From: Collinsella tanakaei
Lineage (GTDB): Bacteria > Actinomycetota > Coriobacteriia > Coriobacteriales > Coriobacteriaceae
NCBI RefSeq assembly: GCF_030373545.1
Contig: NZ_JAUDCO010000004.1
Location: 186,001 to 250,000 of the forward strand
Length of the DNA: 64,000 nt
Direction of reading: 5' to 3'
Positions 1 through 64,000 of the stretch are shown piece after piece. The stretch's first letter is position 1, and each line of letters starts with the position of its first letter. The notes beneath the pieces were generated by a model, which did no database searches, was not told the origin of the DNA, and worked only from the letters and a program-made list of their open reading frames with translations. A program made the translations under genes and the position numbers.

Positions 1-72
1 CAGCGACGGGGTCCGGGCCCCTGCACACCTCGTGTGCTCAGTAATCTGCCTTTTCCCTTTTCCCTTTTCCAA

Positions 73-108
73 CCCGGTGCGCCCCGCTCAAGCGCACCGG
101 GCCTTTTT
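73..108 (+). terminator. Rho-independent terminator of an upstream feature
   Basis: A perfect 10-bp stem (73-82 with 92-101) is followed by CCTTTTTGTG. It ends a transcript that enters from before the window. The first 72 bases contain no recognisable gene. Confidence 0.8.
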
Positions 109-147
109 GTGTGTACAGACACCTTGCATACTCACCGATTCCAATTT

Positions 148-164
148 GAAGCACTCACTTCGCG
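148..164. repeat. 17-bp dispersed repeat, copy 1
   Basis: GAAGCACTCACTTCGCG occurs here and again at 21570-21586, where it forms the right arm of a 128-bp palindromic element. No matching left arm is visible here. The surrounding stretch 109-378 holds no gene that I can support. Confidence 0.5.
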
Positions 165-378
165 CGCCGAGGGGGTGCTTTATACGCAAATCGCTTCTTC
201 GGGGAACACGTACCCGCTTTATATATTGGCTGTTCCTATGGATTAGATTGCAAACAAGTATTTGAGCTATGGAGTGCGGCGTAGAACAATCTAAAGTGTC
301 AGGTTGCTGGGCGGTGATGTCGGGTGGATGGCGGCAGCTCCATCTGCTCGTCTCGCCGCTCGGCGCCCACACAGGGAA

Positions 379-439
379 TTGACCCCGGGGGTCCTGCTAT
401 CGGCATACATGGTGCGGATGGCAGGACCCCCGGGGTCAA
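379..439. repeat. 19-bp perfect inverted repeat (REP-like)
   Basis: The arms are 379-397 and 421-439 (TTGACCCCGGGGGTCCTGC and its complement), with a 23-nt loop. It lies just past the 3' end of the hydrolase on the minus strand and could act as its terminator. The GGGGTCA-type arm resembles REP palindromes mobilised by REP-associated transposases, although no such transposase is in the window. Confidence 0.7.
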
Positions 440-496
440 TCTGGTTGCTGCTTGGATGTATGCGAAATGACGCCGGGGCTCTTTCGCGGGTGGCTC

Positions 497-1399
497 CTAT
501 GCTAGGCAGCGGCGGATGAAGCGCTCGTAGATATCGATCATCCGGTCGGTGTAGAACTCGGCGATGCCGTGGTCGGCGCCCTGCACCAGGTAGAGCTCGG
601 CGTCCTTGCCGCACGCGCGGAGCTTTTCGAACAGCTCGACGGACATCCGCGTGTTGACCTTGCGGTCCTTGGTGCCGTGGGCGATGAGCACGGGCGGAAT
701 GGCGAGCTCGGGCGTGATGTAGGTCACAACGGAGCCCTTCTCGCGCAGCTCGGGGTGCTCGAACATGTCGATGTTGCCCATGAGCAGGCACTCGGGGCTT
801 CCCGGCGTGTGGTGTTCCGGCGTGATGGGGAAGGCGTCGTCGGCGATCAGGCTCACGGCGCCGTACAGGTCGATGACACCGCAAACGGTGGCCGAAATGC
901 CGGGATAGGCGCTGCCGCCCGCGTCTAAAAACGAGGCGAACACCGCGGTGTGGCCGCCGGAGGAGTTGCCTGCGACGATCATCTTGTCGGGGTCGATGCC
1001 GAACTGCTCGGCGTTGGCGCGCAGGAACCGGATGGCGTTTTGTGCATCGATGATTTGCGCGGGAAAGGCCGCGTCGGCGGCGGGGCGGTATTCGACCTCC
1101 GCGACAACGTAGCCGCGTGCGGCGATGCGCGCGAGCTGGGGAATCAGGGCGTACAGCTTCTGCGGGCGCCATGCGGACCCCTTGACGAAGGCGATGCAGG
1201 GCAAAGGTTCGTCTATACCGTTGCGCGTGCGGGGTTTGAGCACCTGCAGGCGCAGCTCCACGCCATCGGCGGTGGCATATGGAACGTCGTGCAGGTATTG
1301 GACCTCGACCTCGTCGCCGGTCGTCTCGATGAGCGTCGCGCCGTCGACCTCATCGCAAAACTCGGGAAACTCCTCGTAGCTCCATGCTTTGACTTCCAT
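497..1399 (-). CDS. Alpha/beta hydrolase, esterase/lipase-like
   Basis: A protein of about 300 residues with the alpha/beta-hydrolase fold typical of small-molecule carboxylesterases. The nucleophile elbow GNSSGG lies near residue 145, a GTKD segment supplies the likely acid, and GADHG near the C-terminus supplies the histidine. The HGGG oxyanion motif of hormone-sensitive lipases is replaced by VKGSAW, so it is closer to the BD-FAE/acetyl-xylan-esterase-like group. The start is the ATG at 1399 because AGGAGGT lies just upstream; an upstream TTG would bury that site inside the gene. There is no signal peptide, so it is probably cytoplasmic. It diverges from the hydratase gene at 1585. The substrate cannot be deduced. 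Confidence 0.85.
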   Translation of the reverse strand: MEVKAWSYEEFPEFCDEVDGATLIETTGDEVEVQYLHDVPYATADGVELRLQVLKPRTRNGIDEPLPCIAFVKGSAWRPQKLYALIPQLARIAARGYVVAEVEYRPAADAAFPAQIIDAQNAIRFLRANAEQFGIDPDKMIVAGNSSGGHTAVFASFLDAGGSAYPGISATVCGVIDLYGAVSLIADDAFPITPEHHTPGSPECLLMGNIDMFEHPELREKGSVVTYITPELAIPPVLIAHGTKDRKVNTRMSVELFEKLRACGKDAELYLVQGADHGIAEFYTDRMIDIYERFIRRCLA

Positions 1400-1584
1400 A
1401 GCTACCTCCTGCAACAGCGCTAATGAACGCCTGCATTATAGGGCGGCGGCAGTATGCCGGCTCGCATATCGCCATACGAGTTCGGCATAAAGGTATAGCG
1501 CCTTTCAATTGGATTGCGGCGTGCCGCCCTTCCATAATGAGGGAAAGATTGCGACTTCTATCTTATGATAAAGGGGTCTTGACG

Positions 1585-3864
1585 ATGGATGCGGTGAAGC
1601 TCTACGACGGCGGCGTGTACCTGGTCGACGGCGCTCTGATCGTGCCCGAGGCGGAAGGGGACGCCGTCGAGCGCATGACGGGCAGCAAGGCAGATCCTGT
1701 CGCCGCGCGTATGGGCACCATGGCCGCCCACATCCTGTGTGCACATGATACGTCGCAAGACGACGGCTCCCTGCGTCTGCGGTTCGACGCGCTGACCTCG
1801 CCCGACAACGCGTTTGTGAACATCATCCAGACCGCCCGCGCCTCAGGGCTCACGGAGTTCCCCGTGCCCTATACGCTCACCTGCTGCCACAACACGCTGT
1901 GCGCCGTGGGCGGCACCATCAACGAGGACGACCACCGCTTCGGCCTGTCCGCCGCCAAGCGCTATGGCGGCATCTTCGTACCGCCGCACCTGGGCGTCCT
2001 GCACCAGGTGATGCGCGAGACGCAGGCGGGGTGCGGCAAGATGATCCTCGGCTCCGACTCCCACACGCGCTACGGCGCCCTGGGAACGCTCGCTATCGGC
2101 GAAGGCGGTGGCGAGCTCGTCAAGCAGCTGCTCGGCAAGACCTACGACATCCCCGCACCCGAGGTCATCGCCGTGTACCTCGAGGGCAAGCCGGCGCCAT
2201 ATGTGGGTCCGCAGGATATCGCGCTCGCTATCATCCGCGCGGTGTTCGACTGCGGCTACGTCAAGAACAAGGTGATGGAGTTCGTCGGCCCCGGTGTCGC
2301 GAGCATGACCTGCGACTTCCGCAACGGCGTGGACGTCATGACGACCGAGACGGCAGCGCTGTCCTCCATTTGGGTGACCGACGACAGCACGCGGCGCTTC
2401 CTTGCCGCCCATGGTCGCGAGGACGAGTTCACCGAGCTCAAGCCGGCGTCGGTGGCCTACTACGACGGCTGCGTGCGGGTGGACCTGGCGCAGGTCCGTC
2501 CCATGATCGCGCTGCCGTTCCACCCGAGCAACGTCTACGCCATCGACGAGCTGTACGACAGCCTGGATGAGATCCTGGCTTCCATCGAGGCTCGTGCCGA
2601 CGAGATCGCCGGGTACGCGGGTTCGATCGACCTGCGCGGCAAGGTGGACGCCGCCGGCCTGCACGTGCAGCAAGGGAGCATCTCGGGCTGCGCGGGCGGT
2701 ACGTATACGAACATCATGCAGGCGGCGCGCGCCCTGCGCGGACGCAGCTGCGGCGACGGCGAGTTCAGCCTGTCGGTGTACCCGGCGTCGATGCCGATCA
2801 TGTCGGCGTTGGTCAAGCAGGGCGCCATCACCGACCTGATCCAGGCGGGCGCCGTCGTGCGCACGGCGATGTGCGGCCCGTGTTTCGGGGCGGGCGATAC
2901 GCCGGCGAACAACGCGCTGTCCATCCGCCACAACACGCGCAACTTCCCCAACCGCGAGGGCTCCAAGGCGGGGCAGGGGCAGATGGCGGCGGCCGCCCTC
3001 ATGGACGCCCGCTCCATCGCCGCGACGGCGGCCAACGGCGGCGTGTTGACGAGCGCCGCCGCCCTTGACTGCTGGGGCGATGTACCCGAATACGAGTACG
3101 ATTCCGCGCCCTACGCGCATCGCGTGTACAACGGCTTCGGTAACCCGTTGCCCGACGAGCCGCTCGTCTATGGCCCCAACATCAAGGACTGGCCCGAGAT
3201 GGAGCCGCTGGGTGAGCATGCACTCGTGCAGGTGTGCACCAAGATCCTGGACCCGGTGACCAACACCGACGAGTTCGTGCCCTCCGGCGAGGCGTCGTGC
3301 TACCGCTCCGACCCGTTCAAACTCGCCGAGTTCACGCTTTCGGGCCGCGATCCCGAGTACGTGGGACGCGCGAAGACGACGCGCGGCTACGAGGAGAGCC
3401 GTCTTGCCGGGCGCCTCGACGAGGGATGCGCGGCGGTGTTTGCCGTGGCAAAGCGCATCACGCCCGACGTCCGCGCGGTGGATATCGAGATCGGCGGCAT
3501 GCTGTACGCGACCAAGCCCGGCGACGGCTCGGCCCGTGAGCAGGCGGCGAGCTGCCAGCGCGTGCTCGGCGGCCTGGTCAACGTGTGTCGCCAATACGCG
3601 ACCAAGCGCTACCGGACGAACCTCATCAACTGGGGTCTGCTGCCCTTTCGTACCGACGACGAGCTGTCGTTCGAGGTAGGGGACTGGCTGTATATCCCGG
3701 GCGTGCGCGCGGCGGTCGAGGCCGGCGCGGGCGAGCTTGAGGCCCATGTCATCCACGGTGGCGAGGTGGCGGGCACCATGACGCTGCTGCTCGACCCGAT
3801 GACGGATGACGAGCGCCAGATCATCCTCGACGGCTGCCTGATCAACTACAACCGCAAAGGCTAA
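1585..3864 (+). CDS. Aconitase-superfamily hydratase (YbhJ-like)
   Basis: A 759-residue [4Fe-4S] dehydratase of the aconitase superfamily. The segment GSDSHTRYGALGT near residue 157 and CGPCFGAG near residue 430 match the substrate and cluster regions; the third cysteine is in ISGCAGGTYTN. A swivel domain with TNLINWGLLPF lies near the C-terminus. Length and motifs fit E. coli YbhJ, a paralogue of aconitase whose substrate is not settled. The start was placed at the ATG at 1585 behind AAAGGGG; an in-frame ATG far upstream has no ribosome site. It is followed 80 bases later by a second, unlike aconitase-family gene, so the two probably form an operon. Whether it acts on citrate or another tricarboxylate is unknown. 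Confidence 0.85.
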   Translation: MDAVKLYDGGVYLVDGALIVPEAEGDAVERMTGSKADPVAARMGTMAAHILCAHDTSQDDGSLRLRFDALTSPDNAFVNIIQTARASGLTEFPVPYTLTCCHNTLCAVGGTINEDDHRFGLSAAKRYGGIFVPPHLGVLHQVMRETQAGCGKMILGSDSHTRYGALGTLAIGEGGGELVKQLLGKTYDIPAPEVIAVYLEGKPAPYVGPQDIALAIIRAVFDCGYVKNKVMEFVGPGVASMTCDFRNGVDVMTTETAALSSIWVTDDSTRRFLAAHGREDEFTELKPASVAYYDGCVRVDLAQVRPMIALPFHPSNVYAIDELYDSLDEILASIEARADEIAGYAGSIDLRGKVDAAGLHVQQGSISGCAGGTYTNIMQAARALRGRSCGDGEFSLSVYPASMPIMSALVKQGAITDLIQAGAVVRTAMCGPCFGAGDTPANNALSIRHNTRNFPNREGSKAGQGQMAAAALMDARSIAATAANGGVLTSAAALDCWGDVPEYEYDSAPYAHRVYNGFGNPLPDEPLVYGPNIKDWPEMEPLGEHALVQVCTKILDPVTNTDEFVPSGEASCYRSDPFKLAEFTLSGRDPEYVGRAKTTRGYEESRLAGRLDEGCAAVFAVAKRITPDVRAVDIEIGGMLYATKPGDGSAREQAASCQRVLGGLVNVCRQYATKRYRTNLINWGLLPFRTDDELSFEVGDWLYIPGVRAAVEAGAGELEAHVIHGGEVAGTMTLLLDPMTDDERQIILDGCLINYNRKG

Positions 3865-3865
3865 C

Positions 3866-3883
3866 GGGTCATTCGGGGACGTG
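3866..3883. repeat. Solo arm of the 44-bp REP-like repeat
   Basis: GGGTCATTCGGGGACGTG matches 17 of 18 bases of the outer arm of the inverted repeat at 7074-7166. It lies directly after the hydratase stop codon and has no partner arm nearby, so it is a degenerate or half copy. Confidence 0.6.
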
Positions 3884-3944
3884 CAGACGTCGGGGTCGCA
3901 CTATAAAGCTGGGTAGCATCGAACTCCACGGAAAGGTACGCACC

Positions 3945-5915
3945 ATGGGAGCATCGCTTACACGGAAGATCATCGAGTCGCATCTCGTCTCGGGCAGCAT
4001 GGAGCCCGGCGAGGAGATCCTGCTGCGCGTCGATCAGACGCTCACGCACGACATCAACGCCGTCATGACCTACCTCGCCTTCGAGGCGCTCGGTCTCGAC
4101 CGCGTGCGCACCGAGCTGTCGGTGTCCAACCTCGACCACAACCTCCTCTACATCGACAACAAAACGCCTGACGACCACATCTACCTGCAGTCGGCTGCCA
4201 AGCGCTTCGGCGTGTACGTGTCGCGCCCGGGCAACGGCATCTGCCACGCCATCCATACCGCGCGCTTCGCGGTGCCCGGCAAGGTGCTGTTCGGCGGCGA
4301 CTCGCACACCCCGCACAGCGGCGCGGTGGGCATGCTGTCGATCGGCGTGGGCGGCATGGACGTCGCCACCGCGATGGCCGGTCAGCCCATGCGCCTCGTC
4401 ATGCCCAAGGTCGTGCAGGTGTACCTCACCGGCTCGCTCAAGCCCGGCGTGAACGCCAAGGACGTCATCCTGGAGATGCTGCGCCGCGTAGGCGTCAAGG
4501 GCGGCCTGGGCCGCGCGTTTGAGTACGTGGGCCCCGGCGTGGAGACCCTCGAGGTCCCCGAGCGCTGCAGCATCGCCAACATGGGCGCCGAGATGGGCGC
4601 CACCACCTCGATCTTCCCGGCTGACGAGCAGGTTCGTCGCTTCATGGCCGCCCAAGGTCGCGAGGACCAGTACCTCGAGCTGCTGCCCGACGAGGATGCC
4701 GTCTACGACGAGCGCATCGAGCTCGACCTCTCCTCGCTCGAGCCGCTCATGGCCTGCCCCGCCCTGCCCGACAACGTGCACAAGCTCGACGAGGTCGAGA
4801 AGGTGCCCGTCCAGCAGGTGTTCATCGGCAGCTGCACCAACGCGAGCTATTCCGACATCGCCAAGGCGGCGCTCGTGCTGCGCGGCCACCATGTGAACGA
4901 GAACGTGAGCTGCACCTGCGCCATCCAGTCCAGGCAGGTCTACAAGCAGCTGCTGCACGACGGCTACATCGACATGCTGCTCGATGCCGGTGTGCGCCTG
5001 CTCGAGTTCGCCTGCGGCCCGTGCTGCGCCATCGGCCAGGTGCCGGCTACCGACGGCGTCGCCGTGCGCACCTCGAACCGCAACTTCCGCGGCCGTGCCG
5101 GCAGCCCGACCGCCAAGGTCTACCTGGCGAGCCCCGAGAGCGCCGCGGCCACGGCCGTCGTGGGCACGTTCGCCAGCGCGCGCGACATCCTGGGCGACGA
5201 GGTGGAGCAGCTCGGGAAGATCTGCGAGCCTGATTCCTATCCCGTCGACGACAGCCTCCTCATCGAGCCGCTGCCCGCGAAGGAGGCCGAGCAGGTCGAG
5301 ATCGTCCGCGGTCCCAACATCAAGTTCCTGCCCATTCCCGACGAGCCGACCCAGCACCTGTGCGTGCCCGTCTCGCTCAAGGGCGGCGACAACATCTCGA
5401 CCGACGACATCACGCCCGCTTCGGCCGAGCTCTCCAGCATGCGCTCCAACATCCCGCTCATGTCCCAGTACTGCTACATGCGCTACGACCCCGAGTTCGC
5501 CGAGCGTGCGCGCGAGATGGGCCAGTCCATCATCATCGCCGGCGAGAACTACGGCCAGGGATCGAGTCGCGAGCATGCCGCCATCAACCCCATGTACCTG
5601 GGCGTACGCTGCGTGATCGCCAAGAGCATGGCGCGCATCCACAAGGGCAACCTCATCAACCACGGCATCATCCCCATGCTGTTCGAGGACCCGGCTGCCT
5701 ACGATTCCATCGAGCAGGGCGACGAGCTCGAGATCGAGGGCCTGCTCGATCAGATCCCGACGCGCCGCGTGGTCGTCAAGAACAAGACGCGTCACTTCGA
5801 GTTCGGGGTGACGCTCGACCTGTCCGACGCCGAGATGGAGGTCGTGCTCGCCGGCGGCCAGCTGCGTCTGCTCAAGGCCAAGCTCGCCGAGGAGGACGCC
5901 GCGGCGAACGCGTAA
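3945..5915 (+). CDS. Aconitate hydratase, monomeric Aquifex type
   Basis: A 656-residue [4Fe-4S] enzyme interconverting citrate and isocitrate, or a related 3-isopropylmalate-dehydratase-like reaction. Cluster ligands are visible as GSCTN (about residue 296) and CGPCC (about 358 and 361). GGDSHTPHSGA marks the N-terminal substrate loop, and NYGQGSSREHAA lies in the C-terminal swivel domain with the catalytic serine and arginine. Length and order match the putative Aquifex-type aconitases, which are shorter than AcnA or AcnB. The ATG at 3945 follows a GGAAAGG site. It is the second gene after the YbhJ-like hydratase. No citrate synthase or isocitrate dehydrogenase lies nearby, so its pathway here is open. 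Confidence 0.85.
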   Translation: MGASLTRKIIESHLVSGSMEPGEEILLRVDQTLTHDINAVMTYLAFEALGLDRVRTELSVSNLDHNLLYIDNKTPDDHIYLQSAAKRFGVYVSRPGNGICHAIHTARFAVPGKVLFGGDSHTPHSGAVGMLSIGVGGMDVATAMAGQPMRLVMPKVVQVYLTGSLKPGVNAKDVILEMLRRVGVKGGLGRAFEYVGPGVETLEVPERCSIANMGAEMGATTSIFPADEQVRRFMAAQGREDQYLELLPDEDAVYDERIELDLSSLEPLMACPALPDNVHKLDEVEKVPVQQVFIGSCTNASYSDIAKAALVLRGHHVNENVSCTCAIQSRQVYKQLLHDGYIDMLLDAGVRLLEFACGPCCAIGQVPATDGVAVRTSNRNFRGRAGSPTAKVYLASPESAAATAVVGTFASARDILGDEVEQLGKICEPDSYPVDDSLLIEPLPAKEAEQVEIVRGPNIKFLPIPDEPTQHLCVPVSLKGGDNISTDDITPASAELSSMRSNIPLMSQYCYMRYDPEFAERAREMGQSIIIAGENYGQGSSREHAAINPMYLGVRCVIAKSMARIHKGNLINHGIIPMLFEDPAAYDSIEQGDELEIEGLLDQIPTRRVVVKNKTRHFEFGVTLDLSDAEMEVVLAGGQLRLLKAKLAEEDAAANA

Positions 5916-6163
5916 GCGACGGAGCGTCCTGTCGACGCGTGTGGCCTGTTTCCTTTCGATCGATGCGGGGCAGGGCTGCCTACCTGCTGTGCTCCACAAG
6001 CGGCCTGCTCCGTTTTGATTGCCATAGCCGCTCGCGATGCGCCGGGTTCAGCTGCCCGGATCCGGTGCACCGCGGGCGGCTATTGTTATTTGATATAGAT
6101 CCTCGGCTCCGTATTGGCCGATAATGAAATGCAGGCAGCGCTGTACGGAGGAGGGCTATCCGC

Positions 6164-7072
6164 ATGAGGGATTCCGATTGGGAGATCATCGACGAGCTGT
6201 ATCGCAATCCCAACGTCTCGCGCGCCGCTGCCGCGCTCTATATGACCCAGCCGACCCTCACCAAGCGCCTGCAGCATATCGAGCGCGAGCTCGGGGTGAG
6301 CATCGCCGAGCGCACGCCGAAGGGCCTCGTGTTCACGCCGGAGGGGACGTATCTGGCGGGTCGTGCCGCTGAGCACAAGGAGTTCGTCGAGCAGACCAAG
6401 CGCGGCCTGGCCGAGCTTGAGCAGGAGCGCCAGCGCACGGTTCGGATCGGCTCGTCCTACACGTTCAACAAGTACAGCCTGTGGGGCGTGCTCGGTGGAT
6501 ACACCGAGGTCGGCGACCCCGAGGTGCGCTTTGACGTGGTCAACGAACAGAGCGATACGCTGTTTCGCAAGCTGCTCGACGGCGAGGTCGATATCGTGTT
6601 CGTGCGCGGCGATTTCGAGGGACCCGTGCGGCGCATCCTCGTCGACTGCAACCAGGCGTATCTGGTGAGCCGCGGTCCGGTGGATATCGACGATCTGCCT
6701 GCGCTCGATCGCATTGACTTTCGGACCAACGAGCAGTCGATCGAGCTGCTCCAGGCGTGGTGGCGCGAGCGCTTCGGCACGGACATGACACCGGGGCGCA
6801 ACGTGGGCTACATCGACTTCACGTGGGAGCTCGTGGCACAGGGGAAGGGCTATGCGCTGAGCTTCGTGCCCGAGAACTTCAAGAACAGTCGCGACCTTCA
6901 CCTGACGCCGCTGTTTTACCGCGACGGCTCGCCGCTCGTGCGCAGGACATGGTGCCTGTATCCCAACAGCAAGTCGCTGCCGTCGCATATGAGCGATTTT
7001 GTCGACTACGTGCGGGACCATGTGGCCATCGGTCCGGACGAGATCCACCAGCCGCGCTGCCTTCAGTCCTAG
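6164..7072 (+). CDS. LysR-family transcriptional regulator
   Basis: A 302-residue regulator. The N-terminal winged helix-turn-helix is clear: residues 10-60 include NVSRAAAALYMTQPTLTKRL, followed by LGVSIAERTPKGLVFTPEG. The remainder is a LysR substrate-binding domain of two alpha/beta lobes starting near RTVRIGSSYTF. The start at 6164 has CGGAGGAGG in front. It lies 248 bases after the aconitase gene on the same strand and is the obvious candidate to control the hydratase pair, perhaps in response to a tricarboxylic acid; that is inference from position only. Confidence 0.9.
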   Translation: MRDSDWEIIDELYRNPNVSRAAAALYMTQPTLTKRLQHIERELGVSIAERTPKGLVFTPEGTYLAGRAAEHKEFVEQTKRGLAELEQERQRTVRIGSSYTFNKYSLWGVLGGYTEVGDPEVRFDVVNEQSDTLFRKLLDGEVDIVFVRGDFEGPVRRILVDCNQAYLVSRGPVDIDDLPALDRIDFRTNEQSIELLQAWWRERFGTDMTPGRNVGYIDFTWELVAQGKGYALSFVPENFKNSRDLHLTPLFYRDGSPLVRRTWCLYPNSKSLPSHMSDFVDYVRDHVAIGPDEIHQPRCLQS

Positions 7073-7073
7073 T

Positions 7074-7166
7074 GATGGGTCATTTGGGGACGTGTTCCCT
7101 CCAACCCATTGGCGGCCGTGAAGGCCGCCAATGGGTTGGAGGGAACACGTCCCCAAATGACCCATC
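7074..7166. repeat. 44-bp perfect inverted repeat, REP-like
   Basis: The arms 7074-7117 and 7123-7166 are exact complements around a 5-nt loop. The outer part carries GGGTCATTTGGGGACGTG, a sequence style known from REP palindromes of RAYT transposases. It begins two bases after the LysR stop codon. As RNA it would fold into a very stable hairpin. Confidence 0.9.
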
Positions 7167-7195
7167 CACCGGGCAGTGCAATGTGCTGCCCGGTG
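7167..7195 (+). terminator. Hairpin, possible terminator before feoAB
   Basis: A 10-bp stem (7167-7176 with 7186-7195) directly abuts the 44-bp repeat. It is followed by CAACAAAACC, not a T-run, so termination efficiency is uncertain. Confidence 0.45.
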
Positions 7196-7309
7196 CAACA
7201 AAACCCCTGGGGTGAAATTACGCGCCCGCCCCGGACGGCCTGTCGGCTCGTGTTTCGCCGATTCGTGCTAGAGTACGAACGATTGGTTTACCGAGGGAAG
7301 CGATAGAGC

Positions 7310-9667
7310 ATGACGCTTGACGAGTTGGAGATCGGTAAGGACGCCATCATCGCGTCCGTGGAATCCGACGATGCGGTGCTGCGCCAGCACATCTTTGATA
7401 TGGGGCTCACGCCGGGCACCGAAGTCACCATGATGAAATACGCCCCCATGGGCGATCCCATGGAGATCCGCCTGCGCGGCTATGAACTCACGCTGCGTCG
7501 CGATGATGCATCGCGCATCGAGCTCGTCAACGTCCATGATGCGCACGAGCTGCGCTACCGCAACGCCTCGCCATCCGCCACGGCGCATCCGGCGCTGGGC
7601 GAGGAGCCCGCCCGGCCGCGTCGCGAGGGTGCCGCGCTCTCCGAGAGCGCACCGCTTGCCTTCGCGCTCGCCGGCAACCAAAACTGCGGCAAGACGACGC
7701 TGTTCAACCAGCTGACAGGCTCCAACCAGCATGTCGGCAACTTCCCGGGCGTCACGGTGGATCGTAAGGACGGTCAGATCAAGGGTCATCCCAACGCGAC
7801 CATCACCGACCTGCCGGGTATCTACTCGCTGTCGCCCTATACGAGCGAGGAGGTCGTAAGCCGCCAGTTTATCTTGGACGAGCAGCCCGACGCGATCATC
7901 GACATCGTTGACGCCACCAACATCGAGCGCAACCTGTACCTGACCCTGCAGCTCATGGAGCTCGACCGGCCGATGGTGCTCGCGCTCAACATGATGGACG
8001 AGGTGTATGCCAACGGCGGCACCGTGGACGTCAACGCGCTCGAGGCTGCTCTCGGCATCCCGGTCGTGCCCATCTCGGCCGCCAAGAACGAGGGTATCGG
8101 CGAGTTGACCGAGCACGCGATTCACGTCGCGCGCTATCGTGAGCGTCCGGGGCGCATCGACTTCTGCGCCGCCGACGGCCCCGACGGGGGAGCGCTGCAC
8201 CGCTGCATCCACGGCCTCATCCACTTGATCACCGACCACGCCGAGGCCGCGCACATCCCCGTGCGCTTCGCTGCGACCAAGCTTATCGAGGGCGACCGCC
8301 TCGTGATCGAGGCGCTGGCGCTCGAGCAAAACGAGCTCGACGCCGCCGAGCACATCATCTCTCAGATGGAGGGGGAGTCGGGCACCGACCGCATGGCGGC
8401 CCTTGCCGACATGCGCTTCTCGTTTATCGAGCAGGTGTGCGGGGCGTGCGTCGTTAAGCCGCATGAGAGCCGCGAGCATCTGCGCTCCGTTGCCGCCGAC
8501 CGCGTGCTCACCGGCAAGTACACCGCCATTCCGGTGTTCATCGGCATCATGGCGCTCGTGTTCTGGCTGACCTTCGACGTGATCGGTCAGCGCCTGTCCG
8601 ATCTGCTCGAGATCGCTATCGGCGAGTTCACCGCGGTGGTCGACACGGCGCTCGGCGATTTTGGCGTGAACCCGGTGGTGCACTCGCTCGTGATCGACGG
8701 CGTCTTCGCGGGTGTGGGCAGCGTGCTGTCGTTTTTGCCCATTATCGTCGTGCTCTTCCTGCTGCTTTCTATCCTCGAGGACTCCGGCTACATGGCCCGC
8801 GTCGCCTTCGTCATGGACAAGATCCTGCGCAAGCTTGGCCTTTCTGGCCGCAGTTTCGTGCCCATGCTGATCGGGTTCGGCTGCAGCGTCCCCGCCATCA
8901 TGGCCACGCGCACCCTGCCCTCCGAGCACGACCGCAAGATGACGGTCATGCTCACGCCGTTCATGAGCTGCTCGGCCAAGCTTCCGGTCTACGCCCTGTT
9001 CTCGGCGGCGTTTTTCCCGGACCACGCCCCGCTCGTCATGATCTCCCTGTACATCATGGGCATGGTCGTGGGCGTGCTCGTGGCGCTCGTGCTCAAGCAC
9101 ACCGCGTTTCGCGGCGATCCCGTTCCGTTCGTGATGGAGCTGCCCAACTACCGCCTGCCTTCCGTGAAGACCACGGCGCTGCTCGCGTGGGATAAGGCGA
9201 AGGGCTTTGCGACCAAGGCCTTTACGATCATCTTCGTGGCGAGCGTCATCATCTGGTTCTTGCAGACGTTCGATATTCGCTTCAACGTGGTGGACGATCA
9301 GGCCCAAAGCATGCTGGCTGCGCTCGCTGCGCTGATCGCCCCGGTGTTTGCCCCGCTCGGCTTTGGAAACTGGATTTCCGCCGCCGCCCTTGTGGCTGGA
9401 TTCGGCGCGAAGGAAAACGTGGTGGCGACCATTACCGTGCTCATGGGCGGCTCGACCGCCGCGCTCGCACAGCTGTTCACGCCGCTTACCGCCTTCGTGT
9501 TTTTGACGTTTACCCTGCTGTACACGCCGTGCGTGGCCGCCATCTCCGCGGTGCGCAGCGAACTTGGTCGCCGCTACGCCCTCATCGTCGTGCTCATGCA
9601 GTGCGGTGTGGCGTGGATCGTGGCCTTCGCGGTGCACGCGATCGGCATGCTTCTCGGGTTGGCGTAG
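7310..9667 (+). CDS. feoB: Ferrous iron transporter, FeoA-FeoB fusion
   Basis: A 785-residue Fe(II) importer. Residues 1-75 are a FeoA SH3-like domain (DMGLTPGTEV); residues about 115-285 are the G-protein domain with GNQNCGKTT (G1), GNFPGVTVD (G2), DLPGIYSL (G3), NMMD (G4) and an ISAAKNEG G5. The rest is the membrane transporter with two Gate regions and the SGRSFVPMLIGFGCSVPAIM segment. FeoA and FeoB are usually separate genes, so the fusion fixes a 1:1 ratio. The gap between the domains (residues 85-113) is a proline-rich linker. The start has GAGGGAAG upstream. The upstream sequence contains an imperfect palindrome TTCGTGCTAGAGTACGAA, a possible metal-regulator site. The protein acts in the cytoplasmic membrane of an anaerobe where Fe(II) prevails. 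Confidence 0.95.
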   Translation: MTLDELEIGKDAIIASVESDDAVLRQHIFDMGLTPGTEVTMMKYAPMGDPMEIRLRGYELTLRRDDASRIELVNVHDAHELRYRNASPSATAHPALGEEPARPRREGAALSESAPLAFALAGNQNCGKTTLFNQLTGSNQHVGNFPGVTVDRKDGQIKGHPNATITDLPGIYSLSPYTSEEVVSRQFILDEQPDAIIDIVDATNIERNLYLTLQLMELDRPMVLALNMMDEVYANGGTVDVNALEAALGIPVVPISAAKNEGIGELTEHAIHVARYRERPGRIDFCAADGPDGGALHRCIHGLIHLITDHAEAAHIPVRFAATKLIEGDRLVIEALALEQNELDAAEHIISQMEGESGTDRMAALADMRFSFIEQVCGACVVKPHESREHLRSVAADRVLTGKYTAIPVFIGIMALVFWLTFDVIGQRLSDLLEIAIGEFTAVVDTALGDFGVNPVVHSLVIDGVFAGVGSVLSFLPIIVVLFLLLSILEDSGYMARVAFVMDKILRKLGLSGRSFVPMLIGFGCSVPAIMATRTLPSEHDRKMTVMLTPFMSCSAKLPVYALFSAAFFPDHAPLVMISLYIMGMVVGVLVALVLKHTAFRGDPVPFVMELPNYRLPSVKTTALLAWDKAKGFATKAFTIIFVASVIIWFLQTFDIRFNVVDDQAQSMLAALAALIAPVFAPLGFGNWISAAALVAGFGAKENVVATITVLMGGSTAALAQLFTPLTAFVFLTFTLLYTPCVAAISAVRSELGRRYALIVVLMQCGVAWIVAFAVHAIGMLLGLA

Positions 9668-9683
9668 CCGTGTCAAAATAGTG

Positions 9684-9808
9684 GTTTACGGTTCGGTTTT
9701 GGGGCGACCTGCCGAGTAGCCGAATTATACGTGCTTCTCTGACCAGCGGGTTTGTTGGTGGGAAGGGCGTGGCTACTCAAGGGGTGCCGTTAAAACCGAA
9801 CCGTAAAC
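9684..9808. repeat. 125-bp palindromic element, type E copy 1
   Basis: The outer arms 9684-9700 and 9792-9808 are perfect 17-bp complements (GTTTACGGTTCGGTTTT). Inner arms GAGTAGCC (9714-9721) and GGCTACTC (9771-9778) also pair. The left arm is about 85 percent identical to that of the element at 39901-40033, so this is a dispersed family and not a one-off hairpin. It holds no open frame. The whole gap 9668-9888 has no gene. Confidence 0.8.
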
Positions 9809-9888
9809 GCGATTTAGGTTTTGCATGGCCCGCGCGCACGCGAAATCGGGCGTATCAAGGCGCGAAACAGGCCCGTTACTGTCGAAAA

Positions 9889-10422
9889 CTACTCGGAAAC
9901 TTGCACCTGGCAGCTGCGCATGGTGGCAAGCGCCGCCTCGTGCGCAGCGGGGGTGACGCCGGCGCACAGATGCGCGTGCGTGCGCACGGGAATCTCAGGG
10001 AAGTGGGCTTTGATGAGCAGGGTGTTGCTCACCACGCAGATGTCCGTGCACAGGCCGATGACCTCGATGGAGTCGATGGGTGCGTCGTCGTTTTGCTGCG
10101 CAAGCCACCAGACGAGCTCGACCGACCCAAACGTGGGCTTGTCGAACACGGGCGCCTGACGGTCGGCGCGTACGGCTTCGAGCGCGGGAACGAGCTGCCA
10201 GCCTTCCGTGTCGCGGATGCAGTGCTCAACCGGCAGGTTGCGGCCTTCCTGGGTCTGAAGGTAGTCCGCCTCGTGGGTGTCGCGCGTGAACGCGACGGTG
10301 CCCTCGAAGGCGCGGGCGTAAGCGGCGACGTCGTCGACGATCGCCTGTGCCTCCGGCGTGCCCAACGAGCCGTCGACAAAGTCTTTCTGCATATCGATGA
10401 CGACAAGGTAGTTGTTGGCCAT
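9889..10422 (-). CDS. Isochorismatase-family cysteine hydrolase, nicotinamidase-like
   Basis: A 177-residue alpha/beta hydrolase of the nicotinamidase/isochorismatase superfamily. VVIDMQKDFVDGSLG gives the catalytic aspartate, FTRDTHEADY a metal-binding region, VFDKPTFGS the lysine, and LCTDICV the nucleophilic cysteine. The size is close to that of PncA (about 180-210). Conversion of nicotinamide to nicotinate is the most likely reaction, but other amidases share these motifs. The start has AAGGAGC six bases upstream. It diverges from the XRE-aminotransferase gene across a 172-base region with operator-like repeats. Confidence 0.85.
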   Translation of the reverse strand: MANNYLVVIDMQKDFVDGSLGTPEAQAIVDDVAAYARAFEGTVAFTRDTHEADYLQTQEGRNLPVEHCIRDTEGWQLVPALEAVRADRQAPVFDKPTFGSVELVWWLAQQNDDAPIDSIEVIGLCTDICVVSNTLLIKAHFPEIPVRTHAHLCAGVTPAAHEAALATMRSCQVQVSE

Positions 10423-10495
10423 GATGCGCTCCTTGCGTGTGAAGGCGAATGGGGAATTTGCAACGATGATACCGCGCCAGCGGATTTCTGGGGAA

Positions 10496-10582
10496 GTTCA
10501 ATTCAAGATATGATAGAGTGTCATCAAATTGAACTTTGAACTTCAGGTAAGCAAGTAGTTCAATTTCTGTTTTGTCTTGAAC
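10496..10582. promoter_or_regulatory. Array of five TTGAAC/GTTCAA sites around a promoter
   Basis: GTTCAA occurs at 10496 and 10558 and its complement TTGAAC at 10529, 10536 and 10577. A TATGAT -10-like hexamer sits at 10509-10514. The sites fill the whole leader up to the ribosome site of the XRE-aminotransferase gene. The likely ligand is the XRE domain of that protein, giving autoregulation; this is inferred. Confidence 0.65.
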
Positions 10583-10594
10583 TTCGGAGGGTGC

Positions 10595-12166
10595 ATGGAC
10601 CACCAGATGTTCGCCGAGCGGCTCAAATCGGCCATGGGGCAACGCGGCCTCAAGCAGACCGACATGATTCGCGCCGCGTCCGAGCTCGGCGGCAAACTCG
10701 GGAAAAGCCAGATGAGCCAGTACGTGAGCGGAAAAACCATGCCCCGCCGCGACATGCTGCGCCTGCTCGCCCAGATTCTCGAGGTCGATGCCGCGTGGCT
10801 GTCGGGCGAGCTCGCGGACGCAGGCGGCTCCGCTCAGGCCTCGGTACCCGCGGGCGAGCGAGCTAGCGCGCGGCATGAGGCCGCTTCCCCCACCGTCGGC
10901 ACCAAGCAGCCGGAACAGAGCCGGCATGCCAGCAAAAGGAGCACATACATGCGCGAATTCAAGAAATCCACCAAGCTCGACAACGTCCTGTACGATGTGC
11001 GCGGACCCCTCACCGATGAGGCCGCCCGCATGGAGGCCGAGGGTCAGCGCATCCTCAAGCTGAACATCGGCAACACCGCGCCGTTTGGGTTCCGTTCACC
11101 CGAAGAGGTCATCCAGGACATGCGTCACCAGCTGACCGAGTGCGAGGGTTATTCCGAGGCGCGCGGCCTGTTCAGCGCCCGCAAGGCCATCATGCAGTAC
11201 GCGCAGCTCAAGAAGATCCCCAACGTGTCCATGGAGGATATCTACACCGGCAACGGCGTTTCCGAGCTTATTCAGCTGTGCATGAATGCGCTGCTCGACA
11301 ACGGTGACGAGATCCTCATCCCCATGCCCGACTATCCGCTGTGGAGCGCCTGCGCCGCACTGGCCGGCGGCACGCCCGTGCATTACATGTGCGATGAGCA
11401 GGCCGAGTGGAACCCCGACCTCGCCGACATCGAGTCCAAGATCACGAGCCGCACCAAGGCCATCGTCATCATCAACCCCAACAACCCCACCGGTGCGCTG
11501 TATCCGCGCGACCTGCTCGAGCAGGTCGTCGAGATCGCGCGCAAGCACCAACTCATGATCTTCTCCGACGAGATCTACGACCGCCTGGTGATGGACGGTT
11601 TGGAGCACGTGTCCACTGCGGCGCTCGCCCCCGACGTTCCCTGCGTCACGTTCTGTGGCCTGTCCAAGTCGCATATGGCGTGCGGTTTCCGCATTGGCTG
11701 GATGATTCTGTCAGGCAACAAGCGCTGCATGAAGGACTTCATGTACGGCGTCAACATGCTGTCCAACATGCGCCTGTGCTCCAACGTTCCCGGCCAGTCC
11801 ATCGTCCAGACCGCGCTGGGCGGCTATCAGAGCGTCGAGCGCTATATCGAACCGGGCGGCCGCATCTACGAGCAGCGCAACTACGTGTACGAGGCGCTCA
11901 ACGCGATCGATGGCGTGACGGCGGTCAAGCCCAAGGCGGCGTTCTACATCTTCCCGAAGCTCGACGTGAAGAAGTTCAACATCACGAGCGATGAGCAGTT
12001 CGCCCTCGACCTGCTGCACGAGAAGCGCATCCTCATCACGCGCGGTGGCGGTTTCAACTGGCCGGAGCCCGACCACTTCCGTATCGTGTACCTGCCGCGC
12101 ATGGGCGTGTTGCGTGACGCCGTAAACGACCTGGCCGACTTCCTATCCACATATCGTCAGGCGTAG
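10595..12166 (+). CDS. XRE-type HTH fused to AlaA-like aminotransferase
   Basis: A 523-residue fusion. Residues 1-70 are a Cro/CI-type helix-turn-helix (FAERLKSAMGQRGLKQTDMI, then KSQMSQYVSGKTMPRRDMLR). A low-complexity linker follows to about residue 118. Residues 119-523 match E. coli AlaA, a PLP-dependent glutamate-pyruvate transaminase: INPNNPTGALYP, SDEIYDRL, and GLSKSHMACGFRIGW with the PLP lysine. AlaA alone is about 405 residues, which equals the part after the linker. The start at 10595 has CGGAGGG upstream. A second ATG at 10949 with its own ribosome site begins exactly at the AlaA part. The enzyme may thus sense its substrate while binding DNA, comparable in principle to the PLP-dependent MocR regulators, but with a different HTH and a different aminotransferase class. 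Confidence 0.9.
   Translation: MDHQMFAERLKSAMGQRGLKQTDMIRAASELGGKLGKSQMSQYVSGKTMPRRDMLRLLAQILEVDAAWLSGELADAGGSAQASVPAGERASARHEAASPTVGTKQPEQSRHASKRSTYMREFKKSTKLDNVLYDVRGPLTDEAARMEAEGQRILKLNIGNTAPFGFRSPEEVIQDMRHQLTECEGYSEARGLFSARKAIMQYAQLKKIPNVSMEDIYTGNGVSELIQLCMNALLDNGDEILIPMPDYPLWSACAALAGGTPVHYMCDEQAEWNPDLADIESKITSRTKAIVIINPNNPTGALYPRDLLEQVVEIARKHQLMIFSDEIYDRLVMDGLEHVSTAALAPDVPCVTFCGLSKSHMACGFRIGWMILSGNKRCMKDFMYGVNMLSNMRLCSNVPGQSIVQTALGGYQSVERYIEPGGRIYEQRNYVYEALNAIDGVTAVKPKAAFYIFPKLDVKKFNITSDEQFALDLLHEKRILITRGGGFNWPEPDHFRIVYLPRMGVLRDAVNDLADFLSTYRQA
10934..10951 (+). promoter_or_regulatory. Internal ribosome site and start for AlaA-only isoform
   Basis: AAAAGGAG at 10934-10941 lies seven bases before an in-frame ATG (10949-10951, residue 119). 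The encoded start MREFKKSTKLDNVLYDVRGP aligns with the natural N-terminus of free AlaA. Two products from one gene are therefore plausible. Confidence 0.6.
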
Positions 12167-12208
12167 GCGCCCGGGTTTATTCGGATTCGTTGCGCCGGTT
12201 GCTATGAG

Positions 12209-12246
12209 AGCCGGCCTTGAGGCGCTTGCCCCAAGGCCGGCTTTTG
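12209..12246 (+). terminator. Rho-independent terminator
   Basis: AGCCGGCCTTG (12209-12219) pairs with 12232-12242, followed by TTTTG. It closes the aminotransferase transcript. Confidence 0.85.
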
Positions 12247-12457
12247 TATGCGAGGGCCGGTGCATCCGGTAGGTACGCGTCGACCGCGTGCGGCGCTCCT
12301 TGCGTGTGCCTGGTCGGCGCTGCTTTTGTGTGCATGCGGTTTCTCGTGACGTATTTGCGCTGCTACCTCTACACTTGCAATCTGGCCGGAAGGCCTGTGT
12401 GAGATCGCGGCAGGAAGGATTGCCGCCTGTAGAGCGCCGAGGGCGCAGGAGGAACGC

Positions 12458-13381
12458 ATGTCTGAGTACAGCGAAACCAACGTGAATGTGACCGAGAACG
12501 AGAACGAGGAAGTGGCCGTCGAGAATACGGCCGAGGTTGTCGTCGAGACCGAGGCCGTGTCCGAGCTGGTCGCCGACGACGAGACCGTCGAGGAGGCTCC
12601 CGAGGCCGAGGCTGCCGAGGAGCAGGACGCCGAGCCCAAGGCAGACGTCGCGAATCTCGATGATGAACTGTTTGACAAGGTGAATCGCGCCGCCCGCTTG
12701 CTGCGCGGCCGTCGCGACATGATGCGCGAGGAGGCCGAGGAGGACGCTGCCCGTCTTCGCGACCTACAGCGCGCCCTGAAGCTCCTCGAGCTGAAGCCCC
12801 GCATGGAGCAAAAGGAGATGGCCGAGCTCATGGGCATGCGTCTGCGCGAGCTCAACGCCCTCATGATTGAGGCCGAGAAGCACGATATCGTCGCCCGCAT
12901 CGAGCCGGAAGAGGAGGATATGCGCAAGATCGTCGTGTTCGCCTCCGAGGATGCCGCCGAGCTGGCCGAGGCGATGGGCAACAAGCGCAAGAAGCTCATC
13001 CCGACCCTCTCCGCGGATTCCGCGAACGAGATCCTCTCCCTGCTCGACCAGATCATCGATCCGATGGTCGCCATGGGTCTCGACGCCGACCGCGGCCCGC
13101 GTGGCGGTCGCGACGATCGTGGCCCGCGCGGCGGCTTCGGCGGTCCCCGCGGCGACCGTGGTCCGCGTGGACCCCGTGGTGGCCGTGACGACCGTGGCCC
13201 GCGCGGCGGCTTCGGCGGTTCCCGTGGTGGCCGTGACGACCGTGGCCCGCGCGGCGGTTTCGGCGGTCCCCGTGGCGACCGCGGCCCGCGTGGAGACTTC
13301 GGCCCCCGTGGCGGTCGTGGCCGCGACGACCGTGGTGGTCGCGGTGGCTTCAGCGGCAACCACCGTGGTGGCCGCTTCTAG
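12458..13381 (+). CDS. Winged-helix-like protein with acidic head and RGG-rich tail
   Basis: A 307-residue protein in three parts. Residues 1-70 are strongly acidic and repetitive (ENENEEVAVEN). Residues about 85-205 are helical and include a MarR-like winged-helix stretch: MEQKEMAELMGMRLRELNAL then EKHDIVARIEPEE. Residues from about 211 are an intrinsically disordered tail with about ten RGG motifs among GPRGG, GRDD and GFGG units. RGG boxes of this density are typical of eukaryotic RNA-binding proteins and of some bacterial RNA helicases and cold-shock-related proteins. The start has CAGGAGGA in front. It is monocistronic between two terminators. A role in nucleic-acid binding or condensate formation is inference; I do not recognise the family. 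Confidence 0.8.
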   Translation: MSEYSETNVNVTENENEEVAVENTAEVVVETEAVSELVADDETVEEAPEAEAAEEQDAEPKADVANLDDELFDKVNRAARLLRGRRDMMREEAEEDAARLRDLQRALKLLELKPRMEQKEMAELMGMRLRELNALMIEAEKHDIVARIEPEEEDMRKIVVFASEDAAELAEAMGNKRKKLIPTLSADSANEILSLLDQIIDPMVAMGLDADRGPRGGRDDRGPRGGFGGPRGDRGPRGPRGGRDDRGPRGGFGGSRGGRDDRGPRGGFGGPRGDRGPRGDFGPRGGRGRDDRGGRGGFSGNHRGGRF

Positions 13382-13411
13382 GCGCCCCGCCACGCGTCAT
13401 AGCGATATACG

Positions 13412-13446
13412 AAACCCGATCGGCTTTGCGCCGGTCGGGTTTTTCG
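13412..13446 (+). terminator. Rho-independent terminator
   Basis: AAACCCGATCGG (13412-13423) pairs with CCGGTCGGGTTT (13431-13442), followed by TTTTCG. It ends the RGG-protein gene. Confidence 0.9.
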
Positions 13447-13456
13447 TTATGCGAGT

Positions 13457-13545
13457 GGGACAATGGGGACAGGCACTTTACCCATCAGCATGTGGCCTGC
13501 CCCTCTTTCCCGATGGGGAAAAGATGCCTGTCCCTGTTTTCCCCA
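13457..13545. repeat. REP-like imperfect inverted repeat (GGGGACAGGCA type)
   Basis: GGGGACAGGCACTTTACCCA on the left faces TGGGGAAAAGATGCCTGTCCC on the right. This is the classic TGGGGACAGGCACTT REP style. No RAYT transposase is nearby. Confidence 0.7.
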
Positions 13546-13573
13546 GCTGGCTATGAGCCGGCTGGGGTCTTTT
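13542..13573 (+). terminator. Hairpin with T-rich tail
   Basis: CCCAGCTGGC (13542-13551) pairs with GCCGGCTGGG (13557-13566) and is followed by GTCTTTTC. It overlaps the end of the REP-like repeat and follows another terminator, so its role is unclear. Confidence 0.5.
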
Positions 13574-13629
13574 CTTGTCGGCGAAGCGCCGGCAGCCGGG
13601 CGCGCTCGGCAGGCCCGCCCGATAAAATG

Positions 13630-13706
13630 TTTACCCGGTCTGTTGTGACAGATTTGCCCGGAAACGTGTCACAACGGACCGGGTAAATGGTTTACCCGGT
13701 CCGTTG
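13630..13706. repeat. Three-armed repeat: two inverted arms plus a third copy
   Basis: Arm 1 (13630-13649) and arm 2 (13668-13687) are a near-perfect 20-bp inverted pair (TTTACCCGGTCTGTTGTGAC). A third copy of the first 16 bases lies at 13691-13706, so two alternative hairpins are possible. Confidence 0.75.
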
Positions 13707-13743
13707 CGGGCCGCCGGTCAAGCTTAGGACCGTGCGCGTCCAT

Positions 13744-13780
13744 AAAAGAAGCCCGCCTCCGGAAGGAACCGGAGGCGGGC
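13744..13780 (-). terminator. Rho-independent terminator of the CmpB-family gene
   Basis: GCCCGCCTCCGG (13751-13762) pairs with 13769-13780. On the minus strand the stem is followed by TTCTTTTATG. Confidence 0.85.
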
Positions 13781-13799
13781 GGCAATCGCAAAATGCAGC

Positions 13800-13944
13800 C
13801 AGCGGGTACAGACCCGTGTCGAGCCCGCGCTACACGGCAGCGAGTACAGGCCCGTGTCGAGCCAGCGCTACACAGCCGGCGGGCGAAGACCCGTGTCCAG
13901 TCTGAGCTAAACGGCAGCGGGCGCTGAAGACCCGGCGGCAGCCG
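13800..13944. repeat. Three 38-39-bp tandem repeats plus a partial copy at a gene 3' end
   Basis: Units start at 13800, 13838 and 13876, with a partial unit from 13915. The shared core is CAGCGGGTACAGACCCGTGT-GAGC-GCGCTACACGG. The stop codon of the CmpB-family gene lies in unit 3, and each further unit carries a related CTA triplet in the same place, so the repeats look like duplications of the gene's own tail. There are no spacers of CRISPR type. Confidence 0.75.
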
Positions 13945-15226
13945 CGTCGCCCGCAGGCTGTTCGGCTACGGCTTCGCTGTCGATACGGCCGGAGTCCCCG
14001 GGCGTGATGGTCATGCTCTCAAAGCGGTGCGCCATGTAGGCGTCGTCGAAGTTCTTCGCGTAGAACGCTTCGACCGGGGTCGTGCCCGCCACGCCGGACA
14101 GGCGCTCGAACCAGCAGTCGAGAGCCTGCAGCGTCATGACGCCGTTGACGAGCATGAGCACAGTGCACAGGGCGGTAAAGGAGTAGCGCAGCTTCCACGG
14201 GATGATGTTGATGAGCTTGAGCAGCCACGGCAGGCAGAGCTTGATCCACACGAAGCCGAGCGCGCCCCACATGCACATGAACAGCGTGCTCGTGCGCCCG
14301 CCGAACAGCGCGGCCACCGGGTCGGGGAACAGCCCGAAGATCGTGGAGCCCGAGTAGTCCCACGCCACGGCACCGAAGCCGGTCTGCATGAACCAGCTCA
14401 CGGCCGCCTCGAACAGGCCGCCGATAATGGCGGACACCACGAAGATGATGACGGGGTTGGCCTTGTAGAAGCGGTTGAGCGCCACGGTCATGAGCACGGC
14501 ACCGAAGCCGTAAATGGGGGAGAACGGGCCGAACAGCATGCCGGCGCGATCCTGATATACGCCCGGCTCGACGACGACCATGTGGTAGATGGTCTCGATG
14601 ATCAGGCCGAGCACGCAGCAGACCACGAATACCCAGAACAGGTTGAAGAAGTTGAGCTCGATGTAGCCCTTGCCCTCGAGGTCGCGTCCGAGCATGCCCA
14701 TGCGCGCCGCCTGGCGATCGGTCAGATCGCGTGCGGTGCGCTCGAGATGGCGCTCGTGGCGTAGCGTCGGGTCGACGGTCACCGACAGGGTGAGCAGGAT
14801 GACGAGCTGGATGGCGTCGGGGATGAGATTCGTGCCGATGCCCTCGAGCATGATGCGCAGAAGGATCTGCACGAGCGTGGTCGCGATGAGCGCATAGGAC
14901 CAACGCGCGGCGTTGCGGCGGCGATCCTTGAGCAGCGAATGGCCGAAGATGATCAGCGCGATGCCGTTACCGAGCGTGACGACGATCGAGATCGCGAGCA
15001 GCACGACAGGCAGGGTCGGGTCGGTGCCGACAGCGATAAGCTCGGGATTCGTCTGCAGCGCCCACATGACCATCGCGCCGAAGATGAAGATCATCGGGAC
15101 GGTGATGATACCGTCTGCCATGCAGAGGAAGCCGTAGATCTTCAGAATGAGCGGGATTTCCTTCGTGGAATTCGCGGTGGCGCCCTGGGCGGCCCCCTTG
15201 CCGTCGGACGGGGTGATATCGGTCAT
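13907..15226 (-). CDS. CmpB-family (putative ABC-transporter type IV) membrane protein
   Basis: A 439-residue polytopic membrane protein. The N-terminal half has about four membrane segments starting with PLILKIYGFLCMADGIITVP. After a cytoplasmic linker (HERHLERTARDLTDRQAA) comes the CmpB/PF06541 signature: IIETIYHMVV, DRAGMLFGPFSPIYGFGAVL and further helices. The C-terminal 50 residues are Ala/Gly-rich and coincide with the tandem repeats, so the tail may vary between strains. The start has AAAGGAT upstream. It diverges from the small membrane protein at 15474 over a 247-base region with a TCGTCAA palindrome. PF06541 proteins have no proven transport activity. Confidence 0.8.
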   Translation of the reverse strand: MTDITPSDGKGAAQGATANSTKEIPLILKIYGFLCMADGIITVPMIFIFGAMVMWALQTNPELIAVGTDPTLPVVLLAISIVVTLGNGIALIIFGHSLLKDRRRNAARWSYALIATTLVQILLRIMLEGIGTNLIPDAIQLVILLTLSVTVDPTLRHERHLERTARDLTDRQAARMGMLGRDLEGKGYIELNFFNLFWVFVVCCVLGLIIETIYHMVVVEPGVYQDRAGMLFGPFSPIYGFGAVLMTVALNRFYKANPVIIFVVSAIIGGLFEAAVSWFMQTGFGAVAWDYSGSTIFGLFPDPVAALFGGRTSTLFMCMWGALGFVWIKLCLPWLLKLINIIPWKLRYSFTALCTVLMLVNGVMTLQALDCWFERLSGVAGTTPVEAFYAKNFDDAYMAHRFESMTITPGDSGRIDSEAVAEQPAGDAAAAGSSAPAAV

Positions 15227-15319
15227 GAGCGATCCTTTATCCGCAGGTTAAGCATGCAAACTATCAAAGTGTACCGTATCGGGGGATAACGTTCGCGAAC
15301 CATACGGATAACCCACGTC

Positions 15320-15345
15320 GATCGTCAACCATTTCGTTGACGATC
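15320..15345. promoter_or_regulatory. Palindromic operator GATCGTCAA-N8-TTGACGATC
   Basis: The 9-bp perfect arms 15320-15328 and 15337-15345 lie between the divergent membrane-protein genes. A second TCGTCAA-N7-TTGACGA palindrome occurs at 15980-16000 before the LysR gene. A shared regulator, perhaps that LysR protein, is inferred. Confidence 0.6.
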
Positions 15346-15473
15346 TTCTGTTCTCTTTGACGAGGAAACGACCTCCCGATACGATTACGCGGTTTTGCGA
15401 AAGGCGTGTATCCTCTGTCATGCCTTTCACTGGGCCTAGGAGGTCCGAACACACGGGAAAGGGAGAGAAACAC

Positions 15474-15875
15474 ATGTCACCGAATCGTCGAATCGTTCAG
15501 GGCACCGGGCTGTTCTATCTGGTGTTCGGCATCATCGCGCTGATAACGGCTGCCGTCATGTTCTTCGGGGCACCGCTTGCCGAGTCCAGCATGGAAGACG
15601 GTACCGAGATCGCCATGATGTTCGGCATCATCCTCGCCATCATCGGCCTGTTCATGGTCGTCGCCGGCATCATCGGTCTGCGCGCCGCCAAGCACGACAA
15701 CCTGCTCAAGCCCTTCATCTACATTTCCGCCTTCATCGTCGTGCTGAACCTCGCCGAGATCGGCCTCACGTTCAGGAGCGGTGAGGGTGGTTCGATTTAC
15801 ATGAACCTCATCTACGCTGTATTCTCCTTCGTGGCGATCGTCGCCGCCTCGCGCGTTCTGAACGGCGACAAGTAG
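15474..15875 (+). CDS. Small four-helix membrane protein, unknown function
   Basis: A 133-residue protein with four hydrophobic segments: GLFYLVFGIIALITAAVMFF, MMFGIILAIIGLFMVVAGII, FIYISAFIVVLNLAEIGLTF and IYAVFSFVAIVAASRVL. The start at 15474 was chosen because AAAGGGAG precedes it; an upstream in-frame ATG has no such site. I do not recognise a named family. It diverges from the CmpB-family gene, is followed by a strong terminator, and precedes a LysR gene that shares the palindromic operator motif, so the three may form one regulated locus. Confidence 0.75.
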   Translation: MSPNRRIVQGTGLFYLVFGIIALITAAVMFFGAPLAESSMEDGTEIAMMFGIILAIIGLFMVVAGIIGLRAAKHDNLLKPFIYISAFIVVLNLAEIGLTFRSGEGGSIYMNLIYAVFSFVAIVAASRVLNGDK

Positions 15876-15918
15876 TCTGATGTCGATGGCCGAAAGCCGC
15901 GCGGTTGTCCGAATCCGT

Positions 15919-15962
15919 AACGGCGCCTGTCTGCATTGATGTGCGGACAGGCGCCGTTCTTC
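15919..15962 (+). terminator. Strong Rho-independent terminator
   Basis: The 16-bp stem AACGGCGCCTGTCTGC (15919-15934) pairs with 15943-15958 with one wobble, followed by CTTC. It closes the small membrane protein gene. Confidence 0.8.
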
Positions 15963-15979
15963 ATGAGGAAGCGGCCTTA

Positions 15980-16000
15980 TCGTCAATACTTGGTTGACGA
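15980..16000. promoter_or_regulatory. Palindrome TCGTCAA-N7-TTGACGA upstream of LysR gene
   Basis: The arms are 15980-15986 and 15994-16000. The dyad has the size of a LysR-type site and resembles the one at 15320-15345. Confidence 0.55.
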
Positions 16001-16129
16001 ATGCCGTCTCGCCATCATCCCGAATCTTGCAAGAGACGTATTCTTAAGGAAGAATACCGGAATTCTGGCGATACGCCGAGATCCGCTGTTCCGCAGCCGT
16101 AAGCGCACGTGTCATGTTGGGATTGAGGC

Positions 16130-17047
16130 ATGAACATCCGCCAGCTTCAGTATTTCTACCTCGCTGCCTGTTACGGCAGCTTTTCCGAGGCCGCTCGCGC
16201 CGAGGACGTTTCGGTCCAAGCGGTATCCAAGGCCATCATCGAGCTTGAGGAAGAGCTGGGGCAATCCCTATTTTTCCGTGAGGGGAGAAGTATTTCCCTC
16301 ACGGGATTTGGCAAAGCGATGGTCGGTCCTGCTCGTGAGGCGGTTGCGAGCTTCGATGCAGTGGGCAGGGCGGCGGAATCGTATGGCATGGCTGATGGCG
16401 ACGCGTCGCAGCAGATCCTCCGTATCATGCTCGTATCGCCCCCCTTTGCAAAATACGAGCTGGTGTGCAGCGCGCTTTCGCAACTGATTTCCCACATGAT
16501 CGGCACGAAGACCCATATTGCAATCGGCAGGGGAGCCGATGCGCTGGCCGATCTGCGTGCCGGCAACATCGACGCACTCATTACGATCGGTGCTTTTTCG
16601 AATCCCCGTTGTGTCACCCGCGCGCTCGGCAACGTATCGGTCGGTGCCTTCATGGGCAAGAAGCATCCTCTTCGCCGCAAGCGCCTTGTGAGCTTTGATG
16701 ACTTGGAGCCCTATCCGGTCCTGTTCAATAAAGACATCGATTCATTTAACGATACGATTCTGTCCGCATGTCAACGCAGCGGCCTCAGCTCGGATGTGGT
16801 GGAGATCCAAACCGACGCCGAGGTTGCCGATTTCCTCGAGTATCGGGACGGCTACGTGCTGGGCGTCTATCTCAAGGCGCTCGATATCAAACCGCTTGCC
16901 GCCATGCACAAGATCGATCCCGCAGATGCTCCTCCGATTCCCATATGCGTGGTGACGCTCAAGGGTAAGCAAGGCGAGAAGTACGAACGTCTCGATCGCT
17001 TTGTTTCCAGGGAGTTTTCCCTGCTTAAAAGGATGTTCAACGAGTAA
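16130..17047 (+). CDS. LysR-family transcriptional regulator
   Basis: A 305-residue regulator. Residues 1-60 are the winged helix-turn-helix (MNIRQLQYFYLAACYGSFSE, then VSVQAVSKAIIELEEELGQS and LFFREGRSISLT). The effector-binding domain follows from about residue 90. The upstream 130 bases contain a TCGTCAA palindrome that also occurs between the two preceding membrane-protein genes, so autoregulation and control of those genes are plausible. It converges with the MscS-like gene across a shared 15-bp terminator. The effector is unknown. Confidence 0.9.
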   Translation: MNIRQLQYFYLAACYGSFSEAARAEDVSVQAVSKAIIELEEELGQSLFFREGRSISLTGFGKAMVGPAREAVASFDAVGRAAESYGMADGDASQQILRIMLVSPPFAKYELVCSALSQLISHMIGTKTHIAIGRGADALADLRAGNIDALITIGAFSNPRCVTRALGNVSVGAFMGKKHPLRRKRLVSFDDLEPYPVLFNKDIDSFNDTILSACQRSGLSSDVVEIQTDAEVADFLEYRDGYVLGVYLKALDIKPLAAMHKIDPADAPPIPICVVTLKGKQGEKYERLDRFVSREFSLLKRMFNE

Positions 17048-17120
17048 GGGCGTCCCTAATCGACAAATCGGCCGCATACCGTCGGCAGAGTATCGCCGCA
17101 CCACGGACTATTCGACACGA

Positions 17121-17157
17121 AAAGGACCCTGGAACCAATGTTGTTCCAGGGTCCTTT
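17121..17157. terminator. Bidirectional terminator between convergent genes
   Basis: AAAGGACCCTGGAAC (17121-17135) pairs perfectly with 17143-17157. A-run and T-run flank it, so it serves both the LysR gene and the MscS-like gene. Confidence 0.9.
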
Positions 17158-17184
17158 CAGCATACGGTGCCGGACGGCGTCGCC

Positions 17185-20100
17185 CTAGTGACGATCGGTG
17201 TCGTTGAAGTCGTCGAAGTCCTCGTTCTCGTCCACGTATGCCTTGAAGGCTTCCTTTTGCTCCGCATTGAACTTGTCGGCAGCGGCCTTCTCTGCGGCGG
17301 TGGCCTTCTTGAACTTAATCGGCTGGTTGACCACGACCTGCGGGAACGGGATGGAGATGTCGTACTTGTCGAATAGCAGCTTCATCTCGCGATTCAGATC
17401 GCTGGTGAGCACGACGCGGTCCTTCTCGGCGCATTCGGCCACGATCTTGATGTTGACCGAGTTGTCGGCGAGCATCGTTACGCCCTTGTAGAACGGACCG
17501 TCGACGATGGCCGGCAGGCGGTCCTTGATGTTGGGCAGCTCCTTGGAAAGGATGCTCTCCACGCGCTCCAGGCTCTCGCCGTATTCGATGCCGACCTCGA
17601 CGGCGGCGAACGAATGCTCCTTGGTCATGTTGACCACATTGGAGATGTTGGAGTTGCGCAGCACGAGGATGTTGCCCGAGCCGTCGTTGATCTTGGTCGT
17701 GCGCACGCCGATTTCCATGACGGTGCCGCGCTGGCCACCGACCTGGATGATGTCGCCGACGCGGAACTCGCCCTCGAAGATGATGAACAGGCCGGCGATG
17801 ATGTCGGACACGATGCCCTGGGCACCGAGCGAGACGGCAAAGGTCAGAAGACCGGCAGAGGCGAGCAGCGTGGCGGTGTCGACGCCGAGCAGGCCCAGGC
17901 ACCAGTACAGGATGCCGATCATGGCGGCGTATTTGACGATGCTCACGCCGAGGCGGCATATGGTCACGCCGCGGGCATCGAGCACGCTCGAGATCATCTG
18001 CAGGATCTTTTGGATGATGGCCGAGATGGTCAGCGCCTCGCAGGCGAACATGAGGCTCGCCGTGATGGCGAAGATGTTGAGGCCGCGCTCCCACGAACCG
18101 CCGAGGATGTAGGAGAACAGGGAGTCCTCGCCGAAGACGGCATCCTTGAAGATAATCGCCAGGAACACGATGATGACCGCGGCGCTGCCGAACCAGCGCA
18201 GCACCTTGCCGACCTTCTGCTCGGGCGTCATCTCGTCCCAGTTGAAGGAGCGATTCAGCCAGCGGCTGGCAGCGGACTCGGAGCGCACCGTGCGGTCGCC
18301 GACGTTCACGTTGACGATGCGGCTGTTGTCACGGTTCTCCTCGGGTTCGTTCCCTTCGGCGGTCTGCTCCTCCGCGGGCATGGTGGTGTCGAAGGTGAGC
18401 AGGCAGAACACGATCGCCAGGCACACGAGTGCGACGACGCCGGTGGTGATGGTCAGCGGGGCGCGCTCGTTCATGAGCGCGCCCTCGGTGCCGGCGACGA
18501 ACACGTAGTAGTCGCTCGTCTCGGTAGCGGAGGCGTAGTACTGCTTGCCGTTGATGGTGATGTAGTCGCTGAAGCCGTCCTTGAGCTCGTCTTCGGCCAT
18601 GCCGCAATCGGTAGCCTTCTTGCCGACCATGTTGTCGTCCGGATAGTAGGCGAAGGTGCCGTCGGACTTGTTGATTGCGAACGCGAAACCGTCGACGCCG
18701 GCTTGCACGCCGTCCAGGACGTTGCCGATCTGGACGATCTCGAGCAGGTTCTCGAGGCGTGTCGGGCGGATGCCCAGCTGCACGAAGCCGGTGAGTTCGC
18801 CTTCCTTGTCATGCGTGGTCACGCCGATATATTGGCGCAGCTCGCCGGAAACCTCGTCGGGCTGCGGCTTTTGGACGAGATACTCCACGCCCTGCAGCAG
18901 CTTGCGGAACTCGTAGGACTGCTCTTCGGGATCCTCGGACAGCGTGAAGTTGGTGAAGCTGGAGTTGGTGGCGGTCATGACGCCCCGGTCATCGAACGTG
19001 AAGACGTATTGGATCTGGAGGGCGTCGGCGAGCTCCTGGAGCTTCGTGCGGGTGGCGAGCTCAGGGTTGTTATCGATGATATAGGCGGCGACCTGGGCCT
19101 TGGATAGGTAGCGCTCGCCGTACTGTTCGGTCAGCTCGTCGGCGCGCTGCTGGCTGCGCTTGATGGTCGAGGCGATCTGCTCGACGCGTTCGTTGTTGGT
19201 GAGCGACTGTGAGGACAGCGCGAACAGGGTCTGCATGTAGAACGAGACCACGAGCACGCAGATGAAGCCGACGATCGAGAGCACGGCGGCCTTACCGGCG
19301 ACGGAGCGGTTGAAGCGGAAGGCGCCGTGGTCGACATAGTGTTCCTCGTATCCCTCCTCGCTCTCGTGGCGGGCCTCGTCGCGCAGCACGAAGATGCCGT
19401 AGAGGGTGACGGCGGCGATGACCGCGAAGAACACGAACAGGATGACGCCGACCGTGACGCTGCCGGAGGCGGCGGTGTCGGACTCCGGAACGGCGGAGAT
19501 ATAGTAGGTATCACCCTGGAGCATGACGCGGCAGAACAGCTCCTCGCCGTCGATCTTCATGATTCCGGTGTTGCCGTCCTCGAGGTCGGCGACATTGAGG
19601 CCGGCGTCGATCGCGTCGGCGCCGATCAGGTCCTCGTCGGGGTGATAGGAGATGACCAAATCCTTGGCGGAGACGGCGAACACGTAGCCATGCTGGCCGA
19701 TCGAGATGTTGCGCAGCACGCTCGCGGTAGAGCCGGTCGCCTCGATGAGCTCGCGCAGCTCGGTCGGGTTCTGCTCGACGATCACCATGGTGTCGTCGTC
19801 GATGCGGTCGGCGTAGTAGCGCATGAGCCAGTCCTGCTCGGGCAGCTCGATCTCGACGGCAGCGGAGGGTTCATGCGTGCGGAAGGTGTCGCGCAGCGCG
19901 TTGAAGCGCGCGTAGGTGAAATCGGCTTTCGTCTCGCCGGACTGCGCGAGGACCTCGCCGTCGCGGTCGGTGACGAACAGGTTGTCGACGTCGAGCAGCT
20001 CGCGCAGCTCGACCATCTTGGCGTCGGTCTCGGCGTAGCCGGCGTCGTTTTGCGCCATATAGGCGACCTGAGCGGCCTTGGACTGGTAGATGGCGTCGAA

Positions 20101-20301
20101 CTGCTCGGTGTTCTGCACGGTCTCCTCGTCCGCCTCGGCGAGCAGGCGTTCGAGCTGGACGGCCTCCTGTTTCATCTCCTCGTCATAATTACCGTGGCTG
20201 AGCGAGCTTTGCATGTTGGTGAGCAGGGCGCCCATGACGATCATGCTGGCTGCGACGACGATCAACAACGCAGTAATCTTGATTCTAAGATGTTTGGACA
20301 T
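17185..20301 (-). CDS. MscS-family channel with two Cache-like extracellular sensor regions
   Basis: A 1038-residue membrane protein. Order: TM1 (about residues 7-27), a first extracellular sensor of about 250 residues ending in a Cache-like GYVFAVSAKDLVISYHPDED segment, TM2 (about 285-310), TM3 (about 337-360), a second sensor with GFAFAINKSDGTFAYYPDDN, TM4 (about 640-660), a charged linker, then three helices and the MscS core. The core is clear: LLASAGLLTFAVSLGAQGIV is the pore-lining helix and FRVGDIIQVGGQRGTVMEIG the beta domain. Ordinary MscS is about 290 residues. The start is the ATG at 20301 with TAGGAGGC upstream. It follows the solute-binding lipoprotein gene after 11 bases, so the two are one operon. 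The design suggests a channel tuned by an external ligand. The ligand is unknown. Confidence 0.9.
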   Translation of the reverse strand: MSKHLRIKITALLIVVAASMIVMGALLTNMQSSLSHGNYDEEMKQEAVQLERLLAEADEETVQNTEQFDAIYQSKAAQVAYMAQNDAGYAETDAKMVELRELLDVDNLFVTDRDGEVLAQSGETKADFTYARFNALRDTFRTHEPSAAVEIELPEQDWLMRYYADRIDDDTMVIVEQNPTELRELIEATGSTASVLRNISIGQHGYVFAVSAKDLVISYHPDEDLIGADAIDAGLNVADLEDGNTGIMKIDGEELFCRVMLQGDTYYISAVPESDTAASGSVTVGVILFVFFAVIAAVTLYGIFVLRDEARHESEEGYEEHYVDHGAFRFNRSVAGKAAVLSIVGFICVLVVSFYMQTLFALSSQSLTNNERVEQIASTIKRSQQRADELTEQYGERYLSKAQVAAYIIDNNPELATRTKLQELADALQIQYVFTFDDRGVMTATNSSFTNFTLSEDPEEQSYEFRKLLQGVEYLVQKPQPDEVSGELRQYIGVTTHDKEGELTGFVQLGIRPTRLENLLEIVQIGNVLDGVQAGVDGFAFAINKSDGTFAYYPDDNMVGKKATDCGMAEDELKDGFSDYITINGKQYYASATETSDYYVFVAGTEGALMNERAPLTITTGVVALVCLAIVFCLLTFDTTMPAEEQTAEGNEPEENRDNSRIVNVNVGDRTVRSESAASRWLNRSFNWDEMTPEQKVGKVLRWFGSAAVIIVFLAIIFKDAVFGEDSLFSYILGGSWERGLNIFAITASLMFACEALTISAIIQKILQMISSVLDARGVTICRLGVSIVKYAAMIGILYWCLGLLGVDTATLLASAGLLTFAVSLGAQGIVSDIIAGLFIIFEGEFRVGDIIQVGGQRGTVMEIGVRTTKINDGSGNILVLRNSNISNVVNMTKEHSFAAVEVGIEYGESLERVESILSKELPNIKDRLPAIVDGPFYKGVTMLADNSVNIKIVAECAEKDRVVLTSDLNREMKLLFDKYDISIPFPQVVVNQPIKFKKATAAEKAAADKFNAEQKEAFKAYVDENEDFDDFNDTDRH

Positions 20302-20312
20302 GCCGACGCCTC

Positions 20313-21176
20313 CTAGTTCCACTTGTCGATGAGCGTGTCGATGGTGTCGTCGTCGAGCATGCCCTGGATGGCGTCGGCGACCTTGGGCGAGAGCTCGGAG
20401 TCCTTCTGCGTGGCGACGCCGAAGGACTGTTCCTCGACCACGAAGTCATCGAGGATGTGGCGCTCGTTGTTCATGTAGGTCTGCGCGATGGCGCCGTCGA
20501 GCACCATCGTGTCGATCTCGCCCTCCTCGAGTGCGTCGGAAAGCTCCTGATAGGAAGGGTACTGAACTAGACGCCAGTGATCGAACTGCACGTCGCTGTT
20601 GTCCTCGTTGGCCGAGCGAACCTCGCCGTCGGAGAACCCGATTTCGTAGAGTTTGATGTTCAGCAGCGGGGCGGCGTTGGCACCGCTCATGGTGCCGAAC
20701 GTGCAGCCCTTGAGGTCGTCGATCGTCTCGAACAGCGACGAGTTCTGGACGACGGCGATGACCTTGTCATCGTAGTAGGCGGGGGAGAAGTCGAAGTTCT
20801 CGAGGCGGGCATCGGCGATGGAGTAGCACGCGACGAGCGCATCGACCTCGCCTTCGAGCAGGAGCTCCTTGCGGTTGTCGGGCAGGACCGTCGTGAACTC
20901 GACGTTCTTGTAGCCCAGACGGTTTGCCAGCTCGTTGGCGATGTCGATCTCGAGGCCGTAGTACTTGCCGGTTTTCTCGTTGAGATAGCCGAACCCGACG
21001 ATGTCGGCGCGAACGCCTACGCGCAGGGTGTCGGAGCTTGCCGTCGTTGCTATCGGCGACGAGCCGCTGGCGCTTCCCGTCGAGCTGCCGGCATCGGTGC
21101 AGCCGGCGAGCCCGGCGAGCGCGAGGACGCCAGCGAGCGCGGCGGCCCCGAACTGCCTCCGTGTAATTGTTTGCAT
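20313..21176 (-). CDS. Family-3 solute-binding lipoprotein, amino-acid type
   Basis: A 287-residue extracellular lipoprotein. The signal TRRQFGAAALAGVLALAGLAGC carries both a twin-arginine motif and a lipobox, with Cys26 as lipidation site. The mature part is a bacterial family-3 binding protein: LRVGVRADIVGFGYLNEKTG, YGLEIDIANELANRLGY, and DDLKGCTFGTMSGA. These usually bring polar amino acids to an ABC importer. No permease or ATPase gene is present here. Instead the gene is cotranscribed with the Cache-MscS channel, so it may present ligand to that protein. The start has AGGAGGGA upstream. The ligand cannot be read from sequence. Confidence 0.9.
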   Translation of the reverse strand: MQTITRRQFGAAALAGVLALAGLAGCTDAGSSTGSASGSSPIATTASSDTLRVGVRADIVGFGYLNEKTGKYYGLEIDIANELANRLGYKNVEFTTVLPDNRKELLLEGEVDALVACYSIADARLENFDFSPAYYDDKVIAVVQNSSLFETIDDLKGCTFGTMSGANAAPLLNIKLYEIGFSDGEVRSANEDNSDVQFDHWRLVQYPSYQELSDALEEGEIDTMVLDGAIAQTYMNNERHILDDFVVEEQSFGVATQKDSELSPKVADAIQGMLDDDTIDTLIDKWN

Positions 21177-21458
21177 CTTCCCTCCTGTGCTTGTGCAGAG
21201 CAGCTTATTTCAAACCTGTTAATTATCTCTACAAGCAGGGAAAAAGAGCAGGGTTTAAGGAGTGTTCAAAAAACAGTTGAGGATGAGCGATTAGACAGTT
21301 GGCAGCATGGCCAAAACGGTCTTACAGCTACCGAAGTCAGTCCTTCCGTTCGGAGTTTGAGGTGCGTCTCGAAACGTGGTGTGCCGCCCTTCCTCGGCGG
21401 CCGTAGTCTCGTTCGGCGGCCGCTTACCGCGATTCTGTTGCTTTGTGGCGCCTTGACT

Positions 21459-21586
21459 CGCGAAGTGAGTGTGTAGATTCGGAAAACCTTTGTATACCGT
21501 ATGGGTGGCAATTTATGTACCTGCGCTTTTGTTCCCTCAGTCCATCTAGCTACTCGCCGTTTGCGAATCGAAGCACTCACTTCGCG
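21459..21586. repeat. 128-bp palindromic element
   Basis: The arms 21459-21481 and 21564-21586 match at 19 of 23 positions (CGCGAAGTGAGTG...CACTCACTTCGCG). The right-arm core GAAGCACTCACTTCGCG recurs at 148-164. The gap 21177-21782 around it contains no gene; only this element and the rubrerythrin terminator are recognisable. Confidence 0.7.
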
Positions 21587-21706
21587 TAGATCGGGCTGTC
21601 GACTGGGGCGAATCTGCGCTTGGAATCGGCATTTCGGCGCCGCGGATGTTTTCCCAGTCTGCGGGAACGCGACCGACTCTTAGCAAGTCCACTCGGACAT
21701 GCTGCA

Positions 21707-21743
21707 CAAAAGAAGGGCGGCCCGGATTGCTCCGGACCGCCCT
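21707..21743 (-). terminator. Rho-independent terminator of reverse rubrerythrin
   Basis: AGGGCGGCCCGG (21714-21725) pairs with 21732-21743 with one wobble; on the minus strand TCTTTTGTG follows. Confidence 0.85.
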
Positions 21744-21782
21744 GGCGGCACGTAATATGTGCGTGCGTGGTTACGCTGCGAC

Positions 21783-22340
21783 TTAGCCGAAATAACGCTT
21801 CAGCAGACCGGCGAACGCCTTGCCGTGACGGGCCTCGTCACGAGCCATCTCGTGCACGGTGTCGTGGATGGCATCAAGGTTGGCGGCCTTGGCGCGCTTG
21901 GCAAGGTCGGTCTTGCCGGCGGTGGCGCCGTTCTCGGCCTCGACGCGCATCTCGAGGTTCTTCTTGGTGGAGTCGGTCACGACCTCGCCCAGCAGCTCAG
22001 CGAACTTGGCAGCGTGCTCGGCCTCCTCATAGGCGGCCTTCTCCCAGTACAGGCCGATCTCGGGATAGCCCTCGCGGTGAGCGACGCGGGCCATGGCGAG
22101 ATACATACCGACCTCGGAGCACTCGCCCTCGAAGTTGGCGCGCAGGTCGGCGACGATGTCCTCGGGGACCTCGGGGAGCTTGCCAACGCCCACGACGTGC
22201 TCAGCGGCCCAGGTCATATCGCTGTCCATCTTGGTGAAGCGGTCGCCGGAGACGCCGCACTGGGGGCACTTGAAACCCTCGGGCAGCTGATCGCCGTCGA
22301 ACTCCTCAACGTAACCGCAAACGGGGCAAACGAACTTCAT
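21783..22340 (-). CDS. Reverse rubrerythrin (NADH peroxidase subunit)
   Basis: A 185-residue protein with the domains swapped relative to classical rubrerythrin. Residues 1-35 are a rubredoxin-like Fe site (CPVCGY and CPQCGV). The rest is a four-helix diiron erythrin domain with the ligand segments [20 protein letters not shown] and [10 protein letters not shown]. Reverse rubrerythrins of clostridia reduce hydrogen peroxide and are strongly oxygen-induced. It therefore protects an anaerobe in the cytoplasm. The start has AAAGGGAAG upstream. It is monocistronic, with its own terminator and a promoter whose AT-rich dyad (CTCATATTGAG) could bind a PerR-like regulator. Confidence 0.95.
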
Positions 22341-22422
22341 GATCTTCCCTTTCGATCACAGGCGATTGCGTGCGCTCCCGGTCCGTATGGACCCTCTCCG
22401 GGCGGCACGCCGTACAGTTAGA

Positions 22423-22432
22423 ATTATGACCA
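22423..22432 (-). promoter_or_regulatory. Extended -10 promoter of reverse rubrerythrin
   Basis: The minus strand reads TGGTCATAAT, an extended -10 element. Upstream at about 22451-22461 lies CTCATATTGAG, a near-palindrome that could be an operator. Confidence 0.45.
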
Positions 22433-22515
22433 AATCGTGATGAACCAGACTCATATTGAGACTGATTCCTAAAAGTTCTCAGGACCTTCACAGTATGTTT
22501 GATTTGGAAAACTTC

Positions 22516-22831
22516 TCAGTCCAACGGGGCATCGAAATAGGAGCTTGATTCGTGCACAACACGGTCGATATAGACCGCGTCGTCCTTAACATGGTAGATG
22601 ATCACATAGTGCTGCGCCGAGACGCGGCGGTATTCGGCGTCGGGAGATTCTGGCAGCTCAATCAGCGTTCCGGAATGGGGGAACGCAGCGAGGAGGTTCA
22701 CCCGATTGGCGATTGCGGAGACGGCTCGGTTGGCCGCCTTTGGACTCGCGGGGGTCTCGCTGATATAGGTTCCGATCTCGCCGATATCGAGCTGCGCCAT
22801 GTTTCGCTGAAGAATTGTACGATGACTTCAT
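22516..22831 (-). pseudogene. ParE/RelE-like toxin gene with a probable start-proximal frameshift
   Basis: The readable frame starts at an ATG at 22800 and gives 94 residues (MAQLDIGEIGTYISE, then RRVSAQHYVIIYHVKDDAVY). This matches RelE/ParE-type toxins but lacks the first strand. The missing part, HRTILQRN, is present in frame just upstream and is preceded by a stop codon instead of a start. An ATG AAG at 22831-22826 lies one base out of frame. Removing the T complementary to 22825 would restore a normal N-terminus. A functional toxin is therefore doubtful. Upstream there is no clear antitoxin; only a 35-codon frame ends at the same place. Weak alternative: translation from 22800 gives a short protein. 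Confidence 0.6.
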
Positions 22832-23071
22832 CGTTGTTCTTTGCGTTTTCGCACCTTATGAATCGGTCTTATGGAGCCCTCCTCGCGAATATCTATATGC
22901 TGGTGTATAGGAGGAGGACAGCGTAGCGCGTACATTTGCTGATGAATATAGGTAGGAATCCAACAGCAACCTTACACAGCAGCGTGGGGGTCTTGCGAGC
23001 ACGGATTCAATCGGCAGACGTCTCCTGCGCCAGTGCGAGCGGACGGTCGCCGTGCCGATGACGTCGGCAAG

Positions 23072-23959
23072 CTACCGCATCCAGCATGAAGCACACGAGC
23101 CGCATCCGTTGCAGATCAGGCGGCTGCCGCATTGCCCGCATTGCTCGTGATAGACCGGTTGATAGAGGTCCTGCTCGGGGATCTCGAGGCCAAGGCGGTC
23201 GGTCAGGCGCCATGAGATGGGCGTGCCCTGGTAGCCCATGCCCGATTTCCAGGCCTGCTGGCTTTGCGGCTTCTTGCCGCGCAGACGATAGGTCCGCCCG
23301 TCCTTCACGAACACGCTGCCCGTCTCAATGAACGCAAACGTCACGTTGGCGGCCACGCACTCGCTGCGCAGGGAGCGCACCCAGGCAAAATCGCAGGGGC
23401 GAGCCCCGCCGTAGTTCTCGCCACCGCAGATAACCTGCTCGATGCCGTGGGGCCCTAGGCAGCCGGGCGCGGCATGCTCTACGGATACGGGCCCGATGAA
23501 CGGTGCGCACATGATGCCGCGATGCTTAGCGGGCGTGGCAAGCAGGATGGGAATGCGCTCGTTGGCGCGGCGCTGGTTCTCGCAGGTGACGTTCAGTATG
23601 ACGTTGTCCCAGCCGTCGCCCCAGTCGGTGGGAAGGCAGGCGGCAAAGCGCTCGGGTCGTTTGGTGAGGATATAGAACCGCACGTCAGGGCGCTCGCGGA
23701 TGATGTCCCATGCTGCGTTGCGCCATGGGTCGGCCTCGGGCACGAGGAAGTCGGACGTCATACAGACGCGGATGAGCTCGCCGGGGCGGACGCGGTACGA
23801 CCCCGAGCGCGTGCGCTGGACGGGGTAGTCGAAGTTCTTGGTGCGTACGACGCGCGACCCGTCGATGCCGCGTCGTTCGTCGTTGTAATACATGTAGCAG
23901 TTGTCGCAGCCTTCGCTCACACGCGTGCAGCCGTGCCAGGGATTCCATATGTCATGCAT
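23072..23959 (-). CDS. DUF5131 (phage Gp37/Gp68-like) protein with zinc-ribbon tail
   Basis: A 295-residue member of the DUF5131 family. The N-terminus shows the family's cysteine motif GCTRVSEGCDNCYMY, which suggests a metal cluster. TSDFLVPEADPWR, FYILTKRPERF and ICGGENYGGARPCDFAWVR are further conserved blocks. The C-terminal 30 residues add a CGQC...CNGCGSCASC cluster of six cysteines, likely a zinc ribbon. The start at 23959 has AAAGGAGG upstream. Family members are scattered in phages and bacteria; their chemistry is unknown. The gene stands alone between a 150-bp palindromic element and the ParE remnant, so it may have been acquired. Confidence 0.8.
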   Translation of the reverse strand: MHDIWNPWHGCTRVSEGCDNCYMYYNDERRGIDGSRVVRTKNFDYPVQRTRSGSYRVRPGELIRVCMTSDFLVPEADPWRNAAWDIIRERPDVRFYILTKRPERFAACLPTDWGDGWDNVILNVTCENQRRANERIPILLATPAKHRGIMCAPFIGPVSVEHAAPGCLGPHGIEQVICGGENYGGARPCDFAWVRSLRSECVAANVTFAFIETGSVFVKDGRTYRLRGKKPQSQQAWKSGMGYQGTPISWRLTDRLGLEIPEQDLYQPVYHEQCGQCGSRLICNGCGSCASCWMR

Positions 23960-24063
23960 GGCAGGCCCTCCTTTCGTGCGTGCGGGGCTGACGCCTGCGA
24001 AAAAGATAGCGCATGTGGCATATCGGCGGCGCACTGAGATCTACGGCAGACAGTGCCTGCTCT

Positions 24064-24215
24064 TCTGCAGATTTTTACGCGTTATGTACACGTGAATTTT
24101 CATGCCGGCCAAAACGGCACAGTTGGGCAGCTGCAATCCTTGGAAAAAGTCGCCGATCGGGTGTCCCTCCGAACGGGTCAAAATTCAGGCGGTACACAAC
24201 TAGGAAAAATCTGCA
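24064..24215. repeat. 152-bp imperfect palindromic element
   Basis: The left arm 24064-24100 (TCTGCAGATTTTTACGCGTT...GTGAATTTT) and right arm 24180-24215 (AAAATTCAGGCGGTACAC...AAAATCTGC) align with roughly three quarters identity. It contains no open frame, so the gap 24035-24296 is gene-free. Confidence 0.6.
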
Positions 24216-24296
24216 AAAACAAGAGGGCAAGCTGCCGCCGCAGGAAGGCTGCCGCTCGTTCGTGTTGTCCTTTCGGGCTTCATGTGGCTTCTCGCC

Positions 24297-24707
24297 TCAG
24301 ATAAGCACGCCATTGCAGTGGTCGATCTCGTGCTGAATGATCTGTGCGGTGTAGCCGGAGAAGGTCTTCGTGATCAGCTGGAACGATTCGTCGAGGTAAC
24401 TCACCTTGATGCGGCGGTAACGGGTGGTTGGGCGCGTCCCAGGAAGGGAGAGGCATCCCTCTTCGGTCTCGTATTCGTTGGCGCGCTCGACGATGACCGG
24501 GTTGTACATGAGTGTCGCCCGGGGTCCGTCCTGCACCACGATGATGCGCTTGCGCTGCCCGATCATGTTCGCCGCCATGCCCACGCATTCGTGCGTATGC
24601 GCGGCCAGCGTATCAAGCAGGTCCTGGCCCGTGGCCGCATCCTCCGGCGTCGCATCGACGCTCGGCATGCGCAGCATGATGGGGGAGGTGACGATGGGAC
24701 GGATCAT
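24297..24707 (-). CDS. def: Peptide deformylase
   Basis: A 136-residue metalloenzyme that removes the formyl group from nascent proteins. The three family motifs are present: GMAANMIGQ (motif 1, slightly divergent), EGCLSLPG with the metal cysteine, and QHEIDHCNG with the HExxH histidines and catalytic glutamate. It is shorter than type I E. coli enzyme (169), close to the compact actinobacterial and clostridial forms. The start has AAAGGAGC upstream, partly inside the stop of the HNH gene eleven bases before, so the two are translationally coupled. A second, degenerate homologue lies at 40939. Confidence 0.9.
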   Translation of the reverse strand: MIRPIVTSPIMLRMPSVDATPEDAATGQDLLDTLAAHTHECVGMAANMIGQRKRIIVVQDGPRATLMYNPVIVERANEYETEEGCLSLPGTRPTTRYRRIKVSYLDESFQLITKTFSGYTAQIIQHEIDHCNGVLI

Positions 24708-24718
24708 CGGGGGCTCCT

Positions 24719-25786
24719 TTATACGATAGCCGCATCAGTGACAGAAGTCAGATCCGCTTCATGTCGCAGGAAGGCAGTGTGGTGCGCTGCCAATCTATCT
24801 TCTGCAGGATAAAGGTTTTTGCTGTGAGGCAGGGTCAACGGCCTGTTTGCAAAGGCCGAGTAATCTGTGTTTTCGAGTTGCTTGCTAATGGCAAGGTGGA
24901 AATCAGAAGGATTGACGGAAATCAGCATATTGTCGAATAGGATATGCAGGTCCGCGCGAAGAAGAAGCCCATTGTTGACCGATTGGCTTTTTGGGCCAAG
25001 GTAAGATGAAATATGCGCAGCTTGCAGTGCAGGCTCAACATCGAAAAGGGTGACGGCGCATCGTCCGCCGTAGGCATTGAGCAGCTGCTTTCTGAATTCG
25101 GATTGGCGCTTTCTGCGGACAATCCATGCGAGCACGCGTTCCCGTTCATCCTGGTCATCGGATAGCGGATCGATCGGCAAATCGAGGATCTCGTCTGCAT
25201 GGAAATCAGGGGTCTTCGTGCCTGACTCAAGTCGATCCTCCATCCATTTTTTCTCGCTTTGGGAAAACGGGGAGAGTCGATCGTCTTGCTCGGATCTCAC
25301 GGGACCATGAAGCAAGAACGTGCCGCTATTCGAATCGTAGCGTTCGACAAATGCAAGGCCGAGACAGCGGTAATCGCTGCCTCTTTCCTTGGCGAAGACG
25401 CCGACGGGCAGTCCTCTCTGTAAGCAACGGCGGAGCGCGTCGTTATAGCCGACGTTGGAATCGCGCTGTCCGAGGTTGAGGCGGTGCGCGCAATACTCCA
25501 TGATCCACGTTCCGTCGTCGAAATGATGGAGCGTATCGTCGGAATACACCGAGTTGCCCGCCGTGGAGATAGAGATGGCGTAAGGGTGACCTGCCGGCTT
25601 CTGAATTCCGCTTTGTGCGCAGAGCTTGATATCGATATTCGCGGGGGTATGGTCGCGCCAAGGCCGCGGACCGATAAATCCCTCATGGTCCATGAACCAT
25701 GCGTATGCAGGAGCGTAGTCCTGCGGGGCTTTGCGGACGGCGCGTTCCACCGATAGGTCGAGGCCGCCGTAGATTTCGATAGCCAT
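24719..25786 (-). CDS. HNH endonuclease with N-terminal SRA-like region
   Basis: About 355 residues. The C-terminal third is a clear HNH_2 domain: GGRCAVTLFDVEPALQAAHI, then NGLLLRADLHILFDN and ISVNPSDFHLAI. The N-terminal 180 residues (YAISISTAGNSVYSDDTLHH, then a NDALRRC...GLPVGVF block) resemble the SRA/YDG fold that reads modified bases, although similarity is weak. SRA-HNH enzymes are type IV restriction systems that cut methylated or phosphorothioated DNA. GC content looks lower than in neighbours, a sign of transfer. The start is uncertain: ATGs at 25786, 25804 and 25819 are all possible and none has a strong ribosome site. Its coupling to peptide deformylase is unusual. Confidence 0.65.
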   Translation of the reverse strand: MAIEIYGGLDLSVERAVRKAPQDYAPAYAWFMDHEGFIGPRPWRDHTPANIDIKLCAQSGIQKPAGHPYAISISTAGNSVYSDDTLHHFDDGTWIMEYCAHRLNLGQRDSNVGYNDALRRCLQRGLPVGVFAKERGSDYRCLGLAFVERYDSNSGTFLLHGPVRSEQDDRLSPFSQSEKKWMEDRLESGTKTPDFHADEILDLPIDPLSDDQDERERVLAWIVRRKRQSEFRKQLLNAYGGRCAVTLFDVEPALQAAHISSYLGPKSQSVNNGLLLRADLHILFDNMLISVNPSDFHLAISKQLENTDYSAFANRPLTLPHSKNLYPAEDRLAAHHTAFLRHEADLTSVTDAAIV

Positions 25787-25872
25787 GGGTCGTCCATCCA
25801 TTCGATTGGGATCTCTCATGTTGGATGGTAATGCTTCTTCTCTCTGGGCGGGCGTGCAGGCGAGATGTTTTC

Positions 25873-25945
25873 GCGCGAGAGTTTTCATCCCATTGAAAGC
25901 TTTTGCTATTTCCGCAAGAGTTTTCAATGGGATGAAAACTCTTGC
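25873..25945. repeat. Three-armed repeat with two exclusive hairpins
   Basis: Arm 25873-25897 pairs with 25921-25945 at 24 of 25 positions. A third copy, CGCAAGAGTTTT at 25912-25923, pairs perfectly with 25934-25945, giving a shorter competing hairpin. It lies upstream of the HNH gene in a gene-free gap of 303 bases (25787-26089). Confidence 0.75.
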
Positions 25946-26089
25946 GTTGCTGCGAGTCGTCGACGATATTGATCTTTCGGCGTTGCTTCGCCCTATTATG
26001 GTTGCGTATAGAAGGTGCTTCGCTGGGGCTTTATCGCGCTTGAATGGCTTGTCGGCGACTGCTGATGAACAGGGGATATGGGGGACAAC

Positions 26090-26881
26090 ATGAACATTAG
26101 CGCCTGCACCGCCGCATACTTTACCGGCGCGGGGACGACCCGTACCATCACCGAGCGCTTCACCGCTGCGATCGAGGCGGCGGGCATCCCCGCCCGCGCC
26201 GCGGACATCGCGCCGGCAGGTTCCGACGTCCCCACTTTTGACCCCAACGACCTCGCTGTTTTCGCGGTGCCGTCCTTCGGTGGGCGCGTGCCAGCGCCGG
26301 CGCTCGCGCAATTTGCGCGGTGCGAGGGCCACGACACGCCTACCGTGCTCATCATCACCTTTGGCAACCGCGCGGTGGACGACACCTTCCTCGAGCTGGC
26401 GGACACGGTGCGCGAGCGCGGCTTCATCCCGGTTGCGCTCGGTGCCATCTGTGCGCATCACTCGCTGATGATCGATGTTGCAAAGGGTCGGCCCGACAAG
26501 ACGGATCTTGAGGCGGTCGATAACCTTGCCCACGCCGTGCTCGACAAGCTCGCCCGCATTTCTGACGCCCGCGATGCCGAGCTGGCCGACATCCCCGGCA
26601 ACCGCCCGTATCGTGACTTTGCCGGCTCGCCCTTCCGGGCTCAAGCCGATGCGGGCGTCTGCACCGGCTGCGGCTCCTGCGCCCGCCAGTGCCCGGCCGG
26701 CGCGATCGACCCGGCGAACCTCGCTTCAACCGATACGGACGCCTGCATCACCTGCATGCGCTGCATCGTGGGCTGTCCCGCCGGGGCCCGTTCGCTCACG
26801 GGCGGCGAAGACCTTGCGGCCATGCGCGCGGCCTTCGCTGAGCGCTTGGCGCCGCGCGTCGAGTCCTACATCGTCGGGTAG
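26090..26881 (+). CDS. EFR1-family ferredoxin: flavodoxin-like plus 2[4Fe-4S]
   Basis: A 263-residue electron carrier. Residues 1-175 are a flavodoxin-like domain (YFTGAGTTRTITERF is the phosphate loop; VPSFGGRVPAPAL and ITFGNRAVDDTF follow). The C-terminus holds two [4Fe-4S] motifs, CTGCGSCARQCP and CITCMRCIVGCP. This arrangement fits the EFR1 family of anaerobes. The ATG at 26090 was preferred because GGGGGA is well spaced before it; an ATG at 26078 is in frame too. It has no operon partner. The partner oxidoreductase is unknown. Confidence 0.9.
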   Translation: MNISACTAAYFTGAGTTRTITERFTAAIEAAGIPARAADIAPAGSDVPTFDPNDLAVFAVPSFGGRVPAPALAQFARCEGHDTPTVLIITFGNRAVDDTFLELADTVRERGFIPVALGAICAHHSLMIDVAKGRPDKTDLEAVDNLAHAVLDKLARISDARDAELADIPGNRPYRDFAGSPFRAQADAGVCTGCGSCARQCPAGAIDPANLASTDTDACITCMRCIVGCPAGARSLTGGEDLAAMRAAFAERLAPRVESYIVG

Positions 26882-27064
26882 AAGGTCCCGTTAGCCTATT
26901 GCGCGCTGACCGCGAATGGCTTTGGACAAACAAAGGTTGACAGTCGTTCACCTGCTCTAAGGCAGACGCATCGTTCCGATATGCTATAAGGTTACGAAGC
27001 GCACGAGGGCATGGGGATGCCCCGCGCATTGCAGGGAAAACCGCCGACGGAAAGGCGACGGATT

Positions 27065-28468
27065 ATGGCATCGACCGCAGAAGACAAGCAGCACCCCGAG
27101 GACGAGAAGGCGCCCAAGGCGGACGCCAAGGCGCCCGAGGCGCGCCCCTCGTTCTATCGTCGTCACAAATGGTTCGTCCGCATCGTGACGGTGCTCGCCG
27201 TGCTGGTGGTCGGATCGGCTATCGCCATCACCGTGGCCGTCCGCCATCGCCAGGAGCAGGAGCGCCTGGGGCTCGGGGCGGTCCAGCCCCCGAGCGCTCC
27301 CGAGGAGCTCGAGAACTCCAGCGGCAAGACGGGTGCCTTCACGGCGCACGTGGAGTACACGAGCATGGCCGAGACCGACGGCCACCAGGTGGCGACCGAT
27401 ATCGCCTGGGATGACGCGTGGTTCTTCGAGGATCCGACCGTCTACAACCACGAGCTCGCCACCACGTGCTCGGTGCTCTCGGCTATCGCCAACTCGGAGT
27501 CGGGTTACTACCAGGCCGGATCCAACGCGCCCGCCTACATGGAGCAGGCGCTTGCCGCGCTCGGCTTCGATGATATCTCGACCGCGTCCTACCAGTATCG
27601 CAGCGAGGTGTTCGACGAGATCGTCGACTTCTTCGCCGGTACGGATGACGTCGTGGCGTACTCGGTTGCCACCAAGCGCGTGAAGAACGCCGACGGTGCG
27701 GAGAAGACCCTCTACCTGGTGTCCGTGCGCGGCAGCTACGGGTCCGAGTGGCTGAGCGACTTCAACATGGGCGACGCCGCCGACTACGAGATGGACGCCA
27801 TCGATCACGAGGGCTTCATGCGCGCCGCCGACGAGATCGTGAGCGATTTGGCCGAGCGCCTTTCCGAGGACGGTGGCGGCGATGACATCGCCCTGCTGTT
27901 CACGGGCCACTCCCGCGGCGCTGCGACGGCGAACCTTGCCGCGTCGTACGCCGACGATATGACCACGGGTCTGCGCGCGCTCGCATCGCTCAACAACATC
28001 TACTGCTACACGTTTGCCACGCCCGAGGTCACGGAGTTCGGCAACGTGCACGACGAGCTGTACGACAACATCTTCAACATCATGAACCCGAGCGACATGG
28101 TGCCGCGTCTGCCGCTGGCGGCTTGGGGGTATGCGCGCTACGGCCACGACCTGTGGTTGCCCGGCTACGGCGACGAGGCGTTCGACGAGCATTACGACGA
28201 CATGCGCGCGGCGTTCAAGGCCAACGTCGGCACCGAGAGCCCGTATGTGCCCGAGGACCGCGAGCGTGTGGACAAGCTGATCGACGACATCGCGCGCGAG
28301 GTGCCGACGGCCGAAGACATCACCACGGTGGGCGGCATCGCCTCACTGGTTCATGACCTTTTGGCCGACGTCGACCCCATGCAGGTGCTCTACGGACACT
28401 ATCCCAACGTCTACATCGCCTGGATGCAGGCAATCGACGCCGACGATTTGCGCGCGGACGGGGAGTAG
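27065..28468 (+). CDS. Membrane-anchored lipase-like alpha/beta hydrolase
   Basis: A 467-residue protein. Residues 1-45 are charged and cytoplasmic; a single transmembrane segment (IVTVLAVLVVGSAIAITVAV, about residues 42-61) anchors it with the enzyme outside. The extracellular part resembles class-3 lipases and the DUF2974 group: YSVATKRVKNADGAEKTLYL, the nucleophile elbow GHSRGAATANL (about residue 280), YTFATPEVTEF, and NIMNPSDMVPRLPL with the acid. A final histidine, probably that in YGHYPN, completes the triad. The start has GGAAAGG upstream. It may hydrolyse host or bacterial lipids; the substrate is not known. Confidence 0.85.
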   Translation: MASTAEDKQHPEDEKAPKADAKAPEARPSFYRRHKWFVRIVTVLAVLVVGSAIAITVAVRHRQEQERLGLGAVQPPSAPEELENSSGKTGAFTAHVEYTSMAETDGHQVATDIAWDDAWFFEDPTVYNHELATTCSVLSAIANSESGYYQAGSNAPAYMEQALAALGFDDISTASYQYRSEVFDEIVDFFAGTDDVVAYSVATKRVKNADGAEKTLYLVSVRGSYGSEWLSDFNMGDAADYEMDAIDHEGFMRAADEIVSDLAERLSEDGGGDDIALLFTGHSRGAATANLAASYADDMTTGLRALASLNNIYCYTFATPEVTEFGNVHDELYDNIFNIMNPSDMVPRLPLAAWGYARYGHDLWLPGYGDEAFDEHYDDMRAAFKANVGTESPYVPEDRERVDKLIDDIAREVPTAEDITTVGGIASLVHDLLADVDPMQVLYGHYPNVYIAWMQAIDADDLRADGE

Positions 28469-28521
28469 GATCGCCGCCGCGTGCGATCGTGCGGCACCTC
28501 GCTTTGACGGGTGGAATAGTA

Positions 28522-28562
28522 ACGGGCCCAGCTGCGCATGTTCGGTATGCGGCTGGGCCCGT
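28522..28562. terminator. Strong GC hairpin downstream of the lipase gene
   Basis: ACGGGCCCAGC (28522-28532) pairs with GCTGGGCCCGT (28552-28562), extended by GCAT/ATGC inside. There is no T-run, so intrinsic termination is uncertain. Confidence 0.5.
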
Positions 28563-28671
28563 CGCCGTTGCACACGGGGATGGGCGATTTTGTGTCCACG
28601 AGGGGTTGTAGATTGATGGCATGGGGAAACGCCCGCACATGCGGGGCGCTTAACGAGCCAAGGAGGCCATC

Positions 28672-28998
28672 ATGTACGAACCGTCACGCAATCTCTCTTC
28701 GTTCCATATCGCGGGATTTCAGTACTGGGACGGCGCGACCGTGCTCGACCAGCTGAAGCCGGGAACAAAGCTCACGTTGGTGCCCGAGACGGACAACCCG
28801 CATGATCCCGCCGCGGTCGCGGTGCGATTCGACGGCGTCAAGCTGGGGTATGTGCCGGCAGACCACAACGAGCTCATCTCGACCATGCTGTTCTTTGGGC
28901 ATGGCGATGCCTTCGAGTGCCGCGTGCAGCAGGTGGCACCCGAGCGGAGCCCGTGGCATCAGGTGCGTGTTGGCCTGTACGTGACGGACGCCCGCTGA
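28672..28998 (+). CDS. HIRAN-domain protein
   Basis: A 108-residue protein made of one HIRAN domain: FHIAGFQYWDGATVLDQLKP, then LVPETDNPHDPAAVAVRFDG, KLGYVPADHNEL and WHQVRVGLYV. HIRAN binds 3' ends of single-stranded DNA in eukaryotic HLTF and is also found free in bacteria, often near nucleases. The start has CAAGGAGGCC upstream. It is followed 97 bases later by a DUF2130 gene on the same strand, so joint DNA-processing work is possible but not shown. Confidence 0.85.
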   Translation: MYEPSRNLSSFHIAGFQYWDGATVLDQLKPGTKLTLVPETDNPHDPAAVAVRFDGVKLGYVPADHNELISTMLFFGHGDAFECRVQQVAPERSPWHQVRVGLYVTDAR

Positions 28999-29095
28999 TC
29001 GGCGAGCGCGCAAAGCGGTCTGCCGGCTTTGGTATGCGGTATGGGTGTAGTAGCATTCGGATGAGCAGCGCGACGCGCAGACGAGGAGTGCGGAT

Positions 29096-30823
29096 ATGAA
29101 CGAGATCAAGTGCCCGAAGTGCGGTGCCGTCTTTACGGTCGATGAGAACAGCTATGCGGACATCGTGCGTCAGGTGCGCGACGAGCAGTTCACGCACGAC
29201 CTCCATGAGCGCGAGGCGATCATGCATCGCGAGCACGAGCAGGCGCTCCAGCTGGAGCGCTCCGAGGCCGACAAGCGCATCCAGAGCATCCAAGCCGAGC
29301 ACGACGCGCAGGTTGCCGAGCTCAAAGCGACCGCTGCCGGCCAGCTCGCCGATAGCCTGTCCGAACGGGACGCGAGGATCGCCGAGCTGACCGCCAAACT
29401 CGCCTCGGCGGAGCAGGAGCGCGCCCTTGCGAGTGACAAGGCGGCGGCGGAGGCGCGCGAGCAGGCGGGCAAGACGTCGGCCGAGCTCCAGCGCACGATC
29501 GACCAGCTCCAGGCGCAGCTCAAGCAGCAGCAGGACGCATCGGCCTTGGAGCAGGCGAGCGCGCGTCAGGAACTCGAGCGCGACATTGCCGCGCGCGACG
29601 CCCAGATCGCCGAGCTGAACGCGAAGCTGGCCGCCGCCGCCGATGCGCAGAGCATGGCGGTGCAGCAGGCCGGCTCGCAGGCGCGCGAGGAGGCACGGGC
29701 GGCGGAGGATGCCGCGCGCGAGGAGTACCAGCGCTGCCTGTCCGACCGCGACGCCCAGATCGCCGAACTCAAGCAGCGGCTCGCCGCCGGTTCCGCCGAG
29801 CGTGAGCTTGCGGTAACGCAGGCGGTTGCCGCGTCGGAGCGCGAGCGCGATGAAGCACGCGCCGAGCTCGCCCGCGAGTTGGCGGTGCGCGACGCCGAAA
29901 AGCAGCAGATGGAGACGGCGCATAGCCTTGAGCTCGCCCAGGTTCGCAAGAACACCGAGGAGCTGCTGCGCTACAAGGACGACGAGATCGAGCGCCTGAA
30001 GGACATGAAGGTCCGTCTGTCCACCAAGATGGTGGGAGAGTCGCTCGAGCAGCACTGCGAGACCGAGTTCAACCGCCTGCGCATGACGGCGTTTCCCCAC
30101 GCCTACTTTGAGAAGGACAACGATGCCTCCGAGGGCACCAAAGGCGACTTCATCTTCCGTGAGGCCGACAAGGACGGCAACGAGATTATCTCGATCATGT
30201 TCGAGATGAAAAACGAGAACGATGCCACGGCGACCAAGCACAAAAACGAGGACTTCTTCAAGAAGCTCGATGCGGACCGCACCAAGAAGGGCTGCGAGTA
30301 CGCGATCCTCGTGAGCCTGCTCGAGCCCGAAAGCGAGCTGTACAACGCGGGCATCGTCGACGTGGGCTACCGCTATCCCAAGATGTACGTGATCCGTCCC
30401 CAGTTCTTCATCCCCATCATCACGCTGCTGCGCAACGCCGCCCTGAACTCGCTGAAGTACAAGCAGGAGCTCGCTATCGTGCGCCAGCAGAACATCGATG
30501 TGACGAAGTTCGAGGAGAAGCTCGGCAAGTTCCAAGACGGGTTCTCCAAGAACTTCGAGCTGGCGAGCCGCAAGTTCCAGACCGCGATCGACGAGATCGA
30601 CACCACCATCAAGCACCTGCAGAAGGTGAAGGACAACCTGATCTCGTCCGAGAACAACCTGCGTCTGGCCAACGACAAGGCCCAAGGACTCACGATTCGC
30701 AAGCTCACGTGGGGCAACCCCACGATGAAGGCGAAGTTCGACGAGGCGCGCGGCGAGGCGGACGCAACCGATGCGGATGTCGAAGATGTCGCTGGGGCCG
30801 AGGTGAACGGTACGGACGAATAG
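29096..30823 (+). CDS. DUF2130 protein: zinc finger, coiled coil, nuclease-like domain
   Basis: A 575-residue protein. It opens with a zinc-binding motif [10 protein letters not shown], of which only CxxC is present. Residues about 30-310 form a long Glu/Ala/Gln-rich coiled coil with repeated [13 protein letters not shown] units. The conserved DUF2130 part runs from about 300 to 550: [30 protein letters not shown] and [12 protein letters not shown]. The D...E-x-K pattern in the last two suggests a PD-(D/E)XK-type nuclease fold, which is inference. The start has GAGGAGTG upstream. It converges with the glycosidase gene with one base between stop codons. Confidence 0.85.
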
Positions 30824-30824
30824 G

Positions 30825-32756
30825 CTAGTCGAGGAGCTTGTTGACGCGCCGATCGTAGGTGAGGATGCCGTTGAGCTCGCCCTCCACGTCTGAGAGCTGT
30901 GTGTATACGTAGCCGGCAAGGCCACGAGGTACGAGCGCCTCGGCTTGCGCGAGCGTCCGTCGCACCGCCTCGCGCCACGCGTCGAGGGCCGCAAAGTTGC
31001 CGTAGCCGTAACTGGTCGCCGTGGCAGCGTGTCCTTCGATGCGCTGCGTCCAGCCGCCGAACTCCGATATCACGAACGCTCGACAGCCATGGGCGGCGGC
31101 GTAACCCTGAAGCGCACGACGGTCTTGGGCGACGGTAAGCGGGCGGAAGTAGTTGTGGTGCGAAAGGTAGTCCCCGCAATGCTGGTCATACCAGCCGCTT
31201 ACGGCATCGATAGGGCGTGTCGGATCGAGCCGATGAACCTGCTCGGCGGCCTTGTCTGCATCGAACTGACCCCAGCCTTCGTTGAAGAGCACCCAGGTGA
31301 CGATGGACGGATGACCGGCGAGCAGCTTGACCATATCAGTGCAGGTCTCGCTCCATTCGGTGCGATATGCCTCGTCATCTGCGGCAAGCGCGCGACGGTG
31401 TTTGGGCGTGTCGTCACGGAAGGCGCCCCATGACGCGGAGAACAGCGTGGGCTTGCGGCTTGAATACCATGGGCTATAGGTCTTTCCGCCTGACACCGCA
31501 TCTTGCCATACGAACATGCCTATACGGTCGCAATGGTAGTACCAGCGCGCCGCCTCGACCTTGATGTGCTTGCGAAGCATATTGAAGCCGGCATCTTTGA
31601 GCTGCTGGATGTCGTGGACAAGAGCCTCGTCGGACGGGGCGGTCATGAGGCCGTCGGGCCAGTAACCCTGGTCGAGCACCCCTTTGATGAACAGGGGCTC
31701 ACCGTTGAGGAAAAAGCGGGAGACGCCTTCACGGTCGCGCCGCACCTCGACAGAGCGAAAGCCGCAGTAGCTGCGTGCGATATCCACGGGGGTTTCACTC
31801 GCCTGCGGGATGAGCGTTGCCTGGATACCGTACAGATACGGGTCGTCGGGGCTCCAAAGGTGCGGGTGCTCCACAAGGATGCACCCGCGCGCCCTCCATG
31901 CGCTGTGTGCTTGGGCCGCGCGCTCGAACGCAAGGGCGCCACGGGCGACCTCGGCGCCCGTGTGGTCGCTCACGGATACGACGAGCTGTGAATCGTCACC
32001 CAGTTGCGCGTTCGGATCGCACGCGAAGGCGTCGACGCGCAACGTTCCATCCGCCGCGCCATTGAGCGTAAGCGACGTCAGGTATGCATCGGGGACGATC
32101 TCATACCATACGCTTTGCCAGATTCCGCTTTGAGGCGTGTACCAGATGCCGCTCGCGTCGAGGCGCTGTTTGCCGCGCGGCTGCTTGCCGGCATCGCTGG
32201 GATCGTAGACGCAGAGCGCAAGCTCGATGTCGGTAGCGGTAAGAAACGGCGTGATGTCGAGGGAGAAGGGGAGATAGCCACCTTGGTGCGTCGTCGCGAT
32301 CTGACCGTTTACAAACAGCGCGCAAACCCAATCGACCGCCCCAAAGTGCACGATGAGTCGTTCGCGCGAACCGAGCGCTGGCGTCTCGAAGCTGCGCCGG
32401 TACCAAAGCAGTTCGCATGGCGAAAGAACGCGGCCGACACCGGACAGGGGTGCTTCAGGGGAGAACGGCACCGTGATGGTGCTATCGAATCCGTGCGGCA
32501 TGCGAGCCGCGCGGACGGTCTCGATCGCTTCACGAGCGGTGAGGGCGCGTTCGGGTTTGGCGGAATCGAGTGCGACGAATGCGTATTCCCACGGCCCGTT
32601 GAGCGAGGCCCACCGGTCGCGCACGAGGGTGGGGCGGGGGTGTTCCGGTAGAGGGTGGGCGCGATCGAGCTGCTCGCCCCAGGGGGTGGGCAGCTCCGTC
32701 AGCTTGCCCGGCTTGGGCGCGACGGCGCTTTTGAGCACGCGGCATACATCGAGCAT
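30825..32756 (-). CDS. Glycoside hydrolase family 2 (beta-galactosidase/glucuronidase-like)
   Basis: A 643-residue GH2 enzyme. The N-terminal sugar-binding domain begins at SLNGPWEYAFVALDS; the immunoglobulin-like domain follows near residue 220. The TIM barrel has the proton donor in WVLFNEGWGQF (about residue 455) and the nucleophile in FVISEFGGW. No signal peptide is seen, so the enzyme is probably cytoplasmic and hydrolyses imported or phosphorylated oligosaccharides; galactoside, glucuronide or mannoside specificity cannot be told. The start has GAAGGGA upstream. No sugar transporter is adjacent. Confidence 0.85.
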   Translation of the reverse strand: MLDVCRVLKSAVAPKPGKLTELPTPWGEQLDRAHPLPEHPRPTLVRDRWASLNGPWEYAFVALDSAKPERALTAREAIETVRAARMPHGFDSTITVPFSPEAPLSGVGRVLSPCELLWYRRSFETPALGSRERLIVHFGAVDWVCALFVNGQIATTHQGGYLPFSLDITPFLTATDIELALCVYDPSDAGKQPRGKQRLDASGIWYTPQSGIWQSVWYEIVPDAYLTSLTLNGAADGTLRVDAFACDPNAQLGDDSQLVVSVSDHTGAEVARGALAFERAAQAHSAWRARGCILVEHPHLWSPDDPYLYGIQATLIPQASETPVDIARSYCGFRSVEVRRDREGVSRFFLNGEPLFIKGVLDQGYWPDGLMTAPSDEALVHDIQQLKDAGFNMLRKHIKVEAARWYYHCDRIGMFVWQDAVSGGKTYSPWYSSRKPTLFSASWGAFRDDTPKHRRALAADDEAYRTEWSETCTDMVKLLAGHPSIVTWVLFNEGWGQFDADKAAEQVHRLDPTRPIDAVSGWYDQHCGDYLSHHNYFRPLTVAQDRRALQGYAAAHGCRAFVISEFGGWTQRIEGHAATATSYGYGNFAALDAWREAVRRTLAQAEALVPRGLAGYVYTQLSDVEGELNGILTYDRRVNKLLD

Positions 32757-32957
32757 GGGATTTCCCTTCGGTGGCGCAAGGCGTTCGGTGTGATCGCCTG
32801 CTGCCATGGTAGCAGCTCACGCGACGTCGCGCCCACCTGTGATATGCGCGTCTCCGCTGGCAGAAAGGACGGTGCGACTGCCGGATGCGGCAGCGATGCG
32901 AGCTCTCGTCTCGGATACAATGCGCGGTAACGATCATTTTCGGCAAAGGAGGAGCCC

Positions 32958-33941
32958 ATGGATCCCAACAAGCGTCCCGACGATATGGTGCGCATCACCA
33001 CCCCCGATCTGGCTCGCGAGTTTATCGACCAGCAGGTGGCGGCGTGCCGCGAGCAGATCGGCGACAAGAACGTCCTGCTGGCGCTATCCGGCGGCGTTGA
33101 CTCCTCCGTGGTCGCTGCCCTGCTCATCAAGGCGGTGGGCAAGCAGCTCATCTGCGTGCACGTGAACCACGGCCTCATGCGCAAGGGCGAGTCCGAGCAG
33201 GTCATCGACGTGTTCAAGAACCAGATGGATGCGAACCTCGTGTACGTGGACGCGACCGATCGCTTCCTCGACCTGCTTGCCGGCGTCGAGGAGCCCGAGA
33301 AGAAGCGCAAGATCATCGGCGCCGAGTTCATCCGTGTGTTCGAGGAGGAGGCCCGCAAGGTCGGCGACCAGGTGAGCTTCCTGGCGCAGGGCACCATCTA
33401 TCCCGACATCCTCGAGTCCGACGGCGTGAAGGCCCACCACAACGTGGGCGGCCTGCCCGACGACCTGCAGTTCGAGCTCTGCGAGCCCGTGAAGCTGCTT
33501 TTCAAGGACGAGGTCCGCGTCGTCGGCCGCGAGCTGGGTCTGCCCGAGTCCATGGTCGAGCGCCAGCCGTTCCCCGGCCCCGGCCTGGGCGTGCGCTGCC
33601 TGGGCGCCATCACGCGCGACCGCCTGGCTGCCCTGCGCGAAGCCGACGCCATCCTGCGCGAGGAGTTTGCCGAGGCCGGCCTTGTCGGCAAGGTGTGGCA
33701 GTACTTCGTCGTGGTGCCCGACATGCGCGCCACCGGCGTGCGCGACGGCAAGCGCCTCTATGCGTGGCCGGCCATCATCCGCGCCGTCAACACCGTCGAC
33801 GCCATGACCGCCACGGTGCCTGAGCTCGACTGGGCGCTGCTCAAGAAGATCACCGACCGCATCCTCGCCGAGGTCCCGGGCATCTGCCGCGTCGCCTACG
33901 ATCTGACGCCGAAACCCTGCGGCACGATCGAATGGGAATAG
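32958..33941 (+). CDS. guaA: GMP synthase ATP-pyrophosphatase subunit, no amidotransferase domain
   Basis: A 327-residue protein that converts XMP to GMP using ammonia and [13 protein letters not shown] is the PP-loop; [11 protein letters not shown] and [16 protein letters not shown] are conserved, and the C-terminal dimerisation domain ends in [12 protein letters not shown], the normal GuaA end. Bacterial GuaA is about 515 residues with an N-terminal class-I glutamine amidotransferase; that part is absent and no separate subunit lies nearby. This matches archaeal-type split GMP synthase. The start has AAAGGAGGA upstream. It is the first gene of its own transcript and ends at a strong terminator. 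Confidence 0.9.
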
Positions 33942-33978
33942 CTTTTCGCCTGATTTTCTCCAAGACTAGCGGTTTTGC

Positions 33979-34022
33979 GGCCCCGTTTTCGCCAAATGTG
34001 CGGAAACGGGGCCGTGGCTTTT
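33979..34022 (+). terminator. Rho-independent terminator of guaA
   Basis: GGCCCCGTTT (33979-33988) pairs with AAACGGGGCC (34004-34013), followed by GTGGCTTTT. Confidence 0.85.
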
Positions 34023-34085
34023 CCGAAATGGGATAGATTTCGGCCGGTCAGGAGCCGGTATTCTAAAAAGGACAAATTGGACTAA

Positions 34086-34115
34086 TTGACACGAACATAT
34101 GTTCTATATTATGAT
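34086..34115 (+). promoter_or_regulatory. Strong promoter containing a LexA-type SOS box
   Basis: TTGACA (34086-34091) and TATGAT (34110-34115) are 18 bases apart. The spacer contains CGAACATATGTTC, whose dyad GAAC-ATAT-GTTC matches the Gram-positive/actinobacterial LexA box (CGAACN4GTTCG). LexA bound here would block RNA polymerase, so the downstream transcript should be DNA-damage inducible. Confidence 0.75.
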
Positions 34116-34165
34116 ATGCTTCTCCACAAGGTACGGGAACGACAAGAGCGGCACGGAGGCCCCCA

Positions 34166-34279
34166 ATGGTGCGTGCTTGCGGGCGATCAGGGCTACACGG
34201 GTTGATTGCACTTGAAGTTCTCGGACGGTTGCGCGCCTCCGTTTTCCGGCACCCGCAAAGTCCGGAGCTCACATGCTAA
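34166..34279 (+). CDS. Possible 37-residue peptide, unknown
   Basis: The short frame starts with ATG after a good ribosome site (CGGAGG, six bases upstream) and reads MVRACGRSGLHGLIALEVLG before a basic middle part and a stop. It is the first frame after the SOS promoter. I do not recognise it. It could be a damage-induced small protein or the remnant of a larger gene. Confidence 0.35.
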   Translation: MVRACGRSGLHGLIALEVLGRLRASVFRHPQSPELTC

Positions 34280-34316
34280 ACAGGCTTCTGCCGTGAGTGG
34301 GACGGAGGGTTCGGTA

Positions 34317-34795
34317 TGGTCAAGAATTCCATCAAGCGATATGACGAGAGCAGTGACGAGCGGGTTTACGTGTCTGTTCGCGAGACGCTGGAGTCTGCGC
34401 GCGGTAAGGTGGAGCGTTCCGTCAACAGCGTCATGGTCGAGGCATATTGGGAGATCGGGCGCCAGATTTCCGAGGCAACGGGAGAGCGTGCTGAGTATGG
34501 GAAGCACTTGGTGCAGTACCTCGCTGAGAGGTTGACGTCGGAGTACGGAAAGGGGTTTGACTACACCAACCTTACCAACATGAGAAAATTCCACCAAGCT
34601 TTTCCGATTCTTGACGCGCTGCGTCAAGAATTGAGCTGGACGCATTATCGCAGGTTGATGCGTATTCCCAACCAGGAGCAGCGCGAGTTCTACATGAACG
34701 CTGCTGCTGACGAACACCGGACTTCTCGTCAGCTCGACCATCAAATCGCGACGTTCTACCGCGAGCGCCTGCTTTCCTCGCAGGGCGTCAAGTAA
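34317..34795 (+). pseudogene. N-terminal fragment of a YhcG/DUF1016-family nuclease
   Basis: A 159-residue frame matching the N-terminal domain of DUF1016 (YhcG) proteins: VNSVMVEAYWEIGRQISEAT, YGKHLVQYLAERLTSEYGKG and LSWTHYRRLMRIPN. Complete proteins are about 350 residues and end in a PD-(D/E)XK nuclease domain. Here the frame stops right after FYRERLLSSQ, with no nuclease part in any frame downstream. It is either a relic or a stand-alone domain. Upstream lie the SOS promoter and a 37-codon frame. Base composition is lower in GC than neighbouring genes, which suggests transfer. Confidence 0.65.
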
Positions 34796-34866
34796 CCTGC
34801 TTCCCGTGGCGCGACGTGTGTCTGGGGTAATATGGCTCCAGAAAATGAGCAGAGGAGTGTGTCATT

Positions 34867-35820
34867 ATGTCGAAGACGGGCACCACGTCTGGCCCGCGGA
34901 AGCCGTTGCTGTCGCTTGCCCCCATGGAGGGGCTGACCGGCCATACGTTCCGTCGAATCCATGCGGAGTGCTTCGGTGCGCTCGACCGCTACTACACGCC
35001 GTTTCTCACGCCGCCGCGCGTCGGCAGCTCGTTTGGCAAGCGCGACTGCGGAGAGGTCGATCCAGCCAACAACCAAGGCCTCCATGTCGTTCCACAGCTA
35101 TTGACGAAGAATGCCGACGAGTTCGTGTGGTCATCCGAGCTTCTGGCGAAGATGGGCTACCGCGAGGTCAACCTGAACGTCGGGTGCCCCTCGGGCACGG
35201 TTGTCGGCAAGGGCAGGGGAGCGGGCTTCCTGCGCGATCTGGACGCTCTCGATACGTTTTTGAGCGAGGTGTGCAGCCGGTCGCCTCTTCCGGTGTCGGT
35301 CAAGACGCGAATCGGCGTCGCGAACGACGAGGAGTACGGAGCGATTCTCGATGTGTATTGCCGCCATCCGCTGGCGGAGCTCATCGTGCATCCGCGCGTC
35401 CGGAAGGACTTCTATCGGGGCAAGCCGCGCTGGGAGCCCTACGGCGAGACCCTGCGTCGCGCGCCGTTTCCCGTAGCGTACAACGGGGATATCTTCACCT
35501 GCGGCGACAGGGACGCGCTGCTCGCGGCCTATCCGGAGACGCGCCACGTGATGCTGGGCCGTGGGCTTTTGTACAACCCGGCGCTGGCACGCATGCTGAA
35601 CGGCGGTCCGGCGCTCATGCTCGCCGAGCTCAAGCGGTTCCATGACAAGCTGTTCGATGCTTATGAGGCGCAGATGGGCGGGAATGCGGTCTTTCGCATG
35701 AAGGAGTGGTGGTCCTACGCTCAGCATGCGTTCGATGATCCCGTATCGGTTCACCGGGCTGTCAGAAAGGTTCGCACGGTCGCTGATTACCAGGCTGCCG
35801 TGGCAAAGATCTTCGGGTAG
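34867..35820 (+). CDS. dus: tRNA-dihydrouridine synthase
   Basis: A 317-residue FMN-dependent enzyme reducing uridine in tRNA. SLAPMEGLTGHTFRR starts the TIM barrel; NLNVGCPSGTVVGKGRGAGF contains the catalytic cysteine; SVKTRIGV and HPRVRKDFYRG supply FMN- and tRNA-binding residues; YNGDIFTC and MLGRGLLYNP close the barrel. A C-terminal helical domain follows from about residue 250. The position modified (DusA, DusB or DusC type) cannot be assigned with certainty. The start has AGAGGAG upstream. The gene is followed directly by a REP-like repeat. Confidence 0.9.
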   Translation: MSKTGTTSGPRKPLLSLAPMEGLTGHTFRRIHAECFGALDRYYTPFLTPPRVGSSFGKRDCGEVDPANNQGLHVVPQLLTKNADEFVWSSELLAKMGYREVNLNVGCPSGTVVGKGRGAGFLRDLDALDTFLSEVCSRSPLPVSVKTRIGVANDEEYGAILDVYCRHPLAELIVHPRVRKDFYRGKPRWEPYGETLRRAPFPVAYNGDIFTCGDRDALLAAYPETRHVMLGRGLLYNPALARMLNGGPALMLAELKRFHDKLFDAYEAQMGGNAVFRMKEWWSYAQHAFDDPVSVHRAVRKVRTVADYQAAVAKIFG

Positions 35821-35822
35821 CC

Positions 35823-35866
35823 CGACAAGTTGGCGCCGGGTTCAATCTTGTCGCAATCTTGTCGCT
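35823..35866. repeat. REP-like CGACAAG...CTTGTCG repeat, copy 1
   Basis: CGACAAGTTGGCGCCGGGTTCAATCTTGTCG is followed by an extra CAATCTTGTCGC. It belongs to a family with six copies in the window (also at 50892, 55028, 55086, 55823 and 60720). This copy overlaps the C-terminal codons of the YitT remnant. Confidence 0.8.
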
Positions 35867-36222
35867 ACGCCATGCAGCGGCCGAGTTCGCGCGCGGACCT
35901 CGCTGACCTCGGAGATGACCCAGAAGGCGTGCGGATCCGCCGTGTTGATCATCTCGCGCATGGGCCACAGCTTGCGGCGCGGAATCACGCACAGCACGGC
36001 CTTGCTGTCGGTGCGCGTATAGCCCTGCTCGATGGGGAGCATCGTGGCGCCAGCGTCCTGTTCGCCAAGAATCAGCTCGCGGATCCGCTCGTATTCGGGC
36101 GAGAAGATGAGCAGTTGGACCTGCGAGCGACCGATGACCATGACGCGGTTCATCACGATGGTCAGCAACGACAGCGCGAGGATGCCGAGCAGAATCTGCT
36201 CGGAACTGGAAGAATGGTGAGC
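35842..36222 (-). pseudogene. Remnant of a YitT-family membrane protein (last helix plus DUF2179)
   Basis: The minus-strand frame contains one hydrophobic helix (EQILLGILALSLLTIVMNRV) and then the cytoplasmic DUF2179 domain: LLIFSPEYERIRELILGEQD, GATMLPIEQGYTRTDSKAVL and DPHAFWVISEVSEV. Complete YitT proteins have five helices before this domain and about 290 residues. The first four helices and a start codon are missing. Its C-terminal codons run into the REP-like repeat. It is thus a truncated gene broken at both ends. Confidence 0.7.
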
Positions 36223-36380
36223 GGGGACGTCAATTCGCCGGCAGGGTGAGCGAGGCGAAGCGGCGGGCGAACGTGGGGCGCGGTAGACGGGCACTGCGTG
36301 TGATGTTTTACCTGCGGCTGACAACAAGGCGTCTCGCCTCTGGTAAGGTTGGCGCAGCGGAAAGCGGAGGAGGAGATCAC

Positions 36381-37175
36381 GTGGCACTGGACGCAGCGCA
36401 GACGGCAGGGCATACCGACAACGGCATCATCGCGTTCGAGGGGCTTCCCAACACGCGCGACCTGGGCGGCATGCCCACCTCGGACGGCTGCCGCATCCGT
36501 CCGCGCCTGCTGCTTCGCTCCGGTCTGCTCGCGCGGGCGACCGACGGCGATCTTGCGCGCCTGCGCGATGAGTACGACCTGCGGCTCGACATCGACCTGC
36601 GCACGAATGACGAGTGCGCCGAGCGCCCCGACCCCATCGATGCGTTTCCGGGTTTGCGCTTCGTCCATCTTCCGGTGTTCGAGGAGGCTGCCTCCGGCGT
36701 ATCGCGCAGCCAGGCGGACATGGACCGCGTGCGCGCCCAGGTGGCGCGCGGCGCGGCCGAACCGTCCGAGCTGATGATCACCCTCTATCCGCACATGCTG
36801 CTCGACGATTGCGGCATCGAGGCGTACACGGCGTTTTTCCGCGAGATTCTGGCGTGCACCGAAGGGGCGGCCCTGTGGCACTGCACCGCGGGCAAGGATC
36901 GCTGCGGCATGGCGAGCGTTTTCATCGAATGCGCCCTCGGGGTGCCTTGGGAGGTCATCGAGGCGGACTATATGGCGACGAATCGCTTCTACGGCATTGC
37001 CGTTGAGGACGGGATTCCCGCAGACCCCTTCGAGGGCGTGGACCGGCGCTATCTTGCAGCGGCGAAGGATGCTGTGGACCGGGAGTTCGGAGGAATGCTC
37101 GGCTACATCGAGCGGGCGCTCGGCGTCGATGCCGCCGCCCGTGCCGAACTTCGTGACCGCTACCTCGGCGAATAG
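36381..37175 (+). CDS. Tyrosine/dual-specificity phosphatase
   Basis: A 264-residue cysteine phosphatase of the Y_phosphatase3 type. LPNTRDLGGMPTSDG is the usual N-terminal motif, LRSGLLARAT follows, and HCTAGKDRCG is the CX5R active-site loop with nucleophilic cysteine near residue 172. Relatives such as IphP and LipA dephosphorylate phosphotyrosine or phosphoinositides. The start is taken as GTG at 36381 because CGGAGGAG precedes it; an upstream frame has no ribosome site. It has no signal peptide. The true substrate is unknown. Confidence 0.85.
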   Translation: MALDAAQTAGHTDNGIIAFEGLPNTRDLGGMPTSDGCRIRPRLLLRSGLLARATDGDLARLRDEYDLRLDIDLRTNDECAERPDPIDAFPGLRFVHLPVFEEAASGVSRSQADMDRVRAQVARGAAEPSELMITLYPHMLLDDCGIEAYTAFFREILACTEGAALWHCTAGKDRCGMASVFIECALGVPWEVIEADYMATNRFYGIAVEDGIPADPFEGVDRRYLAAAKDAVDREFGGMLGYIERALGVDAAARAELRDRYLGE

Positions 37176-37375
37176 CGCGAACACAAGCGTCAGACAAGGA
37201 CGGGCCGCATAGGTTCGATCGCGCACGAGCCGGGTGTCGTGGCCCTCACTGAGCGCCAGGCTCCTCGCCGTCCGCTGACTCTGGAGTCCATGCGAACCGT
37301 TGGCTGAACCGCCCTGCGGGCGGGCCCTCCTATGGAACAATAGGGTTCGTTTTGTTTTGCCTACAAGGAGGATGC

Positions 37376-38242
37376 ATGCCCGCGCGGTTCCTGTCTGCCT
37401 TCATCTCGCTGTTGCTCGCTTTGGCGCTTTCTGCCTGCGGGCAGGCTGCTTCGCAATCCGGCTCGTATGTCGAGCTGTCCGACGAGCCGTCCGTCGAGCA
37501 GGCGTCATTTACCGAAGAGGAAATCGCGTACGCCGAGGACAACCTTGGGTACGAATCGTACAGCGACCTGGACGGCCTGGGCCGTTGCGGCGAGGCCGAG
37601 GCATGTCTGGGTCCTGAGACCATCCCCGATTACGGCGAGGAGCGCGAGAGCATCAGCGAGGTGCATCCGTCGGGCTGGCACTCCATCCGCTACGATTTCG
37701 TCGAGGGCGAGTCGCTCTACAACCGCAGCCATCTGATCGGCTGGGCGCTGTCGGCCGAAAACGCCAACGAGCGCAACCTGGTGACGGGCACGCGCTACAT
37801 GAACGCCGACGTCATGCGCATCTATGAGGAAGAGGTCGCGGGCTACATCTACGACACTGACAACCACGTGCTCTACCGCTCGACGCCGGTGTTCGAGGGC
37901 GATGAGCTCGTGTGCCGCGGAGTTCAGGTCGAGGCCTATTCGCTTGAGGACGACGGCCGGGGCATCGATTATTCCGTGTGGTGCCCCAACGTGCAGCCCG
38001 GTGTCGAGATCGACTACGCCACCGGCGACGCGCGCCTTGCCGACGAGGACGCCCAGGCTGCCGAGGATGCGGCATCGGGCGAAGTCGGGTCGTACATCCT
38101 GAACACCAACTCCCATAAGGTTCACGATCCCGCCTGTCCCGGTGCGGAGGATATCGCTCCGTCGAACCGCAAGGAGTTCACCGGCTCGCTCGACCAGGCC
38201 GAAGACGTGGGCTACGCTCCATGCGGCCAGTGCCTTGGCTGA
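37376..38242 (+). CDS. Secreted DNA/RNA non-specific endonuclease lipoprotein
   Basis: A 288-residue lipoprotein. The signal LLLALALSACG places the lipidated cysteine near residue 21. The nuclease core has YNRSHLIGWALSAENANERN, the beta-beta-alpha-metal motif equivalent to DRGH of EndA/NucA, then LVTGTRYMN and VLYRSTPVFEG. The C-terminal 45 residues (YILNTNSHKVHDPACPG, EFTGSLDQAEDVGYAPCGQC) form a small cysteine-pair domain common at the ends of such nucleases. It acts outside the cell on DNA for nutrition or uptake. The start has ACAAGGAGG upstream. Confidence 0.85.
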   Translation: MPARFLSAFISLLLALALSACGQAASQSGSYVELSDEPSVEQASFTEEEIAYAEDNLGYESYSDLDGLGRCGEAEACLGPETIPDYGEERESISEVHPSGWHSIRYDFVEGESLYNRSHLIGWALSAENANERNLVTGTRYMNADVMRIYEEEVAGYIYDTDNHVLYRSTPVFEGDELVCRGVQVEAYSLEDDGRGIDYSVWCPNVQPGVEIDYATGDARLADEDAQAAEDAASGEVGSYILNTNSHKVHDPACPGAEDIAPSNRKEFTGSLDQAEDVGYAPCGQCLG

Positions 38243-38418
38243 TTGCCTTCGGATTTGAACCGTTGAGCCCGCGTCAGCGCCGCCGCTTTCGCGGCGTCGC
38301 CGTGACCCATTCGTGTTCATTCTCGCGGCACCTTGTATAATCTGCGATTTTGCCCGCGCGGGAAGGCTCGGCATTCTATACTATGCGAGTTCGCTAAAAC
38401 CTATCAGGAGGGCATGGT

Positions 38419-39849
38419 ATGGGCGGATTCTTTGGTGCGGCGTCTAAGCGCGACGTCGTGCTCGATGTGTTCTTTGGCGTCGACTATCACTCCCACCTCG
38501 GCACGCGTCGTGCCGGCATGGTGTTCTGCGAGGGCACCGGAGGGTTCCAGAAGGAGATCCACTCGATCGAGAACACGCCGTTCCGCTCGCGTTTCGATGC
38601 GGACCTTGCCCGCTTCCACGGCACGAGCGGCATCGGCTGCATCAGCGATACCGACCCTCAGCCGCTTTTGGTGCGCTCGCACCACGGTGTGTTCGCCATC
38701 ACCACCGTCGGCATCATCAACAACGCCAACCAACTCATCGAGCAGTACTTCGAGCAGGGCGGTGCCCAGTTCATGGCGATGAGCTCCGGCGCGGTGAACA
38801 ACACCGAGCTCGTGGCGGCGCTCATCAACCAGAAAGAGGACCTCGTCGAGGGCATCATGTTTGCCCAGCGCGCGGTCGAGGGCTCGCTCACGCTGCTCGT
38901 CATGACCGAGGACGGCACGATTTTCGCGGCGCGTGACCGCATGGGTCGCCTCCCCGTGCTGATCGGCCGCGACCTCGAGGGCAACGGCTACTGCATCTCC
39001 TTCGAGTCGTTCGTCTACCACAAGCTCGGCTATGAGGATTCCTACGAGCTCGGTCCCGGCGAGATCGTGCGCATCACCGCCGAGGGTTATGAGACGGTGG
39101 CCCCCGCGGGCGACCAGATGAAGATCTGCGCGTTCCTGTGGGTGTACTACGGATACCCCAACTCCAACTACGAGGGCAAGAACGTCGAGGTCATGCGCTA
39201 TCGCAACGGCCAAATCATGGCGCGCGACGAGGCGGCTGCCGGCACGCTGCCCGACGTCGACTACGTTGCGGGCGTGCCCGATTCGGGCCTGCCGCACGCA
39301 ATCGGCTACGCCAACGAGTGCGGCGCCACGTTCGCCCGTCCGTTCATCAAGTACACGCCCACGTGGTCGCGCTCGTTCATGCCGGCCAACCAGAGCGTGC
39401 GCAATCGCATCGCCGAGATGAAGCAGATCCCCGTGCCCGAGCTCATCAACGGCAAGAAGCTCCTGTTCGTGGACGATTCCATCGTGCGCGGCACGCAGCT
39501 CGGCAAGACCGTCAACTTCCTGTACGAGGCGGGCGCCAAAGAGGTGCACATGCGCTCCGCATGCCCGCCCATCATGTTCAGCTGCAAGTATCTGTCGTTC
39601 TCGCGCGGCAAGTCCGATATGGACCTCATCGCTCGCCGCGTGGTGCGCGAGCTCGAGGGCCCCGAGGGCGACAAGCACCTCGACGAGTACGCCGACAGCT
39701 CGACCGAGCGCGGCGGCTGCATGCTGCGCCGCATCTGCGAGCAGCTGGGCTTCGACAGCCTGGGCTACCAGTCGCTGCCCGGCATGCTCGAGGCCATCGG
39801 TATCGACCCCACCAAGGTCTGCACGTACTGCTGGGACGGCAAGGAGTAG
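38419..39849 (+). CDS. PurF-like amidophosphoribosyltransferase lacking the N-terminal cysteine
   Basis: A 476-residue protein with the order of PurF: a class-II amidotransferase domain, then a phosphoribosyltransferase domain with LLFVDDSIVRGTQL as PRPP loop and a C-terminal SERGGCMLRRIC-like segment. Active PurF starts, after processing, with CGIFGV; here the sequence is MGGFFGAASKRDVVLD, so the nucleophilic cysteine is replaced by glycine. Glutamine hydrolysis should be lost; ammonia-dependent or other activity remains possible. Two -10-like hexamers (38336 TATAAT, 38377 TATACT) lie upstream. The start is preceded by CAGGAGGG. Similar cysteine-free PurF relatives exist in other anaerobes, which argues against random decay. 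Confidence 0.8.
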   Translation: MGGFFGAASKRDVVLDVFFGVDYHSHLGTRRAGMVFCEGTGGFQKEIHSIENTPFRSRFDADLARFHGTSGIGCISDTDPQPLLVRSHHGVFAITTVGIINNANQLIEQYFEQGGAQFMAMSSGAVNNTELVAALINQKEDLVEGIMFAQRAVEGSLTLLVMTEDGTIFAARDRMGRLPVLIGRDLEGNGYCISFESFVYHKLGYEDSYELGPGEIVRITAEGYETVAPAGDQMKICAFLWVYYGYPNSNYEGKNVEVMRYRNGQIMARDEAAAGTLPDVDYVAGVPDSGLPHAIGYANECGATFARPFIKYTPTWSRSFMPANQSVRNRIAEMKQIPVPELINGKKLLFVDDSIVRGTQLGKTVNFLYEAGAKEVHMRSACPPIMFSCKYLSFSRGKSDMDLIARRVVRELEGPEGDKHLDEYADSSTERGGCMLRRICEQLGFDSLGYQSLPGMLEAIGIDPTKVCTYCWDGKE

Positions 39850-39900
39850 ATCGCTTCGATTCGCCTCAGCGACGGTTGCGGCACCCGTAGATTTCGAAAA

Positions 39901-40033
39901 CCCCGTTTAGGGTTCGGTTTTGAGGCGCCCGGTCGAGTAGGCTGGGCGCTTGCTGTAAAGAACCTGCAGGTAGAAGCGATGCGAGCATTCGGTCTACGTG
40001 GAGGCACGCCGCAAAATCGCACCCTAAACGGGG
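39901..40033. repeat. 133-bp palindromic element, type E copy 2
   Basis: The arms CCCCGTTTAGGGT (39901-39913) and ACCCTAAACGGGG (40021-40033) are perfect complements. The left arm continues with GGTTCGGTTTTGAGGCG and CGAGTAGGC, close to the element at 9684-9808. No open frame is inside, and the gap 39850-40150 carries nothing else besides the terminator. Confidence 0.8.
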
Positions 40034-40078
40034 GTAGCGTTTCCGGCTGGTGGGCAGATAATATAAAACATTACAAGC

Positions 40079-40113
40079 GAGCGGGGCGTCCGGTTCACCC
40101 GGACGCCCCGCTC
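40079..40113 (-). terminator. Terminator of trmL
   Basis: GAGCGGGGCGTCCGG (40079-40093) pairs with 40099-40113. On the minus strand GCTTGTAATGTTTT follows. Confidence 0.75.
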
Positions 40114-40150
40114 GCTCAAGCTGCGCATCGTTCCGTGCGCCGCGTGCTGC

Positions 40151-40762
40151 CTATTCCATTCCGGGAAACCCGGTCTGTCGCAAGGCTTCATACAGCACGA
40201 TGGCGGCGGCGTTCGAGAGGTTGAGCGCGCTGATGCGGTAGTCGCGCACGTCGACGAAATTGCCGCAGATGTCCTGCCTGAGCAGGGGAGAGGCGTCCTC
40301 GTCGCCGTCGGGATGGAGCGTGCGGTCGCGCGCTTCCCAAGCGTCGCGATTGGCGAGGGAGGTGCGGTCGGCGAGCATGGGGATTCGCTCGCAGCGTGCG
40401 GGGGCAAGCGCGAGCACGTCCTCCGGGATGCCGGAGCTCTCACTGCCGAATACGAGGTAGTCGCCATCGCGATACGTGCTTTCGGCGTAGGTGCGTCGCG
40501 CCTTCTTGGTGAGCAGGTGCAGTCTGGGGTCGTTGCCGTCCGGCGCGAGCCCACAGCGTGCAAGAAAATCATCCCAGCTGGCATACACCGTCACATCGAG
40601 GTTTTCCCAGTAGCCAAGGCCCGCTCGATGCAGCATGCGGTGGTCGAGCGAAAAGCCGATCGGCTCGACCAGATGAAGCCGGGCGCCGGCAACCACGCAG
40701 GTCCTGCCGATATTGCCGGTGTTGGCGGGGATCTCCGGTCCCGCGAGGACCACGTTGAGCAT
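40151..40762 (-). CDS. trmL: tRNA (cytidine/uridine-34 2'-O)-methyltransferase
   Basis: A 203-residue SPOUT methyltransferase that methylates the wobble ribose of some leucine tRNAs. MLNVVLAGPEIPANTGNIGR is the canonical TrmL N-terminus; LVEPIGFSLDHRMLHRAGLGY, LVFGSESSGIPEDVL and YRISALNLSNAAAIVLYEAL are the knot and SAM-binding blocks. An insertion of about 25 residues (HPDGDEDASPLLRQD region) enlarges it over the 157-residue E. coli enzyme. The start has GAGGAGAAG upstream. It diverges from the deformylase-like gene. Confidence 0.9.
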   Translation of the reverse strand: MLNVVLAGPEIPANTGNIGRTCVVAGARLHLVEPIGFSLDHRMLHRAGLGYWENLDVTVYASWDDFLARCGLAPDGNDPRLHLLTKKARRTYAESTYRDGDYLVFGSESSGIPEDVLALAPARCERIPMLADRTSLANRDAWEARDRTLHPDGDEDASPLLRQDICGNFVDVRDYRISALNLSNAAAIVLYEALRQTGFPGME

Positions 40763-40938
40763 GCCTTCTCCTCTCTTGCGCGCCGCGCCGTGTTGGCGGG
40801 AACCCGCCGTATCGCGCATGCGCTGCCGACCATGATATACATATCCCGTGCATGCGTGTCGTTTGCCGCCGTCTTACGATACTATCGTGTGGCGCGCTGA
40901 GCGCATACACCTATATGCCTACCGAAGGGATGACCCTC

Positions 40939-41358
40939 ATGATCAAGGAGCTCGTGAACGACGACGCCATCCTCTCTCAGCCCTGCGAGAAGGCGACCGC
41001 CGAGGACGCGGCGATCGCTCAGGACCTGCTCGACACCATGGCGGCGACCGAGGACGCCGCCTGCCTGGCCGCCAATCAGATCGGCGTCGCCAAGGCCATC
41101 GTCGCCTATACGGACGACAGCGGCGCCGCGCACGTCATGTACAACCCCAAGCTGCTGCTCGGCCTCGGCGCGTACAAGGCGGTCGAGCGCTGCCTGTCGC
41201 ACGATGACGACTTCAAGGTCACGCGCTTTGCCAAGGCCAAGGTAAGCTACGACGAGCTGGTCGACGGCGAGCTCAAGCCGCGCCGCCGCGACTTCACCGG
41301 CTGGGTCGCCCAGATGGTCCAGCACATGATCGACCACTGCAACGGCAAGCTGGTCTAA
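40939..41358 (+). CDS. Peptide-deformylase-like protein, catalytic glutamate lost
   Basis: A 139-residue homologue of deformylase. CLAANQIGVAKAIVAY corresponds to motif 1, ERCLSHDDDF to EGCLS and QHMIDHCNG to HExxH-containing QHEIDH. The metal ligands (Cys and two His) are kept, but the catalytic glutamate is methionine. It should bind a metal yet not catalyse normal deformylation. A complete deformylase lies at 24297. The start at 40939 has GAAGGGA at a good distance; ATGs at 40930 and earlier are in frame. It is followed after eight bases by a VanZ-RDD membrane protein gene, so they are an operon. Regulatory or specialised function is inference. Confidence 0.8.
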   Translation: MIKELVNDDAILSQPCEKATAEDAAIAQDLLDTMAATEDAACLAANQIGVAKAIVAYTDDSGAAHVMYNPKLLLGLGAYKAVERCLSHDDDFKVTRFAKAKVSYDELVDGELKPRRRDFTGWVAQMVQHMIDHCNGKLV

Positions 41359-41366
41359 GCCGATCC

Positions 41367-42350
41367 ATGAGGTTTCTGCTCAACTTTACCGATGAGTTTG
41401 CGCTGGCGATCGGCCTGTGGCCGGTCGCCTCGTTTGTGCTCACCCTCCCTATCCTGGCCTATCTGTACCATCGCGACGGAAAGCTGCGCGCCTGGTCGGC
41501 GGTAAGCGTCTACCTGGCCGTGCTCTATGTGCTGTCGCTCGCGTGCTTCACGCTCTACCCGTTGCCGAGCGGCACGTCGGGGCCGGGTATCACCTACGGT
41601 ATCGCCCCTCAGCTGAATCCCTTGCGCTTCGTGGACGACCTGCGCTACGGAGGTCCCGCGGCGCTGTTCCAGATCCTCGCGAACGTCGTGTTCTTCATGC
41701 CGTTCGGCTTCTTTTGCCACCGTGTCTTCCGCCGCGGGTTCATCGCGTCGGCGGTCATCGGCTTCCTGGCGTCGCTCGCTATCGAGACCACGCAGCTCAC
41801 GGGTATCTACGGGCTGTATCCGTACGCCTATCGCACGTTTGATATCAACGACCTCATGTGGAACACGGGCGGTGCGGTCATTGGCTGGGCCGCCGCTGCG
41901 CTCATCGCCTTTGCCCTGCCGGTCGATCCCGAGGCCGACGATGATGACGTCACCGAGAAACCCGGTCTCGTGCGCCGCCTGGTTGCCCTGCTGCTCGATC
42001 TCATCCTGATCGTTGCGGCGACGGCGATCATGACGGCGGTCGCCATCTTCGCCTCCTCGCTGACGCAGCCCGGGGCGAGTCTGCCGCTGGCCGTTCCGTG
42101 CATCCTGCTCGCCGTGTCCTACCTGGTGGTGGAGGGCATCGTGCCCTGGCTGCGCGACGGTCGCACGCCCGGGTCGGGCTTTGTCCACATGACCTGCGAG
42201 ACGCGTCCGCGCTTCGGCTTTCGTCGCGTGCGCTTCTATGTGGCGCGCCTCGTATTGCTCGCGGTGTTCATCGCGCTTCCTCCCGTCGGCATCGTGACGC
42301 TCGCGCTGTACTATCCGCGGCGCCATCGCCTGCCGTACGACGCCATCTAG
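41367..42350 (+). CDS. VanZ-RDD membrane protein
   Basis: A 327-residue membrane protein with two domains. Residues 1-200 are VanZ-like: CFTLYPLPSG, then NPLRFVDDLRYGG, ILANVVFFMPFGFF, and DINDLMWNTGGAVIGW. Residues from about 205 form an RDD-like domain (VRRLVALLLDLILIV, then EGIVPWLRDGRTPGSGF). VanZ relatives contribute to glycopeptide resistance in some enterococci, but most are unassigned. It follows the deformylase-like gene by eight bases with only a weak ribosome site, so translation is probably coupled. It converges with the DUF554 gene. Confidence 0.8.
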   Translation: MRFLLNFTDEFALAIGLWPVASFVLTLPILAYLYHRDGKLRAWSAVSVYLAVLYVLSLACFTLYPLPSGTSGPGITYGIAPQLNPLRFVDDLRYGGPAALFQILANVVFFMPFGFFCHRVFRRGFIASAVIGFLASLAIETTQLTGIYGLYPYAYRTFDINDLMWNTGGAVIGWAAAALIAFALPVDPEADDDDVTEKPGLVRRLVALLLDLILIVAATAIMTAVAIFASSLTQPGASLPLAVPCILLAVSYLVVEGIVPWLRDGRTPGSGFVHMTCETRPRFGFRRVRFYVARLVLLAVFIALPPVGIVTLALYYPRRHRLPYDAI

Positions 42351-42362
42351 AACGCTGCGACA

Positions 42363-43082
42363 TCAGGCCACAAGGGCCCAGACGACCGCGATCACGACGG
42401 CTGGCAACATGTTCGCCGGCTTGAAGGTCTTCTCCCAGATGAGGTTCACGCCCACGCAGAAGATGAGCATCGACCCTACCAGCGAGAGGTTGGCGAGCGC
42501 CGCCTCGGTCATGATGGGGCGCAAAGGCAGCGCGAGCAGGGTGATGCTGCCTTGAATCACGGCGACGGGCAGGGCGGAGAACACGCAGCCGCGGCCCAGC
42601 GATGCGCTCATCACGCAGACGATGACCGCATCGAGCGCGCCTTTGAGGGCGAGGGTCGACCAGTCGCCCAGGATGCCGTCTTGAATCGAGCCGACGATCG
42701 CCATCGCCCCGATGCCGACGGTGAGCGATGTCGACACGAAGCCGTTGACGAAGCTCGCGTCGTCGTCGCTTCCCGTCTTGCGCTTGAGCCATATGCCGAG
42801 CTGCTCGAAGCGGTCGTCAAGGTCGATGGCCTCGCCGATGGCGGCGCCCAGCGCAAACGAGACGATCATCATCGCGGTTCCCCCGCTTGTCAGATGGTCC
42901 CCCTCGACGGCGAGCATCTGCTCGAGCGTGCCGGCGAGCCCCACGAACAGGATGCACAGGCCGGTTGCCTTCATGATCGTGTCCTGCATGCGCGGCACGA
43001 GGAAGCGGCCACCGCACAGGCCGACGGTGCCGCCCGCGATGATGCAGGCGACGTTGATGAGCGTTCCCAATCCGATGATCAT
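42363..43082 (-). CDS. DUF554 membrane protein
   Basis: A 239-residue polytopic protein of the DUF554 (YdfK/YqgA-like) family. It starts with MIIGLGTLINVACIIAGGTV and has about six membrane segments, with GEAIDLDDRFEQLG and GAMAIVGSIQDGILGD as conserved blocks and LIWEKTFKPANMLPA near the end. Function is unknown; a transporter is often proposed. The start at 43082 has only a weak site (CGGAGCC). It diverges from the lactate dehydrogenase operon. Confidence 0.85.
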   Translation of the reverse strand: MIIGLGTLINVACIIAGGTVGLCGGRFLVPRMQDTIMKATGLCILFVGLAGTLEQMLAVEGDHLTSGGTAMMIVSFALGAAIGEAIDLDDRFEQLGIWLKRKTGSDDDASFVNGFVSTSLTVGIGAMAIVGSIQDGILGDWSTLALKGALDAVIVCVMSASLGRGCVFSALPVAVIQGSITLLALPLRPIMTEAALANLSLVGSMLIFCVGVNLIWEKTFKPANMLPAVVIAVVWALVA

Positions 43083-43330
43083 ATGAATCCGGCTCCGCCA
43101 AGATGTGCGGTCGGGCCGCGCGGCGCGCGACGCCGACGATAGTTGTTCGACGATGGCATCGTAGCAGACCGGAGCGCGCTCGCAAGGGATGTGCCGCGCT
43201 CGATCGCCCGACGCCGGCGATGTCGCATAGGTTACGAGCCTGTCAACACGGGGCAGCGTGCGGACGGGGTGCCGGGACGTTCGCTATAGTTGATTCGGAT
43301 TTGCTTTATCGCACTAAAGAAGGACCGCTT

Positions 43331-44935
43331 ATGGTTGCCCTCATACCTATGGATACCGAGCACGAGGCCTATCTGCGCGACGAGTCGCGCAGCACCGGCT
43401 CGGCCGATTCCATCTCGTTCCCGCGCGACGAGGCGGAGATCGTCGCGGTGCTTCAGCGCATCCGCGAGGCTGCCGGCGATGGGGCTCCCGCACCCGTGAC
43501 GGTGCAGGGTGCGCGCACGGGCTTGGCGGCGGGAGCCGTTCCGGGCGGCGGACACGTGATGAACCTGTCGCGCGCCAACCGGTATCTGGGGCTGCGTGTG
43601 GATGAGGACGGGGTGTATTGCCTGCGCGTCCAACCCGGGGTCGTCCTGGCGGAGCTGCGCCGTCATCTGGCGGACAAGTCGCTTCCCGTGCACGGGTGGA
43701 GTTCCGATGACCTGCGCGCCCTCGAGCGCATGTACGCGGGGCCCGAGCAGTTCTTTCCCACCGATCCCACGGAGACCTCCGCGTGCCTCGGAGGCATGGC
43801 GGCCTGCAACGCTTCGGGTGCGCGCAGCTTTCGCTACGGCCCCATGCGCCCCCACATCCGCGGGATGCGCGTCGTGCTCGCCGACGGCGACGTCATCGCG
43901 CTGCGTCGAGGGGAGGTGCGCGCCTGCGGCAGACGCCTGCGGCTCCAGACGGAGTCGGGAAGAAAGCTCGACCTGTCGCTTCCGACCTACGATATGCCGC
44001 AGGCCAAAAACGCATCCGGCTACTACATCGCTGACGATATGGACGCGATCGACCTGTTCATCGGGTCGGACGGCACGCTCGGTATCATCAGCGAGCTCGA
44101 GCTCGCCTTATCGCCGGTACCCGCCTTCACCTGGGGCGTCAGCTGCTTTCTTGCCGATGAGCGGGCGGCCTGCGAGGTGACCGAGGCGGTTCGCGCATCC
44201 ATTTCGGATACGACGGCGATCGAGTATTTCGACGCCGACGCCCTCGACATCCTGCGTCGCCAGCGCGCTCTCGGTGCGGCGTTCTCGGCGCTGCCCCCGC
44301 TCGCTGATGCTTGGTCGTGCTGCGTCTATGTCGAGCTGTCCTGCGCCGAGCGCGAGCGCGCCCTCAGCGACCTCGCGCTGCTCGGGAAGATCCTTGTCGC
44401 GCACGGCGGCAGCGTCGCCGACACGTGGGTGGCGAGGACCGATACAGACCGCGAGACGCTGCGCTTCTTCCGTCATGCGGTGCCGGAAAGCGTCAACATG
44501 CTCATCGACGAGCGACGCCGCACCGATCCGGCGATCACCAAGCTCGGCAGCGACATGTCGGTACCCGACGGGCGCCTCCATGACGTGATAGCGCTCTACC
44601 GCTCGACGCTTGCGGACGCGGGTCTCGAGTCGGCGGCGTGGGGGCATATCGGCGACAACCACCTGCACGTGAACATCCTGCCGCGCTCGATGGAGGACTA
44701 TGCGGCGGGCAAGCGTCTCTTCGCGCGCTGGGCCGCCGAGGTCTCGCGGATGGGGGGTGCCGTCTCGGCAGAGCACGGCGTCGGCAAGCTCAAGCGCGAT
44801 TTTCTTGCGACCATGTACGGCGAGGAACATGTGCGCGAGATGGCGCAGCTCAAACGGCAGCTCGATCCGTGGTGTCAGCTGGGACAGGGCAATCTGTTCG
44901 ATGTCGAGCTCGCGAGGGGAGGCGATCGGGCATGA
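43331..44935 (+). CDS. FAD-linked D-lactate/glycolate dehydrogenase of an Etf complex
   Basis: A 534-residue flavoprotein of the GlcD/FAD-oxidase family. The FAD-binding half has VTVQGARTGLAAGAVPGGGH and TDPTETSACLGGMAACNASG, a PP loop holding FAD; the C-terminal cap contains WGHIGDNHLHVNIL and the HGVGKLKRDF loop. It is the first gene of an operon whose next two genes are EtfB and EtfA with a ferredoxin domain, the order seen for the electron-confurcating lactate dehydrogenase of Acetobacterium. The reaction would be lactate to pyruvate with NAD+ driven by reduced ferredoxin. The start has AGAAGGACC upstream. Other 2-hydroxyacids are possible substrates. Confidence 0.85.
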   Translation: MVALIPMDTEHEAYLRDESRSTGSADSISFPRDEAEIVAVLQRIREAAGDGAPAPVTVQGARTGLAAGAVPGGGHVMNLSRANRYLGLRVDEDGVYCLRVQPGVVLAELRRHLADKSLPVHGWSSDDLRALERMYAGPEQFFPTDPTETSACLGGMAACNASGARSFRYGPMRPHIRGMRVVLADGDVIALRRGEVRACGRRLRLQTESGRKLDLSLPTYDMPQAKNASGYYIADDMDAIDLFIGSDGTLGIISELELALSPVPAFTWGVSCFLADERAACEVTEAVRASISDTTAIEYFDADALDILRRQRALGAAFSALPPLADAWSCCVYVELSCAERERALSDLALLGKILVAHGGSVADTWVARTDTDRETLRFFRHAVPESVNMLIDERRRTDPAITKLGSDMSVPDGRLHDVIALYRSTLADAGLESAAWGHIGDNHLHVNILPRSMEDYAAGKRLFARWAAEVSRMGGAVSAEHGVGKLKRDFLATMYGEEHVREMAQLKRQLDPWCQLGQGNLFDVELARGGDRA

Positions 44936-45729
44936 ACATCGTCGTGTGCGCAAAGGCGGTTCCCTCGTCGACGGAAGTCAAGATGGATCCGCAGACCAAC
45001 ACCATCGTGCGCGACGGGCGCGCGGCGGTCGTCAACCCGTTTGACGCCACCGCGCTCGAGCTCGCCCTGCGCATCAAGAAGATGCGGGCGCAAAAGGGCG
45101 ATCCGACGACCGTCACGGTGCTGTCCATGGGCATTCCCGCTACCCAGGATTTGCTGCGCGACTGCATCGCACGGGGTGCGGACGGCGCGCTGCTGCTGTC
45201 TGACCGGGCGTTCGCGGGTGCCGATACGCTGGCTACGACGCATGCCCTGTTCTGCGGGCTTCGCAAGATCGGCGACGTCGGCCTTGTCCTGTGCGGCAAG
45301 ATGGCCGTCGATGGCGATACGGCGCAGATCGGACCGGAACTCGCCGGCGCGCTCGATGTGCCCTGCGTCGCCGACGTGGGTGAGCTCGTGCGTGTCGATG
45401 AGGAGCGCATCGCCGCCTGGCATGCCACGGACGAGGGGCGCGAGCTGGTCGAGGTCGGGCTGCCTGCGGTGCTGACGATCTCGAAAGACGCGGCGTCCCT
45501 GCGCATGCCGAGTATCGAGGGCGTGCTTCATGCGGAGCAGGCGCACATCGCGGTGATGACGGCGGCCGATGCCGGGGTCGATGTTTCTCGTATCGGCCTT
45601 GCAGGATCGCCGACCCAGGTCGTGCGTTCGTTTGTGCCCGAGCGAGCGGTCGAGGCCTGTGAGATCTCGGGCACTGTCGGTGAGCAGGCGACGCGCGTCG
45701 CCGCCCTGATCGAGGAGGCGATGCGATGA
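44932..45729 (+). CDS. etfB: Electron transfer flavoprotein beta subunit
   Basis: A 265-residue EtfB. MNIVVCAKAVPSSTEVKMD, NPFDATALELALRIKK, and VLCGKMAVDGDTAQIGPELA are the conserved nucleotide/FAD-binding blocks; GLPAVLTISKD ends the fold. Bifurcating EtfB uses these regions to bind NAD and FAD. Its start overlaps the stop of the dehydrogenase gene (ATGA), so synthesis is coupled. Together with EtfA it shuttles electrons between dehydrogenase, NAD and ferredoxin in the cytoplasm. Confidence 0.92.
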   Translation: MNIVVCAKAVPSSTEVKMDPQTNTIVRDGRAAVVNPFDATALELALRIKKMRAQKGDPTTVTVLSMGIPATQDLLRDCIARGADGALLLSDRAFAGADTLATTHALFCGLRKIGDVGLVLCGKMAVDGDTAQIGPELAGALDVPCVADVGELVRVDEERIAAWHATDEGRELVEVGLPAVLTISKDAASLRMPSIEGVLHAEQAHIAVMTAADAGVDVSRIGLAGSPTQVVRSFVPERAVEACEISGTVGEQATRVAALIEEAMR

Positions 45730-46919
45730 GCGGACTTACGGTCGATCGCGCGGCGTGCATCGGCTGCGGGCGCTGCGTGCGCGCCTGCGTGCACGCAGGC
45801 ATCGAGCTCGTGTGGGACGGACCGCGCAAATTCGCGTGCGCGACCGATGCGTGCGTGCTGTGCGCCTCGTGCATCGATGCCTGCCCGGTCGATGCGATCT
45901 CTATCCACAAGGACGTGTCCGCCGACGCATGCGATCTGTCGTCGTTCCACGACATCTTGGTGGTCGCGCAATGCGGGGCGGATGGCGCTGTCCTCCCGGT
46001 GACGTTCGAGCTGGTCGGGCGCGCGCGTGAGCTTGCCGATATCCGCGGATGCCGCGTAGCCGTTGTACTGGGGCAGCGTGCGGGGGCGGCGGGCGCGGAC
46101 GGCGCCGGGCAGCTTATCGCTGCCGGTGCGGACGAGGTGCTGCGCTGTTGCGACGAGCGTTTGAACCACTTGGACGCCGAGGTGTACGCACGCTGGATCT
46201 GCCAGCTCATCGATGCGGCGCGCCCCGAGGCCGTGCTGTTCGGGGCGACGGCGTTCGGTCGCGAGCTGGCACCAGCCGTCGCGGTCAGGATTCAGACGGG
46301 TCTGACCGCCGATTGCACCGTCTTGGAGCTCGACGAGAAGACGGGGCTGTTGCAGCAGACGCGCCCGGCGTTCGGCGGCAACCTCATGGCCACCATCGTG
46401 TGCCCCGACCACCGTCCCCAGATGGCAAGCGTGCGCCCGGGTATCTTCGCCGCACCCGAGCCCGATTGGGCAAGACGGGGCACGGTGAGCGATGTTACCC
46501 TCGATGCGACGATTGAGCCGCGCGTGCGCGTGCTCGAGACGAAGCCCCTCCATTCCGACCTATCGCTTGCCGATGCGGATTGCCTGCTGGTCATCGGGCG
46601 CGGCATCGGCAGCAAAAAGCACGTGCCGCTGATGCGCAAGCTCGCCGAGCATCTCGGTGCCGAGCTCGGCTGCACCCGCCCGCTCGTCGAGGCGGGATGG
46701 CTCGACTACGCCCATCAGGTGGGACAGACCGGCGTCTCGGTGGCCCCGCGCGTCCTGTTGAGCCTCGGGGTGTCGGGTGCCATCCAGCACCTTGCGGGTA
46801 TCTCCGGTGCGCAGACCATTATCGCGGTCAACGAGGATCCCGACGCGCCGATCTTCGGCGTGGCGCACTACCGCGTCGTCGCCGACTGCGTGGAGTTCGC
46901 GTCCGCGCTGCTCGGATAG
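45726..46919 (+). CDS. etfA: Electron transfer flavoprotein alpha with N-terminal ferredoxin domain
   Basis: A 397-residue EtfA. Residues 1-65 carry two [4Fe-4S] sites, CIGCGRCVRACVHAG and CVLCASCIDACPVDA, not present in classical EtfA. The Etf domains follow: ILVVAQCGADG, GATAFGRELAPAVAVRIQTG, the FAD-binding RPAFGGNLMAT, and SLGVSGAIQHLAGISGAQTI near the C-terminus. The ferredoxin extension is a feature of lactate-dehydrogenase Etf of acetogens. It overlaps the EtfB stop by four bases. It is cytoplasmic. The operon ends at a bidirectional hairpin. Confidence 0.92.
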   Translation: MSGLTVDRAACIGCGRCVRACVHAGIELVWDGPRKFACATDACVLCASCIDACPVDAISIHKDVSADACDLSSFHDILVVAQCGADGAVLPVTFELVGRARELADIRGCRVAVVLGQRAGAAGADGAGQLIAAGADEVLRCCDERLNHLDAEVYARWICQLIDAARPEAVLFGATAFGRELAPAVAVRIQTGLTADCTVLELDEKTGLLQQTRPAFGGNLMATIVCPDHRPQMASVRPGIFAAPEPDWARRGTVSDVTLDATIEPRVRVLETKPLHSDLSLADADCLLVIGRGIGSKKHVPLMRKLAEHLGAELGCTRPLVEAGWLDYAHQVGQTGVSVAPRVLLSLGVSGAIQHLAGISGAQTIIAVNEDPDAPIFGVAHYRVVADCVEFASALLG

Positions 46920-46932
46920 GGCCATCCCGCCG

Positions 46933-46955
46933 CGAGGCCGCATCATGCGGCCTCG
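46933..46955. terminator. Bidirectional hairpin between etfA and a convergent gene
   Basis: CGAGGCCGCAT (46933-46943) pairs with ATGCGGCCTCG (46945-46955). The stop codon of the convergent minus-strand gene lies inside it. There is no long T-run. Confidence 0.6.
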
Positions 46956-47239
46956 TCGCCCGTCGGCCCCGTCTGAGCGACAAGGGTAAAGCTCGCAGGG
47001 GCGGGGACGGCGGCGCGCGCACGATGGCTGGTATGGCGTTTGCGGATTCCGCCATGGGACGCGCGGGCGCGCGCGGCGATCGCATCGGCGACGCGCGCCA
47101 TGGCGTCGGGATCGGCGATCTGCTCGCAGGTGATGGGAATGACCGTCGCATCTGGAAACGCCTCGCGGTCGACGGGCGCGCTGCAGGGGTCGTCGACGAT
47201 CTCGAAGGCAAGGCGTTCGCGCGGCAGATACAGGGCCAT
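46943..47239 (-). CDS. Hypothetical 98-residue protein
   Basis: The frame starts at an ATG with GGGAGGAACC upstream and reads MALYLPRERLAFEIVDDPCS, then AFPDATVIPITCEQIADPDA and a basic stretch SHGGIRKRHTSHRARA. There is no membrane segment or recognised motif. It stands alone and converges with etfA. It is supported only by the ribosome site and by a codon pattern that fits the neighbours. Function unknown. Confidence 0.5.
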   Translation of the reverse strand: MALYLPRERLAFEIVDDPCSAPVDREAFPDATVIPITCEQIADPDAMARVADAIAARARASHGGIRKRHTSHRARAAVPAPASFTLVAQTGPTGDEAA

Positions 47240-47582
47240 AGGTTCCTCCCGTGGACGATGGCGATACGTTCGCGACGAGGTCGCCCGATCCATCGGACTT
47301 GCAGGCGCGCCGTCGTGCCGCATATCCTAGACCCGCGTTCTTTCCATCCGGTTCGGCACGCCCGACCGCACCCCGACAAGCGCAGGCAGGACGGTGCGCG
47401 CGCAAGGAAAAATCGCTCCAGACGTCCTCAGGTGCTCGCGCACATCGTCTCCATATTCAAAGGAATCAGCGGTTTGACCTCGCAAAAGGCGAGGGGTTAC
47501 AGGACGGATACTTTAGTCTGATAAAGTGCTCAACATGATTGCCGGCATCGCTTTCGGGCGCCGTGGGGCAAAACGGCCCCCG
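47240..47582. other. Gene-free stretch upstream of the hypothetical gene
   Basis: I see no coding frame with a ribosome site. A small hairpin CCTCGCAAAAGGCGAGG (about 47478-47494) and an AT-rich segment (about 47510-47535) would lie in the leader or promoter of the minus-strand gene at 47239. A weak GGGGC/GCCCC stem near 47563-47580 may end azlD transcription. Confidence 0.4.
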
Positions 47583-47903
47583 TCAGAACACGAGGTTCAC
47601 GAGGGCCATGTAGGAGAGGGTCCCGGCCAGAATCGCCCAGAGCATGTCGCGACGCCAGAGATATACCGCCGCAGTGGCAAGGATGCCGAGGGCTTCAGGC
47701 GCCCCGTGGGCTCCCGCCGTTACGTTGATATCTTTCAGGCAGTAGATCACAAGCAATCCGAAGACCGCCCCCGGCAGCGCGCTGCCCAGGTATCGAATGT
47801 AGGCGGGCGCTCCCTTGCGGAAGGCGGCAAAGGGCAGAAAGCGCGTGAGGACCGTCGCGGCACCCGCGATCAAGACGGTGACAACCTGCTGGACGAGCGT
47901 CAT
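47583..47903 (-). CDS. azlD: Branched-chain amino-acid exporter subunit AzlD
   Basis: A 106-residue membrane protein with about four helices. LTRFLPFAAFRKGAPAYIRY, LGSALPGAVFGLLVIYCLKD and ILAGTLSYMALVNLVF are the AzlD signature. Together with AzlC it exports leucine-type and other branched-chain amino acids. It overlaps the azlC stop (ATGA), so both subunits are made together. The start therefore lies at 47903. Confidence 0.9.
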   Translation of the reverse strand: MTLVQQVVTVLIAGAATVLTRFLPFAAFRKGAPAYIRYLGSALPGAVFGLLVIYCLKDINVTAGAHGAPEALGILATAAVYLWRRDMLWAILAGTLSYMALVNLVF

Positions 47904-48628
47904 GCCTCCTCATCCTCCTTACGGGCGCCATATACCGGCTGCAGACGGGGTCGCAGCGCCGTGACGACCGCGAGGATGGCGATCATGGCGGGGATCAAGA
48001 AACCGTCCGCGCCGAACAGCGCCAGTGCCGCGGCAGACGCGACAAGGCCGGTGATCGAGCTTGCGTGGCTGGGCTCGGTCAGCCACTGATCGAGGAAGAT
48101 GACGACGAACAGCGCCGTCATGGCAAAGGATATGCCCTCCACGGCCAAGGGAATCATGCTGCCGAAGATGCCGCCGAGCGTGCAGCCGACAACCCAGGAT
48201 GACTGGTTGAGCAGGCTCACGAAGACCATAAACCAGCCGCGATCGACGCCTGCGGGCACATGCGCGGAGTAGTTGATGGAAAACGATTCGTCGCACATGG
48301 CGTAGATGAGGTAGGGCTTCTTCTTTCCCATGCCACGGAAGGGTTCCAGCATGGACAGACCATAGAACAGATGCCGCGCCTGCACGACGAGGATGACGAC
48401 AAACGTGGTGAGCGGGTCGAATGCGCCGGGGAGCATGGAGGCGACGATGAATTCCGCCGAGCCTCCGAAGATGGCGATAGACATGAGCGTGGACATCCAC
48501 CAGGGCAGTCCGAGCGAGCTCGAGTACATGCCGCAGGTGATGCCGAGGAATACGAAGCCCGCCATGATGGGAAGGGACAGCGGCGCCGCCGCGCGGAACG
48601 CGGCAGTCTTGGTGCCTCCATGCGCCAT
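47900..48628 (-). CDS. azlC: Branched-chain amino-acid exporter subunit AzlC
   Basis: A 242-residue membrane protein with about seven helices. FRAAAPLSLPIMAGFVFLGI, IFGGSAEFIVASML and VQARHLFYGLSMLEPFRGMG are typical AzlC/LIV-E motifs. The start at 48628 was chosen because AAGGAGGC precedes it; upstream in-frame codons have no such site. It is cotranscribed with azlD. It works in the cytoplasmic membrane, probably exporting surplus branched-chain amino acids from peptide fermentation. Confidence 0.92.
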   Translation of the reverse strand: MAHGGTKTAAFRAAAPLSLPIMAGFVFLGITCGMYSSSLGLPWWMSTLMSIAIFGGSAEFIVASMLPGAFDPLTTFVVILVVQARHLFYGLSMLEPFRGMGKKKPYLIYAMCDESFSINYSAHVPAGVDRGWFMVFVSLLNQSSWVVGCTLGGIFGSMIPLAVEGISFAMTALFVVIFLDQWLTEPSHASSITGLVASAAALALFGADGFLIPAMIAILAVVTALRPRLQPVYGARKEDEEA

Positions 48629-48731
48629 GAGCCGCCTCCTTGCAACCGGATACCTGCAGACAAGCCACAAGGATAGCGCAACACCATGTAAAGACGTCCC
48701 GGGGATCTTCTTGTGCCGGTGCGGGAGTATA

Positions 48732-48783
48732 TAAAAACACCCCCGGGTTCTTCCCACGCCGACGCGAGAAGGGCCCGGGGGCG
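48732..48783 (-). terminator. Terminator of the cyclase-family gene
   Basis: CACCCCCGGGTTC (48738-48750) pairs with GGGCCCGGGGGCG (48771-48783). On the minus strand GTGTTTTTATAT follows. Confidence 0.8.
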
Positions 48784-48805
48784 TTATCGCATGCGGTTGT
48801 CGACG

Positions 48806-49561
48806 TTACTGCTCGAAGACCGCTGCCACGCGTGCCGGAAGGCCGGTTGCCGCCTCGATATGCGGCCAGCTCACAAACGCGATGGCACCCGTCTCGGGCA
48901 CCTGATCGAGGTTCGCCATGAGCTCTACCTGCAGGTGGCCGTGGTCGAGCACCCAGCGCTCGCAGGCCAGGTCGTCAGCTTCGACCGCCAGATAGGACGC
49001 GTCGGTGTCGAAGGTCTCATGGCCGTTCATGGCGATACCGCGCTCCTCGTACAGGAACCGTAGCGCGGGCATTGACCAGCCAGGGCAGTGCTCGCCGCCG
49101 TCCTCGTCGAAGTTGTTGAGCGCGTCGTTATCCGGCCAACGCAGATACCAATCGGTGCGCAGCGCCACGAACGCGCCCTCGGGGATGCGCCCGTGCTCGG
49201 CCTCCCATGCTTCGATATCCTCGACCGTGATGGCGACGTCAGGGCCCTGCGCGGCGATCTTGGGCGTGAGGTCGATCACACAAAGCGGCATGGCCATGTC
49301 GGCCACGCCATAGGCCTCGGAGCCGACGGCACCCGGGGTGAAGTGGCTGGGGAAGTCGACGTGCGTGCCGAACTGCCCTGGGAACTTGTAGGTCTGGATG
49401 CGGCAGGAGAGCATCTCCTCCTCGTAGTCAAACACCGTGCGGCACAGCTCGACCGAGCCTTTCGGGATGCCCGCCCAGTAGGGACTGTCATCGGTGAGGG
49501 GATGGGTGAGATCTACCCATATGCAGGACTTCAGCTTGGCAAGATCGGGCCACAGGCTCAT
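48806..49561 (-). CDS. Cyclase-family metal-dependent hydrolase (kynurenine-formamidase-like)
   Basis: A 251-residue member of PF04199. WVDLTHPLTDDSPYWAGIP is the N-terminal block; FGTHVDFPSHF is the metal motif (HxxxD...H, with FG replacing the usual HG of the family's HGTHxDxPxH signature); LRTDWYLRWPDND and GHETFDTDASY are further conserved parts. Family members open amides or lactones, such as N-formylkynurenine. The loss of the first motif histidine may alter the second metal site. The start has GAAGGAGCGG upstream. It is monocistronic with its own terminator. The substrate is unknown. Confidence 0.8.
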   Translation of the reverse strand: MSLWPDLAKLKSCIWVDLTHPLTDDSPYWAGIPKGSVELCRTVFDYEEEMLSCRIQTYKFPGQFGTHVDFPSHFTPGAVGSEAYGVADMAMPLCVIDLTPKIAAQGPDVAITVEDIEAWEAEHGRIPEGAFVALRTDWYLRWPDNDALNNFDEDGGEHCPGWSMPALRFLYEERGIAMNGHETFDTDASYLAVEADDLACERWVLDHGHLQVELMANLDQVPETGAIAFVSWPHIEAATGLPARVAAVFEQ

Positions 49562-49724
49562 AGGACATCCGCTCCTTCGCGACGGCGCGTGCACTTACCG
49601 AAGATGGTACCCGCTCGGTCGCCAAGCACGAAATCAGGTCGGATGTTTTTACACGCAGGAGAGGCGATACCGCATTTGGTCTCATTTAACGTGCGGCCTG
49701 TCTTCGCTGGATTGTTCAGACTAT

Positions 49725-49749
49725 AGTATTATTGAACAAGAATAATACT
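49725..49749 (+). promoter_or_regulatory. 9-bp inverted repeat overlapping a promoter
   Basis: AGTATTATT (49725-49733) and AATAATACT (49741-49749) are perfect complements. TATAGT at 49722-49727 is a likely -10 with TGTCTT 17 bases upstream. The dyad lies between the -10 and the ribosome site, a typical position for a repressor such as the HTH protein of this operon. Confidence 0.65.
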
Positions 49750-49761
49750 AGGAGGGCGACG

Positions 49762-50307
49762 ATGTGGGACCTAAACAGCACGCGTCTTAAAGAGCTGCTG
49801 ACCGATCTCGACGAAGAGGCATATTTCGCGCTTGGCGCCTCGGAAGAAAAGATGCCTCTTGTGATTGCGGGTGGCAGCGCGTTTATTCTTCACGAGGTGA
49901 CAAACCGACCGGTCACGCATGATGTCGACATTCTGAATGCTGACTCGCGGCTAAAAGGGATTATTCGGAATTACCCGGAGCTCAACGGTGACATTGCGGC
50001 GTTTTGCGATGCGATTCCCTATAACTATGAGAATCGCCTCGTAGCTCTCGATATCGTAACAAGGGCAATCGGATACTACGTCCCGTCGCTCGAAGACCTG
50101 GCCGTCATGAAGCTCTATGCATGGAGGCCGAACGACATTGCCGATCTTACCAACCCGTCGTTTTTGCAACAGATTGATTGGGATATGTTGGAGCACTTGG
50201 TTTTCAACGATCACGAAGCCAAGGCATCGTGCCTATCCGAGCGACGATATCTCGAGATGGTTGCGACCTATCGGCAGTATGCGCGAACGTGGCGAGCACG
50301 GAGGTGA
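49762..50307 (+). CDS. Nucleotidyltransferase-like protein (DUF6036/AbiEii-like)
   Basis: A 181-residue protein with a nucleotidyltransferase fold: LVIAGGSAFILHEVTNRPVT is the G-G-S helix turn, followed by HDVDIL with two acidic residues for metal binding, then VPSLEDLAVMKLYAWRPND. Relatives include AbiEii toxins that modify tRNA. It is followed after five bases by a HTH protein, the layout of nucleotidyltransferase toxin-antitoxin pairs, although gene order differs from AbiE. The start at 49762 has AGGAGGG upstream. GC content is lower than in neighbours. Whether it is toxic is unknown. Confidence 0.7.
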   Translation: MWDLNSTRLKELLTDLDEEAYFALGASEEKMPLVIAGGSAFILHEVTNRPVTHDVDILNADSRLKGIIRNYPELNGDIAAFCDAIPYNYENRLVALDIVTRAIGYYVPSLEDLAVMKLYAWRPNDIADLTNPSFLQQIDWDMLEHLVFNDHEAKASCLSERRYLEMVATYRQYARTWRARR

Positions 50308-50312
50308 GTGAT

Positions 50313-50837
50313 ATGAACCTTACGTTCAGGGGGTTTCTTAAGCTGTATTGTCAGGAGCTTGTTGAGCAGAAAACGGAAAACCTCAAGAAGCTTGCGCATT
50401 TCGCGCTGACCGATGCTCCACGTGTTGCTGAGCCGCTCCTTTTGCTTGCCCTCGAGCGCGGGAAGGCGGATTATCTGAGGAGCCTTGTGAGTGGTTCCTC
50501 GCTTTCGATCGAGTACGATTCGGCATGCGAGACGCTGGAAGCTGCCGGCGGGTCGCTCGAGGATGCTCTCGAAAACGGGGCGATGCCGCGGCGATATCAA
50601 AATGTGTGGCGAGCGTATCAAGCACGGAAGCGTGCCGTCGATGCCGACCGCAGGGTCAACGGGCTCATGCGACGGAAGTCCGTCGAAGCCATGGAGCGAA
50701 AGGGCATCACTTGCTACCGCGTCTGCAAAGATCTCGGCCTGAACAAAGGGAACGTATATGCGTATCTTCATGGCGGTGATGATGCAAAGGTGAGCCGAGA
50801 GACGGCGCGAAAGATCTACGAATACATCGTGGCATGA
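50313..50837 (+). CDS. HTH protein partner of the nucleotidyltransferase
   Basis: A 174-residue protein. The N-terminal 100 residues are helical and unrecognised (FRGFLKLYCQELVEQKTENL, SLEDALENGAMPRRYQNVW). The C-terminus holds a helix-turn-helix: GITCYRVCKDLGLNKGNVYA and SRETARKIYEYIVA. It probably binds the 9-bp dyad before the operon and neutralises or regulates the first protein. The start has CGGAGGTGAG upstream and lies five bases after the stop of its partner. I know no exact family name. Confidence 0.65.
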   Translation: MNLTFRGFLKLYCQELVEQKTENLKKLAHFALTDAPRVAEPLLLLALERGKADYLRSLVSGSSLSIEYDSACETLEAAGGSLEDALENGAMPRRYQNVWRAYQARKRAVDADRRVNGLMRRKSVEAMERKGITCYRVCKDLGLNKGNVYAYLHGGDDAKVSRETARKIYEYIVA

Positions 50838-50891
50838 CATGATGCCGAGGGCGTGAAAAACGCCTGGCCTCATGTCACGTCTGGCGGGTAT

Positions 50892-50926
50892 AGCGACAAG
50901 TTGCTGCCAGGTACAAGCTTGTCGCT
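50892..50926. repeat. REP-like CGACAAG...CTTGTCG repeat, copy 2
   Basis: AGCGACAAG (50892-50900) and CTTGTCGCT (50918-50926) flank TTGCTGCCAGGTACAAG. A further TTGTCGCGC follows at about 50933. Otherwise the stretch 50838-51060 is empty. Confidence 0.85.
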
Positions 50927-51070
50927 CCCATGTTGTCGCGCGCCAAGTCATAATCAATCAAAAACGGGCAATACCGCTCACCGGTGCAGACCGACCGTTT
51001 ATCCAGGATGGGCGATAATGACCGAACGTGACCGATTCTGGTGCTATTCTCTCGTTGTGAACGAATTAGA

Positions 51071-51092
51071 ATGGTTTTGGATGGTTTTGACA
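51071..51092 (+). promoter_or_regulatory. Tandem ATGGTTTTGG/A repeats before fruR
   Basis: ATGGTTTTGG (51071-51080) is followed directly by ATGGTTTTGA (51081-51090), overlapping a TTGACA hexamer at 51087-51092. Such tandem repeats suit a DeoR-family operator, here for the fru operon. Confidence 0.55.
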
Positions 51093-51127
51093 GATTCCGT
51101 CCAAAGGATACGACGAGAGGAGCGCAG

Positions 51128-51880
51128 ATGCTTGCAGAAGACCGCCTTGAGAAGATCGTTGCCCTGGTCAACGAGCACGGATCGATCACCGCGACCGATC
51201 TCATGCAGCTGCTGGACGCCTCCGAGTCCACCATTCGCCGCGACCTGACACGTCTGGCGCAGCTGGGCCGTATCGTGAAGGTTCACGGCGGCGCCACGGC
51301 GGTCAACCGCACGGTCGTCTCCGCCGATCAGACCGTCTACGAGAAGTACAGCGTGCATCTGGAGGAAAAGACGGCCATCGCCCGTTTCGCCGCCGCGTTC
51401 ATCGGGCCTGACGACTTTGTCTACATCGACGCCGGTTCCACGACCGAGCGTCTCGTCGACTTCATCACCGAGACGCGCGCCACCTACTTCACCAACTCCA
51501 TCTCGGTTGCCCATACCCTGCTGTCCAAAGGTTGCCGGGTGCTCGTGCCCGCAGGCGAGCTCAAGCCCGTTACCGAGGCGCTGGTGGGCGAGCAGACGGT
51601 GGAGACCCTGCGGCGCTATCACTTCACCGTCGGGTTCTTCGGCGCCAACGGCGCGACGCCCGACGAGGGCTTTACCACGCCCGAGACGGGGGAGGCGCTC
51701 GTCAAGTCGACCGCACTCGCCCAGACGCTCCGCCCGTACGTGCTGTGCGATTCCAGTAAGTTCTCCATGGTCTCGCCGGTCACGTTCGCCGATTTCGACG
51801 ACGCGACCGTCGTGACCGATGCGTTGCCGTCCGGCCTCGAGGAATACGCGAACATCATCGTGGTGTCTACCGCCGAGTAA
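51128..51880 (+). CDS. fruR: DeoR-family regulator of the fructose operon
   Basis: A 250-residue repressor. Residues 5-60 are the DeoR helix-turn-helix (ITATDLMQLLDASESTIRRD, then LGRIVKVHGGA). The sugar-phosphate sensor follows: EKTAIARFAA, FVYIDAGSTTERLVDF, TNSISVAHTLLSKGCRV and YVLCDSSKFSMVSPVTF. The likely inducer is fructose 1-phosphate. It is the first gene of fruR-fruK-fruA; ATGs further up are in frame but only 51128 has the GAGAGGAGCG site. Confidence 0.9.
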   Translation: MLAEDRLEKIVALVNEHGSITATDLMQLLDASESTIRRDLTRLAQLGRIVKVHGGATAVNRTVVSADQTVYEKYSVHLEEKTAIARFAAAFIGPDDFVYIDAGSTTERLVDFITETRATYFTNSISVAHTLLSKGCRVLVPAGELKPVTEALVGEQTVETLRRYHFTVGFFGANGATPDEGFTTPETGEALVKSTALAQTLRPYVLCDSSKFSMVSPVTFADFDDATVVTDALPSGLEEYANIIVVSTAE

Positions 51881-51919
51881 TCTGCCAGCGGAATCCGTCC
51901 CATGCAAAGGAGTTGCCCC

Positions 51920-52831
51920 ATGATCTACACCGTGACGTTCAATCCCTGCCTCGACTACGTCGTGGGCGTCGACAACCTGACGCTCGGCGCGGTCAACCGC
52001 GTGTCGACCGAGGCCGTCATGGCGGGAGGCAAGGGCATCAACGTGTCCATCGTCCTGAAGAACCTGGGACACCCGAGCTGCGCGCTCGGCTTTCTTGCCG
52101 GATTCACCGGCGACGAGATCGCGCACAGGCTTCAGCTGCAGGGAGTCGACACCGACTTCATCGAGGTCAGCCACGGCATGAGTCGTATCAACGTCAAGGT
52201 CAAGTCGAACGAGGAGACCGAGATCAACGGCATCGGACCCGATATCGCCCCGTCCGACATCGAGGCGCTCTACACGAAACTCGACGCCCTGACCTCCGGT
52301 GACATCCTGGTCATTTCCGGCAGCGTGCCGACGGCTCTGCCCGGTGACATCTACGAGCGCATCATGGAGCGTCTTGAGGGCCGCGGTATCCGCATCGTCG
52401 TCGATGCCACGCGCGACCTGCTGATGAACGTGCTGGCGTTCCACCCGTTCCTCATCAAGCCCAACAACCATGAGCTGGGTGATATTTTCGATGTCGAGCT
52501 GAAGGCGCGCGAGGATGTGGTCCCATACGCCAGAAAGCTGCAGGAGCTCGGCGCGCGCAACGTGCTCGTCTCCATGGCGGGGGAGGGCGCGGTGCTCGTC
52601 GCCGAGAACGGAGACGTGATCGAGAGCCCTTCGCCTCAGGGCACCGTGGTGAACTCGGTCGGTGCGGGCGACTCGATGGTCGCAGGCTTTATCGCCGGCT
52701 ATCTGGAAAGCGGTGGCAGCTACGAGCAGGCGTTCCGTATGGGCGTGTGCACGGGGTCCGCCAGCGCGTTCTCGCTGGGCTTGGCCGAGCGCGACCAGGT
52801 CGAGGAGCTGCTGACGACCATCTGCCAGTAA
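51920..52831 (+). CDS. fruK: 1-phosphofructokinase
   Basis: A 303-residue PfkB-family kinase converting fructose 1-phosphate and ATP to fructose 1,6-bisphosphate. VTFNPCLDYVVGVDNL and AGGKGINVSIVLKNLGHPS are the substrate-binding motifs, KPNNHELGDIF a middle block, and NSVGAGDSMVAGFIAGYLES the catalytic-base/ATP motif. The length fits the family. The start at 51920 has AAAGGAG upstream. It lies 39 bases after fruR and 108 before fruA. It acts in the cytoplasm. Confidence 0.95.
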   Translation: MIYTVTFNPCLDYVVGVDNLTLGAVNRVSTEAVMAGGKGINVSIVLKNLGHPSCALGFLAGFTGDEIAHRLQLQGVDTDFIEVSHGMSRINVKVKSNEETEINGIGPDIAPSDIEALYTKLDALTSGDILVISGSVPTALPGDIYERIMERLEGRGIRIVVDATRDLLMNVLAFHPFLIKPNNHELGDIFDVELKAREDVVPYARKLQELGARNVLVSMAGEGAVLVAENGDVIESPSPQGTVVNSVGAGDSMVAGFIAGYLESGGSYEQAFRMGVCTGSASAFSLGLAERDQVEELLTTICQ

Positions 52832-52939
52832 CGCATCGCCCGTTTGCGCGACGTGTCGCGCTCGTATCAATCCATACGTTGACAATCCGTCGAATCTCGG
52901 CGGTTGGACCGGCTTATGCCGGGGAAGGGGGTTACCACC

Positions 52940-54961
52940 ATGAAAATCACCGAGCTGTTCAGTAAAAGCGGGGTGAAGCTGGGAGTCGAGGCGGCAACGC
53001 AGGCCGAAGCCATCGACGTGCTGGTCGATCTGCACGATGCGAGCGGCAACATCAGCGACCGCGATAAGTACCGTCAGGCGGTACTCGACCGCGAGGCCCA
53101 GTTCAGCACCGCGGTGGGCGACGGCGTCGCCATCCCGCACGCGAAGACCGACGCCGTCGTGCGTCCGGGCCTCGCGGCAATCACCGTGCCCGCGGGCGTG
53201 GACTGGAATGCACCCGATGGCAAGCCGTCCGATCTGATCTTCATGATCGCTGCGCCCGAGGGTCAGGCCAACGTGCACCTCGAGGTGCTCGCCAAGCTCT
53301 CGATGCTGCTCATGCATGAGGATTTCGGAGCCGCCCTTCGTGCCGCCAAGACGGTCGACGAGTTCCTCAAGGTGATCGATGACGCCGAAGCGGCCCACGA
53401 TGCCGAGCAGGCGGAGAAGGAGAGGAAGGCCGCCGAGGCCAAGGCCGCTCGCGAGGCTGCCGCAGCCGCTGCCGCGCCTGCCGCCGATTCGGCCCTGCCG
53501 CAGGTGCTCGCCATCACCGCATGCCCCACGGGCATCGCGCACACCTATATGGCCGCTGAGAACCTCGAGAAGGTCGCTGAGCAGATGGGCGTGACCATCA
53601 AGGTCGAGACCCAGGGCTCCGTCGGCACCAAGAACGCCCTTACCGCCGAGGAAATCGCCGCTTGCCGTGGCATCATCATCGCGGCCGACAAGGGCATCGA
53701 ACTCAGCCGCTTCAACGGCAAGCCGCTGTACTCCACCAACGTGTCCGCCGGCATCAACGATGCCGAGCGCCTCATCAACATCATCATGAACGGCGAGGCG
53801 CCCATCTGCCACGCCGAGGGCGGAGCGTCCGCTCCGGCGGCGTCCGGTTCGACCGAGGGCATGGGCTCGACCATCTACAAGCACCTGATGAACGGCGTTT
53901 CGCACATGCTGCCGTTCGTCGTGGGCGGCGGCATCCTCAAGGCCATCGCCTTCCTGCTCGACACGCAGGGCATGGGTACGGCGGCATACGGCAGCTCCAC
54001 GCCGCTGGCAGCGTTTTTCAACCTGGTCGGCGGCACGGCGTTCGACTTCATGCTGCCCATCCTTGCCGCCTACATCGCCATGTCCATCGCCGATCGCCCC
54101 GGCCTTGCCCCTGGTTTCGTGGGAGGCTGGCTCGCCAAGCAGGGCTTCACGCTCGGATATCTTGCAACGGCCATGGATGCCGAAGCGCAGGGGGCGCTCA
54201 TCTCGGGCGGCTTCATCGCGGCGCTGTTCGCGGGCTTTGCGGCCGGCTATCTGACCCTCGGGTTCGAAAGGCTGTGCGACCATCTGCCCGAATCGCTTGA
54301 AGGCATCAAGCCCGTGCTGCTGTACCCGCTCGTCTGCATCTTCCTGATCGGCTTCGTGATGCTCGCGCTGAACCCGATCTTCGCTGCCATCAACTCGTGG
54401 CTGACGGGCGCTCTGAACAGCCTTGGCACCGGAAACCTCGTGCTGCTCGGCGCCGTGGTCGGCGGCATGATGTCCGTCGACATGGGCGGCCCGTTCAACA
54501 AGGCGGCGTACGTCTTCGGCACCGGCATGCTGTCCGCAGGCACCACCTCCGCGCAGATCGTCATGGCTTCCGTCATGGTCGGCGGCATGGTTCCGCCCAT
54601 CGCCATCGCCCTGTCCACCACGTTCTTCAAGAATCGCTGGTCCGCGGCCGACCGCAAGGCGGGCATCGTGAACTACATCATGGGCCTGTCGTTCATCACC
54701 GAGGGCGCGATTCCCTATGCCGCCGCAGACCCCGGTCGCGTGCTGCCCTCCTGCATCATCGGCTCGGCGATCGCCGGCGCGCTCTCCGCGGGCTTTGGCT
54801 GCACGAGCCCCGCGCCCCACGGCGGCGCCTGGGTGACGCCGGTTATCGGCAATCCGCTCATGTACCTTGTGGCACTCGTGATCGGCGCCGTGGTCGCATG
54901 CCTGATCCTGTCGTTCCTCAAAAAGCCGCTCTCGGCAGAGGAGACCGGTCTGGCCAAGTAG
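52940..54961 (+). CDS. fruA: PTS fructose transporter IIABC
   Basis: A 673-residue fused fructose phosphotransferase. IIA is residues 1-150 with the phosphorylated histidine in AIPHAKTDAV. An Ala/Glu linker of about 40 residues follows. IIB has the active cysteine in ITACPTGIAHTYMAA (about residue 195). IIC is the membrane part from about residue 310 (MLPFVVGGGILKAIAFLLDT) with DMGGPFNKAAYVFG and SFITEGAIPYAAADPGR. It takes up fructose as fructose 1-phosphate for FruK. HPr and EI lie elsewhere. The start has AAGGGGG upstream and ends at a hairpin terminator. Confidence 0.95.
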   Translation: MKITELFSKSGVKLGVEAATQAEAIDVLVDLHDASGNISDRDKYRQAVLDREAQFSTAVGDGVAIPHAKTDAVVRPGLAAITVPAGVDWNAPDGKPSDLIFMIAAPEGQANVHLEVLAKLSMLLMHEDFGAALRAAKTVDEFLKVIDDAEAAHDAEQAEKERKAAEAKAAREAAAAAAAPAADSALPQVLAITACPTGIAHTYMAAENLEKVAEQMGVTIKVETQGSVGTKNALTAEEIAACRGIIIAADKGIELSRFNGKPLYSTNVSAGINDAERLINIIMNGEAPICHAEGGASAPAASGSTEGMGSTIYKHLMNGVSHMLPFVVGGGILKAIAFLLDTQGMGTAAYGSSTPLAAFFNLVGGTAFDFMLPILAAYIAMSIADRPGLAPGFVGGWLAKQGFTLGYLATAMDAEAQGALISGGFIAALFAGFAAGYLTLGFERLCDHLPESLEGIKPVLLYPLVCIFLIGFVMLALNPIFAAINSWLTGALNSLGTGNLVLLGAVVGGMMSVDMGGPFNKAAYVFGTGMLSAGTTSAQIVMASVMVGGMVPPIAIALSTTFFKNRWSAADRKAGIVNYIMGLSFITEGAIPYAAADPGRVLPSCIIGSAIAGALSAGFGCTSPAPHGGAWVTPVIGNPLMYLVALVIGAVVACLILSFLKKPLSAEETGLAK

Positions 54962-54990
54962 CCGTTCCGCGCAACATCTGATTTCATCCT

Positions 54991-55026
54991 GAAGGGCTTC
55001 ATCGCATGGATGGAGCCCTTCTTTGA
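54991..55026 (+). terminator. Terminator of the fru operon
   Basis: AAGGGCTTCATC (54992-55003) pairs with 55009-55020 with mismatches in the middle; CTTCTTTG follows. Confidence 0.75.
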
Positions 55027-55027
55027 T

Positions 55028-55127
55028 GACAAGATGGTGCCAGGTACAAACTTGTCGCCAGGGCAGAACCGACAGGATGGTTGACCGACAAGATTGAACC
55101 TGGCACCAACTTGCCAGCTTGTCGCTG
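55028..55127. repeat. Two REP-like CGACAAG...CTTGTCG repeats in opposite orientation
   Basis: Copy 3 (55028-55058) reads GACAAGATGGTGCCAGGTACAAACTTGTCG. Copy 4 (55086-55127) carries the inverted core TTGAACCTGGCACCAAC. REP sequences often occur in such inverse pairs. Confidence 0.8.
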
Positions 55128-55165
55128 CTGGCCGCAGAATTGAGGCTGAAGTCTTTCGCGAATGG

Positions 55166-55193
55166 GTATCTGATATAGTACTTAATCAGATAC
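55166..55193 (+). promoter_or_regulatory. 9-bp inverted repeat operator of the toxin-antitoxin pair
   Basis: GTATCTGAT (55166-55174) and ATCAGATAC (55185-55193) are exact complements, spacer 10, overlapping a TATAGT -10-like hexamer (about 55174-55179). It precedes the antitoxin start by 24 bases and is the likely site of antitoxin autoregulation. Confidence 0.65.
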
Positions 55194-55217
55194 ATGATTC
55201 TGTATTTGGAGGACACC

Positions 55218-55508
55218 GTGGCAGCCATCTATTCTTCTGCGGCACTCAAGACCCGTCAGCGCGAGATCAAGGACGAAGCGATGAAGCAGGTCGTTCACAT
55301 CACCGAGAACGGAAACGCTGCCTTTGTCTTCTGCTCTGAGGAGGTTTTCGAAAACGAGCTGCGTCGTGCCCGTGAGACGGCAGCCTATGAGGAGCGCATG
55401 CGTGCGGTGCTGGAGCGCGGACGCGCGGACGTCATAGCCGGCAATACCGTCGAGGGGACCGATGCCGCGCTCGCCGAGATCGCGCGAAGGGCGGCTTGTC
55501 GTGCCTAG
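55218..55508 (+). CDS. Phd/YefM-like antitoxin
   Basis: A 96-residue protein. The start is GTG at 55218 with TTGGAGGA upstream. The N-terminal part (AIYSSAALKTRQREIKDEAM, HITENGNAAFVFCSEEVFEN) fits the Phd/YefM DNA-binding fold, and the C-terminal helix-rich part (ERMRAVLERGRADVIAGN) would cover the toxin. It overlaps the toxin gene by eight bases. It probably represses the operon through the inverted repeat upstream. Confidence 0.75.
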   Translation: MAAIYSSAALKTRQREIKDEAMKQVVHITENGNAAFVFCSEEVFENELRRARETAAYEERMRAVLERGRADVIAGNTVEGTDAALAEIARRAACRA

Positions 55509-55770
55509 GATGGTCTACACGGATGGCTTTCTGGACGATGCCGCCGCGATATGGTCGGATCGCGTCCAGGGTTGCCTGGGGCGCATGCTGAGTGCCATAG
55601 AGGCGTTTCCGGAGATTGGCTCGCCCGATATTCCTGCGTCGATTCGGGCGGTATATGGAATCGGTGTTCGGAAGGCTGTCGTCGAGCCATTCGACCTCAT
55701 CTATGAATACCACCCCGATACCGATACCGTCATTGTGTACGGTCTTGTTCCGTTCCGTGCGGCGCCGTAG
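55501..55770 (+). CDS. RelE/ParE-type toxin
   Basis: About 89 residues from GTG 55501, or 86 from ATG 55510. FLDDAAAIWSDRVQGCLGRM, AIEAFPEIGSPDIPASIRAV and KAVVEPFDLIYEYHPDTDTV match the RelE/ParE superfamily, with the final strand VYGLVPFRAA. It may inhibit translation or gyrase; the catalytic residues of RelE-type RNases are not obvious, which favours ParE-like. It directly follows the Phd-like antitoxin gene with which it overlaps. Confidence 0.75.
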   Translation: MPRMVYTDGFLDDAAAIWSDRVQGCLGRMLSAIEAFPEIGSPDIPASIRAVYGIGVRKAVVEPFDLIYEYHPDTDTVIVYGLVPFRAAP

Positions 55771-55822
55771 AGCTTGAATTCGGGGCGCGCGAAATCGGAT
55801 TTGATTTTTACACAAGGTGGGC

Positions 55823-55853
55823 CGACAAGTTTGTAGCTGGCACCATCTTGTCG
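55823..55853. repeat. REP-like CGACAAG...CTTGTCG repeat, copy 5
   Basis: CGACAAG (55823-55829) and CTTGTCG (55847-55853) flank the inverted core TTTGTAGCTGGCACCAT. Confidence 0.8.
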
Positions 55854-55864
55854 CCTTATCGCAC

Positions 55865-55892
55865 GAAAAGGGCCTCCTGCGGGAGGCCCTTT
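55865..55892 (-). terminator. Terminator of purL
   Basis: AAAGGGCCTCC (55867-55877) pairs with GGAGGCCCTTT (55882-55892); TTTTCG follows on the minus strand. Confidence 0.9.
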
Positions 55893-55915
55893 GCAGACGG
55901 TTTGCGAGCGCTTGT

Positions 55916-58900
55916 TTACGCGAAGTAGGCGACGCCGTTCTCGAAGATCGGCATGAACTTGTCGCCCGGGACGTTGGCGTACAGGCCCTCGCCGCGGCGC
56001 TCCACATGGCCCATCTTGCCGAAGACGCGGCCGTCGGGGGAGGTGATGCCCTCGATGGCGGCGACCGAGCCGTTGGGGTTCACGTCGAGGTCCATGGACG
56101 GCACGCCGGCCGCATCCACGTACTGCGTGGCGACCTGGCCGCCGGCAACGAGCTTGGCGAGCACGTCGTCGTTGGCCACGAAGCGGCCCTCGCCGTGGGA
56201 GATGGCCACGGTGTAGGTGTCGCCCGGCGTGCAGGAGGCGAGCCACGGGGACAGGTTGGACGCCACGCGCGTGCGCACCAGGCGGCTCTGATGGCGGCCG
56301 ATGGTGTTGAACGTCAGCGTGGGCGCGTCGGCGGTGGCGTCGACGATGTCGCCGTAGGGCACCAGGCCGAGCTTCACGAGCGCCTGGAAGCCGTTGCAGA
56401 TGCCGAGCATGAGGCCATCGCGCTTCTGCAGCAGCTCGCGCACGGCCTCGGTGACCTCGGGTGCGCGGAAGAACGCCGTGATGAACTTGGCGGAGCCGTC
56501 GGGCTCGTCGCCGCCGGAGAAGCCGCCGGGGATCATGACGATCTGGCTGGCGCGGATGCGGCGCGCCAGCTCGCTCGTGCTCTCGGCGACGGCCTCGGGT
56601 GTGAGGTTGTTGATCACGAAGGTGTCGGCCACCGCACCCGCGGCCGTGAAGGCGCGGGCGGTGTCGTACTCGCAGTTGTTGCCCGGGAACACGGGGATGA
56701 TCACGCGCGGGCGCGCGAACTTCTCGCCGGCGTACACGTGCGGGGCCTCGCACGCGAAGGTGACCGGCTCCACAGCGGGGAGCTTGGCGGCCTCGGCGGC
56801 AGGCGTGCGGTAGGGGAAGACGCCCTCCAGCGCGCCCTCCCAGGCCTCCTGCAGCTCGTCGAGATCGATGGCGCCCTCGGCAGAATCGAGCACGTAGGCC
56901 TCCACGGTGGTGCCGAGCGGTTCGATGACAAGGCCCTCAGGCGCGTCGGCGAGCACGCCGTCGGCGTCATCGGTCAGCTCCACGATGAAGCTGCCGTACA
57001 TGGGCTCGAACAGGCTGTCGACATCGACGTCCTCGGCGAGCTCCAGACCGATGCGGTTGCCCAGGCACATCTTGAACAGGGCCTCGGCGGTGCCACCGTA
57101 GCCGGGCGTGGAGATGGCGGGCGCCACGCCGGCGGCAGCGAGCTTCTCCACGAGCGCGAACGCGTCGAGCAGCTGGGCGGCGTCGGGGCGCCAGTCCTCG
57201 CCGTAGACGGACGGGGCGATGCGCACGACGCGGTGCGTGATGCCCTTGAACTCGGGCGATACGGCGCCGGCGGCACGGCCCACGGCGACGGCGAAGGAGA
57301 CGAGGGTGGGCGGCACGTCCAGGTCCTCGAAGGAGCCGGACATGGAGTCCTTGCCGCCGATGGCGCCGACGCCGAGGTCGACCTGGGCCATCAGCGCGCC
57401 CAGCACGGCGGCGACGGGCTTGCCCCAGCGCTCGGGCTCTTGGCGCAGGCGCTCGAAGTACTCCTGGAAGGTGAGGTAGGCGCTCTCATGCGCGAAGCCT
57501 GCCGCCACGAGCTTGGCCACGGACTCCACGACGGACAGGTAGGCGCCTGCGAACTGGTCAGCCTCCATGAGGAACGGGTTGAAGCCCCATGCCATCGCGG
57601 AGGCCGTCGTGGTCTCGCCGTCCACGGGGAACTTGGCGACCATGGCCTGGGCGGGCGTGAGCTGCGTGGCGCCTCCGAAGGGCATGAGCACGGTCGCCGC
57701 GCCGATGGTGGAGTCGAAGCGCTCGGCCAGGCCCTTGTTGGAGCACACGTTCAGATCGGTGACGAGGGAGCGCATGCGCTCGGCCAGCGTGGAACCGCCC
57801 CATGCGGGCTGCCACACGGAACGGGCCTCCACGTGCGCCGCCTGGTGCTTGGGCGCGCCGTTGGACGCGAGGAACTCGCGGGTGAGGTCGACGATGGCCA
57901 CGCCCTGCCATGCCATGCGGACGCGCGGCTCGCAGGTGACCTCGGCGATGACGGTCGCCTCGAGGTTCTCCTCGGCGGCATAGCCCATGAACTCGTCGAC
58001 GTCGTCCTCGGCCACGGCCACGGCCATGCGCTCCTGGGACTCGGAGATGGCGAGCTCGGTGCCGTCGAGACCCTCGTACTTCTTGGTCACCTGGTCAAGA
58101 TCGATGTACAGGCCGTCGGCGAGCTCGCCCACGGCGACGGAGACGCCGCCCGCGCCGAAGTCGTTGCAGCGCTTGATGAGGCGGCAGGCATCGCCGCGAC
58201 GGAACAGGCGCTGCAGCTTGCGCTCCATGGGGGCGTTGCCCTTCTGGACCTCGGCGCCGTCCTTCTCGATGGATTCGACGTTGTGCGCCTTGGACGAACC
58301 GGTGGCGCCGCCGATGCCGTCACGGCCGGTGCGGCCGCCGAGCAGAATGATCTTGTCGCCGGGAGCGGGGCACTCGCGGCGCACGTGGTCGGCCGGCGTG
58401 GCGCCCACGACGGCGCCGATTTCCATGCGCTTGGCCACGTAACCGGGGTGGTAGAGCTCGGAGACCTGGCCGGTGGCAAGGCCGATCTGGTTGCCGTAGC
58501 TGGAATAGCCGGCTGCGGCGGTGGTCACGAGCTTGCGCTGCGGCAGCTTGCCGGCAAGCGTCTCGGACACCGGCACGGTCGGGTCGGCGGCACCCGTGAC
58601 GCGCATCGCCTGGTAGACGTAGCTGCGGCCCGAGAGCGGGTCGCGGATGGCGCCGCCGATGCAGGTCGCCGCGCCGCCGAAGGGCTCGATCTCGGTCGGG
58701 TGGTTGTGGGTCTCGTTCTTGAAGAGGAACAGCCAGTCCTGGTCCTCGCCGTCGACATCGACGGTCACGCGCACGGTGCAGGCGTTGATCTCCTCGGACT
58801 CGTCGAGGTTCTTCAGCTGGCCGGTCTTCTTGAGGTACTTGGCGCCGATGGTGCCCATGTCCATGAGGCAGACGGGCTTCTCGTCGCGGCCGAGCTCGTG

Positions 58901-59659
58901 ACGGATCTCCATGTAGCGGTCGAAAGCGGCCTGGACGACCTCGTCGTCGATCGTGACGTCGTCGAGCACGGTGCCGAAGGTGGTGTGGCGGCAGTGGTCG
59001 GACCAGTAGGTGTCGATCACGCGGATCTCGGTGATGGTCGGGTCGCGGCCCTCGTCGAGGAAGTACTGCTGGCAAAACGCGATGTCCGCCTCGTCCATGG
59101 CAAGGCCCAGGTCGGCGATCATGGCGGCAAGGCCCGCCCCGTCGAGCTCGCGGAAGCCGGTCAGGATCGCGACGGGCTCGGGCTCGGGGATGTCGGCGGC
59201 GAGGGTCTCGGGCTTGTCGAGGCTGGCGATGCGCGCCTCGACCGGGTTCACCACGTAGTTCTTGATGGCTTCCACATCCGCATCGCTCAGGTCGCCGGTG
59301 AGGATGTACACCTTCGCCGAGCGCACGACGGGACGCTCACCGCAGGAGATGAGCTGGATGCACTCGCTCGCGGAGTCGGCGCGCTGGTCGAACTGGCCGG
59401 GCAGGAACTCGACGGCGAACACGGCGGCGCCGGGCACGTCGGGCAGCTCGTCATAGGTGAGGTCGACCTGCGGCTCGGAGAACACGACGGGCCGGCAGCG
59501 GTCGAAGAGCTCCTGGTCGGCGCCCTCGACGTCGTAGCGGTTGAGAAGGCGCAGGCCCTCGAGGCCGGAGATGCCAAGGATACCGGTCAGCTCGCTTTTG
59601 AGCTGGGACGCCTCGACGTCAAATCCGGGCTTCTTCTCCACGTAGATGCGTAAGACCAT
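55916..59659 (-). CDS. purL: Phosphoribosylformylglycinamidine synthase, single-chain
   Basis: A 1247-residue purine enzyme making FGAM from FGAR, glutamine and ATP. An N-terminal PurS-like region starts with MVLRIYVEKKPGFDVEASQL; SDHCRHTTFGTVLDDV, KNETHNHPTEIEPFGGAATC and LLGGRTGRDGIGGATGSSKA mark the first catalytic half, and IGGKDSMSGSFEDLDVPPTL the second. The C-terminal class-I amidotransferase has PVFPGNNCEYDTARAF, PGGFSGGDEP and GICNGFQALVKLG with the nucleophilic cysteine near residue 1087. Length matches the clostridial-type single-chain form. The start has GCAGGAACCC upstream. It is monocistronic. Confidence 0.95.
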   Translation of the reverse strand: MVLRIYVEKKPGFDVEASQLKSELTGILGISGLEGLRLLNRYDVEGADQELFDRCRPVVFSEPQVDLTYDELPDVPGAAVFAVEFLPGQFDQRADSASECIQLISCGERPVVRSAKVYILTGDLSDADVEAIKNYVVNPVEARIASLDKPETLAADIPEPEPVAILTGFRELDGAGLAAMIADLGLAMDEADIAFCQQYFLDEGRDPTITEIRVIDTYWSDHCRHTTFGTVLDDVTIDDEVVQAAFDRYMEIRHELGRDEKPVCLMDMGTIGAKYLKKTGQLKNLDESEEINACTVRVTVDVDGEDQDWLFLFKNETHNHPTEIEPFGGAATCIGGAIRDPLSGRSYVYQAMRVTGAADPTVPVSETLAGKLPQRKLVTTAAAGYSSYGNQIGLATGQVSELYHPGYVAKRMEIGAVVGATPADHVRRECPAPGDKIILLGGRTGRDGIGGATGSSKAHNVESIEKDGAEVQKGNAPMERKLQRLFRRGDACRLIKRCNDFGAGGVSVAVGELADGLYIDLDQVTKKYEGLDGTELAISESQERMAVAVAEDDVDEFMGYAAEENLEATVIAEVTCEPRVRMAWQGVAIVDLTREFLASNGAPKHQAAHVEARSVWQPAWGGSTLAERMRSLVTDLNVCSNKGLAERFDSTIGAATVLMPFGGATQLTPAQAMVAKFPVDGETTTASAMAWGFNPFLMEADQFAGAYLSVVESVAKLVAAGFAHESAYLTFQEYFERLRQEPERWGKPVAAVLGALMAQVDLGVGAIGGKDSMSGSFEDLDVPPTLVSFAVAVGRAAGAVSPEFKGITHRVVRIAPSVYGEDWRPDAAQLLDAFALVEKLAAAGVAPAISTPGYGGTAEALFKMCLGNRIGLELAEDVDVDSLFEPMYGSFIVELTDDADGVLADAPEGLVIEPLGTTVEAYVLDSAEGAIDLDELQEAWEGALEGVFPYRTPAAEAAKLPAVEPVTFACEAPHVYAGEKFARPRVIIPVFPGNNCEYDTARAFTAAGAVADTFVINNLTPEAVAESTSELARRIRASQIVMIPGGFSGGDEPDGSAKFITAFFRAPEVTEAVRELLQKRDGLMLGICNGFQALVKLGLVPYGDIVDATADAPTLTFNTIGRHQSRLVRTRVASNLSPWLASCTPGDTYTVAISHGEGRFVANDDVLAKLVAGGQVATQYVDAAGVPSMDLDVNPNGSVAAIEGITSPDGRVFGKMGHVERRGEGLYANVPGDKFMPIFENGVAYFA

Positions 59660-59883
59660 GGGTTCCTGCCTTCCTGTGCAGACGCGGTCACAAGGGTTTC
59701 GCGGGCAGCGGTCGTGCGCCTTCAGCCCGCGGTGCTAACCCCACCATGATACGACAGCTGCGTACGAATTTCTGCCTGCGACCGCGAGGGTACGAAGTCG
59801 ACATCGGACTGCGGACAATCGCGGGCGACGCTTACGTGCCACCGGGTACACTAGGAGCATCTGCGCGCGACGAAAGGACCAGC

Positions 59884-60708
59884 ATGCGTATCGAGACCAT
59901 CGAGCTGCCGGAATCGGGCTACGGCGACAAGACCCCTGCGCTCACGGCGTATCTGCAGGACAACATTCCCGCGCAGGCCGGCCGCCTGCGCCCCGCCGCG
60001 ATCGTCTGCCCGGGAGGCGGGTATCACATGTGTTCGCCGCGCGAAGGGGAGCCTGTCGCCCTCGAGCTCGCGTCCCGCGGCTTTCAGGTCTTCACGCTCG
60101 ATTACACCGTGCTCGACGAGTCCGATGCCGCGTCGGGCCGTACGCTGATGCCGTATCCGCTGTACGACCTGGCGCACGCCGTGGCGCTCGTGCGCGACCG
60201 GGCGGAAGCGTGGTCGGTGGACGAGGATCGTATCGTCTTGTTCGGGTTCTCGGCGGGCGGGCACCTCTGCGCGGCGTACTCCTCGCTATCGCGCCGCCGG
60301 TCCTTTGCGTGGGACCTCGGCCTTTCGTGCCGCGATCTGTCCGTGTCCGCTCAGGTGCTCGGCTACCCCGTCATCGATTTCTCCTGCGGTTGGCCGGGCG
60401 ACGACGTCTACGAGCGCGCCCTGTGCGAGCCGGGCGAGCTGACGGCGGTGCAGGGGATGGTGGACGACGATACGCCGCGGACGTTCATCTGGCATACGGC
60501 CGAAGACGGGTTCGTTCCGGTTATCAACACCCTTCGCTATGCGGAAGCGCTCGCAGGGGCTGGCGTCGACTTCGATTGCCATATCTTCCATCGGGGCAAA
60601 CACGGTCTCTCGCTTGCCACCGACCAGACCGGCGTCGACGACGAGCACCGCGACGAGCATGTCGCCCACTGGCTCGATCTGGCGATCGAGTGGCTGTCCC
60701 GTGCCTGA
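59884..60708 (+). CDS. Alpha/beta hydrolase, acetyl-esterase-like
   Basis: A 274-residue esterase. AAIVCPGGGYHMCSPREGEP gives the oxyanion motif, DRIVLFGFSAGGHLCAAYSS the nucleophile elbow with serine near residue 121, TFIWHTAEDGFVPV the acid, and FHRGKHGLSLA the histidine. It resembles xylan/acetyl esterases of the BD-FAE type. The start has GAAAGGACC upstream. It has no signal peptide. It differs from the hydrolase at 497 in carrying the complete GGGY motif. The substrate is unknown. Confidence 0.85.
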   Translation: MRIETIELPESGYGDKTPALTAYLQDNIPAQAGRLRPAAIVCPGGGYHMCSPREGEPVALELASRGFQVFTLDYTVLDESDAASGRTLMPYPLYDLAHAVALVRDRAEAWSVDEDRIVLFGFSAGGHLCAAYSSLSRRRSFAWDLGLSCRDLSVSAQVLGYPVIDFSCGWPGDDVYERALCEPGELTAVQGMVDDDTPRTFIWHTAEDGFVPVINTLRYAEALAGAGVDFDCHIFHRGKHGLSLATDQTGVDDEHRDEHVAHWLDLAIEWLSRA

Positions 60709-60719
60709 CGTGACGAGGA

Positions 60720-60756
60720 CAGCGACAAGATGGTGCCAGGTACAATCTTGTCGCTG
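60720..60756. repeat. REP-like CGACAAG...CTTGTCG repeat, copy 6
   Basis: CAGCGACAAGAT (60720-60731) and ATCTTGTCGCTG (60745-60756) are a perfect 12-bp inverted pair around GGTGCCAGGTACA. This is the most complete copy. Confidence 0.9.
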
Positions 60757-60777
60757 GCGAGCGGGGAGGCGAGACAC

Positions 60778-61167
60778 GTGTACCAGCTGACCGATGAGGA
60801 ATTCGACCGTGTGGTGGAGGACGCGCTCGCGGCGTTTCCCGACCGGTTCATCGAGGCGTTTGAGAACGTGGCGATCGTCGTCGCAGACGAGCCGACCCCG
60901 CACCAGCTTCGCTCGATCGGTCGGACCGAGGCGGAGTCAAGGGGCTCGGAGCTTCTCGGCCTCTACGAGGGGGTGCCTTTGACCGAGCGCGGGTTCGGGT
61001 ACGGCGATGGGGAAGTGCCCGACGTCATCTCGATCTTCAAGGGACCCCACGAGCGGTGCTTCGCGACGCGCGAGGGGCTTGTCGAGCAGATACGCAAGAC
61101 CGTGGTGCACGAGGTGGGGCACTATTTCGGCAACGACGAGGAGACCCTGCGCGCCATGGGGTACTGA
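60778..61167 (+). CDS. Minimal zinc metallopeptidase (PF06262-like)
   Basis: A 129-residue protein starting with GTG at 60778 behind GGGGAGGCG. YQLTDEEFDRVVEDALAAFP and FENVAIVVADEP are conserved starts; VVHEVGHYFGND is the HExxHxxG zinc motif. This family of compact zincins resembles the catalytic core of metalloproteases (minigluzincins) but its target is unknown. It begins 21 bases after a REP-like repeat. An upstream ATG would lie inside that repeat and has no ribosome site. Confidence 0.85.
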   Translation: MYQLTDEEFDRVVEDALAAFPDRFIEAFENVAIVVADEPTPHQLRSIGRTEAESRGSELLGLYEGVPLTERGFGYGDGEVPDVISIFKGPHERCFATREGLVEQIRKTVVHEVGHYFGNDEETLRAMGY

Positions 61168-61209
61168 TGCATGCCGCCCGCGCGGGAGCCGAGGTCGGCG
61201 CTGCGCGCG

Positions 61210-61587
61210 TCAGCTCTCGGCGTCACGGGGCGCCGCCCAGGGCTGGATGATGCCCGCGGGGAAGGCGGCAAACGCGATGCCGATCGCCGTGGCGCCCTCG
61301 CTTTCATGAAGGCAGACCTGGTGCAGGCCGTAGACCGCCAGCACGCAGGCGAGCGCCGTCTCGACGAAGATCCATACGCCCGCAACGAGCACGTTGGGTG
61401 ACAGGAAGGGATGCCGGGAGGGCAGCTTTCCGAGCTCGCGGTAGACGTGCATCATGAACGCGGTCCTGAGGCCGGCCGACAGGCAGGCTGCGCCGAACGT
61501 CACCAAGGTGAACGGTGTTCCCGAGACATAGGCGAACGCGGCGGCGGCAGCGACCAGCGCATAGACGACGGTGAGTATCCAGACCAT
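61210..61587 (-). CDS. Small membrane protein, unknown
   Basis: A 125-residue protein with three to four hydrophobic segments: ILTVVYALVAAAAAFAYVSG, LVTFGAACLSAGLRTAFMMH, VLVAGVWIFVETALACVLAV and IGIAFAAFPAGIIQP. No recognised domain. The start has AGGGAGC upstream. It is monocistronic and convergent with the metallopeptidase gene. Confidence 0.7.
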   Translation of the reverse strand: MVWILTVVYALVAAAAAFAYVSGTPFTLVTFGAACLSAGLRTAFMMHVYRELGKLPSRHPFLSPNVLVAGVWIFVETALACVLAVYGLHQVCLHESEGATAIGIAFAAFPAGIIQPWAAPRDAES

Positions 61588-61711
61588 GGTGCTCCCTGGG
61601 CACGCCGACGCGGGCGCCGGCGGTAACGAGGCGGGTAGATCAGCGACTTATTCTACGCGCGCCGCGCCGCGGGGGAACTGTTCTGCGTACCAGCCCTCAG
61701 GTCCGCCGGCG

Positions 61712-61743
61712 CCAAAAAGAGAGCGCCGATGAACGACGCCCTC
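61712..61743 (-). terminator. Terminator of homoserine dehydrogenase
   Basis: On the minus strand GAGGGCG (61743-61737) pairs with CGCTCTC (about 61726-61720), followed by TTTTTGGC. Confidence 0.75.
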
Positions 61744-61772
61744 CTTGTGTTCTCTATGCCGAGTGCCCTTGT

Positions 61773-63110
61773 CTACTCGTTTGCCTCGGCGCCTTCAGCC
61801 CATGCGTCGACATCCTCGATGCGGATGATGCTCGCCACCGACGCCACGGCGTCGAGCGCTTCGAGCTCGGCACGGGCGGCGGCCATGTCGCGCTCGGAGG
61901 CCGTGTGGGTGAGCAGTACCACGGAGCAGCGGGATCCGTCGCCGTCCTGAAGCTGGTTGATCTGCGAGATCGAGATGTTGTGCCGCGCGAAGACGTCCAT
62001 GATCGGCAGGAGCGTGCCCACGCGGTCGACGACGACCAGGCGGATGTAGTAGCGCGTGGCGAGCTCGTCGATGGAACGCAGCGGCAGCACGCGTCCGAAG
62101 GGCTCGATCTCGGCCTTGGGGCCGGGCGTATGGCTGATGGCGTCGGCGAGCTCGAGCACATCGCCCACCACGGCGCTCGCGGTGGGGAAGGAGCCCGCGC
62201 CGGCACCGTAGAACATGGTCTCGCCCACGGCGTCGCCCACCACGTAGACGGCGTTCATGGCGCCGTTCACGCCGGCGAGCATGTGGCTGGACGGAATCAT
62301 CGTGGGATGCACGCGCACGTCCACGCCGTCGGCCGTGTTGCGCGCGATGCCGAGCAGCTTGACCGTGTAGCCGAGGCTGGCGGCCTGCTCGATGTCGGCT
62401 GCGGATACGTTGCGGATGCCCTCCTGGAACACGTCATCGGTGGTGACGCGCGTGTGGAAGGCGATGGACGAGAGGATGGCCACCTTGCTCGCCGCGTCGA
62501 AGCCGTCCACGTCGGCGGTGGGGTCCGCCTCGGCGTAGCCCAGGCGCTGCGCGTCGGCGAGCACCTCGGCGAAGTCGAGGCCCTCGCTGGCCATGCGGGA
62601 CAGGATGTAGTTGGTGGTGCCGTTCAGGATGCCGGCGACGGTGAGGATCTCATTGCCCACCAGCGCGTGCTCGAGCGCGTTGACGATGGGGATACCGCCG
62701 CCCGCCGCCGCTTCGCAGCGGATCTGGACGTGGTGTTCGGAGGCGAGGCGGCCCAAGCGCTCCACGTGCCGGCCGAGCAGGGCCTTGTTGGCCGACACCA
62801 CGTGCTTGCCGCTCGTGAGCGCCGCCTCGAAGATCTCGGTGGCGGGATGCTCGCCGCCGATGAGCTCGATGACGATGTCGATATCGGGGTCGGCGACCAC
62901 GTCATGCCAGTCAGGGGTGAAGGCCTCGTCGGGCAGCCCCAGCTCGCGCGCACGCTCGGGTTCGAGGGCGCAGGCGCGCTTGATGCGCAGGTCGATGCCG
63001 TAGGCGGACAGGTACTCCTCGCGATGGCGGCCGATGACGCGCGCAACGCCTCCGCCCACGGTTCCCAAGCCGATGAGGCCGACGTTCACGGTGCGTGCTG
63101 AGCTGGTCAT
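61773..63110 (-). CDS. hom: Homoserine dehydrogenase with ACT domain
   Basis: A 445-residue enzyme reducing aspartate semialdehyde to homoserine for threonine, methionine and isoleucine. NVGLIGLGTVGGGVARV is the NAD(P) loop; VVSANKALLG and AGILNGTTNYILSRM lie in the catalytic domain; GYAEADPTADVDGFDAASKV holds catalytic acidic residues and lysine. Residues about 360-445 form an ACT domain (RLVVVDRVGTLLPIMDVFA) for feedback control by an amino acid, probably threonine. The start has GAGGAGC upstream. Length fits the usual 430-450. It is monocistronic here, without thrC or thrB next to it. Confidence 0.95.
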   Translation of the reverse strand: MTSSARTVNVGLIGLGTVGGGVARVIGRHREEYLSAYGIDLRIKRACALEPERARELGLPDEAFTPDWHDVVADPDIDIVIELIGGEHPATEIFEAALTSGKHVVSANKALLGRHVERLGRLASEHHVQIRCEAAAGGGIPIVNALEHALVGNEILTVAGILNGTTNYILSRMASEGLDFAEVLADAQRLGYAEADPTADVDGFDAASKVAILSSIAFHTRVTTDDVFQEGIRNVSAADIEQAASLGYTVKLLGIARNTADGVDVRVHPTMIPSSHMLAGVNGAMNAVYVVGDAVGETMFYGAGAGSFPTASAVVGDVLELADAISHTPGPKAEIEPFGRVLPLRSIDELATRYYIRLVVVDRVGTLLPIMDVFARHNISISQINQLQDGDGSRCSVVLLTHTASERDMAAARAELEALDAVASVASIIRIEDVDAWAEGAEANE

Positions 63111-63539
63111 AGGGTGCTCCTCTCGAGTCGTGTGCCGCGTGTCCGTCGCCGGCACGCGGGCAGCGTGCGCGGGTCGCACGGATGGACCGTCCTGGGGTGC
63201 CGGTCGATGCATAAGACAGCGGGGCCATCCCGCTGTATGCCAGCATGCATGGTATCCCGCCTGACCTGCGCGGGGCGTCGTTGTGCGTAACAGAGATGTA
63301 ACACGTTCGTCGAGGAGACGATGCATAAACAAAACTGCAGGTCGACTTTAGTAAGCATGAGTGCCGACCTGCGGAAGAGCCGTCTTACGCCAATTGCCAC
63401 CTTACCTTTTTTCCATAAAACGGTTAAGGTAAAACGACCCACCTGCTACGGATCCGCGGGGGAAGCGCGCATATCCGTACGGTGGTCATTCCATATATCG
63501 CCAGCGAATACGCCTGGCCGCACGTGAGAGGAGAGCCGC
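63111..63539. other. Intergenic leader between hom and a binding-protein gene
   Basis: No gene is seen. An 8-bp stem GCAGGTCG/CGACCTGC (63337-63344 with 63365-63372) and a second dyad TTACCTT/AAGGTAA (63402-63408 with 63426-63432, loop rich in T and A) suggest a structured or regulated leader for the downstream gene. It matches no riboswitch class that I know. TTGCCA at 63394-63399 could be a -35. Confidence 0.45.
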
Positions 63540-64000
63540 ATGTCGAGCCTCACCGGTAAATTCAATCCTGTCGTCAGCCGCAGGAGCGTTGTTGCAGGTC
63601 TAGCGGGTCTGGGGGCGGCAGGCATCATCGCCGGTTGCTCCAACGGCGACGACGCTGCATCCGAGGGCAGCTCCTCTGCGGGCTCCGCGTCCGGCGCCAC
63701 CATCAAGATCGGTGGCATCGGCCCCACCACCGGCGCCGCTGCCATCTACGGCAACGCCGTCATGAACGGCGCCCAGATCGCCGTCGACGAGATCAACGCC
63801 GAGGGTGGCGACATCCAGTTCGAGCTCAACTTCCAGGACGACGAGAACGACGCCGAGAAGTCGGTCAACGCCTACAACAACCTCAAGGACTGGGGTATGC
63901 AGATCCTCGTGGGCACCGTCACCACCACGCCGTGCGTCGCCGTGTCCGCTGAGACCAACGCCGACAACATGTTCCAGATCACCCCGTCCGGCTCGTCGAC
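63540..64000 (+). CDS. Branched-chain amino-acid-type binding lipoprotein (5' part)
   Basis: The first 153 codons of a lipoprotein; the gene runs off the window. The signal has a twin-arginine-like SRRSVVAGLAGLGAAG and a lipobox ending in AGC, with cysteine near residue 33. A serine/glycine linker follows, then the periplasmic-binding type-1 fold: IKIGGIGPTTGAAAIYG, VMNGAQIAVDEINAEGG and ILVGTVTTTPCVAVSAETN. This matches LivJ/LivK-type proteins that feed leucine, isoleucine and valine to an ABC importer. GAGGAGAG precedes the ATG. Permease genes are expected downstream, outside the window. Confidence 0.88.
   Translation, partial: MSSLTGKFNPVVSRRSVVAGLAGLGAAGIIAGCSNGDDAASEGSSSAGSASGATIKIGGIGPTTGAAAIYGNAVMNGAQIAVDEINAEGGDIQFELNFQDDENDAEKSVNAYNNLKDWGMQILVGTVTTTPCVAVSAETNADNMFQITPSGSS

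Follow-up and report, generated by a model that had tools for sequence, protein, structure and literature searches.

Within the window, i.e., the whole 64,000-nucleotide stretch of Collinsella tanakaei DNA analysed here, two adjacent genes form an operon on the minus strand. The first (20313..21176) encodes a family-3 solute-binding lipoprotein of 287 residues (SBP; Pfam SBP_bac_3, E 5.6e-24). It is followed after 11 nt by the gene for a Cache-Cache-MscS channel of 1038 residues (17185..20301, ATG at 20301). A ribosome-binding site, AGGAGG at 20309..20314 on the same strand, overlaps the SBP stop codon and precedes the channel ATG. The preliminary description had noted a family-3 SBP gene eleven bases before the channel and no ABC transporter genes with the pair, and both observations held: the operon contains neither ABC permease nor ATPase, and no importer permease or ATPase recurs beside the pair in 80 related loci. 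A gene at 13910-15226, 2 kb off, belongs to PF06541 ('putative ABC-transporter type IV'), which is not an amino-acid importer permease family.

A gene for a LysR-type regulator converges on the pair from the plus strand (16130..17047; Pfam HTH_1 and LysR_substrate). Between it and the channel gene, at 17121..17157, lies a perfect 15-bp inverted repeat with a 7-nt loop, which is probably a terminator common to both genes, and which was not flagged in the terminator scan. The convergent LysR-type neighbour recurs at several loci from Collinsella and from other Coriobacteriaceae, and its neighbour cluster is present in 11 of the 80 loci; it is a possible but unproven regulator of the pair. No sigma-70 promoter match above chance level was found upstream of the two genes.

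The channel is composed of a transmembrane (TM) helix, Cache1, two TM helices, Cache2, a fourth TM helix, a cytosolic linker, an extra TM helix and the MscS core. The linker (residues 640-695, 18217..18384, minus strand) was placed between TM4 and the MscS core from hydropathy and low AlphaFold pLDDT. Cache2 (residues 352-618, 18448..19248, minus strand) matches Pfam dCache_1 at residues 365-602 above cut-off (E 1.9e-14), and its model resembles dCache structures such as DctB, KinD and PctA (Z 12-13). Cache1 (residues 28-290, 19432..20220, minus strand) gives a weak Pfam signal; its AlphaFold model matches Cache-type sensors (TlpB, 4exo) with Z 10.9. Profile-profile alignment of the two with hhalign gave a probability of 99.9 and an E-value of 7.6e-33 over 247 columns at 24% identity. 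As Cache1 matches the Cache2 profile and its fold matches Cache receptors, we read the two as tandem duplicates with a predicted dCache fold. Both are flanked by TM helices, i.e., in dCache sensor architecture. The two extracellular Cache-like regions and the MscS core seen earlier in this long channel were hence recovered by Pfam (dCache_1, MS_channel_1st/2nd) and fold matches. A check for Cache folds in the predicted structure was positive for both sensors (hhalign, AlphaFold and fold comparison), which rules out that the two Cache-like motifs were a wishful reading.

The MscS core (residues 741-990, 17332..18081, minus strand) contains three TM helices, the pore helix, and the beta and C-terminal domains. 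It scores above the cut-offs of MS_channel_1st and MS_channel_2nd (E 2.9e-16 for the latter) and matches structure 3udc with E 1.6e-34; its gate region is intact, in agreement with the intact pore and beta domain described before. Few parts of the channel are as conserved as its pore helix and beta domain. The residue equivalent to N117 of E. coli MscS is Asp in 76/76 channels, and the G113 equivalent is mostly Asp or Glu in the related channels. These two positions have been linked to MscS inactivation, and the glutamate exporter MscCG differs at both as well; their replacement suggests sustained conduction. The core is followed by no more than about 40-50 hydrophilic residues, and a C-terminal extension of the MscCG type, with its fourth TM helix, is absent.

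The SBP has the two-lobe amino-acid-binding fold of family 3 (PF00497), as found by Pfam, AlphaFold model (pLDDT 93.5) and Foldseek. Its nearest solved structure is the Asp/Glu receptor PEB1a (top Foldseek match 2v25, E 6.7e-22), and the nearest folds also include a Glu-bound SBP. At its N terminus (21099..21176, minus strand) a twin-arginine-like TRRQF motif is combined with the lipobox LAGC (Cys26), a signal from which we predict a membrane-anchored lipoprotein. The same pattern was found in about 20 Coriobacteriia SBPs.

The pocket residues R56, R102, S119, R124, Y209 and D227 are invariant across 76-78 SBPs. R102, S119, R124, Y209 and D227 have the spacing of Arg147, Ser164, Arg169, Trp232 and Asp250 in the Asp site of GlnH (PMC6069109). 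The pocket also aligns with that of PEB1a, which, like the SBP (Tyr209), has Tyr at the place of GlnH Trp232. The Asp/Glu-SBP signature, i.e., an Arg for the side-chain carboxylate and Ser, Arg and Asp for the ligand backbone, is present as invariant R102, S119, R124 and D227. From the invariant pocket, the GlnH-like spacing and the PEB1a alignment, the ligand is predicted to be an acidic amino acid (Asp/Glu) or a close analogue.

We followed the pair through 80 loci of full-length channel relatives from other genomes, belonging to Coriobacteriia and Bacillota. An SBP gene lies directly upstream on the same strand in 78 of them, mostly 9-20 nt away; of the other two, one is cut by a contig edge and one is a broken MAG locus. 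In a survey of 397 genomes of the order, with the channel called at at least 50% and the SBP clade at at least 55% identity, the channel is present in 59 genomes and the SBP clade in 58 of these. SBP clade and channel are adjacent in 57 of the 58 and split over contigs in the remaining one. The clade occurs without the channel only once in the order, as a relic in genome G013. It had been asked whether most homologues lack a linked SBP; with these counts, linkage is the rule. This arrangement is that of an SBP-receptor pair, i.e., a dedicated SBP encoded with a membrane receptor. We conclude that the pair, conserved in two phyla, is not a chance arrangement, and the linkage together with the reciprocal distribution rules out an ordinary orphan SBP beside an ordinary channel. 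SBP and channel distances co-vary (r 0.85), in part from shared ancestry. Since the channel tree separates Coriobacteriia cleanly from Bacillota, the unit is either ancient or was transferred once between the phyla. Carriers of the pair are found in Collinsella, Gordonibacter, Olsenella, Blautia and Oscillospiraceae. Outside the order, 296 sampled genomes of the phylum gave matches to the MscS core only; a spread through all Actinomycetota was not found.

The window channel is 95% identical to that of C. tanakaei ET10, the closest sequenced relative, in which the SBP gene has two stop codons and the channel is intact; this speaks against an SBP-tuned valve. Nor is every Cache-MscS protein linked to an SBP: relatives of 27-34% identity lack one, and in two cases their preceding gene encodes a CotH-domain protein and a protein without Pfam match, respectively. 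A channel of this type can therefore work without an SBP.

The SBP might serve, as an orphan subunit, an amino-acid ABC importer whose genes lie elsewhere; the linkage would then do no more than co-regulate uptake and release of one and the same solute, and the Cache domains would sense alone. Family-3 SBPs are normally importer subunits, and orphan SBPs that share a permease are known. The next SBPs after the clade have at most 39% identity, and those inspected sit in ABC operons; the nearest paralogue, in these genomes as well as in genome G388, lies with ABC ATPase/permease genes and keeps R102, R124, Y209 and D227. Compared with a set of only four ABC-linked paralogues, the channel-linked SBPs differ in or near the pocket at R56 (K in the paralogues), S119 (T), N167 (T) and, for the most part, C117 (T), and two further sites, 73 and 128, separate the groups. 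The pocket appears retuned rather than lost. An orphan importer subunit is nevertheless unlikely, given the strict one-to-one linkage with the channel in both phyla, where a permease and an ATPase are missing, the separate clade with its pocket changes, and the loss or decay of the SBP along with the channel in genomes G195 and G013.

Besides SBP and channel, no constant third gene was found in the 80 loci. Hemolysin-like genes and a gene of ABC exporter-like type turn up repeatedly in part of them only, and importer permease/ATPase genes, present beside the SBP paralogues, do not recur beside the pair. A gene for an AqpZ-type aquaporin (NCBIfam aquaporin Z as best match, below the equivalog cut-off) adjoins the pair in 19/80 loci from both phyla: nine Bacillota loci have it immediately upstream in the same orientation, eight Coriobacteriia loci have it divergent, and two Oscillospiraceae loci have it downstream. 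Its adjacency changes state at least 7 times on the channel tree, and such a gene is also found in the divergent Cache-MscS locus of genome G298. An AqpZ-type aquaporin is encoded in 42/59 channel genomes and in 69/338 others (Fisher p 5e-14, uncorrected for relatedness). The AqpZ linkage points to osmotic work for the pair. Against the valve proposed below counts that the locus in the window lacks a neighbouring aquaporin gene; its genome has one elsewhere.

We propose that SBP and channel are a two-protein MscS valve tuned by an extracellular solute, and give this reading slightly better than an even chance. The membrane-anchored SBP would close around Asp/Glu or a close analogue outside the cell and, loaded (or empty), would dock on the two dCache ectodomains of the channel dedicated to it. 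The resulting change would be relayed by TM1-TM4 and the linker as far as the MscS core, where it would shift the tension threshold or the pore open probability. In this way the cell could match its output of osmolytes, among them plausibly glutamate and other anions, to the solutes already outside, and the AqpZ water channel would be part of the same locus in many genomes. In favour of this model stand the gene pairing and the overlap of ribosome-binding site and stop codon, the two sensors, the conserved pocket, the aquaporin linkage, the replaced pore residues and the Bacillota SBPs without lipobox described below; the identity of the ligand, the docking, the effect on gating and the physiological role are inferred. 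Against a coupled valve counts that MscS is heptameric, while dCache modules as a rule signal in dimeric form.

The preliminary description had suggested, as an inference, that the SBP hands its ligand over to the Cache domains of a ligand-tuned osmotic valve or amino-acid efflux system. The osmotic or efflux role finds support in the AqpZ linkage and the replaced G113 and N117, the hand-over does not. The motif RxW[YF], which we take to be the amino-acid motif of dCache_1AA sensors, is absent from both Cache domains, with 1/76 Cache1 and 0/76 Cache2 sequences carrying it; we therefore consider docking of the loaded SBP likelier than hand-over. Somewhat short of even we rate the joint claim of a ligand-controlled MscS-family pore that is gated by a separate SBP via tandem Cache domains and forms an osmotic unit with AqpZ, sensing both membrane tension and a specific solute.

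Alternatively, the channel might free glutamate-like osmolytes on swelling and the SBP might trap them on the cell surface for re-uptake, with gating unaffected. The MscS-type channels of Corynebacterium and Bacillus methanolicus do export glutamate (PMC6110860, PMC12541555), and the predicted acidic-amino-acid pocket of the SBP would suit such recapture. It leaves both the invariant tandem Cache ectodomains and the absence of a linked importer unexplained, and we regard it as very unlikely. Just as improbable is a protein that acts chiefly as receptor, its MscS-like core being a signalling scaffold that is no longer tension-gated. The receptor-like architecture, the extra TM helix with the linker and the altered gating residues would fit; however, conservation is among the highest in the pore helix and the beta domain, the protein has no cytosolic signalling domain, and the aquaporin linkage suits a channel.

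The lipobox is absent from about 20 Bacillota SBPs, and in these single-membrane cells another means of holding the SBP is therefore needed; retention by the channel itself would fit. Such SBPs without lipid anchor, as if channel-held, might suggest a purely structural part in ectodomain folding or stability, independent of ligand, which the invariant ligand-pocket residues in 76-78 sequences from two phyla make most improbable.

MscS channels have been regarded as valves that respond to tension, and few chemical inputs from the outside are known for them. Both SBP-receptor pairs (GlnH-GlnX, LuxP-LuxQ, NspS-MbaA) and amino-acid-exporting MscS channels are already known. We found no description of an SBP- or Cache-partnered MscS channel in the literature searched, from which subscription journals were mostly absent, and a published census of Cache outputs lists calcium-channel-type domains as the only ion channels, and no MscS (PMC4822843). 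SBP-dependent gating, if true, would define a new class of channel and add a channel to the kinases and cyclases through which SBPs signal. In Coriobacteriia and Clostridia of the gut it would also couple osmotic release to the detection of one particular amino acid outside the cell, and it would offer a testable route for amino-acid release by gut bacteria.

LuxP-LuxQ and NspS-MbaA are likewise encoded as adjacent gene pairs, in which a binding protein signals the presence of its ligand to a Cache/PAS-like ectodomain, as proposed here. In contrast to the present pair, their output is a histidine kinase or a c-di-GMP enzyme and the ectodomain is single. E. coli MscK, MscM and YbiO also carry the MscS core after a long N-terminal region, to our knowledge without Cache domains or an SBP partner. 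In GluR0-type glutamate receptor channels a family-3 SBP fold controls a channel as well (2pyy is among the matches of the SBP model); there, however, it is fused within a potassium-channel-type pore, whereas here the SBP is a separate protein and the pore is of MscS type. Importer SBPs (PEB1a, E. faecium Glu-SBP 5eyf) share fold and most pocket residues, and differ in that our pair has no linked permease/ATPase and shows the changes at R56, S119, N167 and mostly C117. MscCG (PMC6110860), which releases an amino acid, likewise has both G113 and N117 replaced, N117 by Asp, but it carries a fourth TM helix in its C-terminal extension and has neither ectodomain nor SBP. GlnH-GlnX-PknG of Mycobacterium and other Actinobacteria (PMC6069109) also encodes a family-3 Asp/Glu lipoprotein SBP together with a membrane protein with two extracellular sensor regions; GlnH is proposed to signal by docking, and pocket residues and spacing are common to both systems. 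Its sensors, in contrast, are predicted four-helix bundles, and its output is a soluble kinase instead of a channel.

The solute-binding proteins (SBPs) encoded beside the Cache-MscS channels differ in their N-termini. At some 20 loci from Bacillota, among them L151, L157, L163–L166, and L183–L187, the SBP signal peptides have no lipobox and end instead in AxA-like sites. Judged by these signal peptides, the proteins apparently carry no lipid anchor, in bacteria with a single membrane. In the window SBP (21099–21176) and in about 20 Coriobacteriia SBPs, a twin-arginine-like (S/T)RRxF motif precedes the lipobox, and Tat export of the SBPs carrying it is possible.

The SBP gene of C. tanakaei ET10 (L110) contains two in-frame TAG codons, in region 2386–2940 and upstream, next to an intact channel gene. 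These codons reflect either early decay of the SBP gene or a sequencing error. No linked SBP was found at L190–L195, L197, and L198, where the channels are of a divergent Cache-MscS type (27–34% identity); a CotH-domain gene precedes one of these channel genes.

A perfect 15-bp inverted repeat (17121–17157) separates the convergent channel and LysR-type regulator genes of the window; lacking a T-run, it was missed by the terminator scan. The window also holds a ParE-like toxin ORF (22519–22800) and a PF06541 "putative ABC-transporter type IV" gene (13910–15226). A PF06541 gene also lies close to the locus in some relatives and adjoins the SBP relic of G013, a genome without the channel. Elsewhere, an AqpZ-type aquaporin gene adjoins the pair in varying arrangements and in two phyla, with a first group of loci comprising L148, L152–L155, L158, L161, L162, and L170, a second L113, L117, L119, L123, L140–L142, and L180, and a third L177 and L178.
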